Translations under genes and position numbers: made by a program
Shown here: one piece after another, positions 1-64,000 of the stretch
How positions within the stretch are numbered: position 1 is the first letter of the stretch
Layout of the letters: the number at the start of each line of letters is the position of its first letter
NCBI GenBank assembly: GCA_942159475.1
Contig: OW804097.1
Coordinates: forward strand, 39,320,298-39,384,297
DNA length: 64,000 nt
Reading direction: 5' to 3'
DNA from: Sthenelais limicola
Taxonomy: Eukaryota; Annelida; Polychaeta; Phyllodocida; Sigalionidae
The notes under the pieces: model-generated
Seen by the model: the letters and a program-made list of their open reading frames with translations, nothing else
What the model was told of the DNA's origin: nothing
The model's database searches: none

Positions 1-1490
1 AATTATTCAGGTTTTACAAAAATTAACAAATCATGGCGAAAGGGATGAGATGAGAATTATCGTTGCTTCATTTTGTTTATCACGGGTCCTGAAAGTAATC
101 CTAATCTTTGCCAGCTGTTGATTGGATTATACCATCGTTTGCTGTGGTTAATTGGCATGTAGCTACGAGATAAGGTGGAAAGATGATGTGTAGAGGAGGC
201 GATGTTGATTTTCAAATTGCCTAAAGTTGCTCATAGCTTTGTAGTATGGATTGAATGTGGGACTGTACATATATACTTAGTCTCCCCTGCCGTCTCCAAT
301 CCTACTAAAGTGAACAAGCAACGATTATGATCGATGTTGCCTGCTTGCCTGTGAATTAGACACTAAAAGATGGCAAGATATTGCTTGAGCTTTTATAATT
401 TCTGAAAGTGTCCGGTACTAACAAGATGACTACAGCGCCACCTGCATTTAGTGATTGGACCGCCCAGTCCATATTAGAGCGCTATGTCAGGAAAGTATGA
501 ATAAGACGATAACGAGTGGTTAGTTGATTATTGCTAGATGAACAAGTGAAACACGTGTAGGCAGTATATTTCAGTTGTTTCTTTCAGGTTAAATTTAAAA
601 AAAAAAACCAGGAAACAACCCTCTCTAAGCTAGGGAAAATATGACTAGAAAGTAAATGTTGTGGAGGAAGTGAAGTACATGTTGACTTGATTAGACCATT
701 GAGGGGTATTCTGTGATCTGATATGTGGTATAAATTGATTAATTAATTAATTACTCCCTTTGGGACGTGTGCTAAAATGGTTAATGAATGTGTGGTGTTG
801 CGTGACCCATGGTTTGCCGCTTACAAAGGAACTCGACGGCTAAAGCCGTCTGCGTTCTTTATAAACAGTAAACCATGGTTCCCTAACCCACCCATCCATT
901 ATCCATTAAATAGTGGTGTGCCAGCGTCGTTAAACAAATGCCTTCCAGGCCATATATTATATTATAACCCATAAACCGACGGACCCAGTCTATAAAAAAT
1001 GGCAGTCGGGCGATGAACTTTTCAAAAGCACTGGTCCGACTGGCAATGAGAAAATTAGTAGGTCCAATTTCATCAGCTGTCCCTTTATAATTCAATAAAC
1101 TCACCATAGGTTCCATAACACTGGGTAAGATTGTAAATGAATTATATATAAATCTCAGGAATTAGAGCTATTGAATATCGATGAGCATCTCGTTTTCCAT
1201 CCCCCATCCATCCCCCACCATGAAAATTTCCGTCGAAAATTGACTCAGAACTCAGAACCTCGCTCGCCATAAAAAATGCATAGGTAGGCCTATGTCAAGT
1301 CTAAAATCATCAAATATTGAACTATATTTCAAAAATCTTTTCGCCTATACATTGTAACTACATCCCTAGATGAAATATCCAGTGAAAGCTAGTGAAAGAA
1401 TTTAGAAAATCGCCGAAGTTTTTCCAAGGTAGAAAGCCAGTGGACCCATGGCCAGGGCCGGGGCCCTAGCATCCGAAGCCGGGGCCCAAG
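1..1490. other. Gene-free flank
   Basis: No reading frame here has splice signals or a recognisable protein motif. The stretch is AT-rich, holds one dispersed repeat copy (333-484, listed separately), and ends in a GC-rich block around 1441-1500 with repeated GGGGCCC-like words that leads into the tandem array. I see nothing else. Confidence 0.6.
333..484 (+). repeat. Dispersed repeat family A, copy 1
   Basis: About 150 bp aligns by eye with 20851-21002 in the same orientation. Shared landmarks in order are GATGTTGCCTGC, a GACTAAAAG-like word, GGCAAGA, GCTTTTATA, a GATGAC word, AGCGCC followed by CTGCATTT, and CAGTCCATATTAGAGCGC. The order and spacing are kept with scattered substitutions. 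A shorter, more diverged piece (AGCGCC then ACATTTA, then GGACTGGACAA) lies near 12450-12490. It has no coding potential; probably a short non-autonomous element or part of one. Confidence 0.6.
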
Positions 1491-1494
1491 CGAC

Positions 1495-2600
1495 TGATCC
1501 TGTGGGGCTAACTTTGTGGTAACATGCTTATAAAGTTATATTTGTATTTTGCAACGATACATAGAGATGTAGGCCTGTGGCAATATAATGTTGTAGGGTT
1601 GTGGGGGAATTGCAGGGGTTCACATTTTGTTTCCCCATATATCATTTCTACGTAGCTACAACATAAAAAATCACAATGTAGAAAAACTGGGGGAGAGGGG
1701 GCCAGGGGCCCCAGCTTATAAAGTTGTATTTGGATTTTGCAACGTTCCACTACGTAGATCTGTATGGAAAAAATTATGTTGCAGGGGTAACAGGGTAGGG
1801 GGGGGGGGTGCAGGGGGTTCACGTTTTTTGCCCATACTTATCTACATAGCTATAATGTAATAAAAAATCACAACATAGAAAATAACCTAGTGTGTTAGCT
1901 GGGGGTAACACACATATGTTATATGGGGGGGGGGGCAGCTAACATTGTGGTAATGTGCTTATAAAGTTGTATATGGATTTTGCAACATTACTACTATGTA
2001 CATATGTATAGACAAAATAATGTTGTAGGGGTTGGGGTGGGGGGGTTTACATTTTTTTGCCCATACATTTCTATGTAGCTACAACGTAAAAAATCACAAT
2101 GTAGAAAATAATCTAGGAGGCCTACTACTATGTTAGCTGGGGGAGGGGGTGCCAGGCCCCAGCTAATGTGGTAATGTGCTTATAAAATTGTATTTGGATT
2201 TTGCAACGTTACAACATAGATCTGTATGGAAAAAATAATGTTGTAGGGTTGGTGGGTTGTGAGGAGGGGCACGCTGGGGTTTACATTTTTAGTCCATACA
2301 TTCACAACATGGAAAATAACCTAGTGTGTTACCTGTGGGGGGGGGGGGGGAGGGGGCAGCTAACCTTGTGGTTACTCACTTATAAAATTGTATTTAGATT
2401 TAGCAACGTTAACAAAGACAAAATAATTTTGTAGGGGTCGCGGGGGTCGTGGGGTTCACGTTTTTTTGCCCATACGTTTATATGTAGCTACAACGTGAAA
2501 AATCACAACATAGTAAATAACCTTGTACTAGTGTGTTAGCTGGGGAGGGGGGGGGGGGCTAACATGGTAATTTAAAGTTGTATTTGGATGCAGTATATTT
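1495..2600 (+). repeat. G-rich tandem array, ~190-245 bp units
   Basis: Six diverged copies of a unit containing GCTTATAAARTTGTATTTGG and TTTTGCAACGTT start near 1525, 1714, 1957, 2178, 2378 and 2569. Each unit also carries a GTTGTAGGGGT stretch, a TTTTTTGCCCATAC word, and a guanine run of 8-14 bases between units (for example 1925-1935, 2337-2350 and 2547-2558). Short open frames here are by-products of the repetition. Unit lengths vary, so this is a minisatellite-like array rather than a clean satellite. Confidence 0.8.
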
Positions 2601-2755
2601 AACTACTTTACTAGTGACTGACCCTTGATATAGAAGTACTTATTAGATGCCCTAATGTTTACCACCATTAGAATCAGCTTGATCTCATCTATCCAAATAG
2701 GATGGTATCTCAAAATGCCATTTATTGTGACCTGTGACTCATTTTCCTGTTATGC
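2600..2755 (+). repeat. Dispersed repeat family B, copy 1
   Basis: This segment aligns by eye with 44866-45055. Shared words in order are ACTTTACT, a CCCATCC/CCCTTGA region, AGTGTTTA/ATGTTTA, ATTRGAATCA, CTTGATCTC/CTTGTTCTC, AAATAGGATG, ATCTCAAAATSC, and GACTCATTTTCCTG. At the second site the sequence lies inside a terminal-inverted-repeat transposon, so this copy, together with the G-rich array before it, may be a remnant of a related element. Confidence 0.55.
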
Positions 2756-2775
2756 ATCCACATGTGATCACCTAA

Positions 2776-4533
2776 ATTCAGTAATTATGCAGCATAATTA
2801 ATGATAATAAAATAAAAAAAAAACATAAAGTGGACTGAGTGTATTTTCATTCGAACTTTATTAAATGTCTTGGCCGTAAAAGAAATACAAAAAAATAAAA
2901 TAAATCAAACTAGATGTTACAGAAAATCTTGAAAATCATGCATAAATTATACACTGGTTTTATATTGAAAGGTTTGACTATTATAAGTCCAGTCTAGCAT
3001 CCTTGTGCCAGGAGGCACTCACTCAATAAGTTATTACTGAGATGACTTATTACTGAGAACCGATTAAACCAATAAACTAATCAAACACAGGCTAAATTCT
3101 TGTTTATATTGTATTTTAAAGTGACACTTGCCGCTGAGCTCCTGATTTTTGGGACATATGCTTGAATTTCAACAATGTTCTAGATCATTATGCCATTAAC
3201 CAATACCTGGGAGCATTAATGTATGAAATACATGTATTTGGAATATATAAGAGTTTAAAACTTCCGGGGGTGCCACCAGCTTGTATCCTCTCAGACATGG
3301 CAGTTGGATGAGGTCCCCACTGCCTGTATACATGCATCTTATCTTAATTAGTTGAGTGATACCAGCTGGATGGGACAGGGTAGTTATGTCACTATGTACC
3401 TCCTGCCTCGCTCCTACTTCACCATGCACTGAGGGCAGCACCTTATGGTCAAGTTACTTCTCTCTCAGATTTGAATTCCCCAATGGAATCTCTGTCACAT
3501 TCTTCATTAACAAATATCAATTAATCTAAGGAATATAATTATGGCATTGGTATTCCACACAAATATCCCTACTTATGCAAGTCATCAAAAACTACAAATA
3601 CATTTTCAAATGACACATAGTCAAAATAGTGATCTTAGCCAATTTATTGAATTATCATAATGTTAATAGCTGTCATTACAAAATCATTCAGGATGGACGT
3701 CGATTTTTTTTCTAGAACATTTTTGCACTTGTTTTTCTAGCTAATTAATAAAAACGTCCATTTAAAGTATTCTCGTGCAAGGACATTAAAAATGTGGTAT
3801 TTTGATGAGCTTAATAGTCTAATGTTATTGTTTGTTCTTGACAGACATCAGATTCTACTTGAGTGACCTTAGTGGCTAGCGTTTAACATTTATACAATTT
3901 TCTGGTTAATATCTTTTATTCGCATGGGTAGTTTTCCACTGGCGATTTTGATGAAATGATCTATAGATTACCTCTTCTGAGCATGGAAAATGGAGGAGTG
4001 CTACAATCAGTCTCACATTCTTTTAGTATCATTTCAATACTAACCCTAGACCACCTCTGTTTGAGCCTTTTTATATGTCAAGATAAGAAGTGTCAATGTA
4101 TCCAAAACAAGTTTTCTCAAAGACAACTAGTAGGCTGGAAGACAGTAATACAGGACTGCAGGAGAGATTTATTCAGTTTTCTTCTTCTTTTAGTCCAAAT
4201 GTCCCCCATTAAAATAAATGAGAGGCAAACTATATGAATGGAAACCTCTGCCCATGGGAAGGAAGTCAATCAAATCAAAGTTGAACCAATTTTAAATATA
4301 GCATCTCGCAGGTAGTACATCTCTGATAGCATTAATCAGTGCTGAATAATAACAATCTGATATAATTGTATATATGGTATTGAACTTATGATCTTGAAAC
4401 CTTAATCAAATTTGAAGCAGAAGATATTAAAACTCATGATTTGACACCAACAATTTTCTATTAATTTTTATACGTTTTGCAGGCTTTAATCGGCAGTGTC
4501 CGTGTCAGAAATTTAAAGCTGGCAGAGCAGAGA
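2776..4533. other. AT-rich stretch without a gene
   Basis: No convincing exon. There are short open frames on both strands, none with motifs or phase-compatible splice sites. The segment precedes the first exon at 4534 and could hold its promoter and 5' untranslated sequence, but I see no clear core promoter element. Confidence 0.5.
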
Positions 4534-6938
4534 ATGGCACCAAAAGGAAAGCTTACATCTGCAGAAAGAGAAAGAAGGTAGGCCTACTGTTTTAGTTAAT
4601 CACATCTGAATACAAGATATATGTGTCCATGGACAAGTATCTGTGGAGATTCATAAGTTGAAATTGTATTTTAAAAATAATTCACAGATATCGTGATCGA
4701 AAGAGGAAAGAGGATCCAACATTCAAGGTAAAAGAAAGTCTCCGGAAACAACTGGCTTATAAGAATCAATCCGAAGAAAAGAAAGCAAGACACCGGGAAA
4801 TGAACAAAATTAATCAACAAAGGTAAGTTTAGTTTCTGGTGAACTCTGATTATATTTGCACTTCCTCAACATTACCTGACCAAATAAATTCTGCCATATA
4901 TATGGCCAATTCCACAAATTTGACAACATTAATTTTGGCCCCCAACCGTGGAAAGTGATAAAATGGGCTTAAATCAAATTAATTACCATTAATTTGATTT
5001 TTTGTTTGATTGGATGGTTCTACCAACCTGTGGAACCACCTTTTTGGCATTTTTAACCCAATTTGTTGTTTTTTTTATTTCAAAATCACATTTTGGGGGC
5101 AAAAATCATTTTTTTAAGTCCCAATAGTCCGTGGAATTCCTAAATTTCTAAATAATCTTCAAAATTGCACATTTTTTTTATATGTTGTGATAGTAGGTTA
5201 CGTGAATATGATCTTTGTAAAAAAAAAACGCAAAAAAAATATTTTTTGGCCAAAAGCCATCAAAATTTAAAAAAAAATAAATGTGGGTACCCCTGGTGAA
5301 GAACTTTAAATTTGATATTTATCATTAATTCTATGCAATAGAAGCCTATAAACATCGAAAATAAGAATTTCCGACTAGGTTTTACTTGCTTATTACAGCA
5401 AAATGTGGTTTTGAAGACTAACGACATATGTGAAGATTAACGACATCTATCAGATCAAAAATGAAGTATCTTCACTGCCGTCTAGCGTAAACGCGTGAAA
5501 CTACCGGAAGTCTTATTGCAGGCGACACTCTGCGTCTAGGCAAACTTTCAGACGTTTTCGACCAACATTTCCTCATATTTGGTAAGTATTTAAGTAAAAA
5601 ATATGTGATTTCCTTGTTGAAACAAAGAGATCTCTTGTTATAGACCACTGTGGTCGAAAGAAAAATGTCCGGGCTAGCAGTAATCATTATGTTTTTTTTT
5701 AAAAATCAGATACGATCAATGACAATGTCACTAGCAACGTAAACACCGCCATACTCCTAGGCCTAATCGTATGTGTGTGTGCTGGGTCGGGGTGAGAGTC
5801 AGGGGCTCAAGGGGGCCCCTTGGGCCCTGAAATATTTTGGACAATATTTAACCTACTTTTCACAATCTGCCCCTCCCACACACGCCCGTCAAAAAGCATT
5901 AGATTGGAACTCCGATATATGTGAATCTATGTAAATTGAAATCTTGAAGACCTAGTCAATGTCCCATATTTTAGATTCAAAATACATATATCACATTAGA
6001 GTACATACTTTATGCCATTATACATCAGTGGGCTACGATAGTTTCATTTTTACATTTCATTTCTAAATTTAATTAATTTTTCTAGTTCGAAAATGGAGAA
6101 AAGAGGACAAAGTGTCGCCAAGGTTGAGGCCAGCAAGAAATATAGGGCCAGAATGACGGCCGAGCAGGACTTAAACTACAAGGCAAAGATAAATGAAAGA
6201 GTGAAGGTAATATACAAAATGATAATAAAAAATAAACTAATAACACAATGATATAAGGAAACATTAAATGTGAACCTCTTTCAAGGTATTTAACCAATAT
6301 GTCGAACAGATGTATAGATTGTAGAAACAAAAACTGTAATGATGCAATGGTAGATAATATTTGTTAAAGTTATGTATGGTATGTATTCTTATATTTAAAA
6401 AAAAAGTCAAAGTAAGTCATGTTAAAACGAGCTGTTGGCACAAAAAAAACCCCAATATGTAATGTAACGTTGGAAATTATTATATGTGGGAGATAATTTA
6501 TACGTATACATTTTTTTGTTTCTACAACCAACTTTATTTCTGAAACCTGCCTTTGGGGCATATCAAATTCTAATAGCATGAATAATCATAAAGAGCATTG
6601 ACCAGAAAAACAGCAAGACATAGGCAAAGTGTTAATATCTCAATATATATGTAAAGGATCCGATTCTTTTTTACCTTTACATAATATAGTCAACCCAAGT
6701 AAAAATTAAAAACATGACTTGCTTTGCTAGGTTTTCTAGCATAAACTAGTTGACTTAAGTGCTTATTTGTTATCTCAGTATTATATAGATGATATTATAA
6801 ACGTACTGATATTTATTTAATTTACATGTATTTCATCATAGCAATTTTATGCATGCAAAAAAGCGCAAATGAGGGAGGCGGAGCTAATGGAAAAGAGGGC
6901 CAAGAAAAATGCCTGGCAGGAGGCAAGACAGAGAAAAG
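4534..6938 (+). CDS. Four exons of a basic, coiled-coil N-terminal region, probably DDE-transposase family
   Basis: Exons 4534-4577, 4688-4822, 6086-6206 and 6842-6938 join in a single frame across three GT-AG introns (donors GTAGGC, GTAAGT, GTAATA; acceptors CACAG, TCTAG, CATAG). The product starts MAPKGKLTSAERERR and continues with YRDRKRKEDPTFKVKESLRKQ, then a second K/R/E-rich block and a third ending ARQRKG; it is strongly basic and predicted helical. The YRDR...FKVK part recurs at 22487-22510 ahead of the second transposase copy, which links these exons to that transposase family. The last exon ends in phase 1 and no following exon is certain; one ending in a stop could start near 8960. 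It may be the start of the gene continued at 17.9 kb, split by later insertions. Confidence 0.5.
4971..5000. repeat. Short palindrome in intron
   Basis: Two 13-bp arms (AAATCAAATTAAT at 4971-4983 and its reverse complement at 4988-5000) are separated by 4 bp. It lies in AT-rich intron sequence; probably a small hairpin or the core of an old inverted-repeat element. Confidence 0.5.
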
Positions 6939-6939
6939 G

Positions 6940-7898
6940 TAAAGACATCAGCAGAAAAAATAGATAAAATAAATGGAATTATATCTGCAGCAGGTAAACC
7001 TCTTACGAATGAGAGTGGCCTGTTCATTAACATTCAAATGTTCATTGCTCAAGAGCTATGGAACTACTGACAATAGACAGAAGCTAATTTCCTTTTATAG
7101 TTGGTGAGGAGATACAGTCGGACATCGGACAACATAATTTTCACTCACTGTGAGTGAGATGGGGATTTCCCTTTCTCTCCTGACAGTTTTACGAGCCCCT
7201 CGGCAGAAACTCATGGTCACGGGTAATCTGATAATGACTTAAACTTTGGACCCGATGCCTTTGATTTTTCTGGGTATAGTGTAGGACAGATACAACACAT
7301 GTTGAACCATTTGGCATTCTTCTTTACTCCATGACAGACTTCTTTTGGTTGTGTTAGAAATCACTATTTAGTTCCCCAATATTTCAAGGGGTCTTGGAAT
7401 ACTGGGAAAATAAATAGTGACATTGAAATCAACACCAAGGACTTGATCTTGCCAGCCAAGTAACCATATCAAAATTACACCACTCAAAAACATTAGTCTC
7501 AGTGAGACCCACACACAATTCCGAACACAACTATTTATAGGGTCGAAAGCTGGCCAGAGACATTCAAGCCAGCTCTCACACTGGTGTTACACCCACGTCT
7601 GTAACTGGAGTTACAGATGTACAAGATGGCGACTGGTGAGGTTCAATCAGTATAGAAAATGTTGGATTTTGACTGTTAAAAGGTATTTTCTGACTCATGT
7701 ATTCTGTGAGATGCTAATGGGATCATTTCTAAAAATATATCAAGATAACATTTTGGTGTAATGGCAGGGTTTTGTCATGTGATTCCTGCCCAACATGGTT
7801 ATTTTCCATTATTAATGAGTTGGTCTATTAGGCCGAAAAGAGTGCCAATGTGACTATGAGTAGCTATAAGATGTTGGGACAGGAAAGGAACATGCATG
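6940..7898. other. Intergenic or intronic stretch, no gene seen
   Basis: There is no frame with motif or splice support. A small palindrome with TCTGTAAC and GTTACAGA arms sits near 7598-7617. This stretch lies between the short basic-protein exons and the solo LTR and could be intron. Confidence 0.4.
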
Positions 7899-8366
7899 TG
7901 TAGTGGGTCTGGTTATATTACCAATATTCTATTCTATTGTATGGTGGTGCAGTCCGCTGTGGGTTAGTACACCTGAACTACCCCAGTGGGCAGTACCAGT
8001 GAACATGTCCACTCATCAGTATATGTGTGGGGACTTTTACCATTATATTGGTTGTTATGCTCTTTTAAGCTTACCTTGTGTTCATAACCTTTCTACCAAT
8101 GTATTTCTATGTGATATTTATATCCACGGACGTCAGTCCGAGAGTCTTCAGTAACGTAGTGCCTGAGTGCATCTTACCTTTATCATCTATATTGCATGTC
8201 TTCTCACACCAGTTTTGTATGAGTCGAGAATAAGGGAGAACCCCAGCTCGAGTTGTGTGAGTCAGGACAAGTGTGTCCCAAGTGATTGAATAAAGTCCGT
8301 AGAAAGGTTAAGCCTTGTTCTGTCTTTATTTAACGTGCAAGCGGATCGGATCCGAAGATCACTACA
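7899..8366 (+). mobile_element. Solo LTR (468 bp) with CATG target duplication
   Basis: The element starts TGTAGTG and ends CACTACA, a perfect 7-bp inverted pair with the canonical TG...CA ends of a long terminal repeat. It is flanked by a 4-bp direct repeat CATG (7895-7898 and 8367-8370). An AATAAA-type signal (GAATAAAG near 8288) lies about 80 bp from the 3' end, as expected for the R/U5 boundary. No second copy and no gag-pol sequence are present nearby, so this looks like a solo LTR left by recombination. The family (Gypsy or BEL) cannot be told from an LTR alone. Confidence 0.65.
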
Positions 8367-8630
8367 CATGTATCTTACATAATTATTAGTCCACACCAGT
8401 TATTATAATAAACTGTCACGGTAGTGCACCACAAATTCTTCCTTCCTTGTTCATGCCATCCCTTCTTCGTCTCCTGCTGCCCTTCCTTCAGTTGCTCCTT
8501 CTGCTGCTCTCCCCACTCCTGCAACGTCTGCCAGGCTGAAATCTACGCCTGTTCCCTTAAGGTATAATTAATATTCATTGTATAGCTTAAGGCGAAGCTT
8601 CTCTAATTAGGATGTGAATACCTGATTATG

Positions 8631-8904
8631 AGAGAAAATTCTAAAAATCAAATTATATTTTAAGAATTTCCATGAAAGTGATTTTCCATGTGAAACCTGT
8701 GCTAAAAACAATGAAATTACATACTAAATTTTTATTTCTATGGAGGTGATTATCCATATGAAATCTTAAGAGAAAATTCTAAAAATCAAATTATATTTTA
8801 AGAATTTCCATCAAAGTGATTTTCCATGTGAAACCTGTGCTAAAAACCATGAAATTACATACTAATTTTGTATTTCTATGGATGTAATTATCCATATGAA
8901 ATCT
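8631..8904 (+). repeat. Two-copy tandem repeat, 138-bp period
   Basis: The unit starting AGAGAAAATTCTAAAAATC at 8631 is repeated at 8769 with only a few substitutions. It contains GATTTTCCATGTGAAACC and ATTATCCATATGAAATC, which are themselves similar, so there is an older internal half-period. AT-rich and non-coding. Confidence 0.8.
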
Positions 8905-9368
8905 GAACTAAAAATAAATAAAAATTTCTTGAAGGTTATGATAATTATGTCTATTTCAGGATTCGAAATGAGGCAACAAAGAATGGTGCCGAGGGAGAAA
9001 AGCCCTAATGATTAGTTGTTCAAATGACTATATATTATTTTTATTGCAGAGAGTAGAGCTAAGTATCCTAAATTTATTATACCTCTTGGCGGGATGGTAT
9101 GGTAAGCCATAGGCTATAGCATTGGAAAACTGTATTACCCTCTGGGCAGTATTTACTAATATTTTTGTTGGAATTTTTGTTGAAAAAATAGTCCCATGTT
9201 CGAATCCTTATTTTCTTTATTTAAACAATTATTTTTGCGGAAAAAAAACTGCATATACATACAAAATATAAATGACACTAATAAGCAACTCTAAAAATAT
9301 CAATATCGAAGATGGAAGGTGTTGAATCACTCATTTATTTCTAAATAAAGTAGACCCCACGGTGAAAA

Positions 9369-9376
9369 TGACGTCA
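9369..9376. promoter_or_regulatory. Consensus CRE upstream of Crypton frame
   Basis: A perfect palindromic TGACGTCA lies 39 bp before the ATG at 9416. This is the consensus CREB/ATF site and is common in animal core promoters. Function is inferred from motif and position only. Confidence 0.4.
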
Positions 9377-10674
9377 CAGAACGCTTCACTGAGCTACTCA
9401 GTGAGCTAGTCAGAAATGGAGGTGTCAGGAGTGTCCGAGATTTTTGACACGATTTACAATGAGATACTGGCTGACCTTATAAACACAACTTTGCTGGAAA
9501 TCGCAGAGGAAGCCTATGATGACGAATTTGTTTTTGTTCCCGAAGATGTAATGAAAGACAGTTGGGATCTTAGAAAACAGTTGGGACAATGCTGCACCGG
9601 AAGAAAACGATCCAACGATCCCCGAGCAGAAGATATTTGGGCCTCCCTCCGACTCCGAGCCTACCTATAATTTACCAATACAAGAAATCGAAGAATTCAT
9701 AAGCAACCAAGGGGAGATACAGGAGGAAATTATCGAAAATGCTCGTGAACTAGAGAAATATATTGTGAGGTTGTGAAGCAAGAAGTCAAGGCTTTGGTTG
9801 GTAGAATAATCGACCTTTAATGTGCGTAAAATCTCAGCTTATATCCTAGCCTGGCATAATTATCAAGGTAACATCACACACAAAAATAGAGCAATAATAA
9901 TCCTATTAATTAACCTTTGTAATAATTTAATGAAGATGGATCCTAATGACCCTCCCCCACTCCTTATATGGCTTATCAAAACAAGGGTCGCCTCTGACTC
10001 TCCCTTGGAGGAGCTGGCCTGGTGGGCAGCTCAGACCCCGCCCCCTCCGCTGGTAGAGTTGATTCTGGTCTTGCTCTTGACCTAAGACCTAGTATATTTT
10101 CTACAATATATCAGAAAGAAGAAATATTAACACCATAAGGGCGACGAGATGAGTGAGTTGCTGTAAAAATAGTCCCATGCTTCCATGTTTTTAGCCTAAG
10201 GTCTAAGTCACTATGAATAGGTTTTACTTTGCTCAATATTTAATTTAAAATGACTGAAAATGAATATCGATAGTGATATTATGATCTGTAATATTTCAGG
10301 CAGTCAAAAGATTCGAAGAATTTCTCCATGGTACGAAGACAAACGTGCAGAATATGGTGGATTTGGCACCCGAAAGGCTAAATATCTATGAAAGTGGACG
10401 GATCTGCCTACCAGCCAGATAGCTTAACAGCACTCTATCGAGGCATAACAAGGTAATTTTGAATTATCTATTAAATGAAAAAATATGGAAAAAAATACCT
10501 TACTGGCCTCCGACTCGGGACTCCCCGAGGCTCGCTAAGGAGACCGATCGCCGATCGCTTGTGTTGACGGTCTAATAGTCCATGGGGTGCCGGGGAGATT
10601 TCTTGAGTTCTAGAAAAATGAAAATGATATAAAAATCATGGTTATATGCGAAATATTTATGTATTTAATTTTAA

Positions 10675-11450
10675 TTTCAGATATCTGTCAGAGCAAAAAG
10701 TTCCCTATTGACGTCCATAAATCCGATATATTTGATTTAACAAGAAAGACCTTAGCTGCCAGACGAAAAGATCTGAAGGGACAAGGGTTGGGAAATCGAC
10801 CCAACAAAGCGGACACGATAACCTTCGATGTTACCAACAAACTGTGGGACATAGGCCAGCTGGGAGGAGATAATGCTGTTAAACTACAAAATACCATCTT
10901 CTTTATTTTCACATCAACCTTAGGCCTCCGAGGCTGCACAGAGCCAAGATCCATGTGTTGGGGAGAATACATCGAATTCACGGAGAGGCAAACAAAAACA
11001 AGAAACGGGGAAGCATCCAGTAGCAGAGCCTTTCACCGAAAAATCTTTGCAACGGAAGATAATATTCGCTGCCCAGTAAAATTATATCTGAAATTTGCTG
11101 AGAAGCGGCCATTTGAGATGAGAAAAGCAGACTCTCCATTCTACCTTTGTGTTAAATGTGATGTTACGGCCGCTGATTCTATATGGTATATGGCAAAACC
11201 GATGGGAAAGAACTATTTAGGGAAGATCGTGAAAGAGATAACAAAGCCTCTAGGCACAGATCTCAAACTAACCAACCATTCTTTGAGAAAAAAAAACGTT
11301 CAGGACCTCTCCGACTACGGAATCCCACCCACCGAAATTGCACAGTTGACCGGCCATAAAAACATTAATTCAATAAACAATTATAGTATTGCGAGTCTAG
11401 AGAAACAGAAAACAATGAGCGACATTATCGTTGGAAAGGTCCAATGCTAA
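10675..11450 (+). pseudogene. Crypton tyrosine recombinase catalytic domain
   Basis: Counting from the ATG at 10638, the frame shows the site-specific recombinase tetrad: Arg98 in a TSTLGLRGCTEPRS context, His214 and Arg217 in NHSLRK, His240 in TGHKN, and Tyr249 in INNYS. The Leu-Arg-Gly block followed by a Trp-Gly, and the final TGHKNINSINNYS...MSDI, are hallmarks of the animal Crypton/ZMYM-type DUF3504 domain. The true exon start is near 10680 after an intron acceptor (ATTTCAG). The tetrad is complete, but the upstream reading frame is shifted by one base just inside the exon, so no full-length protein can be made. The ATG at 10638 lies in the intron and is not a real start. Confidence 0.75.
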
Positions 11451-11721
11451 AAGGCTTAGAGTAGATGAAGATTCTGTGGAGATCTCCCTCCCCCCGACTG
11501 TCACTATGTCCGCCATTGAAACCATCGAGCCCGACCAAGAAATGTTAGGTTTACCTAATATCGATCCAGCCAAATCAATGTCGGCAATGTTCTATGGAGC
11601 CCAAATTCATGGCAACGTGAATGTAAATATCAGTTATAACGATATATCGATATTTAATCTGAATTCGTCGGTAAATCATGAAAGTAACGTCGATTATTAT
11701 GAAAATATAGATCGTATTTAA
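11431..11721 (+). pseudogene. Crypton C-terminal tail, frame-shifted
   Basis: This frame follows the catalytic domain with a shift near 11440. It begins with a KRLRVDEDS nuclear-localisation-like stretch and ends with FYGAQIHGNVNVNIS followed by an Asn-rich tail. Short C-terminal blocks of the GA-I-G-VN-N type close many animal Crypton-like proteins, which supports continuity with the recombinase. The shift separates it from the catalytic part. Confidence 0.5.
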
Positions 11722-11990
11722 TAGTTTAAATCTTAATATTTGCAGAATTTAAGAGAAAAACGAGAAAAACACGGGACTATTTCTTGTTGCGTAATACATT
11801 CCACCGCATCACTCTCCTTGCTCAAGCGCGCATTGATATATTCCCCACTCAACCAGAAGTAAACAAGGAAGCCTGACCGCATCATAGCTGTCAGCTTGTG
11901 AGGCTACAGTACGAGGCTTTTTCTAGTGTTTTTATTTAGTTAATCGGTTAGATTCTTTTTTAGATATATTTTTATGGAGGTATAATAAAT

Positions 11991-12122
11991 ACAAAATTGA
12001 CTAGTGGGCGTGTGGGAGGTGGTTATCTCCCTTGGGCTACGCAAATCGTTGGGGTGCCCCTTACTATATTGCTACGCCCACGGGAGATAACCACCTCCCA
12101 CACGCCCACAAGTCAATTTTGT
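11991..12122. repeat. Hairpin element with 48-bp inverted arms
   Basis: Arms at 11991-12038 and 12075-12122 match at about 45 of 48 positions, beginning ACAAAATTGACT and containing GGGAGGTGGTTATCTCCC. The loop is only about 36 bp. This foldback structure resembles a small MITE or the fused ends of a larger inverted-repeat transposon. No clear target duplication is visible. Confidence 0.7.
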
Positions 12123-13912
12123 CTATATATTCTAGCAATAGTACACATTTTGTAATGATATTACTATTAATCATAATTCATAGAATATTTATATATTTAT
12201 TCATAAAATATTTGTATAATCAATTTTATTGTAGTTCTAATATATAATAATACATTTTTGATCTTAGGAATTCTATTATTATTATGCCGAATTCCTGTAC
12301 TGGAACCACCTCAGAGCATAGACAGATTGTTTGCCGTGCTTTGTACTTAACATTTTTTTAATGTTTTTATTTTCCTAGGACCAAAGCGAATTTTTCATTT
12401 ATAGTTGGTGGGGAGGGGATAGGGTGTACGGTCCAAAAATGATATTAACTAGCGCCATCTACATTTACTGTTAGGACTGGACAATAAGTCATGTGTTTAT
12501 AATGACAATGATTTTAAGGTGTATTTTGATCATATTTTGTTAAGAATTAAGGATCTACAGCTTCATGCATGTAAATCAGTTACCATAAGCAAAAGTATTG
12601 TGAATATAGTTCACCTATCTCATCATAGATATATACATGCATGTATGATATGGAACTTTATGATTATTATTTAAATCATTTCATATATAATACATTTTTT
12701 TTAAAGTTTGCTCATTATGAATGACCATTCACAACCATGTACGTAGGGATAGAAATACTAGAGTCAGAGTAAATTATGACTTGGATGTTAATGGATTCCT
12801 GCACTGGAAATCTATTATTATTATTATTATTATTACAAGTTGAACCGTACTAACTGTATATATAATGATAAGAAAAAAGTATGTACATGCTCCATATTTT
12901 CAAAGAATTTTGGGGGCATATTGTCAATCACTAAGTTCTGCTGTAAAATCCCCAATCTTTCGTTTCATTTCATTTCATTTCTCTTGTAATAATCAACCCA
13001 GATCCACAATTTAAAAAACGTCTACAGATTAAGTATAGGGTATAGATAAATTTGGCTCTGAACCCTTCCCCGAATCCAATTTGCCCTTTTAAATCCAGAA
13101 TCTTGACCCAAAATAACCCCATTTCTATTTACCCTGAGAGTTAACTAGAGACGGTCTTGTTGCTCTGCATGTGGCGGGAAAATGCGGAAGTGCCAGGAAC
13201 AAGGCTCATTTGCATATGGTACAGACCGGAAATGACGTCTCCACTGGCAGGACGGCAATGCTCACTGTAGGCTAGCAGATCTTTTTTTCGTGAGATGACA
13301 CCGAAGTGAGAAAATGGCTTTCTGATTATTTAAATTGTTTGTCATTGGATTATTCTTTGTCAACGACCAAGAAGAACATGGAGACCGTATTATACTAAGA
13401 TTTGACTGAGAAAAACTTCCTTGATTGACGATTTGAATGGTAGGACGTATGAGTTTTCAACCAACAGGGACCATGGTTGACTTCGGCAACTGCTGTCTAT
13501 GCTATGGAGGTCTACTGAGTAGGCCTACTGTGATTGGCTTTAATATCTGAACTTATTTTAAATCATCAAGGATTATTATGTGCTTGGATTAACCAAATGG
13601 TTGCTGTGCCTCAATTTACCAAGGATAACACAATGGATTATGTTACCTGTACATTAGTACTTGAAGACAAAGTAAGTGATTTAACTAGTATATGCCTTTG
13701 CCATGGTAGGCCTACGAATGTTCGCATAAACCCAGAGTCAGGGCCCGCCTCGACCTTCTATTTGTCTGCCTGTTGAAATAATATTATCTGGGCAGCTTAT
13801 GGAATATTGAGTCATGGTCTTAGTCTTATCTTCACCTCGATCATTGTTACATTATTGGTATGGTATATAGCTGATGCAAGAAAATGCCTGTGTTTTGGTT
13901 GATTGGAATCAC
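12123..13912. other. Non-coding stretch with promoter-like block
   Basis: There is no convincing gene. A promoter-like cluster lies at about 13168-13242: an E2F-like TGGCGGGAAAA, an octamer ATTTGCAT and a CRE half TGACGTC. An ATT microsatellite sits at 12810-12833. Short open frames such as 13534-13776 have no motif or splice support. TACAAGTTGAAC...ACTAACTGTA occurs at about 12835 and again near 14168, another small duplication. Confidence 0.4.
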
Positions 13913-14095
13913 ACGGGCGGGAAAACGAGAATCCGAAAGTAGTACACATATCCATACGCAAGCGTTGTTAGGCAAGAAAGTAGTTCTGTGTTCGAAGCGT
14001 AATTAAACAATAAAAACCTATTTTATTCTTAATAAATTTACCTATGTATTGAACCCAACCTAACAACAATTCACTCCTTCTAAATTAATATGATA
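13913..14095 (+). repeat. Long direct repeat flanking the LINE, left copy
   Basis: About 180 bp is shared with 17580-17780 in the same orientation: AACGAGAATCCGAAAGTAGT, CACATATCC, GTAGTTCTGTGTTC, AATTAAACAATAA, TTTTATTCTT and CACTCCTTC in order. The two copies differ at roughly one position in seven. They bracket the LINE copy at 14660-17574. Confidence 0.7.
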
Positions 14096-14299
14096 TTAAT
14101 CCACTCCATCATGAAAAACGGCGTTATTAATATTTTTATGACGATTATATATACAGTTAGTAAATTACAAGTTGAACTGCACTAACTGTACATGTATATG
14201 ATAATGATAGATATTGTGGTCAGGGGAGCTTCACAGTTACTTTAACCTGAATTCTGATATCAAAGACAAATGGTCGGTTCATTTCGTTTAGATATTTTT

Positions 14300-14341
14300 A
14301 TTTCGACCACTGTTGACATAAGGGTCAACAGTGGTCGAAAT
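14300..14341. repeat. Perfect 18-bp inverted repeat
   Basis: Arms 14300-14317 (ATTTCGACCACTGTTGAC) and 14324-14341 are exact reverse complements with a 6-bp loop. It is followed by a C run at 14360-14370. It could form a strong hairpin. No gene is adjacent that would make it a terminator. Confidence 0.75.
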
Positions 14342-14683
14342 TAAAAAAAATAGCTTGCCCCCCCCCCCCTAAGGACGCGTTATTAACGTACGTTGCAGTA
14401 GGTGGCGTTATGTCCTAAAATATTGCGTCTGATCGGCATAGTTGTTGACAAAAATGTCTGGATGAAAGGTAGGCCAGAAAGACTAATAATACAAATTCAG
14501 GAACATATCTTATATCAAATGAAAGCTTGGACGATTTCCTGTCCAATGATGAAAAGGCGAAAAGTCTTGTACATTGAGCAAAGCGGCCAATTACGAGTGC
14601 TGCGAAATCTGGGAATAGGCCTACAATTTAAGTAAATAATTTAATAATAATTAATAATTTAAAGAAATAAATACGAACGATCC

Positions 14684-16889
14684 ACAATAACAACTAGAGC
14701 GTGGAAAAATTTAGACATAGGCACCCTCTGTAGAAATGTAAAAGAGCAAAATTGGGCTCCACTATATCGTAGTGAAAACGTAGACCAATGCTGGACAGAA
14801 ATGTCAACTAAAATTGAACATTCGCTGGACCAGATGTGCCCTGTCAAACAAATTGCTGGTGCAAAGGTAAAACCACTTTGGTATGCTAGCGAGCTGAGAC
14901 GAATGGCTAGGGAGAGAGATAGAGCCTTCAAAAAGGCAAAGAAAACAAACAAGGAAATTGACTGGCAATCAGCCAAAATAATACGGAACAAAATGAACTC
15001 TAAACTTTCAAGAGCTAAGAACGAATACATTGCTGAGAGACTGGCAGAGCACTAAAAAAACCCAGGTAAATTCTGGGAAATACTCAAGCCCCTAATAACC
15101 CCAAATAAGACCAAAACAGAGGAAAAAATAAAACTGAAAAACTCAGAAGGCAACTTTATAGAGAGTAAGGACGCGCCAGAGAAATTTAACAACTTCTTTG
15201 CTAACATAGGCCCAACTCTTGCTGCCCAAATCCAAACGCAACCCCAGTCTCCACCAGTGCATGAGCAAACACCGACCCATTCACTCGCCCATAATGACAC
15301 CCCTTCGGAACCCGAGCATAACATACAGGTACTGCAGTTTCCAGAGATAACCCAGAGCAGGGTCTATGGCATTATCAGAAAAACTAAGCCAAATAAATCC
15401 TCAGGCATGGCTTTGATGCCAACCAAAGTCCTAAAACCAATACTATTGACCCTATCTCACCAATTTACACATTTATGTAACGTATCGATCAGAACAACTA
15501 AAGTACCGAAGGAATTTAAAGAGGCAACCATAGTACCTATATATAAGGCAGGACCTCGCACAGACCCTTCAAATTATAGGCCAATAAGTCTGGTAAAACT
15601 CCCAGCCAAACTACTGGAGAGAGTCATACAAAGCATAATTTACCCCCATCTAGAAGAAAATAGGCTCCTGTATGAATATCAATACGGCTTCAGAGAAGGC
15701 CATTCCCTGGAGCAGGCCCATCAGAAACTGTTCGGGTACGTCTACCGAAACAAAGTGAAAAACAAACCTGTATCGCTTGTGTATCTGGATTTTAAGAAAG
15801 CATTCGATACGGTGGACCATACGATCCTTATTGAAAAATTACATAAGTTTCACCTATCGAAACCCATTATAAACTGGATCGGTCACTACCTTTCGGACAG
15901 ATATCAGAGAGTGCGAGTGAATGGGGTAACCTCTGACAGGGAGAGAGTACGATGCGGCGTCCCACAGGGCACGGTCCTGGGACCTCTACTGTTCCTCCTG
16001 TATGTGAATGATCTGCAGAGTGTCGTCAGAAAAGCACAAATACAACTGTTCGCTGATGACACTGTGATATATCATTCACAGACAAATGAAAACGCACTAA
16101 AAGAAGATCTACAAAGTGACTTGAACATGGTTGGCGAATGGTGTACAAAAAAAAAAATTTCTGTAAACATCAAGAAAAGTAAAGTTATGGATATTACCTT
16201 CGGCAATACGAAACAGAAAACCACACCAAAAACACTGAGTTTAAACTCAGCCCCCCTAGAGTACGAAAAAGAATATTGCTATTTAGGCCTGATAATAAGA
16301 TCAAGCGCTCACATTCAACCCACATGTTCAAGCAAAGATAGATCAAATCACAAAAAGACTCAAAGCCACCTCAAAAATAAGGAAATCACTAACGTCAGTA
16401 AACACAATGCTGGTATATACCACCATGGTGAGACCAGTCATCGACTTCTGTGATATCTTTTATCTCCCAGCTCAGGGAAAACACCTAGAGAAACTCCAAA
16501 CTATTCAAAATTCATTTATTAGAATAGCCCACAATTTAAACAAAACCGAAAGTGTAAAAGAACTTCATATCACGAGCAAAATACCGTTCTTAAACGAGAG
16601 AAGAGAAGCACACCTTCTCCAGACTGCTTTTTCCATGAGCTGCGATGAGAACTTAACGGACAATAGGAAAATAAACCTAAGAAATCTGACAAGTGGCAAG
16701 CTTTTGAAAGTCCCCATGACAAAAACTGAGAGGATCAGGAAATCATATTACATTCAGGCACCATATCTGTACAATAAACTACCCCCCAAAGGGAGGAAAC
16801 CATCCCTAACAATTAGTGATTTCAAATCCTACCTGGAAGAAGAATTCTACTCTTACTCCCCAGGCCAAGCCAACCAAAATGGCCTCTAA
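14684..16889 (+). pseudogene. Non-LTR reverse transcriptase, broken
   Basis: The linker reads as WKNLDIGTLCRNVKEQ and onward, aligning with the linker of the 36-38 kb LINE. The reverse transcriptase blocks follow: NYRPISL near 15575, QYGFREGHS, VYLDFKKAFDTVDH (first catalytic Asp), CGVPQGTVLGPLLF, and FADDTVIY near 16050 (catalytic Asp pair). The C-terminal part with LYNKLPP closes at 16889. Breaks: an in-frame stop at 15052-15054 and frame changes near 16300-16410. There is no RNase H domain. All catalytic aspartates are present, but the frame is interrupted, so the copy is inactive. Confidence 0.85.
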
Positions 16890-17047
16890 AAAACCAAAAA
16901 ATCCTAAATTTATGGTACCAGGGCCAACCCCAGTGGGACACAGCCAATAAACTCATACCCTACAACATAATGACCGAAAAACGCCCCTCGACTGCTCTAT
17001 CTCTCTACCGCAACAGCACCGGCGAACGGACATGAGCTGACTCGACC

Positions 17048-17320
17048 GTGTGTTCGTCAGAATGCCATCGACTCAACTCATGTACAGGTGGGCGATCGAT
17101 TGGTACCACAAGTGTTCGTTAGAATGCAAAAGGCAAACCACCCGACCGCCCGCCAACACAAATACATACATGTAATGTAATCATTATAGTCCTCAGAGGA
17201 CTAGTCCAACATTAAAGGCCGATGCGACCAGTGTTCGTCAGAATGCAAATCGCACCACGCCACACAGTGACACAACGTTTGTTCAGGCGGGACACCAGGA
17301 GTGTTCGTAAGAATGCAAAT
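17048..17320 (+). repeat. Recurring GTGTTCGTnAGAATGCAAA motif in LINE 3' UTR
   Basis: Four copies of a ~20-bp motif stand at about 17048-17066, 17111-17130, 17230-17249 and 17301-17320, with 50-100 bp of unrelated sequence between them. The core is kept while the spacers differ, which is unlike a simple minisatellite. They lie just after the end of the LINE coding region. Confidence 0.7.
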
Positions 17321-17579
17321 GGCCTCCCTAATGAACAAACAAGCTCACACACTATGCTGTATTATACTATGTAATAAATAACTACCGAATCTACCAAATA
17401 GAATAACTGTACTGTATATATATATAATAATGTAATTAGATGTAAAAGGGACCTCCTGGTAGAGCTATGATTAGCATAGAATGTCGTATCCATTTCCAGA
17501 TATTATATTGTAATAATTGTATTGATGTAACTGTGATTGAACTGGAAATAAACAATATACATACATACATACATGTAGG

Positions 17580-17780
17580 CCCGGAAAAAACGAGAATCCG
17601 AAAGTAGTGCACATATCCTTACACGAGTTTTGTTCGGGCAGAATGTAGTTCTGTGTTCAAAGCATAATTAAACAATAATAACCTGTTTTATTCTTGATAA
17701 ATGTACCTATGCATTGAACCCCACAACCATCCACTCTAGAGATCCACAACCATCCACTCCTTCCGAATTAATCTCAGAAG
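17580..17780 (+). repeat. Long direct repeat flanking the LINE, right copy
   Basis: Partner of the copy at 13913-14095; it follows the LINE tail directly. It contains an extra short internal duplication (CCACAACCATCCACTC appears twice, near 17722 and 17744). Confidence 0.7.
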
Positions 17781-17899
17781 CAGAAGTGCGGCTATAAATC
17801 GATAGGTAGCGCCCTTCATAGATATAGATTATGTATGTAAGAGAACTGTATGATTATGATTATTTAAATGATTTTATTTATTTGTTTTTCTCCCCCAGT

Positions 17900-19900
17900 G
17901 CTCTCCCAATCCGCATCCCATTCAGCCGGCTGCCGGAGGTAAAAAAACTCAAGAGGGAACAGGGTAAAATTATTTCTTGGCAGACGGACTGCATCGAGAA
18001 GCAGCAGAAGGAGATGTTAGATCTTCAGACCCAACTTGCTGAGAACCAAATAAGAATGGATGCTATCCAGCAGGAGATGGATAGAACTACAAAGCAGAAG
18101 ACAATTGAGGAGGAAGCAGAAGAGATCCTTAAGAATCAGGATTGGTAAGTTGATACCCTTACTTACTCTCAGGGAGTCAATTAAATCTTCTACTGTTTCG
18201 GCCAAAAAAAATATTTTTTTCTACAGATTCTGGATCTGATTTCGGCAAGAAAATTCCAAGAGGTCTGAAATCAAAGAAGTTGGGGTGAGTCAACAGCTTT
18301 TGGGTAAACCTAGGATTAGACAGCCAAAGAGGGCAGAGTGGTCGGCAAAGAGAGCTCTGATTAACGATTTTCTGATGCGTGCTGAGAATTCCACCAGGCT
18401 CCCTTCCAGTAAGGACAATAGTTTGGGAGAGAGGTATGGTTTAACCAATACCATGACAGAGTTGTTTAACGATTTCTGTAAAGAATATCCATCAGCGAAA
18501 ATCGGTAAGAGCTTCTTCTTCCGCTCAAGGGACAGTAAGAAAATAAAACTTCTGAAAGAAACAAAAAGGCATGATTGTATGTGCAAGAAGTGCCAGAATA
18601 TGTCCCGGTTAGGTTTGGCAGCAGGTTTGAGCTTTTTGAAGGATATGGGGACGGAGGATGTCGAGGATAGGGCTAGGATCAATCTCAGGGCTAATAAAGT
18701 GGTGACTTTTATTTTCTGGGAGAGGCAGGAAGTGTCTCACAATGGGAGTATCTTCATGAATGACATGCCAGTCAAGAAAACGCTGAGAAGGGAAGAATTC
18801 ATGGATCTGCTCATATCATCACACACTGCATATTTGAGCCATGTCAGTCGCTATCGTCACCAAGCAAAGACTGCCAGGGAGGTCAAAGAGAATATTTCTA
18901 TTACAGAATGTATTCTGGAGAACGATTATGCTGAGAACTATGGTTTTATATATCAGGATGACCCTAGTTCTATTTATTATTCCAGACCACAGGCTACCAT
19001 CTTTTCCAGCGTAGTAACTTTCAAGAAAGATGGTGAAAATGTGACTAAGAGCATAGGAGGCATTTCTGACGAAATGAAACACGCTGCTCCTACTACTTTT
19101 TCATTTTTGTCACATATTATTCCAATGATCCGTGAATTCAATCCGGAAATAACTATTGTCCATATTTTTAGTGACTCCCCATCATCACAGTTCAGGAATC
19201 GATACATTACCCATCTTGTATCCCTGGCTCCAAAATTATTTAGTCTGACTATGACATGGTCCTATCATGAGAGTGGCCATGGTAAGTCAGCATGTGATGG
19301 GGTGGGAGGTTCGTTGAAGAGTAAGGCGGAAAATCTTGTAAAAACAGGGGTAATTATGAGTGATGCTAAAACATTAGCCAAGGTCCTCAAGTCGTCAGGG
19401 ATTCGTACAGAAATTGTGTATGTGTCTGCAAAGCATATTGAAAAAAGCAGAGCAAAAATTGAAAATGGCATGTCTCGCCTGTGGTTGGATTGATGAAACA
19501 GCATATGCTATGTCCCTTCAATGGGCATTTGTTTGTTCGCAGTGTTTCCTGCTTTTGTGATGTCTGCTCTATTTTAAAGAATCATGTTCCCAAATGTGAC
19601 AGTTGGGAAAAGTTGAAAATATCTGCATTAAAAAATGAGGCCTTGATGGAAGAAATCACGGAGGATGAAAATAATTTAATGATAAATAAAAAGAATGAAG
19701 CAGCGTTGGTTGATGTAGAATTGGCTGAATATTATGGGTCTCAAAGTGAAGATGAAGGGGATGGTGGGGAAGGGATCGAGGATGGGGAGGAGGAATATCC
19801 AACAGATGCTGGACAGGAACAGGAGAATAATAATAATATTAATGATATTATTCCAGGGGACCCGTGTCCAGCTAGAAGAAAGGAAACGAGGGAAGGGTGA
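17900..19900 (+). pseudogene. DDE-type transposase, copy 1
   Basis: An exon from about 17900 (CCCCCAG acceptor) to 18145 (GTAAGT donor) encodes a coiled coil rich in Gln/Glu. After an intron ending CTACAG at 18226 comes a 402-residue frame to 19493, then a frame-shifted Cys-rich and acidic tail (FCDVC, then Glu/Asp/Asn runs) to 19900. The main frame has a CMCKKC zinc-binding pair and RNase H-fold residues: Asp214 in NDYAENYG, Asp297 in HIFSDSPSSQFRNRY, and Glu329 in WSYHESGHGKSACDGVGG. The D-83-D-32-E spacing fits a DDE/D transposase. This family (DFAENY...SDG-SQ-NR...HGKG-DG-GG) is familiar to me from invertebrate genomes as uncharacterised, transposon-like proteins; I cannot name its superfamily. 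A one-base shift near 18284 and another near 19490 probably inactivate it. Confidence 0.7.
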
Positions 19901-19989
19901 TAAAAGAGGAAACGGAGAGGGAGGGAAGAGGAGGAAGTCGTCGAGGCTCGGCAGATCTCGAGCAACCTTTTTTATGTTCATTGACTAAT

Positions 19990-20850
19990 TTGTAAAAATA
20001 AATTATTGTTCATTTACATATCATTTTTGCAAGTACAAATCATTTACGTTATGGAAAATAAGCAGATTTCTTTCAAAATTATGATTTCAGACGCCAACAT
20101 GTTCAAATGACTCTCTGATTGTAAGAAAGGGTATCAACGAAGCCTCTATCCAAGCCTCATATATGGTCGTTACTGTAGACATCTCTTCTCATGTATTTAT
20201 TATTGTTCGACAGAATGGCCTCCAAGCGAGCAGAAACATTTTTTTTTTAGAAAATAAACATGAATATTTTTTATCTTTAATCTAATTACGAAAAAAACTT
20301 TGTGGAGGCTTTTAATTAAGAGAATACCTCCGGGAGACTTTAAATTACTAGGAAAATCTATTTTGATGTTGAAGAAGGGATATTTAGGGTCAATTATGCC
20401 CATTTTTCCAGATATTATTGATTCGGTAATGCTTTAGAAACTTTAGATTTAGATTTAGAAACTTTTATTCTCGAACATGTCACTATCAGGAAACCTTCTT
20501 AAATTAACTTATAATATACGTTGGCATAATAATAAATATCTAGCGCAGTTGCTTTATTATTTATTATGTAGTTCTCAGAAATAACCAGGTTCTGTGATAA
20601 TAATAGTCAAGATATTAATAATGAAACTTACATTGTGAATGTTCATTATTATCCTTTGAGGCTTGGTTAGAGGTTTTTTTGGAGGCAGATATTTATTGGT
20701 TCATACATCCATGATATCCAACATATAATTACTCTCCTATGTCTTCCCTGCCTAGCCCAGTTTGTAGAATAATAATGATTTCTGATTCAAATTCATAGCT
20801 ATGCTAGGGAAGTTTTAAAATCATGAAGTTAACCAGAAACGTTTATAATA
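19990..20850. other. AT-rich stretch, no gene seen
   Basis: This may be the 3' flank of the transposase copy 1 element. No terminal inverted repeat could be identified by eye. No motif-bearing frame is present. Confidence 0.45.
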
Positions 20851-21002
20851 GATGTTGCCTGCTGGGCTCTCCACAAGAGACTAAAAGGTGGCAAGAAAAT
20901 GCTCAAGCTTTTATACTTTCTGAGGCAGTGCGGTGCTAACCAGATGACCGAAGCGCCCCCTGCATTTTATGTTTGGACCGTCCAGTCCATATTAGAGCGC
21001 TC
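20851..21002 (+). repeat. Dispersed repeat family A, copy 2
   Basis: Same-orientation partner of 333-484, sharing the ordered words given there, including CAGTCCATATTAGAGCGC. No coding potential. Confidence 0.6.
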
Positions 21003-21085
21003 TGGCCAAAGATATAAAATGATATTTGCTATGGAATTAAATTCTAGCTGACATAGGCGGGAAAAGGGCTTGATATGTTTCATTG

Positions 21086-21090
<5 letters not shown>

Positions 21091-21117
<27 letters not shown>

Positions 21118-21125
21118 ATTTTTAT
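21091..21125. repeat. Poly(T) tract
   Basis: About 30 thymines in a row with few interruptions. It lies downstream, in antisense orientation, of the LINE fragment at 21359-21973, but ~230 bp away, so I do not claim it as that element's tail. Confidence 0.6.
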
Positions 21126-21358
21126 ACGACAGTACATTCAATTCATGGCCTCGCGGTAAGGCGATTTTATGGACACCTGTCTTAATATATTAACCTTTCT
21201 ATCATAATATAATTAATATGGTATTATACAGTGATATGCAATTTCTTTATGAATCAATAAAAAATATACAATTTCAATACAATATGATTAGTCAGTCATC
21301 GTCTGAGTCAATGGTTTTGTCGAGGGGGCGGGTGTATTTTTACCGATACGTGGGTATT

Positions 21359-21973
21359 TTAGTCAAAGTGCCCATGTTCGCGTTGTCTGAGCAATAACAT
21401 GTGTTTTAAGTGACTTTTTAGCTCGTTTTCTTCTAAGTTTCTAATATTGCTGTGTAATTTGTTCCAATTATAAGATATCTGGTATGAAAGGGACCTTTTA
21501 TCACTTTCCGTTCGTGGCATAAATTGTTTCAGTATAATGCCATCATGCCGTCTGGTGTTTCTGTTTAGAACCTCTTGATTACCTTCATGCTGACTCTGCT
21601 TTTTACCTCTTTTTATCAGTAGAAGTTCCTGCCTATTTGTAACTGATAGTATCTTATATTTCTCGTGCATTTCTACTCTTGTAGTATCATTGTCTGCTTT
21701 TACCGCTATTCTAATTGCTCTATTTTGAAGTGCCTGTATCTTCTTCATCTTTGTTTTGCAGACGGGCGTTAAAAATACGAGGCTGTAATCTAGAATTGAT
21801 AATATATATGTCTTTAACAAGAGTATGGCTGCGTGCTCTGTTAAATATGGCCTCATAATACTTAGTTGGTGTATACGATAATTTAGGTTTTTGTGGAGTT
21901 GTCCTGGAATATACATTCCAGGATTAATACATCCATGATATATTTTTTTTAAATGTTTATACTTTATCTGCAT
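21359..21973 (-). pseudogene. LINE reverse transcriptase C-terminal fragment
   Basis: The minus-strand frame of 204 residues matches the region after the catalytic core of CR1/Jockey-type reverse transcriptases: HKNLNYRIHQLSIMRPYL, then LLKTYILSILDYSLVFLTP, IQALQNRAIRIAV and YNWNKLHSNIRNL near the end. These correspond to the thumb/connection blocks (LYKTMILPIMDYG..., LQNRALRI..., WNQLP...) of the 38-kb LINE. No polymerase core is upstream, so this is a 5'-truncated copy. The subfamily differs from the other LINEs in the window. Confidence 0.7.
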
Positions 21974-22130
21974 CCTCCTTCCATGCGATTATTTCTATTT
22001 ATATGTAATAGTCCATGCTGTCAATATATTATATGCGTTCCAGGATTACTACATCCGTGATATATGTAAATAACGATATTTATACTATGCTTCATGCGAT
22101 TATTTATACCTAAATATGATATTCCATTTT
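21914..22130 (+). repeat. Diverged tandem duplication (~120-bp period)
   Basis: TTCCAGGATTAATACATCCATGATATAT near 21915 recurs as a close variant near 22039, each followed by an ATGCGATTATTT word about 65 bp later. It covers the 5' edge of the truncated LINE fragment. Confidence 0.6.
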
Positions 22131-23099
22131 GTAAATATATTGTATTCAACTGAATACAAGCCATAAATCGATCAACACAATAACTATTCTGAAGAATGTT
22201 CAGGAATTGTTTAGAATACAAATAGAAACACCAGGATCATTAAAGATCCAAGAACATTAATACAGTCAGTAATTAATACTTTAGGTCTAGGGGCCCAAAT
22301 GATGTCAAATTGGTGGAAATGGCCAAATCACTTAAAAGTAAATATATACCAAATGATTTTTGAAAATTATTTTTGTAAATTGTCAATTGAACCAAATTAT
22401 TCTCCTTCTCTTATCTTCCATGGCTCTCTATATAGTTTGGGATTTACATAAGGCCATGTCCTTAAATTGAAGTTATCTTATCAAAGGTATCGTGATCGAT
22501 TTAAGGTAAAAATAACATTAAGCTCCCCCAGAGTGAAAAAAGAGTGAAAGTTTTGACACGGCGTGAGAGGTTAAAACAGCAAGAATATTGGAGGAAAACA
22601 CAAAAGAAGTGTAGAGCAAAAAGGCATCCTCAGAAGATTTGACAGAACAAAGAAAAAGACAGAGAAACACTTAGAGCAAGGAGGTCTAAAGTTAAAATAG
22701 CTTTGATGGACAAGATAGAATTCAAGAAGAATGAGCGAAGGAGAAGAAATCACAAGCTTAACCTAAAGAAGGAGTTACTTGAAAACCTCAAAGCTAGTTG
22801 ATGCAAGGGAAAAAGCTTCAAAAAAGCTTTCCCTATACCGAAAATTTGGAATTTGTAAAAAGGTAGCCAGTTACCTTGGCATCAGCCAGTCATACCTATG
22901 CAAAATTTCGAAGAAAGAAGACAAACCAAGGAACAAACGCAATGATGCTACAAGTGAAGAAATGACAAGTAAAAGTTTAACGGCTTTGGATTTTCACCTC
23001 AGGGGCGAAAATGAGGTCGACAGACAGATTGCTTTGCTAATAAGCGTTTTCACCATTTATTTATTCATCTTATTTTTTTAACTTGAAAGAACGTTGTTT

Positions 23100-24550
23100 C
23101 CCTGCCGCCTCCTCCTCTCCTCCCTCCCCAGAGGGATATTTCCCCAACCCTTCTCTCCGACCTCGCCGCCTGAATGCCTGCCTGAGACTAATTAAGTGAT
23201 AACAGCCAGATTTACAACAAATCTGAAGAAATTAAGATCACCTTAAAGTGGCTAAGATCACTGAGAATAAAGGTCGGGATTTGTGAAAAATATTGAAGAA
23301 TTGGATTCAAGCTATGTCAGGCATTCTCAAACCTATTTCTAAATGTTTCTATCTGCCCTGGATTGTTTTTAATTAATGCGAGATGGCCACGTCGAAGGCC
23401 TGACATAGTTTCATTTTGAAACTGCCATAACTGGGCCAAGATGACGCACCGTCACAGGACGTCACAAAAATTGACGCAGACCTCTGTGGCAGGGACCTTG
23501 CTTAAAATTAATGAATGTGTTCGTTAAACCTATAAAACGTCTAAAAAATACTTCCAATATGCTGATTTTTCGGTAAGGCATGCATCCCGCAGGCTTTGTG
23601 CAGATGGAATACACATTATATAGGCCTATACATCCAGTGAGAGAGAGGAGTTACGGTATTGTTTACATCATGACGTTCGCTTTGATAATGCGTCAATGAT
23701 GGCCATCACGGAATGCGTATGCGTCACTAGCACTTGCGTAACCGCCGCGCTGTACCCGGGTTATTTTGGTCTGCCAGACCGAAAGAATTTTCAACAGGAA
23801 GATTCGAAAAATACCCCCATATATGAGTTAACATGATCAAATCAGGAAAGACATGGGTAAAGGGGGTTCCATTGTATTCAATTACTATAACTTTGATCAA
23901 ACTTCCATAAATGATTTCTGTGATCGGCAAGTGCCACTTTAAGAGAATCGACCATATTTCTATTATTAACCTTAGAGTAATCTTAATCTAAGTATTAACT
24001 TACAAATCAAGCAACTGAATCCACCACTTTGTAGATTTTGAGAAGAAAAAATGTTTCGAAATAATTGATGCTATGTATCACAACTTTCCTTGTATTTGAT
24101 GCACAAATTCCAATCAAATTCTGATTTGACACTCACAATGTAAGCATTACAGTCCTGTTAGAATTATAAATTTATTTTTAATAAAAAAAAAGTTGAAAGA
24201 AGAACTGGCATCAACCAGTGCCCACACATGGTAACAATTATCTTCGGGGGCTGAAATGTTGGGCGAAATGGTATCAGTATCAGTAGGCCTTATCTAGCTG
24301 TTATCAGCAACTCTGGCTGTTGTCAATTAGTATCAGAGGGCGAGGGCGGTCAGGCGGCGAGGGCGGTCAGGCGGCGAGGGTGAGGGCGGCGATTAGCGAC
24401 AGAGAAGAGAGAGAAAGAACATATTTCCGTAGATCGTAGCACTTTAAAGAAAGTGCAGAAAAATGGAACTGATTTGATACTTTTTGAAAAGGAGAAAATT
24501 AAATTAAATTTCCGAAAATTAAACAAGAAGGTGGCGGTCTGGCTATATTT
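23100..24550. other. Non-coding insert within transposase copy 2, with CRE-like sites and GC-rich repeat
   Basis: Between the helix-turn-helix-like block and the catalytic core no coding motif is seen. Several CRE-like words lie at 23442-23480 (TGACGCA, GACGTCAC, TGACGCA) and 23668-23728 (TGACGT, GCGTCA, GCGTCAC). A 17-bp GC-rich repeat (GAGGGCGGTCAGGCGGC) is tandem at about 24338-24385. It could be an intron, an insertion, or an internal promoter region. Confidence 0.4.
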
Positions 24551-27500
24551 AATGCATGGAAACCATGAAGGACAATTCATGCAGCTATAAAAAGGTAGGT
24601 CTCTTATCTAGAGGAATGTCAATTAGCAACCTGATCTGCTGTCGAAAAGTCTTCGTATACTCTCTTCCGAGTAAAAATAAAAAGGTCTGTCGACCTAAAA
24701 ATGAAGGTAGTAAATTTCTTCAGACAAGGAGATATATATCAACTAATCTGCCGGATGCCAAGCAAATAAAAAAGAACATGGTAGAGATGCGTGTATTAGA
24801 CCAGACACTAGCAAAAACTTATGAACAGTTTTGTGATGCCAGCCCTGAGGTTGAGATGAGCTTCATGACCTTTGCACGTCTACGGCCCACAGATGTGGAA
24901 ACCTGCTTGAAACGGAAATGGAATGCATGTCTTTGTGATATTTGCACTAATGTTGAGCTCGAACTAAGGGCTTTAATGCATCTTGCTACGCGATTTCAGA
25001 GCTCAACTAAATTGGCGAATAAATATGAGGCATTGGACAAAACGCTCTGCCAAAAAGATGGTGAAAGATGACACAAAATGCCATGCATCAAACGTTTTTG
25101 TCCTTCTTGTGGGGTACATGGCATTTTGTCATTTTTTAACCCCTCGATGATATTAGCTTCAAACCAAACCATCAAATACACTAAGTGGGAGAGGGTCAAG
25201 AAAGTACGCAAAGGAAAAGATACAGTGCAAATTATGCCAATTGTATACCAGAAATCTTCCACTGCTGTAGTCATGGAATTGGCTGAAGAGCTAGAAAAAC
25301 TGGCGGGACATCTATTTGTCGCAAAATGGCAACAAGAGCAGTTTTCCACATTATTAAAAAATCTGCCTAACAACTGGGTTGTGCTAAACATGGACTTTTC
25401 CGAAAATTATGCTTGCATGAACCAAAATGAGGCACAGGGTGCACATTGGAGCCACAACACAGTTACTCTACATCCAACAGTACTACAAATGCCCTGAAGA
25501 TGGATGTGAGGATATCATTCAGGAGGCACTGATCATGATCACCAATGACCATGTTCATGACGCCCATGCCGTTGCTGAGTTTGTGAAGGTATCCAACACT
25601 CATCTAAACACCAGAGGGCTGACCAAGTCAAAAACCCCCCTCACTGACATCTCATTTGTGGAACAGGACTATCCTTTTCCTGTGGAGAGGCACTTTTATG
25701 GATCGCTTTTATGGATCTTAAACATCAGATGGGGCAGGAGACGTTGTAAAATCTGGTGCAAGGAGGGCAGTCATGGGACTGAATGTAGTAATCAATGATG
25801 TGGAGGACTTGTACAGCTGGGCAAAAGAAACGATCGAAACTACAGTACAAAAAAGAAATCCAGATCATGAACATCACAGGAGAACATTCGTTTATTTAGA
25901 GGATATAAACCGGAAAAGACCAGAAAGAACCCCAACAAAAACCTTGAATGGTACACGACAAATTCAAAGTGTGAAGTCCACCAAGGAAGGTTCTGAGTTG
26001 TACACCAGAAACCTATCTTGTTTCTGTGAAAGTTGTAGGGAACAGGGAAGACTTTTCAAGTAAGATTTAGAAGAAAGGAATGTTAAATTTTAATTGAATG
26101 ATCCTTTCACTAAGTCCTTTCAAAGAACTAATAATTCACTTGTCAATCTGCAATCTGTAAAATATATCTAAAAGCAGTTTTATAATTGCTATAAGGTTAT
26201 ATATCAAGTTTAGTAACTTGATATATTTAAGCTATATGCCTACAAATAAACTTTTTTTCAGCCATTGGGGTCCGCAGCTAAGTGCTACATTTATGCATTT
26301 AAGAAATATTTCTGTCATTCATCAACAGGTTCTTCTGAAGAGTCCTCCCTCAATTTAACAAGTGATGGATCTAATGATGATGTTGATAGTAGTGCTGCCT
26401 CTGATTTTGTTGTTACACATGTTGATATCGTACCCAATGAGTAAGTATTTGTTATATAACATATTTGACAATATATGGCATTCTGTTCAGACATCACATT
26501 GATCGACGTCTGCTCAGGGTTACAATATGCTAGGTCCCCTCATACAGAATTTAAAACAATGTATGAGCGATTAGTTTCATGAAAGTTGCAGTTCAGAGGA
26601 TTCTGAAAATTTGCTAATTAGCTTTTATATATATTGATATGTAAAAGCTAAATAGCAAATTTTCCATCAATAATGAGTCAAATCACTTGTAAAATCACAT
26701 TATTTATATATTATAAATTACCCTAAAAATTGTCATTAATTAAAGATATCTTTTGTCTCAACTTAGTCTTACTGAGCTAGGAGGTGGAGATGCCCCATAT
26801 GTTACAAATACTACTGACCAGGGTGGTGAAGATAGATTACAATACTTAATTGACATGGGGTGATGGAGAAGCTACCATAACATGGGGAGGTCACACTTGA
26901 AGCAAACGGCGAGTTCAAACTAGAGGTGGAGGGTGAGTTCAAACTTGATCTTCACCTCTAACAAGAGGCAGGGGACAAGCTCAATCAAGAGGACATAGTT
27001 TATCACAAGGTGAATAATGTTAAAAGATGGCTAAAGAAAGCTTGCATTAAAAAACTTTTGTTTCTTTTTAAAAATTAAATCACTTTGGGTCATGGTTAAA
27101 GAGGAATCTTAACATTCATAATTTTTTTCAGCAGATGAAGAGATTGATAAGGTCCAAATCGTCACTTTACAACCAGAGACTCTTGGTGATCCAAAGTAAG
27201 TAAATCCATTTGAATCCTGTATATCATGATTTTTCAGTACTGTATATAATTGTCATAAATAGAGTTGTAGTTTTCTGCTATTATGTCTGTGACTTAACAA
27301 TATTACTGAATTGTATTTTATAGTGACTATGTAGATAACAGTTTTGAGTCTGAGGATAGTCTCAAAGACATATCTGGACTTTCAGGGATATTCGCTGCAT
27401 TAGAAAAGGTACTGCAGACGTGTCTCATTTACAAAGCTTATAGTTCAATGAAAAAGGTCTCATTCTAGAGTCAGATTAATCATTCAGGTACTCTTGTTCA

Positions 27501-27608
27501 GAAGCCATTTAATATAACATCGGATGATGCATATTTTTGTGATATGTTTCAGGATGAAGGAACAACATCTCCAGTACTCATGGATTCTTCTGAAACTTTT
27601 ATCACCCA

Positions 27609-28262
27609 GCCCAGCCCTGAGGCCAGCCCTGAGGTCAGCCATGATATGGTCTCCCACCCCAGCCCTGAGGTCAGCCATGATACTGTCTCCCACCCCAGCC
27701 TTAAGGTCAGCAATGATACTGTCTCCCAGCCCAGCCCTGAGTGAGTGAGTGAGATTGGTTGCTTTACGCCCTTATCAACACTTTGAAGTGTTATATCAAG
27801 GGCGGGAGAGCTGAGAGGGAGGCAGTTTATGATCATACCCAGGAAATAGAGATAGAGAAGAAGGGAGAGTGAGTGAGTGAGTGAGATTGGTTGCTTTACG
27901 CCCTTATCAACACTTTTAAGTGTTATATCAAGGGCGGGAGAGCTGAGAGGGAGGCAGTTTATGATCATACCCAGGAAATAGAGAGAAGAAAGGAGAGAGA
28001 GACAAGAGAAAAGAGACAGAAAGGCACTTTAAGGTCTTACCCAGGACCAAGAAGAAGAGAGAGAGAGACAGAGAAAAGAGACAGAAAGGCCCTTTAAGGT
28101 CTTACCCAGGACCAGGCACTTTAAGGTCTTACCCAGGCCTGTGGTCAGCCATGATACTGTCTCCCACCCCAGCCCTGAGGTCAGCAATGATACTGTCTCC
28201 CACCCCAGCCCTGAGAGGTCAGCCATGATACTGTCTCCCAGCCCAGCCCTGAGGTCAACCAT
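27609..28262 (+). repeat. 36-bp coding minisatellite, interrupted
   Basis: About seven units of a 36-bp repeat encode the 12-residue motif SPEVSHDTVSHP or close variants. Three to four units lie at 27609-27741 and three more at 28137-28255. Between them sits a duplicated SINE-like insert (27742-27990) plus a short spacer repeat (AGACAGAAAGGC...ACTTTAAGGTCTTACCC, 28015-28130). The insert brings in a stop (GAG TGA). Downstream the frame continues to VTLQASCLTSQEPKEEKW before a GTAAGA donor at 28423. Confidence 0.75.
27742..27990 (+). repeat. Tandem pair of SINE-like units beginning GTGAGTGAGTGAG
   Basis: Two copies of a ~127-bp unit start with a GAGTGAGTGAG run followed by ATTGGTTGCTTTACGCCC, TATCAACACTTT, AAGTGTTATATCAAGGGCGG, GAGAGGGAGGCAG and CATACCCAGGAAATAGAG. 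The start recalls the GAGTGAGTGAGT...TTTTACGCC short interspersed elements that are common in molluscs (from memory; a database search would decide). Confidence 0.55.
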
Positions 28263-29149
28263 GAAACTAACAACCAGCCCACCCCTGGGGCCAAACTCAA
28301 ACCTGCCATGGAAATCTGCCCCCAGTCAGCTGCACAGGTCGATTGCAAACCTGCGACCCAGGTCACCCTGCAGGCCTCCTGCCTGACCAGCCAGGAACCC
28401 AAAGAAGAAAAGTGGTAAGATAAGTCTATTGTAACCATAAGTTTAACTAACTATTAGCAGGAATTGCTAGGAAAGCATGAAACTATGAAATAATATTATT
28501 TAATGCAATTGAAATTTCCAATCTTTTTTTTTAGTTATAAAGCAGGGCAATATGTACTAGTTGCACATGGTGTTTCCTCATTGCCTGCTGTGGTAAATAT
28601 CATTGTACCTACATCTGTTGATTGTACCTTATTCTTCAAACAAATATTTCAATTGTTTTAATTATTGTTAACGTCTGTTGATGCAATTTGTTTGTTTTTT
28701 GTTACACTTTATTTTAGACACACTTGAGATATGTTTGTTTTTTGTTACACTTTATTTTAGACACTTGAGAAATGTGATTGGAATTAACAAGTATTTTTAA
28801 TGAATAGATTATATAAAAATAATGTGCATGGAATTTGTAAACCTACAATGTTGTATTCTGATAAGAAATGCCTTGCACTCACTTAAAAATTTACTGTTGG
28901 AAATGTCGACTGAAAAAATCTAGTTCTTTGTAAGAGTGGTTGACTGATACATATTATCAAAATGCATATAAAAGTAGACATGCCGGTTTGACCATTTCAG
29001 GTTCAACAATGGCCCTTTGTACAGTTCTATGTCCAAACAAAGGCCCATAAAAATATTGGGATTGTATTAGGTGATATAGATAGGACTCTAGATGCACCAG
29101 ATATAAAAGTGAAGGGATTTCGAATATATTACTTGTTTAATGGTAAGTT

Positions 29150-30604
29150 ACAAACGAAAGTAAAATGACTCAAATACTCATGAATACTATGAAGTAAAAC
29201 CTCATTTTTATATTTTGTTTCATGGATGCCTCCCAGTATGAGTTAACAGATGTTCAAATATGTAGAGTTAATCCCTTTGTTTAGAATACCTCTCATGCCT
29301 TATCTCACTATTCTAGGTCTCTAAAAGAGGCTTGCATTGAAAAATCTGGGCTCTGAACAGACCTATTTGGTCAAGCCAAAAATAGCTTAAAATTATCTTT
29401 ATTTCTTTAATCATTTATCTTATATGTTCAGATCGTTTGAATTTTTAGTCTAAACAATAAATTTGCTATATATATTTCAGATTTATAATGAATCCCTCAT
29501 TCAAGCTACGGACCTGCATTGCCTGCTCAATACTTTATCTGTAAATGTCTTCAGGGAGAACGCCAATTTACCATTGATTATTCTGTAAATGTTCAATACA
29601 AAGTAAATGTTCAATACAAAACTAACAACCACTGATTATTGCTGTACTGCTGTACCTGATGAATACGAAATTATACATGAGATAATATCATTCATAAATC
29701 CTGATTAAGGTAAAAATTTGCCAAAAACGCATAACCTTTTTTTTTTTAAGAATGTTTATTCGACAAGATTTCACATGATGTGATACATTTCAACCTTTGA
29801 TGTTGACGCTTTATGTGAGGCAGATGAAAAGAGATTTATACAGCTTTAGAGACTAATCAAAATGTTATGATATAATTTGTTCTTCAATTTTTTCGTTTCA
29901 TTCCATTTGAAGAGGCTTTCATAGCCTGTATCCACTTGCCTTTGGGCGTTTTTTTAATTCTTCATCTCTTTGAGATAGATAAAAATCTAAGAGTTGCAGG
30001 AAACATTACAATAAAAGGAATGAATTTCCCTTTCATCCTCTAAATATGAAATGCATAGGGGATATTGTAAAGTTGAATTATTTGAAAGAGTTGCTTTCAC
30101 TTCTGCATTCAATGTTATAATGTCAAAACATTATAAGTTATAGGCGTCACAAAATTGGTAACATATAAATGACATATCAATTTTTGTTAGACATTCTTAT
30201 CACAACTAAGCACATACACTAAAAAAATGTCTTTTTTTCCGGTTATCTCCGTCACTTTTTACAAATCATTCTAGAGAGAAGCTGCAACATCTTTTTTTGT
30301 ACAAGTTATGGTTTATTGTCAGAGAAACATGATTTATTTTCGAGAAATGCAAATTTGAAAGTAATATAATCAGTAAATTAGCTAATATCAAATAAATTAT
30401 TTTTCACAGTGATTGGCGTCACTTTTTAGTACATGTATTAAATAGTTCAGAAATATATAAATTTGCTCTAAGTTATCTTTTCCTTATTAAAATCGGAAAA
30501 TTTAAGTTTATTTTAAGTGTATTTAAAGAAATCATGTAATGTCGATAAGATTTATTTCATCAACTAAAATTTCCTAATACCTGATACCTTTTTGTACATT
30601 TCAG
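29150..30604. other. AT-rich stretch without a gene
   Basis: No exon-like frame. The part after 29147 may be the 3' untranslated end of transposase copy 2. The segment ends in a TTTCAG acceptor at 30599-30604 before the unknown frames. Confidence 0.45.
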
Positions 30605-31303
30605 GCTGCCTTGAAGTGCTGTCATGAAACGGAGGTGCCTGTCAGGAGATTGTATTGCACACTACACAGGAGAAACTGATGGTATCTTTTTCCTCTCACC
30701 CAAACTTGCTGCTGGTGATGAACTGGGTCATGACTTCCTTCTCCGCATAACAACATGTAAGCTCTCCTTCACAGCACACTGCAACCACATTGACCCCATA
30801 GAGAAAACCACTGATCCAACAAGAAAGCAGACATTTCACCGTTGTTATGACAGGAAGTTCTTGTGCTATGATGGCTCCTCAGATGATGGAAATGTCAGGG
30901 ATGCTGAAAACATCTGAAAGCGTTGTGTCTGGACATCCTTGGCAAACAACCACTGAAGATAACCAATGACCAGTACACTGAGAGAATGGCCAATCTCCTA
31001 AAGGTGTGTCCTGTCGATGGTGACACCACACAGTTCATGGTTTCACTGATCAATGACGATCTACCCCTCAGTTTGCATCGTGCCATTGCTAGAGTGCTGC
31101 TCAACCTGGCGGGGGACGCACCTGTGAGTGCATTTCTTCCTTTCAAGTGCCATGACATTCTGCTGGAGTTGCCAAACATCCTTCACAACTCTTCACCAGG
31201 ATCCATCAAACATGCAGTTGTAAAGATCCCGAGGGAATCCCAAGGCATGGGAAAATTATTTTCTTTGGCTTTAATTATCATTAAAGCAAGGGAATCTTAC
31301 TGA
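30605..31303 (+). CDS. Unrecognised protein, two frames (possibly broken)
   Basis: After a TTTCAG acceptor, an ATG at 30624 opens 97 codons with several Cys/His (CLSGDCIAHYTGETDGIFFL, TAHCNHIDPIEKT, FHRCYDRKFLCYDG). A frame change at about 30911 leads to a second frame to 31303 (LKITNDQYTERMANLLKV, NDDLPLSLHRAIARVLLNLAGDAP). The codon content and charge pattern look like real protein, and the two frames probably belong together with a one-base shift. The second half looks helical, perhaps repeat-like. I do not recognise the family. It follows transposase copy 2 and precedes a LINE fragment, so it may be part of a transposon or a captured host gene piece. Confidence 0.4.
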
Positions 31304-31342
31304 ACAAATGGACAGATTTATTTATATCACAGTCAAATTCTC

Positions 31343-31613
31343 TAAGATTTGGTTTGGTTTGGTTAGTTTCACCTCCACTAAGAGTAATTAAAAGTTAGCA
31401 GATATACTGTGGTTTTATTATTTTATTCTGTGAAATTCCCTATTTCATGAAACAGGGTTTGGCCTGACGAAGTCAGGCTTCATTTAGGTTACCTAAATTT
31501 TGTCGTACAATTTGGTTTCCCGTAGGAAATCAAGAATATTTTTGTTCCCAGATTCCCGGAAAATACTCTGCAGTGTCCTGCGATTTTGCAGGAATTTTAT
31601 TCTGTTTCTCTTA
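31343..31613 (-). mobile_element. 3' end remnant of RNase H-type LINE
   Basis: About 270 bp is nearly identical to 39835-40102. It contains the last codons of the LINE (FLQNRRTLQSIFRESGNKN to TKLYDKI, stop at 31493-31495 on the minus strand) and the 3' UTR ending in a repeated CCAAA tail (seen as TTTGGTTTGGTTTGG on plus). Homology stops sharply at 31613. A strongly 5'-truncated insertion of the same subfamily as the copy at 39.8-41.4 kb. Confidence 0.8.
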
Positions 31614-31659
31614 CAGGAGAATGTACTAGGGTAGATATTTATGGTTATATACGGGTGGG

Positions 31660-32115
31660 GGAGGTACAGGAAGCGGTACAGCAAGAGATACAGGAGTTAC
31701 AGGTAGGGGTACAGTAGTTACTGGAGAGGGGTATAGGAGGTTACTGATGGAGGTACTGCAGGAGTTACTGGAGAGGGGTATAGGTGGGTAGCTACTGGAG
31801 GAGGCTACTGGAGGAATTACTGAAAATGTGTTTGGGGGTTACAGGACAAGGTTACTAGGAGAGCTACTGGAGGAGTTACTGGAGAGGGATATAGGAGATT
31901 ACTGGAGGAGGTACTGGAAAGGGGTATTGGCGGTTACTGGAGGTTACTGGAGGAGGTTACTGGAGGATGATACTGGAAAGGGGTATTGATGGTTATATAA
32001 GTTACTGGAGGAAGTCACTAGAGGAGGTCCTGGAGGAGGTTACTGGAGAAGGTTACTGGAGATAGTTACTGGAGGAGGAATCAGAGGTCATACTGGATGA
32101 CATTCTGGAGGAGGT
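31660..32115 (+). repeat. GGAGGTTACTGGA minisatellite
   Basis: The stretch is built from words such as GAGGTTACTGGAGGAGGTTAC, with period about 12-15 bp and much variation, for some 450 bp. Purine-rich on the plus strand. No protein-coding role is supported. Confidence 0.75.
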
Positions 32116-32650
32116 TACCGGTGAAATATTAAAGGAGTTACCAGATCATACCTGGAAAGTTTGAGAAATAAATTTATTAAAAAATATATATACCCCCTCC
32201 TGAAACTTCCTAGCAACAGGTGGGACATTAGCATTAGGTTCACTCCCACCTTCGTTCCCATCGGTGCCATCATCTTTGTGGTCCTCAGAGCTCTCCTCTG
32301 CACAACCTGGATTGCATACCAATACTTCTAATTAAGATAGAAAGGTAAGGTTTTCAGCTAAACTAGTGTTTTAGAGGACCAGGAATCCATTTTCAACCGA
32401 ATTAATGGGGTGGAACAATTGCCAACATTTTTTTCAAGATGGCCTTTTCATGTTGCCAGCATCACATGTACGGCTTGGTTAGGGCTACTAACAGGGCTGC
32501 CAACTCTCCGGCATTTGGCCGAAGGCTCTGGCCTTTTGGGGTCCTAAAATTCACCGTCCTAAATCATATAGAGGGAGACTGGCGGGAAAACTCCTAGGAG
32601 GCCAAATGGCGGACTAGGTACGGTGATCATGATACTGAGTATTTTCTGAA
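32116..32650. other. Non-coding stretch before the full-length LINE
   Basis: No gene seen. It may include the LINE 5' UTR; an AAGATGGCC word (YY1-like) lies near 32438-32446. The exact 5' end of the LINE is not resolved. Confidence 0.4.
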
Positions 32651-32777
32651 GGAAGGAGCTATTTAGACCAGCCAGAGAAAGACCACGGCGACATAAATGG
32701 TCATAGCATATTTATACACCAAAATCATATCGTACATATACTTTATCATCGAATTATTGGTGAAAATATATTCAACG

Positions 32778-34408
32778 ATGGCGGGTAGAGACGGTGACAT
32801 TATGGCCGTCGAGGAAAAAGGCGGGCGACCTATCGAAGAAGATGAAGTCGAAAACAGTGCAACTCAAACACCTGAGTTAAACTCTTCCATAGAGATAGAA
32901 GAGGATTCCTCCATCAAAAACAAAACAGGATCTCCAGAAAATGAGGTAATACACCAAAGTGATAACATTGTAAAACAAGAAATAGGGGCTGTCAAAGATC
33001 AGATTGACCCTGGCAAGCCGGCCGGTGGCCATGACACGGCCGAGGTGGATAATATTTCAGAAGCCTCAGAAATAGTTGATAACATTTCAGTAGCCTCAGA
33101 ACTGGCTGATGATACATTGTGTGACGATTGGGATTCAAATCTCAAGGTGAACAAAGCGCTTATTGACAAAATTACTCAAGAAGTCTTAAATAGAATTAGT
33201 AACGAGGGGGAAAAAGAATATATATGGAAAGAAAATCGGAGACTAAACAATGAAAGCTTTCAAACACTCTAGCCTGGACAGAATTAAATTATCGTAACAT
33301 GAATAGAAGACTGAAGGTCATAGAAAGAAATTACAAGCGTGCAGATCAAGTAGAAACAAATTCTGGTGTGTTAGACGAAGAGATAACTGAAGAAACTCAA
33401 ACAGAAAATATGGCGGACAACGGTTTTGTTGATACTGTTGCTATGGACGCCATTGGACAGTTGGATGAGGACATTAACACTTCGGTTTTAGATCTACGTC
33501 AGTCAATATCGGAAAATCTAGAGAAAATAGAATCATTTGGGAGAGAGATGAAATGAGTAGGGGACTCAGTGCAAGCTTTAGATGATAAGCTAAAAGATTA
33601 TGCGCTGAATAATACTAAGAATACAGGTCCTGACATGAAAAGTGACAGCTCGATACATCTTTTGGTCGAAGGCTTGCCGGAAAGGTGGCAACGAGGCTCG
33701 CCGGACCCATGTTTTGTCGATCGAGATGTTATCAAAAATTATCAAATGCTCGCCAACTACTATAAATTATTACGTCTACACAATACCCCGGCCGAGTTGG
33801 TTCTAGGTCATATCCTAGTCGGCGATAGATCATTTGCAACGGCCGACTTGTACAAGCTGCCACAGGGCTGCAGACCGGTAGATGTATCGCATATAACTGT
33901 TGACAAGAAAGGACGGGGATTCCATGGTTCCCACAGCTACTTCTCCAACTTTTACCCTGTATCTGTACTTTATAAGCAGAAAGTTTATCCATCTGCTGAG
34001 CACGCGTATCAGTGTGCTAAAGCGAAACATCTCAACCTACACAGACACGCCTATCATATCTTTCAGGCCCAAAGTCCCGCGCTAGCAAAGAGGAGAGGTA
34101 GCAATCTGGCTTCTGCAGTTACCTCAGAGCAGATGCGCGGCTGGGAAAGCGTAGAGGAAAAGGTTCTCCGAGAAATAGTATTGGAAAAATTTAAGTAACA
34201 TGATGATCTGAGAAAAGAATTATTGGATCCAAATATCAATGGTTTCTTCGAAATTACAGGGGATAGAAAATGGGGATTTGGGAGCGGAGCACGAGGCGTG
34301 CTTATAGCAAATGGCGGCCGTGTTCCGCTTCAGTCAAGGGCATTCACCGGCGACAATAAGTTTGGGAAAATACTCGACAGCATAAGAACCGAGATTCTTC
34401 AACAGTAG
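32778..34408 (+). pseudogene. LINE ORF1: acidic coiled-coil plus NADAR (YbiA-like) N-glycosidase domain
   Basis: The chosen start is ATG 32778 (MAGRDGDIM). An acidic region (32778-33260) and a coiled-coil-like region (33272-33600) precede the NADAR domain at about 33914-34408. NADAR hallmarks are clear: YFSNFYPVSVLYKQKVYPS followed by AEHAYQCAKAKH (conserved Glu), an SPALAKRRG block, MRGWESVEEKVLRE, and the end block DRKWGFGSG with GDNKFGKILDSIR. They stand in the same order and spacing as in bacterial YbiA. Known family activity: hydrolysis of N-glycosidic bonds, in riboflavin intermediates for YbiA and in guanine-linked ADP-ribose for other NADAR proteins. Breaks: a shift near 33270, TGA at 33554 and TAA at 34196 in the middle of NADAR. 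The two stops look like simple substitutions. Confidence 0.8.
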
Positions 34409-34473
34409 GGACAATCTAAATATTGATTAACTGTATCTTCCGACGAGTCAGATATCTGTCTACATGTTATAAA

Positions 34474-35196
34474 ATGGCTTTAAATAGAACCGATCTTATG
34501 GTTCTTGGAGATTCACGAGCGACGGGGCTCGGTCCTATACTCAGAGCAAGGGCTCCAGAGATCGACTCATCTGTGTTTGTTGGTCGAGGTGCAGGCACAA
34601 CAGCTCTTATAGAAAGGGCATCTCACCGTCTAATGATTGAACAACCGAGGGTGTTGTGTATTACAGCCGGCATTTGCAACATAACTTACAGGGACCCAGC
34701 CACCAAGGAGGTAGGCCTGCGATATAACTGTGGTACGTTATTAGCCTTGGACACATATGAATGTCTGGAAAGGGCGAGACAGCGAATCCAACAGATATCA
34801 CCGCACAACCAAGCCCCATCGATAGTAATATTTGGTACCACCTTTGGGGTTGACCTGGTTAAGGACAACTTGTATAATTCTACCAAATCTACAGCTCTAC
34901 AGAAAATTCTTACGTCAAGCAAGCTGGTATCAATTGAAGAAGATCAGGGCATTTTAAATAAACTGATGATAGCGTACAACAATGCCGTAAAAGAGAACAA
35001 CAAATACCATCATGTGCCAACTATATACCTGAGTCAGCTAATCCACATGAGAAGATCGGGAAGGTTCCATCTCACGACGAAACAGCCCACATTTACCAAT
35101 GAATACTTTAAATTGGATGAAGACGGCTGTCATTTGACAGAAACATTAAGGGAAGGGGTAGTACGGCAGATAATCAGGGCTTATGGGAAGATATAG
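34474..35196 (+). CDS. LINE-encoded SGNH/GDSL esterase
   Basis: An intact 240-residue frame from the ATG at 34474 (MALNRTDLMVLGDSRATGLG). SGNH motifs: block I GDS with Ser14, an AGICN block with Asn69 (ITAGICNIT), and a C-terminal D-G-C-H with Asp217 and His220 (LDEDGCHLTETL). The block II Gly may be in GRGAG. The frame also extends upstream to 34423, but the start at 34474 gives the usual spacing to GDS. Esterase domains of this fold are known from ORF1 proteins of CR1-like retrotransposons, where their substrate is uncertain. It lies 65 bp after the NADAR frame in another frame, so it is either a separate ORF or was once joined to it. No stop or shift is seen inside. Confidence 0.75.
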   Translation: MALNRTDLMVLGDSRATGLGPILRARAPEIDSSVFVGRGAGTTALIERASHRLMIEQPRVLCITAGICNITYRDPATKEVGLRYNCGTLLALDTYECLERARQRIQQISPHNQAPSIVIFGTTFGVDLVKDNLYNSTKSTALQKILTSSKLVSIEEDQGILNKLMIAYNNAVKENNKYHHVPTIYLSQLIHMRRSGRFHLTTKQPTFTNEYFKLDEDGCHLTETLREGVVRQIIRAYGKI

Positions 35197-35199
35197 AAG

Positions 35200-35828
35200 G
35201 TTAACACAAATTTGTGATAATTACACAGGCATTTTAAAGTTACAAAATTGCCACATTAAAATAGAGTGTGATTGGAGTGTTCAGTGAGGGAGAGAAGCCA
35301 TTCTGAGCCAGGAGCTTTCGTGAGCCCGATATCCTTATGGTCCCCCCTTTCTCTCACCGAAGACACCAAGATGATATAGGGAACGGGAGTTATCCGGTGA
35401 AATACTTGGCTGATACGCTATAAGTACTGCTATATAGTACATTTACTAGAGTTCTAAGTCTGCGATTGTATTAATATAATCTAATATCTTAGATGTCATG
35501 TTATGAAAGCAGAAAACAATATATTGTTATGACTGCAAATGGGTTAATTAATGTTCCAGATGGTAATTGCTGTGAATGGTGTAAAGCAGCGGTAGCAGAG
35601 AAGTTCTTTATTATTCAAGTGGGAGTCCTTCCTTCCAGGTATACTCGGATAATCATATGTCACTGTTTTAACATATCATGTTATATGACATGAGACACTT
35701 ATTGAGAGGACCTACTATTATGATGGAGATAGGGGTTGATTGTATAGTTAAGTTGTTAGTTGAGACCTATGGTAAGGTATTTGGGGCGTATGGGGGGATG
35801 TCTGTCATTGATATTATATCTGTTTATA
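35200..35828 (+). other. Inter-ORF spacer of the LINE
   Basis: About 630 bp lie between the esterase frame and ORF2. A small frame (35493-35693, NVPDGNCCEWCKAAVAEKFF) has two Cys pairs but no clear family; it may be chance or a remnant of a zinc-finger region. Otherwise nothing is seen. Confidence 0.4.
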
Positions 35829-38739
35829 ATGGGCGAAACAAAGGGACAGGATGAACTGACCACATTTAAAAACCTAAAAGGTTTAAAGATGGTCTCGTGG
35901 AATGTGAGAAGTTTGAGCCAAAAAATTGATGAAATTCGTCATTTTATTATTGAATCTGTTCCGCAAATACTAGTCATACAAGAAACTTGGTTAAATAAAA
36001 CGGTAGGGGACAACGCCCTGTCTGTACAGGACTATGGAACATACCGGTCTGATAGGACAAGGAAAAGGAGAGGAGGGGGTCTGTTAGCTTATGTTCATTC
36101 ATCTTTAGAAATTATTTCAGACAAATATCAAAATTTGTGTGTCAAATGCTGATATAGAAATTCAAATATTTGAAATCGCAAAAAAATACATGAAAAATAA
36201 GATAGTATTTAATGTCTACCGACCCCCGCAAGGCTCCTTGGTAAAAGCACTGGAGATACTGGACTCAGTACTGAACGAGATAGACACATCCAAAGAAATA
36301 GTTATCATGGGGGACTTCAACTATGAAGCTAAAAATATTGAGGAGGGGATGTCGCAAGGGGCTGGTAATTTCAGGAACATATTAAATAAATATTCTCTTC
36401 AACAAATCATACAAGTCCATACCAGGGTAAGTGCAAAATCGGCTTCGACTATAGATCATATCTATACCAACTGTAAAAATGTTGATAAGTCGGGGACCAT
36501 AAATATAAATATTAGCGATCATCTCCCAATCTTTATGCAAATAAAGAAAGAGAGGAATAAGTATAAAGTTGAGACATTCTCTGCGCGGAATACTAAGCAT
36601 TTAGATGTTCCAATTCTAAAAGAGATTCTCAAAAACCAGGATTGGACGGAACTTTATCAAACTAGGGACGTAAATATAGCATGGAAAACTATCTATGATA
36701 GTATAACGAAATTTGTTAACAGGATGTGTCCTATTAAAACGTTCAGAAGGGTCAGGGTTCTACCGGAGTGGTACAATAAAGGTATAATCAATTTAAGTAA
36801 AGATAGGGATAAAGCGTATCGAAAAGCGAAAAGTTCTAATAAGGGTGAAGATTGGAAAAAGGCTAGGGAGTTAAGATGCAGAGTTAATAATGAAATTCAA
36901 AAGGCCAAAGATAGCTACTTAACGAATTACTTACAAGAAAATAAAAATGATCCTCATAAAATATGGGAGGTGCTAAAACCCCTGATGTCGGCTGACAAAG
37001 GGAAAGGTAGTAGTGTTGAAACCATTATTGTTAATGAAAAAGGAGATAAACTGAAAGGGGTCGAGGCGGCCGAAGAGATAAACGATTTCTTTGTTGGTAT
37101 TGGACCCTCGTTGGCCGAAAAAATACCACCTCTTGAAGATGAAGAAAAAGACATAAAAAATATAAATAGGGAAAATTCACCCACTAGGAGTAAATTTGAA
37201 ATTAGTATGATACGTAAAGGTAATGTTGAGGCAGCTCTTTGGCAGGTTGGGAATTATAAAGCGTCAGGCATCGACCTTATGCCTACACGAATATTGAAAC
37301 CCTGTATGGTGGCTTTGAGCGATCAATTCGCTTACTTATATAACTTATCTATTGAAACAGAGGAGATACCAGTTGATTTTAAAGAAGCCAATGTAACCCC
37401 TTTATTTAAAGAGGGTGATAAGAAATTACCGGGAAATTATAGGCCCATTTCATGTATTAAGTTACCCGCAAAAATTTTGGAAAGTTGCATTCAGAGTCAG
37501 TTATCGCATTATTTTGAGTCAAATGATTTAATAGTGGACAACCAATTTGGTTTCAGGAAGGGGAAATCTATAGTAGATGCTCATGACAAATTATTGGGAA
37601 AAATTTATAATAACTTAAATACTAAAAAAGCAACAGATTTGATATTTTTGGACTTTAAAAAAGCTTTCGACACGGTTAATCATAAATTATTATTAAACAA
37701 ATTGAAAAATTATGGGATTGAAGATAAGTTGTTTAGATGGTTTGAGAATTATCTCTCAGGAAGATTTCAAAGAGTGATACTAGATGGAAATTCCTCCTCC
37801 CTGAAACCAGTGACATGTGGAGTCCCTCAGGGAACATCCTTAGGACCTCTTATGTTCAGTATTTATATTAATGATCTATGTGATGTTGTCAAGGAATGCG
37901 ATGTCCAATTATTCGCGGACGATACTGTTATTTTTATAGAAAGATCGCTGGGTTCTCCGAAAATAGATGCTTTACAAGAAGATTTAAACAATATTGTTGG
38001 TTGGTGTGCCCGGAACAAAATATCTCTAAACACTAAGAAGTGTAAAACACTTACTATCAGGGCAAAACATGACCCCAAAAATGATGTTGAATATTCTATT
38101 GGGGTGCAGACTTTAGAAAATGTTGATGCTTATAAATATCTAGGAGTCGAATTAGACAGACAACTCAATTTTAAAAAGTTTATGGTAAAAAAATCAGGAA
38201 TTGTTAGAACTAGGGTGAAAGCTTTATCAAAGCTATACAGAGTATGTACTCAAAGTACCCTTTTATTGCTTTATAAAACAATGATCTTGCCAATCATGGA
38301 CTATGGGGATATCTTATATGGATCGACTACACAAAACCTTTTACAAAAGTTGCAGTCTCTTCAAGAAAATCGGCCTTGAAAATTATACTAAAACTACCGA
38401 AATATACTAATACGAAAGAAATTCATGTTAAATTGAAAATCCCATCTTTAAAAATGAGGCGAGAATCACACATGTTAGAAAGAGCGTTTATTCGGTCACA
38501 ATTTGTAGAAAATATTGACAATAGAAAAGTTAGCCTGCCTGCGAAGGTTAACAGGGGGGAAGAAATTAAAAGTACCTCACCCAAGGAATGAATTGTTTAA
38601 AAAATCGTATGTCTTTGCTCTACCAACTTTGTGGAATCAACTCCCAGATAATATCCAACTTACTGATAATAGGAAGGAATTTAGGAGTTATCTACGCAAT
38701 GTGTATATCAATGAGTTCGACCAATATCTGAAGCTGTAA
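35829..38739 (+). pseudogene. LINE ORF2: AP-like endonuclease and reverse transcriptase
   Basis: The endonuclease (35880-36560) shows VSWNVRSL, VIQETWL (catalytic Glu), VYRPP, IMGDFNYE, and ISDHLPIF (catalytic Asp-His). The linker and reverse transcriptase follow: NYRPISCIKLPAK near 37440, LDFKKAFDTVNH, CGVPQGTSLGPLMF, FADDTVIF near 37912, and KYLGVELD. The C-terminal part ends WNQLPDNI...LRNVYINEFDQYLKL at 38739. No RNase H domain is seen, fitting a CR1/L2-like element. Breaks: a shift near 36135 in the endonuclease, and shifts near 38370 and 38530 in the C-terminal region. The 746-codon frame 36139-38379 is otherwise open. The start at 35829 is chosen because the extension to 35760 is hydrophobic and lacks family similarity. 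Confidence 0.85.
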
Positions 38740-38760
38740 TATCCTGATAGTATGTTTTTC

Positions 38761-39834
38761 AGGTTTTCAGGTGTTCTTACAATGTTATTATGTGGGAGGG
38801 AGGGGAAGAAAGGACTGTATTCCTTTGGATAAGATCGATATACCGATAGGGGGAGGGGGGGAGGGGGAGGGGAAAAACCAGCCATTACCATGAATGTGAT
38901 TCAAATGTTATTTGTTCTGTAAGAGTTATGATGTTATGAAGACTTACAAAGGTAAAATGTAAGATACTGACTAGTACAAGTTGGCTTCGAAGAATATAAC
39001 CTTGTATTACAAAACAGCCGGTACAACACTTGATTTCTTGGCCGCTTTCTTGGCCTTAGCCTTAGCTATAGCCTCTTTTTGTAGACAACTAGGTCGTATG
39101 TGCTGTCTGAAGCACCCCCTGCAAAATATCTCTTGGGGCATCTGCAGACAATAGTTATACAGTTTTTTTTCTTTTCACACAGAAAAATTTTCCAATGTTC
39201 GCACCGGCAGGTACTGTTCTGTTCTGTTCGAGACCGGGTAGTCTCCTAGCAACCGTCAACACTCTCTAGATTCAGGTGCCGCGCTACTGTTCAGTCAATC
39301 ATTTATACCTACATTTACACATAAATATACTCCATTAATTATGTTAATAGATTAAATAATGATGGAGTAATGAATCTATCAAAACGATAGCATTATAAAT
39401 ATCGAGTTGAATAGTTTAATATGAACATTACAGACAATACGATCTTGCATAGTGCTACCACTACGAGAACGACCATACTGGTAATACACCGAGTATTTTA
39501 CCATGTGACAGACAATTTACAAAACAATACAACTTTCGGAAAGACTATAAGTTCTAAACGTTTCGTTTCTATAGCACTATCCAGGAAGACCTGACCTCAG
39601 AGGATTAGTTTCCTATTCATGTACATTCATTTATTATATGTCAGCATGTGAATAAAAGTCTTTATATATATATGGCCCATTCCTACGAAATGGGCCCAGT
39701 AGCCTGAAAACATTGTACCAAAAAAAATCCTTTCAATGTTTTCCATAGTTGGGGAGCCTAAAGTAGAGTAATGAAGCATTTTAAATCTAAATTTGCTACT
39801 AAATTGATTAAATAGTTTTTATTCTACATAATAT
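38761..39834. other. Non-coding stretch with a possible small minus-strand exon
   Basis: Contains a G-rich run (38849-38872), the small exon candidate at 39007-39141, AATAAAA signals near 39650, and a GGCCCATT...AATGGGCC hairpin at 39674-39697. No firm gene. Confidence 0.4.
39007..39141 (-). CDS. Possible terminal exon, CxxC and Lys/Ala-rich tail
   Basis: On the minus strand a TGTCTGCAG acceptor is followed at once by 44 codons and a stop: MPQEIFCRGCFRQHIRPSC, then a KAKAKKAAKK tail. The Cys-x2-Cys and a later Cys could bind a metal. No upstream exon is identified. The lysine/alanine tail recalls ribosomal protein tails, but the rest does not match one that I know. A weak call. Confidence 0.25.
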   Translation of the reverse strand: MPQEIFCRGCFRQHIRPSCLQKEAIAKAKAKKAAKKSSVVPAVL

Positions 39835-39979
39835 TTTGGTTTGGTTTGGTTAGTTTCACCTCCGCTAATAGTAATTAAAAGTTAGCAGATATACTGTGGT
39901 TTTATTATTTTATTCTGTGAAATTCCCTATTTCATGAAACAGGGTTTGACCTGACGAAGTCAGGCTTCATTTAGGTTAC

Positions 39980-40200
39980 CTAAATTTTGTCGTACAATTT
40001 GGTTTCCCGTAGGAAATCAAGAATATTTTTGTTCCCAGATTCCCGGAAAATACTCTGCAGTGTCCTGCGATTTTGCAGGAATTTTATTCTGTTTCTCTTG
40101 GTTGCCTGACAATGTATTAAGAGATGCTCTACACTCAGTTGAGTGTTGCATGTCTGACATACAGGAGCCACTTCACCTTTTAGAAGGTGCCTGTGAGTCA
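39980..40200 (-). pseudogene. LINE C-terminal CCHC-like finger and tail
   Basis: CQTCNTQLSVEHLLIHC gives a Cys-x2-Cys-x7-His-x4-Cys pattern, the usual zinc knuckle after RNase H in such LINEs, followed by KRNRIKFLQNRR and the end TKLYDKI. The last residues are identical to those in the remnant at 31493-31613. Confidence 0.7.
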
Positions 40201-40889
40201 GTTTGGTGTGACCGGTACGAAAGACGGGTCAGTATCACCTGTTCGGGTCTTGTCAGGTTATCATCTTTGAATTTTGGTGTGATTGATGGTGTGATTGCTC
40301 GCAGCTTGTTACTGTTAACACCATTCCATGTGCGCTGCCAGCTACGTTTGACATGTGCCTGCGCCACAGGTACAACGTCTGTGTATGGCATTTGGTCAGC
40401 CCCAACAGGGCGCCTCAATGCATTTTTGGCTGCAATGTCTGCTGCCTCATTTCCTTCTATTCCAATGTGGCTTGGCACCCAGCACAACACCACTGCTTTG
40501 TCCAGTCTTTTGTTTTCAGTGTATGTCTCTTGAATTGCTTGTATGATTGGGTTCTTAGGATAAAGGTTGGTCACAGCTTCTAGACATGGGTGCGAGTCTG
40601 AGAATATGATGAATTTCTTCATCCGTGAGACCTGTACCCATTCAAGTGCCTTAAGCAGTGCTTTTCCTTCAGCAGTGTAGATGCTGCTTTCCTTGTGGAG
40701 AGCCTTCTTCAAGTTCCCAAATGGTGTATGCACGGCAAATCCAGCACGACTACCATCTTTGGAACCATCAGTGAAAATGGCTGTATGGCTCTCAAACTGT
40801 GTCCTGATTTCACTGTATTGTTTTTCAAATACATGCACAGGAGTCTCAGTTTTAGGTCCAGGATAACCAGGGGTAATTTTTGTTCCCAT
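40173..40889 (-). pseudogene. LINE RNase H domain
   Basis: RNase H type I residues are visible: Asp in IFTDGSKDGSRAGFAV, Glu in IYTAEGKALLKALEW, Asp in IIFSDSHPCLEAV and Asp in PSHIGIEGNEAADIAAK, i.e. the complete D-E-D-D set. This domain removes the RNA strand during target-primed reverse transcription. A one-base shift near 40220 leaves the downstream piece in another frame (HRHLLKGE-VAPVCQTC). The first part of the frame overlaps the reverse transcriptase frame because of an upstream shift. Confidence 0.8.
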
Positions 40890-41424
40890 GATGGAGTCTC
40901 TGGTGGTTTTTCAGTCATTACTCTTTTCATTGGTACACCAGCTTCTTGGAATAAAGACCTTGCTTTCACTGCCATTGGCTTGATGGCATTTGGCTTCTCC
41001 CGATACACAGTGTTCTTGTTGTCAAATATGAGTTTGTGGGCTGGATTTTTGGGGTTAGCTCTGACACGTATAGTGTATTGCAGTGTGAGCTTTTCCCGGC
41101 GAAACTCCAGAGGTGGTATACCAGCTTCAATATGAAGGCTTGGTGCAGGAGTTGTACGTAAGGCTCCAAGACAAAGTCTCAGTCCCTGGTTCTGAATGGG
41201 CTTAAGTCTGTCCAGGTAAGACCTTGGAGCAGAGGCATACACCATAGATCCATAGTCTAACCTTGATTGGATATACATTTTGTACAATGTCAGCAAGGTC
41301 TCTTTGTTACAACCCCAGTTGGGGTGACTGAGGACCTTCAGCAGGTTCATTGCCTTCTGGCATTTCCTCCGGAGGTATTCAATGTGTGGTTTGAAGGAAA
41401 GAATCATGTTGGAGGTATATATAC
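40709..41424 (-). pseudogene. Reverse transcriptase C-terminal region of RNase H LINE
   Basis: The frame contains LSFKPHIEYLRRKCQKAMNL, LLTLYKMYIQSRLDYGSMVY and IQNQGLRLCLGALRTTPAPS, the standard thumb-region blocks after the polymerase core. It then runs into a region out of frame with the RNase H domain; a shift lies near 40820-40890. The polymerase core itself is absent, so the element is 5' truncated. Confidence 0.75.
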
Positions 41425-41793
41425 TGTTATACGTAGTGTAACACAAGGAAAAGGAGCTGTAGCGTAGAGTGTAGTAGCGTAGCTTTTTTTAAAAGGCACC
41501 AGAATCGATGGTTCTCTACCAATATGTTATACGTAGTGTAACACAAGGAAAAGGAGCTGTAGCGTAGAGTGTAGTAGCGTAGCTTTATTGTACGATCTTA
41601 AGTGAAGTTAGGGGTTCACAACCCTTCATTATATCCTAGGGGGACACCGTGCACGCAGGCAGGTGCTCCCTGATTGGGCGGCGGTGGCGCCCAATCAATA
41701 TCGAGATAAATATCAGTTGGGCTTGACCCCTCGGACAGGTAACATGTATGTAAGAAAATAAAATTTTAGGGTATGTTACCACGAGGTATAACA
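41425..41793 (+). mobile_element. Solo LTR (369 bp) with duplicated 5' segment and ATAC target duplication
   Basis: Starts TGTTATAC and ends GTATAACA, an exact 8-bp inverted pair with TG...CA ends. It is flanked by a 4-bp direct repeat ATAC (41421-41424 and 41794-41797). The first ~65 bp (from TGTTATACGTAGTGTAACAC to GTAGTAGCGTAGCTTT) recur exactly 100 bp later at 41525. A perfect hairpin GATTGGGCG...CGCCCAATC lies at about 41676-41700 and an AATAAAA signal near 41757. It inserted at the edge of, or into, the minus-strand LINE ending at 41424. Confidence 0.7.
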
Positions 41794-41797
41794 ATAC

Positions 41798-42775
41798 CTC
41801 ATTTCTTTAAACGTGTATGAACTTTTTTCTGTTTGAATGGTGTTTATTTCAACGTAGAGATGTATGCACTTTTAATATATTCGAGATGTTTTAGGACATG
41901 TAAGAAGTGTTTTTATATTTTATGTTTGATATATTTACAGGGGTCACCACTCACTGAAATCATGCACTCGCCCATAGGACTACTAGAGTATAAAACCACT
42001 AGTCCTTATAGAAATCTGATAGTCCTCACAATATCTTGGGCATTTTTCATTTCATTTATTTTGCTGCAAGGTAGAGGCAGGGGGCTGACTAAGGCATCGA
42101 ATAACACTTAAATTAAAAAAATACCTCATAATTGATAACAGAAAAAAGAATCTATTTATTCCAGTATTATAGATATACATCTTTTCCTGTTGTATATACC
42201 ACTGGCCACGTACACTGGCAAGGAATTTGCCGCACAAAAACACATGATCAGTGCGTTAATTTCAAACATTATAAATGCCATATTTTGATAGGTAAAAAGG
42301 GTCTAAATTCCCCTAAAATTTCCACTCGCCCACAGGATGAGTGGCCAGGTAGGAGCTACTAGTCCTTACCAAATTCTGGTCGCCAGGGGTGAGCGGGCTG
42401 GTGGGAATGGCAAGCCCTGATTTATGTCTGAAAAAAGGTTTGCAATATTTCTGGGTGGGCAAATACCAGTATAGTAATTAAATGTAATCCATTGTTATAC
42501 TTGGTGTAACACTATGCAGGAGATTGAAGAAATATATTGATGTTGAAGATAGATTTATTCTGTTAGGTCTTAATGTAACAGGATTATAACACCTTAGTAT
42601 GACCTTCGAAAAGCAAGGATATATTTAATTCACTGTCTTAAAAAGTGGTACATTTATTCATAGGACTTAAGAAATTAAATCCCCGATGATTAGGAACAAC
42701 AGAGAAAAGAGACAGAAAGGCACTTTAAGGTTTTACCCAAGACCAGTCACAGCCAACAGGCCACCCTCCATAGTA
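41798..42775. other. Non-coding stretch
   Basis: No gene. A diverged LTR-like start (TGTTATACTTGGTGTAACAC at 42493) resembles the solo LTR at 41425, but without a clear end or target duplication. The word group AGACAGAAAGGCACTTTAAGG...TTACCC at 42706-42740 repeats the spacer repeat at 28012-28050. Confidence 0.45.
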
Positions 42776-43191
42776 GAAAACTTGCGAGGTAGCACCGGCG
42801 AAGCCACGCACGGTGGGCTTTGGTTTGGTTTGGTTTGGCGTAGATAGTCTGCCTATCTCTACACAGTACTGCTGTTAACCTGTAGCTATAGCACTTGGTT
42901 TGGTCAGCCTGCGCCTGACTAGGTGGGCGGGGCTTAGCAAGCCCGGTCTCTCTTACCAATCAAGTAGTTACTTTTATTAGTCAGTTTTTAGTACGGACAG
43001 TCCACTACTGCCTTTATGGACTTAGGACAACCAATTTAAGGTTAGGTTTAGGGTTATTTTAAGTATGGATCATTGTTAAATGACATTTTCTGTGATCGTG
43101 ACAGCACCACTATAGCCCCGCCTCCCAGCCAATCAGAGATGCGAAGTCACAGAAGCCACTTTCAGTCAGCCGGTGCTAGCTCGCAAGTTCT
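42776..43191. repeat. Inverted-repeat pair, MITE-like (416 bp)
   Basis: GAAAACTTGCGAGGTAGCACCGG at 42777-42799 is matched in inverted orientation at 43170-43191 (two to three mismatches). The inside holds a TTTGG repeat (42817-42838), a TTAGGTTTAGGGTT-like word and a CCAAT-rich block. The ends extend weakly outward through CCCTCCATAG. No target duplication is defined. Confidence 0.5.
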
Positions 43192-43407
43192 CCCTCCTTG
43201 CCCCTCCATAGCCCAGCTCATGGAGAGTCCACTGCTACACTGAAGGTGGTCAAGTGAGGGTGGCGTGGGGTGGCAAGCTGTCAATCAAAACAATCATTAC
43301 AGCCAATGGGATGTGAGTGAAGTGTGCTTGTTTGCTGGTATATCAGTGCAAAACTTAGGACCGATCTCGTGAATTAGATATGGATGCCTCGACCACACTA
43401 ATAGGCC
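43192..43407. other. Short spacer between inverted-repeat elements
   Basis: No gene and no clear structure. Confidence 0.5.
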
Positions 43408-43861
43408 TGTTCCACAGGTCGGAATAAGCCTTACGTCTCAATCGGTTTTCAAAAAACCGATCATTAATTCCGACCTGTTGGTGATATAGCTGTTGGTTCA
43501 GTTCGGTTTGATTCTAAAGACCGATCATTAATTCCGACCTGTTGGTGACATGGCATCGGTCCCGTTCGGCCCCAATCGGAACGGAATAGCACCGTCGGAA
43601 TATTTTAGGCGAACCGAGCAAACCGAAGGGCTAAAAACGATAATCCGACCGGTTTGATTTTCATCATTTTCGGTCGTTTTTTTATGAAACCGATGGAAGC
43701 CGAACAGACGTTCCGGGCAGTTGTGATAAGTTATGGTCGGTTTGGCTCGGTCTGAATAGCATCTATTTCCGTGAGAAACCTATGGAAACCTATGAAAACC
43801 GATGTGCTTGTTTCTTATTAAAACCGATTGGGACGTAAGGCTTATTCCGACTTGTGGAACA
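43408..43861. mobile_element. 454-bp MITE with 42-bp terminal inverted repeats, rich in AACCGAT words
   Basis: The left end TGTTCCACAGGTCGGAATAA and on to 43449 is the reverse complement of 43820-43861 with two mismatches in 42. Inside, AACCGAT or its complement ATCGGTT (and one-base variants) recurs more than ten times, and CCGATCATTAATTCCGACC occurs twice (about 43456 and 43522). There is no coding capacity. A non-autonomous DNA element, family not assignable by eye. A target duplication is not obvious. Confidence 0.8.
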
Positions 43862-43947
43862 CCCCCATAACACCTAACACAATGCCACAAACTTATCACA
43901 CATCAGGGGCGGATCCAGGGGGGGTTCGAACCCCCCCCCTTGGGCCC

Positions 43948-44170
43948 CATGATGCCCTTTTTGCCCTACCCAAATGTGCCCTTTTCCCAGCCCCAAAGTA
44001 CCCTTTTTCCAGCCTCAAAATGCCCTTTTTCCAGCCCCAAAGTGCCCTTTTTTCCAACCCCAAATTGCCCTTTCTCCCACCCCAAATTGCCATTTTTCCC
44101 GCCCCAAAGTGCCCTTTTTTCCCACCCCAAATTGTCTTTTTTTCTGCCACGAATGGCCTTTTTCCTGTCC
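43948..44170 (+). repeat. ~23-bp minisatellite TGCCCTTTTTCCAGCCCCAAA
   Basis: About nine or ten units of TGCCCTTTTTYCCRSCCCCAAA type follow each other near the left end of the TIR element. They give overlapping open frames in most phases on both strands, which I treat as artefacts of the repeat. Confidence 0.85.
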
Positions 44171-44464
44171 CAAAACGATGAATTTGTCTCAAAATTAGCC
44201 TTTTGGGGGCTACAGCAATGTGACAATGTGACCATTCACTGTGTAACTTACCTATTTGCCCGCCATATTTGCCCCCCATTTTTGCCTAAAGCAGTCGTTT
44301 TCGACCCACCCTATATCTCAGAACTTATTTAAGCAAATTTCACCAAATTTCTCCCATGTACTCACAATACCTTCCTAATCAGTTTTAAGATGATTAAACA
44401 ATTTTTGCAACCTTCGGTCTAAATTGGTTAAAAAGGGCCTCATTATGACAAATGATAATTTTTC

Positions 44465-44551
44465 AACTGGTTTTCTGACTGGAATCTATTAATTGTTTGA
44501 AAAAGTAAACTGGTTTTCTGACTGGAATCTATTAATTGTTTGAAAAAGTAA
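44465..44551 (+). repeat. Exact tandem duplication, 43-bp period
   Basis: AACTGGTTTTCTGACTGGAA at 44465 repeats at 44508 without visible change across the unit. A recent duplication inside the TIR element. Confidence 0.85.
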
Positions 44552-44663
44552 AAGGGGAAATTAGGCTATAATGTAAATGTTTTCAAGTGGATACAAGATA
44601 TTGAATTTTGATGGTGATTAGAGTGTGGCTCATATTGTTTTTATTTTGAAATAGATCAATTGT

Positions 44664-45059
44664 GATGTGTTTCAGGAAAATGAGTCATAAGTTGCAAAAT
44701 TGATATTTTTCAAAGTGTTTTTTTCACAAGATCCCTTTATTGAAATATTCTGATTGTTAGAGGGTCTAGCGCCTGTAGCCATATAAATTTGTGTCACAAA
44801 TTTCAGGACATTGTATTAAATAGATCCCTGAATCTTGAAAGCCTTTGTATAGAGTATATTTAGTTACTTTACTGGTAATTGCCCATCCAGAAACATTGCA
44901 ATACTAAAATATAGAATTTATACTTAATATATTAAGAAATACTAATTAGGTGTCCCAGTGTTTAGTATCATTGGAATCACCTTGTTCTCCTTTTTCAAAT
45001 AGGATGATATCTCAAAATCCACATTTTGCGACTTATGACTCATTTTCCTGAAACACATC
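44664..45059. repeat. Internal inverted pair and repeat B copy 2
   Basis: GATGTGTTTCAGGAAAATGA and on to 44700 is inverted at 45023-45059 with one mismatch in 37. The right arm lies in the segment (44866-45055) that is homologous to 2600-2755. This suggests a smaller foldback unit nested in the TIR element. Confidence 0.7.
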
Positions 45060-45441
45060 TCAATTATTTGTATGATTTGTATTTAATTGTTTGAATTTTG
45101 CCCGAATTTTGTTGAATTTTCTGGTTGAATAGGGCCTCATTGTGACCCAAATTGATTTTTCAACTGGCCTTTTATCTTGATATGTTGCTTTCATTGTTGG
45201 GAATTTGTTTCTAATTTTACAAAAATATCATTAGTCATTTCAATCCCATGAATTTTGTCCAACTATAATGTGTTATAGTTTTTGTCATTATGGTGACATA
45301 AGTATATCCCATTTGAAGCTATTTTACAAAGCCCTCAGACAAATTCCACCTGTTTCTGGCCTAAATTGTGAATATCGATTTTGTAAAAAATTATGTCAAA
45401 AAACTATAAGGAGAAAGACTAAAATAATCAGTCGTTTACTG

Positions 45442-45591
45442 AAAGAGGGGGATGAATTGGGAAGAGAATTATTTTAATATCAGAAAATAACCCCCAAACC
45501 ATTGTAAGTATTGATCAAAGAGGGGGATGAATTGGGAAGAGAATTATTTTAATATCAGAAAATAACCCCCAAACCATTGTAAGTATTGATC
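45442..45591 (+). repeat. Exact tandem duplication, 75-bp period
   Basis: AAAGAGGGGGATGAATTGGG at 45442 repeats at 45517, identical through the unit as far as I can see. It lies inside the TIR element. Confidence 0.85.
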
Positions 45592-46465
45592 ATCTGGTAT
45601 TGAGACTACAGGTACTTATCATAACGATAGAAAGACTCTTTACACAAAATATGGTTCTCATCTGTCTCATCTTTAGTGGAAATTATTGAGTTTTCACTAA
45701 ATTCCAACAATGAAGGCTCTATTTTCGTCACAGTAAGTGAGGACAAATATTCAAAAGGCACAAAAAGACCAACTCCCCAATCTGATTTTGTTGGAATAAA
45801 GTTTTCCTGAAAGCATAAAACCTATATATATATTACAGTTACAGTGTCTTAGAATAGTTTGAGAGACTTTCAAAATTTGCCCCTCTCCCACACTGTCATG
45901 TAGCAAAAGAGCACACATGAAAACACTGACCCAGCCTGTACATGTCATTGTGAATATCTATTATTTTTTTCTACATCATCTGTAATATAATGAGCAGCAA
46001 ATATTGTTAAAATACAAATTCATAAAATTAAAATACAAATTATATTTATCCACTCAAAATGCACCAGGAGGTGTATTTTTTCCCGGGAGAACCCTCCTGG
46101 ACTCTCCCGCGACCTACCGCTTTTTTTAAAAAAGCCGCCACCGGCTCCTCTCTAAAATTGGAACAGTCGTACCCGTTATCACGGTCTCACGTACAAAGTA
46201 GAAGAAAAGGGAATTGCTGCTGTCTCTGCCAACGAAATAAATCCTCATTCAGCTTTGTGTCAGGTGTGAGAACTACCGTATATTAGTAAGCAACGATATT
46301 AGCTAGTGATTACTGGAACAATATTGTCTATATTCAATGCTAGAGTCAGGTATAGCTCGATAGGTCCCGTCGGGAAGATTCGAATGGACGGCCATTGCCG
46401 CGAAATATATCAACAAGCGCCGAAAATGGTGTCTCCCAATGCCGCCGCTGGCGCCACTGTGAATA

Positions 46466-46500
46466 GGCCGCTGCTCAGTGCCTACGCACTGAGCAGCGCT
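46466..46500. repeat. Short hairpin
   Basis: CGCTGCTCAGTG and CACTGAGCAGCG arms are separated by CCTACG. It lies in the GC-rich right part of the TIR element. Confidence 0.6.
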
Positions 46501-46737
46501 AGGGGTGGGGGTCGGGTGGAGGTCGGGTGCGTGGACGGGACCTCGTCGGCAACTGTTTTTCTTTATTTATACAAGCAACTAGCCTAAAACTCAGATCCCA
46601 ACACAACCCAATCCAGCGGTATGCTTTCTGGACCTTCCTCTGAGCGCTTCGCGCCTTCGGCGCTCACAGACTCCCCAACATGTGCCCTTTTCTAAGACCT
46701 GAACCCCCCCCTTCAGGAAATCCTGGATCTGCCCCTG

Positions 46738-47300
46738 CACATTGATGATGGATTAAAGGATAAGAATGATTGACAGAATGGTACGCAATCCACTAACATT
46801 CACAGTTCCTGAGAATGTAAAAAGGGGTCTAAAATGAGTGATGGACCGGGCCATGAAAAGCGCACCATGACTCGTACGTCCAGTGGAACCCCGCGTTTAT
46901 AATATCGTAATTTTTTTAAGGGACCAAATGTGTCCGGGGCGCACCCAAAACGAGATTTTCTTCCCACGAAACAAGTGGTTCAACGACATCAGACCCATAG
47001 ATGTTAAGTGCTTCACGCCGTAGATCTGACGGTATGGAGTAATGGCAGACACTGAACGTAAGCTACCATGGAAAGGGGACGAAAAATGTTCTAACCAAAC
47101 GGCAAACGCTCGGCACAACACGAGCATGTGGTCGGACATATCCAAGAAGATTGAGCCTAAATCCCCATGACATGAATGAAACGATAGACCAGAATGTTAA
47201 ATTAAAGTGCCTTATTCTTCATGTCCCTACCTTTAGAATGAAACTAATGATATTAGTAAAATATAACAATTTTCAGCGTGTATGAAACGCACACCTATCA
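46738..47300. other. Intergenic stretch left of the GIGYF promoter region
   Basis: No supported exon. Repeats become sparse from here to the right. Confidence 0.45.
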
Positions 47301-47309
47301 CAACTCAAG

Positions 47310-47480
47310 AGCAGACGCTGCCATCTTGGTTCTGCTTCATCCGGGCACTTTGCCCTTGGTCACGTGATACATACAAGACGGCCATATTGGTTTTGTGCTT
47401 TCGTAGTCGAGTTCAAGTACGTGTTGAAAATCGCCAGAAAACCATCTAATTCGAGAATCAGGTTGGTTAAAACAATCCGA
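47310..47480 (+). promoter_or_regulatory. Probable GIGYF promoter region
   Basis: Contains GCCATCTTGG (YY1-type, reverse of CCAAGATGGC) at about 47320, an E-box CACGTG at 47360-47365 and ACGGCCATATTGG near 47379. This lies ~1.8 kb before the coding start, and the ATG exon begins right after a splice acceptor (TTTGTTTCAG, 49171-49180), so a non-coding first exon upstream is expected. The first-exon donor is not certain. Confidence 0.35.
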
Positions 47481-49180
47481 ACCTGCTTTTCAGATATCCC
47501 AAATTTCTTTTTTTCCTACATATGACCCATGTTATCGAGTATGGAACCGACGGAAAGTTGACATGTTTGAGCCAGCAGGAATCAGATTTGAAGAGAGTCC
47601 TGTCGAGCTGCCGATTTTTGTCGCGACATGACTGCGGTCTTCGGCTCACTACTTTGGGCTCTTCATGTCAGTATCCCTCGTAATCTGTCCCATTTTGTGA
47701 TACTACATGCGTTTTCTCTCATGTAAAGGGAAAATGATTCGATTCATATCGCTAAATTATGGCGTGTTAGCACTCCATGCATATGCTGAGAAAATGAGTG
47801 GAGTACAAGCCACTATCTCGCCACGCGGTTGCCCAACCCACGTCTATAACCAAAAGTAGCCATCATCGCGGGGTTGTGTGTGCGTCCTCACGTTTCTTCC
47901 CCCTTTCTCATACACTTTCTTCTATTAGACTCACAACAATATCCACTATTTTGTCATTGCGACGAGGCGTTGTCAACCAGTATTGTTATTTAGGGAAGGA
48001 AACCAAATAGACATCCTATTTTACTTGACCCATGTTAAGTTTGACAGCTGCTCTATTGTAGGTCGTCGAAATGTATACATGTGTATACATCCTTTCTATA
48101 TTTACTGACTCCATGGCCCTATAGCCTAAATTTTCGAGCCAGGTCACATGTGGGTTCCTGTTCTGTTTGTTTTTGTTTTCGTTTTCCCCTTTTGCATCTG
48201 TACTATTGATGTATGCTCGATGGGTCATTCATTAAATTAGTTGCAATAATACCTGTCTTGTCTTGAGTCACTTGACTTGTCTACGAAAACAAATTATCTT
48301 AGTCTGACCCAGAACTGTTGTTAACATGTTCATTTAAGCATTTTAAAGGTTAGTCTAAATGCTAAACCTGTTGTGAAGTGTTTTTGATGCTTCCGTGTTG
48401 TACTTGTGTATGAAATCCTATGAAAATTTAAATGTCATCTGTCCATCGACAATGACAATGCAAAGATCGATGCGTATATAAAATGTATGGGCCTACAGCC
48501 GTAGACGTATACATAGTACAGTATTAGTTCCTATTGTGTATTGACGGGACGTTCAGTTTTCTGTCATAAATGGCAATGCTCATTCAATATGAATATAGGC
48601 CTAGGCCAATGTATGTGACTAGCTGTGTGTCAGTGACAGTGGTTTTCAAATAGTATAGTTTGAAGTTTCCTGCTGGATTTTGTTAGCAACAACTCAAACT
48701 CTGGACATAGTGACTTCGGCTGTAATGGAAGGCGATGGTTATTGTTTTCGCTTTTTATGTTGCCTCCTATTCTGAAACCCTGTCATTCCACTCGGTTCAG
48801 GCGTTGTGACTAGTATTTATCAGGAGATAGGGATTATGGGTGCGTTAAATTATGAAGAAAAGTCTTGAAACTTAGATTTTTAATGTGCGCTTTGTGGACT
48901 GCGGTTATTTTACATTGTCATTGTTTTATTGCAGAATATTGTGATTGACTGACTGAACTGGGAGGAATTCATTTGCATTACGTCATCTAGAGATAATCAG
49001 CGGCACAGGGGGTAAAAAGCAAATTCTCATTTAAAACAAACGTTCTGTCGGTTTTAAAGTAAAACTTTTGACTTACAGAAAAGTAATACCACTGACCTGC
49101 TGAGAGTCAGATCTGACCTTCGCCTTGATAGCTAATTTTCATTCCTGTAGGTACTGATTTTGGCTTTGATTTTGTTTCAG
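47481..49180 (+). other. Probable 5' untranslated exon and first intron of GIGYF
   Basis: No protein-coding motif. The acceptor at 49171-49180 shows that transcription starts upstream and that an intron is removed before the ATG exon. The exact 5' exon could not be fixed. Confidence 0.4.
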
Positions 49181-49207
49181 ATATATATATACGTTTAACT
49201 GTTCGAA

Positions 49208-52200
49208 ATGGCGGAGACGATGAAGTTCGGACCCCAGTGGTGAGTAAAAGACTGTTGGTCTTTGGTTCTGTGGTCAAATTAATCTTCAACATTTATTGCT
49301 ATATTTAAGTATTCTCATAATTAAATTATATGATACCACATTGATGGGCACATGTTGTATGAGGGGTGCAATAAAATATTCATATTGGTCCAGACCATGG
49401 AAGTTTTTCTTTTAACTGTTAAGTACTAAATTAAATGACAATTTATAAGTAAAAAGAAATGTTTATATTTTAATATTCTCAAATTCTTCTTAACTTTGCT
49501 ACGGGCATATAATGAATGTACATGTTGGTTTCACCAAAATAGATTCATGAATATGTAACTAATATTCCATAATTTTTCGATTGGTCACGACGTCCCATTT
49601 TCTATATCTGTAACATAAATGTATCCATTATTAAACACCTAATAAGCGTTTTGTAAACTATCATCAATAACCATTTTGCAGGTTGAGGAATCTATCCGAT
49701 GGCTCCATCGCCAATAATGCCACCACTTCATCTGTCAGTCCAACTCCAGCCTTCGTTCCGGGCAAATATAAGTTAGCGGAGCATCGTTATGGTCGTGAAG
49801 AAATGTTGGCTTTATATGTTCCCAATACTAAACTACCTGAGTGTATGAAAAGTTTCCCTTCCATCGTCAGTGAAAAAGCTTTACAGCCTATGGCTTTCAT
49901 AGCCCCAACAGAAGAAGAACAGGTAAAAACCTCAGATTCAATGGAATGGAAAAATTGTTGTTAATTCTATGTTCGGTAAAGCATTTCGTGCCCTCCTATA
50001 AGAATTTCATGAAAGGTATTTTTTATAGTATTACTGTATATATATCATGATTCAAAGAATTTTCATACATTTTCACTACAAGTTTAATTTATAAAAAAAA
50101 AAGTAATGCTACGAGATGGACTGAATATAATTGCAGATTGTAGTTGATAGATATCCGTTGATGGTAACATCTGCTTGCTGCATTTACATTTCAAATATAT
50201 TTTTGTACAAAATATGTAGTTTCCATGCTTCCATGCCCTATACAAATCTATCTGCTTTTAGGTATAAAGGATTGCGAAACGTTACTTTACACTAACTGTA
50301 AATGAATCTGAAAGTATTCCTGTAGTGTTCATACGCGGGTTCATATCCAAATAATAATTCTAATGGCGTCATTCTCATTGCCTGTTTTGCAGCGGCTGAT
50401 GTCACAAAGTGTGAATAGTACTGCAGTTCTTCGGATGATGGGTAGGGGAAGCGGACCTTCTCAGCGTGGTGGACGGGGTGGGGGGGATAGGGGTCGAGGA
50501 AGAGGTGAGCACCTATTTTCTCCTTACTTTGATTTGTCTACCGTTTAAATAACATTTTACATATCCTCGTAAACCATGATGAATTTGCTTAATATACTTT
50601 TTACTATTTACTTAATATTTTACATTAGTTTCTCCACACACGAGATGTTTCCGTAAATCTCACATTCAAACTTCGTAAATTTTACATTCAAACTTCCATC
50701 TTCCCAGTATTCGCTTAATTTTAAAATGAAACCTGTTTATTTATGATTCTTGTTATTAAATTTCCAGGGCGTGGGCGTGGTGAGGGGGGATTCTCTGGGT
50801 TTCACCGACAGACTTCACTTGAAGATGACGGGTATTTGCGAGGGGGGAGACATGGTAGGGGCGACGGTTGGGAAGAAGGGTAAGTTGTAGCCTCTTTCTT
50901 GTCTATTTGTTATTTCAATTAGTTCAGTCATGATGAAGCCTTGCAAAGAATAGTAATTTCTAGAAGTTTTGGAATGTCTGTCTCTGTAATATGTCCTGAT
51001 ATATAGTTTAATTTCATACTTCTACAGGGAAAAGGGTCGTTTTGAAAGGGGTGCTAGTGGCTTTGGGGCTCGGACAGCCACCTTCGAGGAAGGCCCTACG
51101 TCGCCGAGGAAGGACTTCTCACGGTCCATGTCCACTGATAATTGGCGGGAACTTCGCGCTAAGAACAAGGAAGAAGAAGAGGACGAGGGTGGAGACTGGA
51201 GACGTGCGGGACCCCGCGAAAAATGGAGTAAGTTATTGTTTCATTCTATCGGGCGTATATCTAACTGGCATCAGGCTAGTCGCTCATCAAAGCAGGGACG
51301 TGAGGTATGTCAGCTCTTAACCAACTGCTATATTTTTTAATTAAATCTGTATTCATGCTATCGGTTATACAGTAACATGACGAATATTTACAGATTATTT
51401 AACCTCCAGATCACCAATTCGGTCCTTAAGACCTCGAAACTTAACTGCCATGAATATGACCCTGGCCGTCGGTATGGCGTGAAGCTCTTAATCACTCACT
51501 CTTCCTCTGTTACCTGATGTCTAAGTTTCAGGCATATACACGACTCGAGAGTCTGAGGCAATAAGCTCATGTACAAATTATTAAATTCATTTGGGGTTAT
51601 TTCATTCATTTAATTATCGCATATTTTATTAATTCATTTAGATATAAATCTAAATTTCACTTTACATATAATGGTAAGGCAGTGTAACACGGTCGGTGTG
51701 TGTCATGATCATAGAACTCCAACAAAGTTCTTTTGTATCATTTAACTCATTGTCTACAGCAGTGAAGGAGTAACCTGTTCATTAGGAACCCTTCGCCAAG
51801 CCTACAAAGTTAATTTCAAAGTCTTAATATCCTAGCAATCCAGATTAAGTTACGGATTAGAAATGATGTTATAGTATTTAGTTTAGTAACAGCTTTTCTA
51901 GTGCTTATGACCGTTGGTCAAATTACTAAAATTCCTGTCTTGAAACGGTTATCCTTGTTTCCCTGTGCAGCTAATCGTAGTAATTGGCGGGATCATCGTG
52001 ATCGGGAGTACGAACGTGGCCGTTTTGACGAGTATAATGAAGGGGGTTATAGAGACCGTAGTTATCACCGTACAAAGAGTGGTTCCTGGGATGATCAGGA
52101 GTCAGGTATTGAACTTATTTATTTAATTATTTGTAGGAATTTAAAGCAACTCAACTGAGAACACCTAGCGTTAGTTTGTCTTCAGTATTTTATTTAGCGA

Positions 52201-55200
52201 CCCTTACGCGTTTTGCCTGTTGGTTCTGGCTTCAACAGAGGGTTATTTATTTAATTTTTAGTTGACGAGTCACTGACTCTATGCCTCTCTCTATCATTCG
52301 TTCCTCCCTGCCTTCGTTTGTGTCTTTCTTGGTTATATAGACGAGCTAGTTGTACTCGTTTGACCTTTCCCGTGGAACTTTTCGTTGAAAGATTTTGAAT
52401 ATGAACGAATACAAAAAAATTGAAGATGCTACCACGATATTAACTTGCCCCTTGCAATTAGGCCAATCTATTTAAGTTGGCGCACTTGAAATCTAATGAT
52501 TTTGGTTTTATTCTTATCCAAGATCTACCTGAATGGAGTACTGCCGAGGTGGACGACATGGACAACTTGGGTACCTTTGACTCCAGTGGAGCATTCATGT
52601 CTATGAAGGTAGGAATTCATTTCCCATTCCTTTACCTGTCGTTGTACAGCCGAAGAGCATTTTTGAATGGAATTGCTGAGGGTGCATATCGAATACAATC
52701 TGCAAAAAACTCATTTTATGCCTTATGATATTGCTAGTTTTCTTAATGTAACAATTTTGTTTTTAAATTAAAAAGTTAGTTTCCTACATCAGAGTGGGGA
52801 CTGGGTGGTGCAACAGTCTTAATTAGTGGCTTCGAATACACTCCCAGGAGTAGTGGGTTGGCATCCTTAAGCGTTGGTACATACTTGCTTCCCCACTAAA
52901 ATATCTCTTGTTGATACAACATGCTTTAATGGATGCCGATGGAACGGAGATCTTTTTAATCGTTATATTCATAGATCTCAATATTAGTTTAAATCAAACA
53001 TTCATCTTCAAGAATGGAAGTCCCTTTTCCAAATAGTGCACGAAAACAGCCTCAAATTATTGACAATAAGTCACTTTATAGAGTATGCCTTTTATAAAGA
53101 AGCCGAAGAAAACAGTTTAATGCACCAGTATAAGGAATACTACACTACTGACTGGTCGGTATTTGATCCTGCTTTTATAAGGAGGCTAAAGAAATGCAAG
53201 AGCAGGAAGGCCGAAAATTAAGTCGGTCTTGGTCAGGAAACTGGGATGGCGGTGAAAAAAACCGGTCTGGCTCAACTTCCTCTTCTTCCTCGTGTGGAGA
53301 GAAGGAAACTGGTGCTGAGAATCTAAGGAAAGTGGTCAGTAAACGTGTGCTCTCTTTCACATCTAGATGTGTGGATTACTATTAACTCCTCCTGTATATT
53401 ATTACCAAGGTCATTTAGGCATACAACTAAGTAATTGTAGTTGTCCTGTAGGCAACTACTGAAGCAGACGTATCGTTTTATGGGTGCGATGGCTCTTGCG
53501 TGCTATGATAAGACTTAACAAGTAGCGTAATGGAGGTTTGTAATCCAACTGAGACTGACTACGGAAACAGACGATTCCCCACAGTTGTCGAGTATGTTTC
53601 TGCATCGTGTCGAGATGGATTACAAACCGTTCAGAGGGCCATTTGGTGTTCATTGCAGACTGATTTGTTGAGAAGATGGACACATATTTTACTTTATGTA
53701 GGCTGTATTAATGTGACTGATGTCTGTAAGTTGTGTTTGACTTTCGCTGAGTTTCGGAGTTGGCAAGATAACAATGTTTTTTTGAGAAATTGATATTGCC
53801 TCAAGGTAGATTGAAAGTCCTGTACTAAAGATAGTTGTTTAAGAAACCTCATGCATACTTAATAAACGGCTTTACAACACTCCCCTTGAATTAAGTGTAT
53901 GAGTTGGAGGACTCCATACCTCCCCGTAAATTAGCTTGGACGGAAAGATTTTCTTCAATGAATATTACGTTTTGATTGGGGTTCATACGTTTACCTGTTA
54001 TTAACCATGTTATCTTTCTTAAAAAATGTTTCAAATACGAGTGAATTAATTTGTTGTGCGGTAATTTGACATAAACATTTGGAGGGAAATAATAGGGAAA
54101 AACACATTACAATCCATTGTTATTTAAGAAATGTCCCTCTAATTGAAAATCAATTCCACAAGATGTATTCCCTGTTTAACCATCCATTCCTGCTTTAAAA
54201 GAAAGACCCATGGACCCTACGTAGCCTGGTGCTTCACTTTCAGATCTAAGTAGAAGACACGCTCTCAAATACATCTCTCAATCTACATGAAATATTTCGA
54301 GTTTTCAATGTTAAAATTTGCCTTGCAGAAATCGAGGGAGATGGAAGAAGATGGCGATCCATCGTGTGACGCACCTAAAACTGCTGACGAGAGAGGTGGA
54401 GAGGGAGAAATTGAGAGGAAGACAAATAAGGACGAAGCTGATGGGAGCAGCCATAACGACCGGGGGGCAGGTGATGGCGTCTCTCCCTCCCCCTCCTCTA
54501 CCACTGCTTCCTCTACAACTGCTACCAATTCATTAACTCCAAGCCCGGCTGGCGGCAATAACAAGCACAGGCCAGACCACGCTGTAGAAGAACATCCACA
54601 AACTGTCCAGCATTCTGCTAACAATAATCAACAACATCAAAAACAGAAGCTCGAGTCCACACAAAACATGAACTCTCGAGGCTCCTCTTCTAATTCTCCA
54701 TCCACCACAACCACCACCTCCTCCTCCAACTCCAACTCTCAGGTACCAAGTGCTGAGCCTGAGCAGAATGGGGCGAGAGGCGGAGGCACTCCCACCACTG
54801 TCTCCTCCAACAAGCAGGGTGTGAATAGACTCAGTGACTCTTCATCCAGTGTTGTCAGTGATAGTAATAACATTGAGATGCATCACCATCACCGTCACCA
54901 ACAACAGCAACAACAACAACACCAGACTAATACACCACCTCCGCCTCGTCCTCCATCTCACACCCAGGCTCCTCCTGCCCGGCAAGCTTCGGGTGCCACT
55001 GGTCACAATGGCCAACCTTCCATGGTGGAGGACGACTTTGGCCACCTGGAGAAAGCAGCCGAGGACTTGGTGGCTACTTGGACTGCGGAGGAGGACGCCA
55101 AGTCTGACAGCAAGGCAAAGGTGGAGAGTGGTGGTGTGCCTCTGGATCACGAAGATGCGAAGAAGTGGTTTTACCGGGATCCCCAAGGGGACCTACAAGG

Positions 55201-58200
55201 ACCATTCAAGGCAGCCGAGATGGCCGAGTGGTTTAGCGCCGGCTATTTCACTATGAACCTATTAGTAAAACGTGGCTGTGATGCCACTTTCCAGCCTCTT
55301 GGAGAACTCATAAAACGGTGGGGGCGGGTGCCATTCTTACCTGGGCCAGCCCTGCCTCCCCTCAAAGATGGCGGCATGGGCATGAACCCACCGCCCGCCC
55401 AACCGCAAGTAGATGTTCAGCAGGAGCAGCTAAAGTTGTTACAACAACAAATGATAATGCAGCAACAACTTTATCTACAGTAAGTAATAGTTTCTCTTGT
55501 TTATTTTCTTATTTGGTCCTTTCCAATATCCCCCAAAAGCGTTATGTTTGAGTTAATTTACCTTAGAAGTGTCTGCCTATGATTGTGTGAGATTGTTTAA
55601 ATCAAAACCAAGGGAAACAAATTAAGACCATGCTCTGCATGTAAATAGCTTTCTTTTTGTATGTGAATCAGTGATAAAAACTGATTGGTTCTGTCGTCGA
55701 ACGGTAAACGGTAAAGAGAACCACGAAAATGTGTTAAAAAATAAAGCACTCTTAAGGGTCATGTCAATGAGTGGTATTGATAACCAACTGCCGCTATCTG
55801 TGAGGTTTATTATGTATTATATGTGGCCCCTTAAAACGGCATGTAATCAGTTAAGCTGAAGTCCTGCCATTCTTTGAATATAATTTCGCGCAAGTCGCAA
55901 TACGTTCACGAGTGGTCACCAACTGCCGCTGTTGACAACCTGTGGGCGACTTCAAGGGACAAAGTACTATCTCTACTAAAAGATAGTGTACTATCTTTTA
56001 TGTGGCCTCTTACATGCACCTTGTCAGTTTTATCTGGGAGGTGTAAATACCCCCTCCCTTGTGCTATAATGCTTGTGTTTGCCGTTGTGTTGACCTGGGA
56101 GTGTTCTCTTTCAGACAAGTGCAAATGAGTCAGATGGTGGCTACATTACAGCAGCAGGAGAGCTTTGCCAAGCTGAGCCCCCAGCAGCAGCAACAGTTGG
56201 CCATACAGTTAATGTTGAAGCACCATGTGCTGCAACAAGGCCAAGGCCCGCAAGGCCAAGCCCAGCCCCAACAGCCCCAGCAGCAACAATCCCCGGCCTC
56301 AGCTGCCCCCCAGGGCCCCCAGCCCCCACCCAGCCAGCAGTCCCCTCCCCAACCTCAGTCTCAACCTCCCCAGAGCTTGTCTCCAAGGTAACCACCTTTT
56401 AACTTTCTTTTTATTTTCTTAACATTTTATGCTTTAATTTAAACAAATAAAAGCTGGTCTGACGATGAATTGAGCTTCATGATTTTATTAGGGGGAAAAC
56501 ACCTCTTTATTGATTCAGAAAAGTTGGTTAGCCCTGCTACACTTTGATGAAATCGGTGAACTAGCTAGTGATGTGTATCTGGTCAGTTAGCCTGAGTGAC
56601 GATGTAACTAGACAGTGGTTTTGAGGTTGTATCAAATTTGCATCCAGGCTCAGATTAACTTTTTTGATCGTAAAGTTATCGTAATTTTGTTCGCTTGTAT
56701 TGTCAGGCCAAATATGTTAGCCATTTTTTTTTAATAGGTTTTATTTGTACTCAGTTATCGACATAATTTCTACGAGATATAAAGTTCAAAAGCATGCAAT
56801 GAGGATGTTTTGTAATTCTCGTTTTACAGTTTAGTATAATATAATGAGATAGGAGGTTGCTTTGTACTTGTTGGTGCAACCTAATGATTATGACTACGGC
56901 TCATGTTAAACATTCATATTCCATAATGATTTTTAAGTAAATGTGATGGAGTAATCACATGTGACCACCGGAGTTGTCTTGATGGGTTTCATATCATTCG
57001 GCTTGGTCTATTTAATTCAAAACAGAATTAGGGTAAAACATGTCATTGGTAGGGACCTTTTAATTTAATTTTTTAAATGACTTAAAAAAACACTTTAGGG
57101 TCGGTCAGAAACAAAGATAATTTTATTTTAGGCTTTATTGGGGGTCGGAAGTTGGGGCACACAGTCAACAAGAAGAGGTTTTAAATGCTTATTTTGTTTT
57201 CCTTGCTGCAGATCCGAGGCTCAGGTTAATTTCCAGAGGCAAATGTCTCAGCCTGTGGTGAGTCAGGCCGCGCCGCCAGGTGGTGCCAGTGATGCGGGCA
57301 TTGCAGGCTACCACCGCTCCATGTCGCAGCAAGCGCCGCCCCAGCCCCAGCAGCACAGGGACGAACCCCCTCTTTGGGCTAGCGCCAACCCCACACCCAC
57401 CTCTGGTAAGTTGCTTTGTGGAGACCCAAGGGTGTACTCTACTCGTTTTTTTCCTTGAGGGATTAGCTCCTACTAGCGGGAATGATTTGGTATTGTGAGA
57501 GCATTGTCTAGGCGCAATCAAACATGACAGTACTTGACTGTAAATGAATGCCTGAATTCATGAATTTACAAATAAATTAGTCAATGCCATGGCGTTATTT
57601 TACCCTGACTAGAATATTATATATTTCTTTATCTGTTGTGTCGTCGTCTTTTGTAGCTGGTTGGACGGCACCAACGAGTGTATGGGACATAGAACCACAG
57701 AAGCCGCAATCCTTGGATGAAATACAAAGATTAGAACGCCTCAAAATCGACCAGCAACAAAGAGTAAGTGGCACATTACTTTTATAGCTTCCTATGAGTC
57801 GCCTTGGTAAACTTTTAAATACTTTGGTCACGTTACATTAGATTTCTGACATTAGAATTGTTTATATTTTAAATTTCTACGTACGCCTACACATGCACGT
57901 TCCCTCCACAATATTGGCAGAAACAAAACTAAATACGTGTAAGTGGAGATAGATATCAACGAGTATTTTCATCTGGTATCTTTCTCATAGCAGGAGGAGG
58001 CTGAACGGGAGAGACGGCGACAAGAGGAGGAGATGCGCAAGAGACAAGAAGACGAAGAGAGAAGAAGGCAAGAAGATGAGATCAGACGTCGGCAAGAAGA
58101 GGAGAGAAGAAAACAATTAGAGATGGAGATAGAGCGACAGAGAATAGAACAACTCGAACGCATCAGGGTATGTTTCTGTTGTTACTCTTTTAGACTGTCG

Positions 58201-61200
58201 AGATTATAAACAAGCATGCACAACATACGATGAAGTTACAATAATAGATTGAAGACATTTACATTTAGGTATGGGCTCACGGATGACAATTCAGTTCAGA
58301 GTAACCATGGTCTTCCGCCCACTGCTGTGTCTAGCTAGGCCTAACTCTATGGAACTAGATCTAGTTGTTAGTTTAAACGTGTATGTGATTGAGATTGTTC
58401 TACCGGATATTTTAATCCAAAAAATTTAGTCCGCGTGGAATAAGTGATTTTAATCTAGCTATCCATCTTCTTTCCTCCTTGTCTCTCTCATGTCTAGCCT
58501 CCTGGGAGTCAGAGTGTTGCATGATGAGACTTGAAATAGAGATGGATATGCTCTCCCATTTTTGTGTGACATCAGGGTGTGACGAGTGCATATGTCTCGC
58601 CACTGTTGTGTCATTGTTTTTCCTAATGTCCTAGATCTAGTTGTTGATGTTCGAATAACCATAATTTAATTGTTTATCCTAATGTCTGTTTGCTCTCTGT
58701 AGTTGCAGCGTGAGGCTGAGGAAAATGCTCGTCGCGAGGAGGATAGGCGAAGACGTGAAGAAGAAGACCGCCGCAGAAAGGAGGAAGAGAGGCGGCAGCG
58801 CGAAGCAGAAGAAAGGAGGCGACAGATCGAGGAACAGCGCAGAAAGGATCAGGAGGAGTTGGAGAGGAAGAGACAGGAAGAGATCCGTCGCAGACAAGTA
58901 AGTATTCTTCTTGTTTTAATAATCTTTATGCAGGAAATTTAATGTTGGCATATGCCGGTATAGAGAAAACTGGCTCACCCGGTCTTCTGCCCTTTCTTAA
59001 CTTCTATGTTCTTCGTGTAAACTTACATATTTTGATTCTATGGAAATTTGATATCTTATGGATGTAGGGTTTGTGAATGTAAGTTGAGAGGAGGGGGGGG
59101 GGGGGGGTGAGATGAGATGTGTATAATACCAATTTACTCGCCAGTCTCTGAAGTGTTATGTTTTTTTCTGTTTCTGTGAAACTGCAGCTGTATCGCTACT
59201 CAACTTGGATTTCATTATTCAATTTCATGGAAGGCTAAATCATAAATTGAGCTAATGTTGTTGCCTGAAGTAAAGGTTTATAGATTGGGTGCGATCTTGT
59301 GTGAAATGTCCCGTAATTGTGTCCACAGGAAAAAGCCGAGGAACTGCGCCGCCAACAACAAGAAACTCTGCGCCGTCTACAAGAGGAACAAATGGCCAAC
59401 ATGCAGGTAAATAACTCATGATATACTTTACTTTAAATTAGATTGAAATAGTCTTTATTTGCTAAGATGGTATACAAATGGGCTGCAAACATCTGAAATT
59501 GATTCAGGTCTTCCAGTTCATGCCTGACTTTGTGCGACATTCTTAGTTTCAATTCATGTGACTAGGACTAGAAGAGGGAGCTGATAGTTTACACATAGGT
59601 ACTGGGAAAAGTTGTAAATATCAAGTAATAGGGCTAAGGGTTATAGATAATGGGGTTTTGATTTTTTTAAGCGTTCGACTAGTATAGTACGTACTTACAA
59701 GACATACAATTTGGTATTGGACACATACCGTGTAAATTTGAATTTGGACTCGTATGTGTCCTTCACATTATGTTTTACCCATATTGCGAGGGTTTATAAT
59801 AAAGAGTAAATGGAGCTTTCTTTTAACTTTTAGCTACTTTATGGCGATTCCCAATCCAAAGCAAAGGTTTATATTTCAAGATTCTTCTTAGCTAAGGGCA
59901 TGACGTAAATAGTCTGTACACTTTTCATTTTGTTTTGTTAATTCACTATTCATAAGATTTTATATCTGAAGAAATATATTGATATTCTTAAGGTTATTTG
60001 GGGAATCAAGGTTGAGTAGCAGTTCGCTTTTCACTGAGATGAATTTTTATTTATATATGCTTTTCATTTGATTTCCAATAAGTCAAGAGACTTCTCACCT
60101 TTGTGGGATGTAACACTTAATCGATATTCATTAATATTTGCCACGCCCAGTTGTGGTCTTGTTTTGGCGGCAGCGTTAAGGGAAGCCGATTCTCATGCGA
60201 TTCTCTCAGAATTTAGTGTAAAATAGTCCTCTGCGGCGCAAAATCGCATGAGAATCGGCTTGGTGGACTAGGCCCTTTAGTCTAAAGATTGCTTTTTAAA
60301 CACTACATATCCAGTTCAACATTTGTTTTTATAAATAATTTGCCTATCTGACATGTCATTCTATTCAGTAGTTGCAACTCAGTTGATGGTCCTTTTTTGC
60401 TACTAGAATTATCCTTAATCTAAGAAAAATGTATTAGGTTACAAATCGATATGTATGAATATTTCAGCCTAGATTAATCGTATTAATACACTATTTTGCC
60501 TGACTGAACAACTATTTATTCAAAAGAAATAATTGGGATCTTTTTCCTCTCCTGGTTACAGTTGCCCCAGACAGCTCAGTGGGCCAGTAACAGCAGGAAC
60601 AGCCCGTCTAACAGCGCGCCTTCTTTAGCTGAAATCCAGGAATTGGAGGCTCAACGAGCCGCCAAAGAAATGGAAGAGGTACGTATAGGCTTTCTCATTT
60701 TTTCTTTTATCGGTTGTTAATCTTCACTTATCTCTCTTATCTTTTAAGTACGAGCAAAGTTGAAGATTGGTATTTGTATCAATTCATTACTAGTGCTTAC
60801 TCTGTGGTGTCCTTCTGGTTTGAGGCCATTATTATGTTCTGTATTCTCGCTGATGGAATGTTTACAGTGTGTAGCCCTGGGCACATAATATAACTTGATT
60901 TGTCACATCAAAGGAAAAGCGAAATCCAGTAAGGCAATCCAGAGGGATTAAATACCGAAGGAAATCGGGCTGGGTTTTTTTTATCCTGCAACTTTAAACA
61001 AAGCATTCATTCTACCCTACCATCATATGTGTTTTCAGCTGAGTCTTATATTCTTTAGAAGCAACGGCGGATCGAGCAGCAGCGTCAACAACTGGCTGCC
61101 ATTCAGCAACAACAGCAGCAACAGAGTAAGACCTGGGCGCAACAGCGGCAGGCGTAAGTCATCTGTGCTTCTATGTGTATATTATACAGGCATTACACAT

Positions 61201-63988
61201 ATTCTTTTAATGGATACATATCTCGCGAGCTAGATGAAATTTATTCCAAGCCTTTTAAATCCCTGAGAAAGGGGCAAAGGCCATTGAAAGTCATTGAAGA
61301 AAATGACAATTCATGTAACCTTGATATTTCATACTGCCGTTGTGACCAATTATCGTAATTTGTGGGTGATAGTTCCATATCTGTTGTCTTGTTAGGATGA
61401 ACACGAATACAGTGCCCACATCAACCAGCAGCACTCCCTCTCTGCTGGAGATTCAGCAGGAACAAGCGCTGCAGCTAGAGCGAGAGAAACAACGACAGCA
61501 ACAACAGCAGCAACAAAAGGTACGCCCTGCAGTAAGTCTCAAACCGTCGCAGCATCATGGCGCACCACCCTTTTACATCTTCTCAATTTATCCATTTTTC
61601 TCAATTTATCTTTTTTATTAATAGTCTTGACTGAAAATAATTCATGTCAATTTGTATAATATGAGGACCAAATAAACTTACCAAATATTATTGGAAAGAT
61701 TAAAACATTTCCTCCCCATGCAAAACCCCTCCCTAGTAGCTTAATTGTATACTATATATCGTGTATAGGCGCAGAACTTGCCACTGCGTACGGCGGCTGT
61801 GTGGAGTGGGGCGTCTAACGCGTCTCACTGGGCGGCTGAGGGAGCCTGGGGTAATCTTCAGAACCGCCAGCCCGCTGGCTTCTGGGATGATGCAGTTGGC
61901 GGCGCCTGTAACAAGAAAACTACAGCTGCTGCTTCTAATAAGTAAGTTTAAACAGTACATACTTAAATATAATAAAAATGTAATATAGCCAACAACTTAG
62001 GGCACGGTGTTGGCTTTGGACCCAGATGTGGGTTCAAATCCCGATTTCTCCTCCACTGGAGAAGACCATCGGTATGAGCTAACTTAGTTCTGGTGAAAGA
62101 AATATTTTTACTGACTAGTAATAATAATGTTTATTTGACCATTTCAAAATTAAAACAAATAGGTGCTATACAGGTCAGGTGTCCAGGTCTTCCTGTGTAT
62201 ACTCTTTCAACATGACATCACAACACATGAGAAAACATCAACATTATTGAGATGAGAATATATGAAGAGCCTTCTAAACAGAAAATATGAATAAAGGCCG
62301 AGTGCTAAATCCACAACGAGTAAGTTGTTGGCACAAGTGTAATGAAAGTGACAGACCTGACAGAACCTAGACAATTATAAAAAGGACAAAAAATACTCCT
62401 GAAACTTGCCAGAAATGGTTTTTTTGATTGATTTATTTTACTTAGAATAACAAAATGTTATTTCTACTTTAGATCCCACTTCATGCTCTACTCAAGCTCA
62501 AATTATTAAAGGAACTACATCAACCTATCATCACATCATCCAATAGCATAAATCGCATCACGAATCGTCACTATTCTTTTTGCTGTTTATATTATTTCAC
62601 CAAGAGTAATATCAAATCGGTGACCAGAAAGAAGGAACACACTCAGTGTTATCGATACACCAGTAGAAAAATGCATTTAAGTGAAGTTACGAGAGAGGTG
62701 GTTACCAGTAGCGATAGTAGAAGCCGGTTTAACCTTGGACACGCTAATTTATTGCTTTTAACAAGATTGCAGTAAGGGATTTTGAGGAAAATATCTCAAA
62801 TCGGGGAAAGGCTGGGAATTTGATTGGCCCAGAAGAAAAGAAGGTGGTTTGTCGCCTATGTCACAGTACATAGTAGTGTCTTTATTTTCACTGCAACTAC
62901 TGTGCAGTGGAACAACATTGAAGACTCAAAGGGGAAATAGATCGAAATAATTATGCTGGAATTTTGAAATTCATCAGGGAAAAATAAGGAAATGTTGTTT
63001 TCATGAAATGCTGGTAACCCTGTATGTTAATGCTTTCCATCCAAACTCAAGCTATACATGTTTATGGATCCTGACCCTCTTCCATACATTTCCGTGTCTC
63101 TATCTATTGCAGCAATTCCACGAATAGTTTCCCGTCATTATCAACAAGTGTTGTACCACAGCAGGCTGTGGCCAGTAATAAAAATAAAGCGTCCAAGGCC
63201 AAGAGAGAAGAGGTGGGTAGTAATAATAACTATTTGTTAGATTTGTTTGAAAATACTCAAATATGAGGTCTTATAATTTCGTACTGCATAACTAATCTAC
63301 TATATTTGAGCTTCACTTATTGCCATTTTGAGATGGCCCCTCGCCCATTAAAGAAGCTGGTCCTCATGTCCTCGGCATCATTAACAGTTGCAACTATTCT
63401 TTACTGTAGGAATCAGTCCAGCGCCTCTTCCAACAAGCTATGAAGCCTAAGGATGAGTTCACCCAGTGGTGTGAAAACGCACTCAGAGGCATGCAATCTT
63501 CAGTTGATGGTGAGTCAGATATTCTGCCTTTTCTGTTTCCATTGTTTATGTATATTTTCATGAACTAACTTTGTAAAAAGTCTCAAAGTCTGCAACAAAA
63601 AAGTTGCATGTCATGGCTAATTGGTATCATCGTCTTACATCTGTCCAATCTATTTATACTGACATGAGTAGACTTGTGTTGGCCGGGTCAAGGTACAGGC
63701 TTGTATTTCATCAATGCATCCATGTCGCAAAACCCACAAAGAAATCTTAATTGATACAAGTCATTTGCATCTTCGTTTGTTCGCACGATCACAAAGTTGA
63801 ATCTTCGTCTCTCTCACCCAACAGTGCCAACCTTCGTAGCTTTTCTCATGGATGTGGAGTCCCCTTACGAGGTTCATGATTACGTAAGGTCATACCTAGG
63901 AGAGAGCAAGGAGGCCATTGAATTTGGAAAACAGTTCCTAGAGCGACGTTCTAAGTACAAGAACCATTTGAAACAAGAGCAACCTGAG
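49208..63988 (+). CDS. GIGYF: GRB10-interacting GYF protein (GIGYF1/2 orthologue), 22 coding exons, 3' incomplete
   Basis: Translational repressor and mRNA-decay adaptor that binds the cap-binding protein 4EHP, DDX6/CCR4-NOT and proline-rich partners through its GYF domain. Exons: 49208-49239, 49682-49922, 50393-50504, 50768-50879, 51028-51227, 51971-52105, 52523-52608, 53182-53331, 54329-55479, 56115-56387, 57212-57405, 57657-57763, 57994-58167, 58703-58897, 59329-59406, 60562-60678, 61059-61153, 61396-61519, 61769-61941, 63113-63212, 63410-63509, 63825-63988. Phases agree throughout (1,371 codons). Landmarks: MAETMKFGPQWL start, 4EHP motif RYGREEMLAL (49785), VNSTAVLRMMGRG, RGG stretches, LPEW...GTFDSSGAFMSMK, GYF domain in exon 9, SVWDIE (exon 12, candidate DDX6 site), charged coiled coil, FWDDAV, and FTQWCE...VESPYEVHDYVRSYLG at the end. 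The exon 8 donor (GTGGTC) is weak and was chosen to keep the frame. Confidence 0.95.
55142..55348 (+). other. GIGYF: GYF domain of GIGYF
   Basis: WFYRDPQGDLQGPFKAAEMA followed by EWFSAGYFTMNLLVKRGCD and FQPLGELIKRWGRVPFLPGP shows the signature GPF-x4-M-x2-W-F-x2-GYF. GYF domains bind PPG-phi-type proline-rich peptides; in GIGYF partners these include GRB10 and TNRC6. Position in the protein (after a Ser/Thr/Gln-rich segment, before poly-Gln) is as in animal orthologues. Confidence 0.95.
57994..59406 (+). other. GIGYF: Charged coiled-coil exons of GIGYF with NAGNAG acceptor
   Basis: Exons 13-15 encode long E/R/Q runs (EEAERERRRQEEEMRKRQED and similar), the single-helix region between the DDX6-binding part and the C-terminal domain. 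Exon 13 has tandem acceptors TAG at 57988-57990 and CAG at 57991-57993; use of the first would add one in-frame Gln. Confidence 0.8.
59091..59108 (+). repeat. Intronic poly(G) run
   Basis: About 15 guanines in the intron after exon 14. The length may be unreliable because homopolymers are hard to sequence. Confidence 0.6.
60183..60261. repeat. Perfect 20-bp inverted repeat in a GIGYF intron
   Basis: AAGCCGATTCTCATGCGATT at 60183-60202 and its exact reverse complement at 60242-60261, with a 39-bp loop. A small foldback element or MITE remnant in the intron between exons 15 and 16. Confidence 0.75.
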
Positions 63989-64000
63989 GTGGGTGTTAGC

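What the first reader, a model, noticed from the sequence alone, without database searches (positions are those of the whole stretch)
33914..34408. A NADAR (YbiA-type) N-glycosidase domain inside a LINE ORF1
The protein blocks YFSNFYP...YPSAEHAYQ, SPALAKRRG, RGWESVEEKVLRE and DRKWGFG...GDNKFGKIL match the full NADAR order, including the conserved Glu and Trp. It lies in the same orientation, 66 bp before an SGNH esterase frame and 1.4 kb before endonuclease/RT, so it belongs to the retrotransposon. NADAR enzymes cleave N-glycosidic bonds, and some reverse guanine ADP-ribosylation in DNA. Inference: the element may use it to remove host or stress-induced ADP-ribose from its nucleic acid, or to alter NAD-derived signals at integration. 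I do not know of NADAR as a standard LINE ORF1 domain.
Basis: partly seen in the sequence, partly recalled or inferred. Interest (0 to 1): 0.88.

Follow-up and report, generated by a model that had tools for sequence, protein, structure and literature searches.

The report
ADP-ribose-eraser domain inside LINE retrotransposons
This jumping gene carries, in its probable RNA-binding protein, an enzyme domain of a type known to strip ADP-ribose from RNA and DNA bases; the same genome holds many relatives that keep it intact and under selection, so it looks like a working part of the element that may counter an unknown host defence.

Summary
The finding is real. Window 33929-34396 encodes a YbiA-type NADAR domain (Pfam E 4.8e-22 with one stop read as X; fold matches YbiA and ADP-ribose-bound Phytophthora NADAR). 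It sits in ORF1 of a non-LTR retrotransposon (about 32581 to at least 38739), before a separate SGNH-like ORF and EN-RT. The window copy is dead (deletion, frame breaks, stops); two near-identical C5 copies (93-96%) keep ORF1 open for 676 aa. In the 1.13-Gb genome 5,561 first-look candidates exist; all 150 scored pass the cut-off, 148 without internal stop. EN-RT follows in 19 of 20 hand-picked loci. SGNH lies 42-170 bp behind NADAR in 92 of 150, none in wrong order or strand. NADAR dN/dS: 0.03-0.04 in three pairs, 0.06-0.26 in six pairs of the window's lineage. In 19 LINE NADARs the catalytic Glu pair is invariant, Lys is K/R. Prior print: one sentence on oyster 'Tx1' ORF1s, plus algal Gypsy. 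Best mechanism: an ORF1p-borne eraser of guanine ADP-ribosylation. Function is inferred; no host writer was found (two Pfam searches, one inconclusive).

The parts
32581..38739 (+). Retrotransposon body: 5' edge of homology to the end of the ORF2 reading. The 3' terminus was not resolved.
   Evidence: Homology to both C5 copies starts exactly at 32581; these two copies lie 41 kb apart and align alike, so they may be one insertion that was duplicated. ORF2 end read by eye. The C5 copy stops matching after window 38295.
32778..33272 (+). ORF1, N-terminal part (first open piece, from a likely ATG)
   Evidence: Open frame; 32784-33272 is 89% identical to the N-terminus of the 676-aa ORF1 of L031
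33254..33556 (+). ORF1, second open piece, ends in TGA 33554-33556
   Evidence: same frame as NADAR
33728..33733 (+). Deletion junction: about 253 bp present in the C5 copies is missing here (most of the RRM-like part)
   Evidence: Homology stops at 33728 and resumes at 33733, with about 253 bp more in the C5 copies
33929..34396 (+). NADAR domain (PF08719), interrupted by TAA 34196-34198
   Evidence: catalytic columns of relatives, window row
34474..35196 (+). SGNH/GDSL-like ORF (240 aa, intact), separate from ORF1
   Evidence: Open frame; invariant D13 S14 R15 and D217, H220 in 9 aligned members. Family support weak: Lipase_GDSL_2 E 0.0055 in 1 of 9, PDB GDSL-like lipase E 0.83
35829..36152 (+). 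ORF2 start region, N-terminal part of the AP-like endonuclease
   Evidence: Exo_endo_phos E 2e-5 in open frame 35760-36152
36109..38379 (+). ORF2 main piece: endonuclease C-terminal part and reverse transcriptase (RT about 37420-38154)
   Evidence: Exo_endo_phos_2 E 1.8e-12, RVT_1 E 3.6e-40; human L1 ORF2p E 1.9e-14

Best explanation
The NADAR domain is a fixed, selected module of ORF1p in a large radiation of non-LTR retrotransposons in this genome (shown; about 0.97). ORF1p joins a coiled coil and an RRM/CTD-like RNA-binding part, as in L1 ORF1p, to a YbiA-family NADAR (the RNA-binding part is inferred from a weak profile match and sequence pattern). Most likely ORF1p coats the element's RNA and uses NADAR as a built-in eraser that hydrolyses ADP-ribose from guanine bases of that RNA, and possibly of the cDNA or nicked target. 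That would protect reverse transcription from a host or environmental guanine ADP-ribosyltransferase (inferred; about 0.5 for a catalytic nucleic-acid eraser). The adjacent SGNH-like product would act in the same particle, perhaps at membranes as proposed for other LINE esterases (inference).
For: Domain and fold. Multi-copy with open frames: 148 of the 150 scored matches have no internal stop (my count); 131 of 150 in the window-type list (my count); both lists hold only the best-scoring 150. Order NADAR-(SGNH)-EN-RT: 19 of 20 hand-picked 10-kb loci have EN-RT downstream. SGNH lies 42-170 bp behind NADAR in 92 of 150, with 0 in wrong order or strand. NADAR lies 2.5-5.4 kb before the RT-domain match in 37 of 89; controls for the first 150 NADARs 0 of 89. 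Selection: NADAR dN/dS 0.04, 0.04, 0.03 in three diverged pairs, ORF2 0.07, 0.07 in two; NADAR dN below ORF2 dN in 14 of 14 diverged pairs, which share loci and are not independent. Catalysis: equivalents of E43, E125 and the conserved W in 19 of 19 LINE NADARs, and of the lysine K in 13 and R in 6. Residue roles are from PMC11543638 passages. I placed them through 8bau, assuming a constant offset of 2, and the lysine by its +7 spacing. RNA-binding half: the A1 profile hits L1 ORF1p 2ykp over positions 98-218 (E 0.049). Biochemistry: NADARs are reported as the only hydrolase family reversing guanosine-RNA ADP-ribosylation (PMC11833690 passages). NADAR and ORF2 trees of 15 loci recover the same three clades.
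Against: No guanine ADP-ribosyltransferase was found in the host: Scabin-like PF22596 0 matches (no control rang, so inconclusive), DarT PF14487 0 matches (one control rang). Searches were exon-wise; PARP did not complete. No activity was measured. In 6 of 19 LINE NADARs the lysine is arginine, which may lower efficiency. 52 of 89 RT matches had no listed NADAR upstream (capped lists). The one of these I checked, C5:119169841, has satellite DNA and only a short opposite-strand NADAR-like piece 2.2-4.2 kb upstream. The L1 ORF1p match is weak; it was absent with profile A4, which lacks the coiled coil; none of six ORF1s had a Pfam RRM or Transposase_22 hit. In the window's lineage NADAR is no more conserved than the RRM-CTD part. 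ORF1 NADARs also pass the NCBIfam riboflavin N-glycosidase model. YbiA and phage NADARs with in-vitro activity did not protect cells from DarT1 (PMC11125620 section 2.1), so in-vitro activity need not reveal the biological substrate.
Confidence: 0.55

Rival explanations
1. NADAR acts on small NAD-derived molecules (ADP-ribose derivatives, cyclic ADPR or riboflavin intermediates), damping a host stress or immune signal during retrotransposition.
For: NADARs are described as acting on riboflavin intermediates, and phage NADARs were proposed to target soluble ADP-ribose derivatives (PMC9503650 passages). Two of two LINE ORF1s tested pass the NCBIfam riboflavin N-glycosidase cut-off (E 9.8e-32 and 6.8e-32).
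Against: The domain is fused to a coiled-coil, probably RNA-binding protein. [quoted passage not shown]
Confidence: 0.2
2. NADAR is a binding module in ORF1p, for example for ADP-ribosylated proteins or RNA at the target site, with no needed hydrolysis.
For: Function unmeasured; K to R in 6 of 19.
Against: Both glutamates and the tryptophan are invariant in 19 of 19, although NADARs of other lineages are only 25-33% identical to the window's. dN/dS is 0.03-0.04 in three pairs.
Confidence: 0.15
3. NADAR removes NAD-type or ADP-ribose caps from RNA ends rather than from bases.
For: NADAR families have been associated with RNA processing (PMC9503650, PMC9303266 passages).
Against: NADARs tested could not process phosphate-end RNA ADP-ribosylation (PMC11833690 passages).
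Confidence: 0.08
4. The NADAR piece is a host gene or other element next to LINE fragments by chance.
For: The window copy is broken and lies among repeats.
Against: Same order and spacing in many copies on several contigs, with 0 in the controls.
Confidence: 0.01

Closest known systems
'Tx1' LINE ORF1s of Crassostrea gigas with NADAR (one sentence in PMC12477816, section 5)
   Same: A YbiA-family NADAR in a LINE ORF1.
   Different: The passage gives no anatomy, selection or copy analysis of the oyster elements (its supplement was not seen). The RTs here carry CR1/Jockey-like motifs (recalled, not tested against references). Whether the oyster elements are the same lineage could not be tested.
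Ectocarpus Gypsy Pol with NADAR (PMC12477816)
   Same: A NADAR domain captured by a retrotransposon.
Type II LINE ORF1 (coiled coil-RRM-CTD; L1, CR1, L2, R1 clades; PMC4120745 passages)
   Same: Coiled coil then RRM-like part, supported by the weak 2ykp match.
   Different: NADAR is added; that paper's main text has no mention of NADAR or DUF1768.
Esterase ORF1 of CR1/L2 elements (ZfL2-1; PMC3905857 passages)
   Same: An SGNH-like catalytic set encoded before EN-RT in a LINE.
   Different: Here the SGNH-like protein is a separate ORF behind NADAR and only weakly matches GDSL models.
NADAR/YbiA enzymes (8bau, 2b3w)
   Same: Fold and the Glu, Lys, Glu and Trp positions.
   Different: Not retrotransposon proteins.

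Membership tests
NADAR superfamily, YbiA subfamily | Match above the curated Pfam score | tested here: met
   45.8 bits in the open window piece, cut-off 35.1; 79.4 with the stop read as X
NADAR superfamily, YbiA subfamily | NADAR fold | tested here: met
   Model pLDDT 83.3; 2b3w E 5.3e-6, 8bau E 5.7e-4
NADAR superfamily, YbiA subfamily | Glutamate (not Asp or His) at the E125 position of the last strand | tested here: met
   E in 19 of 19 LINE NADARs and in the window row; definition from PMC11543638 and PMC11125620 passages; position placed through 8bau by inference
NADAR superfamily, YbiA subfamily | Guanine-ADP-ribose hydrolase activity | not testable with these tools
   Needs enzyme assay
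Non-LTR retrotransposon (LINE) with AP-like endonuclease | EN and RT in one ORF2 | tested here: met
   L010 ORF2 carries both; window has both, with a frame break; ORF2 frames of 900-1000 aa in many copies
Non-LTR retrotransposon (LINE) with AP-like endonuclease | Target-site duplication and 3' tail | not tested
   The 3' end was not resolved
Type II ORF1 (coiled coil-RRM-CTD) | Similarity to L1 ORF1p over coiled coil and RRM | tested here: inconclusive
   2ykp E 0.049 over profile 98-218 with A1; no such hit with A4, which lacks the coiled coil; no Pfam RRM or Transposase_22 hit in six ORF1s
SGNH/GDSL esterase | Catalytic Ser and Asp-x-x-His; family profile | tested here: inconclusive
   DSR and DxxH invariant in 9 of 9; profile support weak; fold model too poor, pLDDT 35.3
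Tx1 clade | RT placed in Tx1 by a reference tree | not testable with these tools
   No reference LINE RTs of the clades were held; motifs look CR1/Jockey-like (recalled)

The most novel reading that the evidence does not exclude
LINE ORF1p in this lineage is an RNA chaperone fused to a guanine-ADP-ribose eraser. This would be a retrotransposon counter-defence and would imply an undescribed host pathway that ADP-ribosylates guanine in retrotransposon RNA or cDNA in invertebrates.
Probability: 0.3. Interest if true: 0.93.

Novelty: new variant of a known kind. Interest (0 to 1): 0.78.

Why it matters
A 2013 structural paper called esterase ORF1ps unique among ORF1ps in having an enzymatic function (PMC3905857 passage). 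A second, conserved enzyme in ORF1p would be a new tool of retrotransposons. [quoted passage not shown] A multi-copy, often intact and selected family makes that question directly testable: what does ADP-ribosylation do to retrotransposon RNA, and who writes it?

Tried and rejected
Protein database: three searches. Two with longer ORF1 pieces found nothing (at E <= 0.001; at E <= 10). The NADAR domain alone found 3 NADAR proteins of unstated organism, 31-33% identical; they are labelled '_bact' in my tree without proof.

Viral and prokaryote collections: viral contigs gave one NADAR locus (L001), no RT relative and no A4 relative; genome contigs gave none.

LTR idea: the 265-bp direct repeat flanking the element (31348-31612 and 39835-40099, 98.9%) looked like LTRs. 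It reads as the 3' end of a second, minus-strand LINE (frames, sequence; identified by eye, no family search), so this was rejected.

SGNH fold: the single-sequence model is too poor to use (pLDDT 35.3).

Host identity: the haemocyanin model PF14830 gave 0 matches, with no control ringing. The host is not identified; I call it a probable animal by inference only.

Host writer enzyme: PF22596 and PF14487 gave no match.

One evolutionary origin for all LINE NADARs: the tree backbone is unresolved, so neither one capture nor several can be claimed. Rows dropped before that tree: L042 (near-copy of L047), several near-copies among L010-L029, and L053, where the record splits NADAR into two overlapping genes.

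dN/dS limits: most between-family pairs are saturated at synonymous sites. In the window's lineage only 6 of 21 NADAR pairs gave a value (0.06-0.26).

Full report
OBSERVATION. The reported blocks are in the sequence at the stated place. The open piece 33557-34198 alone passes Pfam's NADAR cut-off (45.8 bits against 35.1). With the in-frame TAA read as X the domain scores 79.4 bits, E 4.8e-22, profile positions 9-162 of 163. The closest solved sequence is YbiA (E 2.7e-9). A model of the domain (pLDDT 83.3) has two matches at E <= 0.001: YbiA and Phytophthora NADAR bound to ADP-ribose.

THE ELEMENT. Around it lie an ORF1 N-terminal part (32778-33272, then 33254-33556), the NADAR, a 240-aa intact SGNH-like ORF (34474-35196) and EN-RT pieces (35829-36152, 36109-38379, reading to about 38739). 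Two copies on contig C5 (C5:6053945 and C5:6095151) match at about 93% (5' part) and 96% (3' part) and start at exactly window 32581. Both keep ORF1 open for 676 aa with NADAR; the SGNH frame is open in one and has a TGA in the other. They lie 41 kb apart and align alike, so they may be one insertion that was duplicated. Against them the window copy has lost about 253 bp between 33728 and 33733, which removes most of the RRM-like part, and it has stops at 33554-33556 and 34196-34198. The window element is therefore a damaged member of a family with open copies.

IT IS A FAMILY, NOT A HOST GENE. The whole-genome search found 5,561 first-look NADAR candidates (unconfirmed). 150 were scored: 150 of 150 pass the cut-off, and 148 of 150 have no stop inside (my count). 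Being the best-scoring ones, they favour intact copies. In the list made with the window's own NADAR, 131 of 150 have no stop inside (my count). EN-RT lies downstream on the same strand in 19 of 20; the exception, L028, sits beside a polymerase-like fragment. A SGNH-like frame lies between in 11 of those 19 by tblastn, 12 with L016 by alignment. L013, L024 and the five loci of clade A (L010, L015, L017, L020, L022) gave no hit. For the window's own type, SGNH starts 42-170 bp behind NADAR in 92 of 150 NADAR matches (median 74), with 0 in the reversed order and 0 on the opposite strand. NADAR lies 2.5-5.4 kb before the RT-domain match in 37 of 89 (29 of 89 with the first NADAR list, with 0 in both controls). 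The NADAR and SGNH lists are capped at 150, so the fractions are lower bounds. Of the 52 RTs without a listed NADAR one was checked: it has satellite DNA and a short opposite-strand NADAR-like piece upstream.

ANATOMY OF ORF1. In 14 aligned ORF1s, 23 of the 24 invariant columns fall inside the Pfam NADAR stretch of L014 (275-420). A coiled-coil region and an RRM-like region precede it. The profile matches L1 ORF1p (2ykp) over both, but weakly (E 0.049), and NADAR 8bau at 1.5e-24. A profile of the window's lineage without the coiled coil (A4) did not match L1 ORF1p, and six ORF1s gave no Pfam RRM hit. The RRM assignment therefore rests on weak evidence and sequence pattern. In the clade A-D ORF1s shown, a long low-complexity tail follows NADAR; in the window's lineage the ORF1s shown with intact ends stop right after it.

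SELECTION AND CATALYSIS. dN/dS for NADAR is 0.04 (L010-L015), 0.04 (L023-L026) and 0.03 (L013-L025), against 0.07 and 0.07 for ORF2 in the first two pairs. Across the 15 diverged pairs (of 19 examined; 4 near-identical pairs set aside) NADAR has the lowest dN within ORF1 in 15 of 15, and lower dN than ORF2 in 14 of 14 with ORF2; the pairs share loci. In the window's lineage 6 of 21 pairs gave values, 0.06-0.26, and NADAR is about as conserved as the RRM-CTD part. In 19 LINE NADARs the equivalents of E43, E125 and the conserved W are present in 19 of 19, and that of the lysine is K in 13 and R in 6. Residue roles come from PMC11543638 passages. I placed E43 and E125 through the 8bau alignment, where they fall at chain positions 45 and 127, and the lysine by its +7 spacing; this placing is inference. 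The aspartate three before W is kept in 14 of 19. The window row has E, K, E, D and W.

PHYLOGENY. Trees of NADAR and of ORF2 for 15 loci recover the same three multi-member clades; clade A has only moderate support in the NADAR tree (92/91). With 10 other NADARs added, the window's lineage (7 rows) is a clade at 100/100 and clade C at 100/99. Clades A and B with row D_L019 group at only 84/79, and the backbone is open. One or several captures cannot be decided.

MECHANISM. NADARs hydrolyse guanine-linked ADP-ribose in DNA (PMC11543638 passages, PMC11125620 passages and section 2.1) and are reported as the only hydrolase family that does so on guanosine in RNA (PMC11833690 passages). Putting such a domain on a probable RNA-binding coiled-coil protein gives a self-carried eraser for the element's RNA and perhaps cDNA. 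This is inference. Positive-strand RNA viruses of invertebrates carry NADARs, including annelid and bivalve picornaviruses, and those authors propose that they target host ADP-ribosylation (PMC9503650 passages); this is a parallel. The missing piece is the writer. Shellfish and butterflies have guanine-specific ADP-ribosyltransferases (CARP-1, pierisins; PMC11543638 passages), but Scabin-like PF22596 gave no match here (inconclusive) and DarT none.

WHAT IS KNOWN. Searches of the open PMC library for NADAR with retrotransposon (104 papers, 20 listed), 'NADAR domain' (one listed, passages read in 5), YbiA with LINE and ORF1 (one paper) and NADAR with LINE and Mollusca (one listed) showed one relevant paper, PMC12477816. 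Its section 5 (part 1 of 2 read) reports NADAR in an Ectocarpus Gypsy lineage and, in one sentence, in ORF1 of several oyster Tx1 families. PMC4120745, on Jockey-superfamily ORF1 types, does not mention NADAR or DUF1768 in its main text. The combination described here - ORF1 with NADAR, separate SGNH-like ORF and EN-RT, in many selected families - was not seen in those searches; most subscription papers, supplements and Repbase were not searchable. The RT clade is not tested: the RTs carry motifs I recall as CR1/Jockey-like, and the best solved matches are L1 and R2.

VERDICT. Observation confirmed; membership in the retrotransposon shown; enzymatic competence likely from residues; biological role inferred. 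New variant of a known kind, interest 0.78.

Noticed in passing
window 39835-41488 (-) and 31348-31612: A second LINE on the minus strand (RT and RNase H-like frames by eye, no family search) with a 98.9% identical truncated copy on the other side of the NADAR element; both end in CCAAA-type repeats.
   Followed up: partly
L028 (C1:94848180-94858179); similar 162-aa frames at C1:89380390 and C1:66983187 (not fetched): A NADAR frame next to sequence that looks like a Maverick/Polinton-type polymerase fragment (family recalled, no Pfam hit). NADAR may also ride in virus-like DNA elements of this genome.
   Followed up: partly
window 35197-35828 and matching spacers in other loci: A spacer of several hundred bp without a conserved ORF noticed between SGNH and EN-RT; its role is unexplained.
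   Followed up: no
L010, L015, L017, L020, L022: One clade of NADAR LINEs gave no SGNH hit by tblastn with the window protein; the SGNH-like ORF was lost there, gained elsewhere, or is too diverged.
   Followed up: partly
L029 oriented 4379-5635: A 419-aa open frame, hydrophobic by eye, between SGNH and EN-RT; it may be chance or a membrane protein.
   Followed up: no
L044 (NADAR at 1913-1434 and at 2860-2399, minus strand): Two NADAR-SGNH pieces in tandem (NADARs 54% and 37% identical to the window); probably one element inserted next to or into another.
   Followed up: no
L050 (C5:119165600-119167600): A long tandem satellite (seen by eye in the translation) upstream of an RT copy that has an open 997-aa frame.
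   Followed up: no
L046, L047, L049 NADAR; L040, L022: The aspartate three before the conserved Trp is Ser in L046, L047 and L049 and Asn in L040 and L022, which may mark a different substrate preference.
   Followed up: partly
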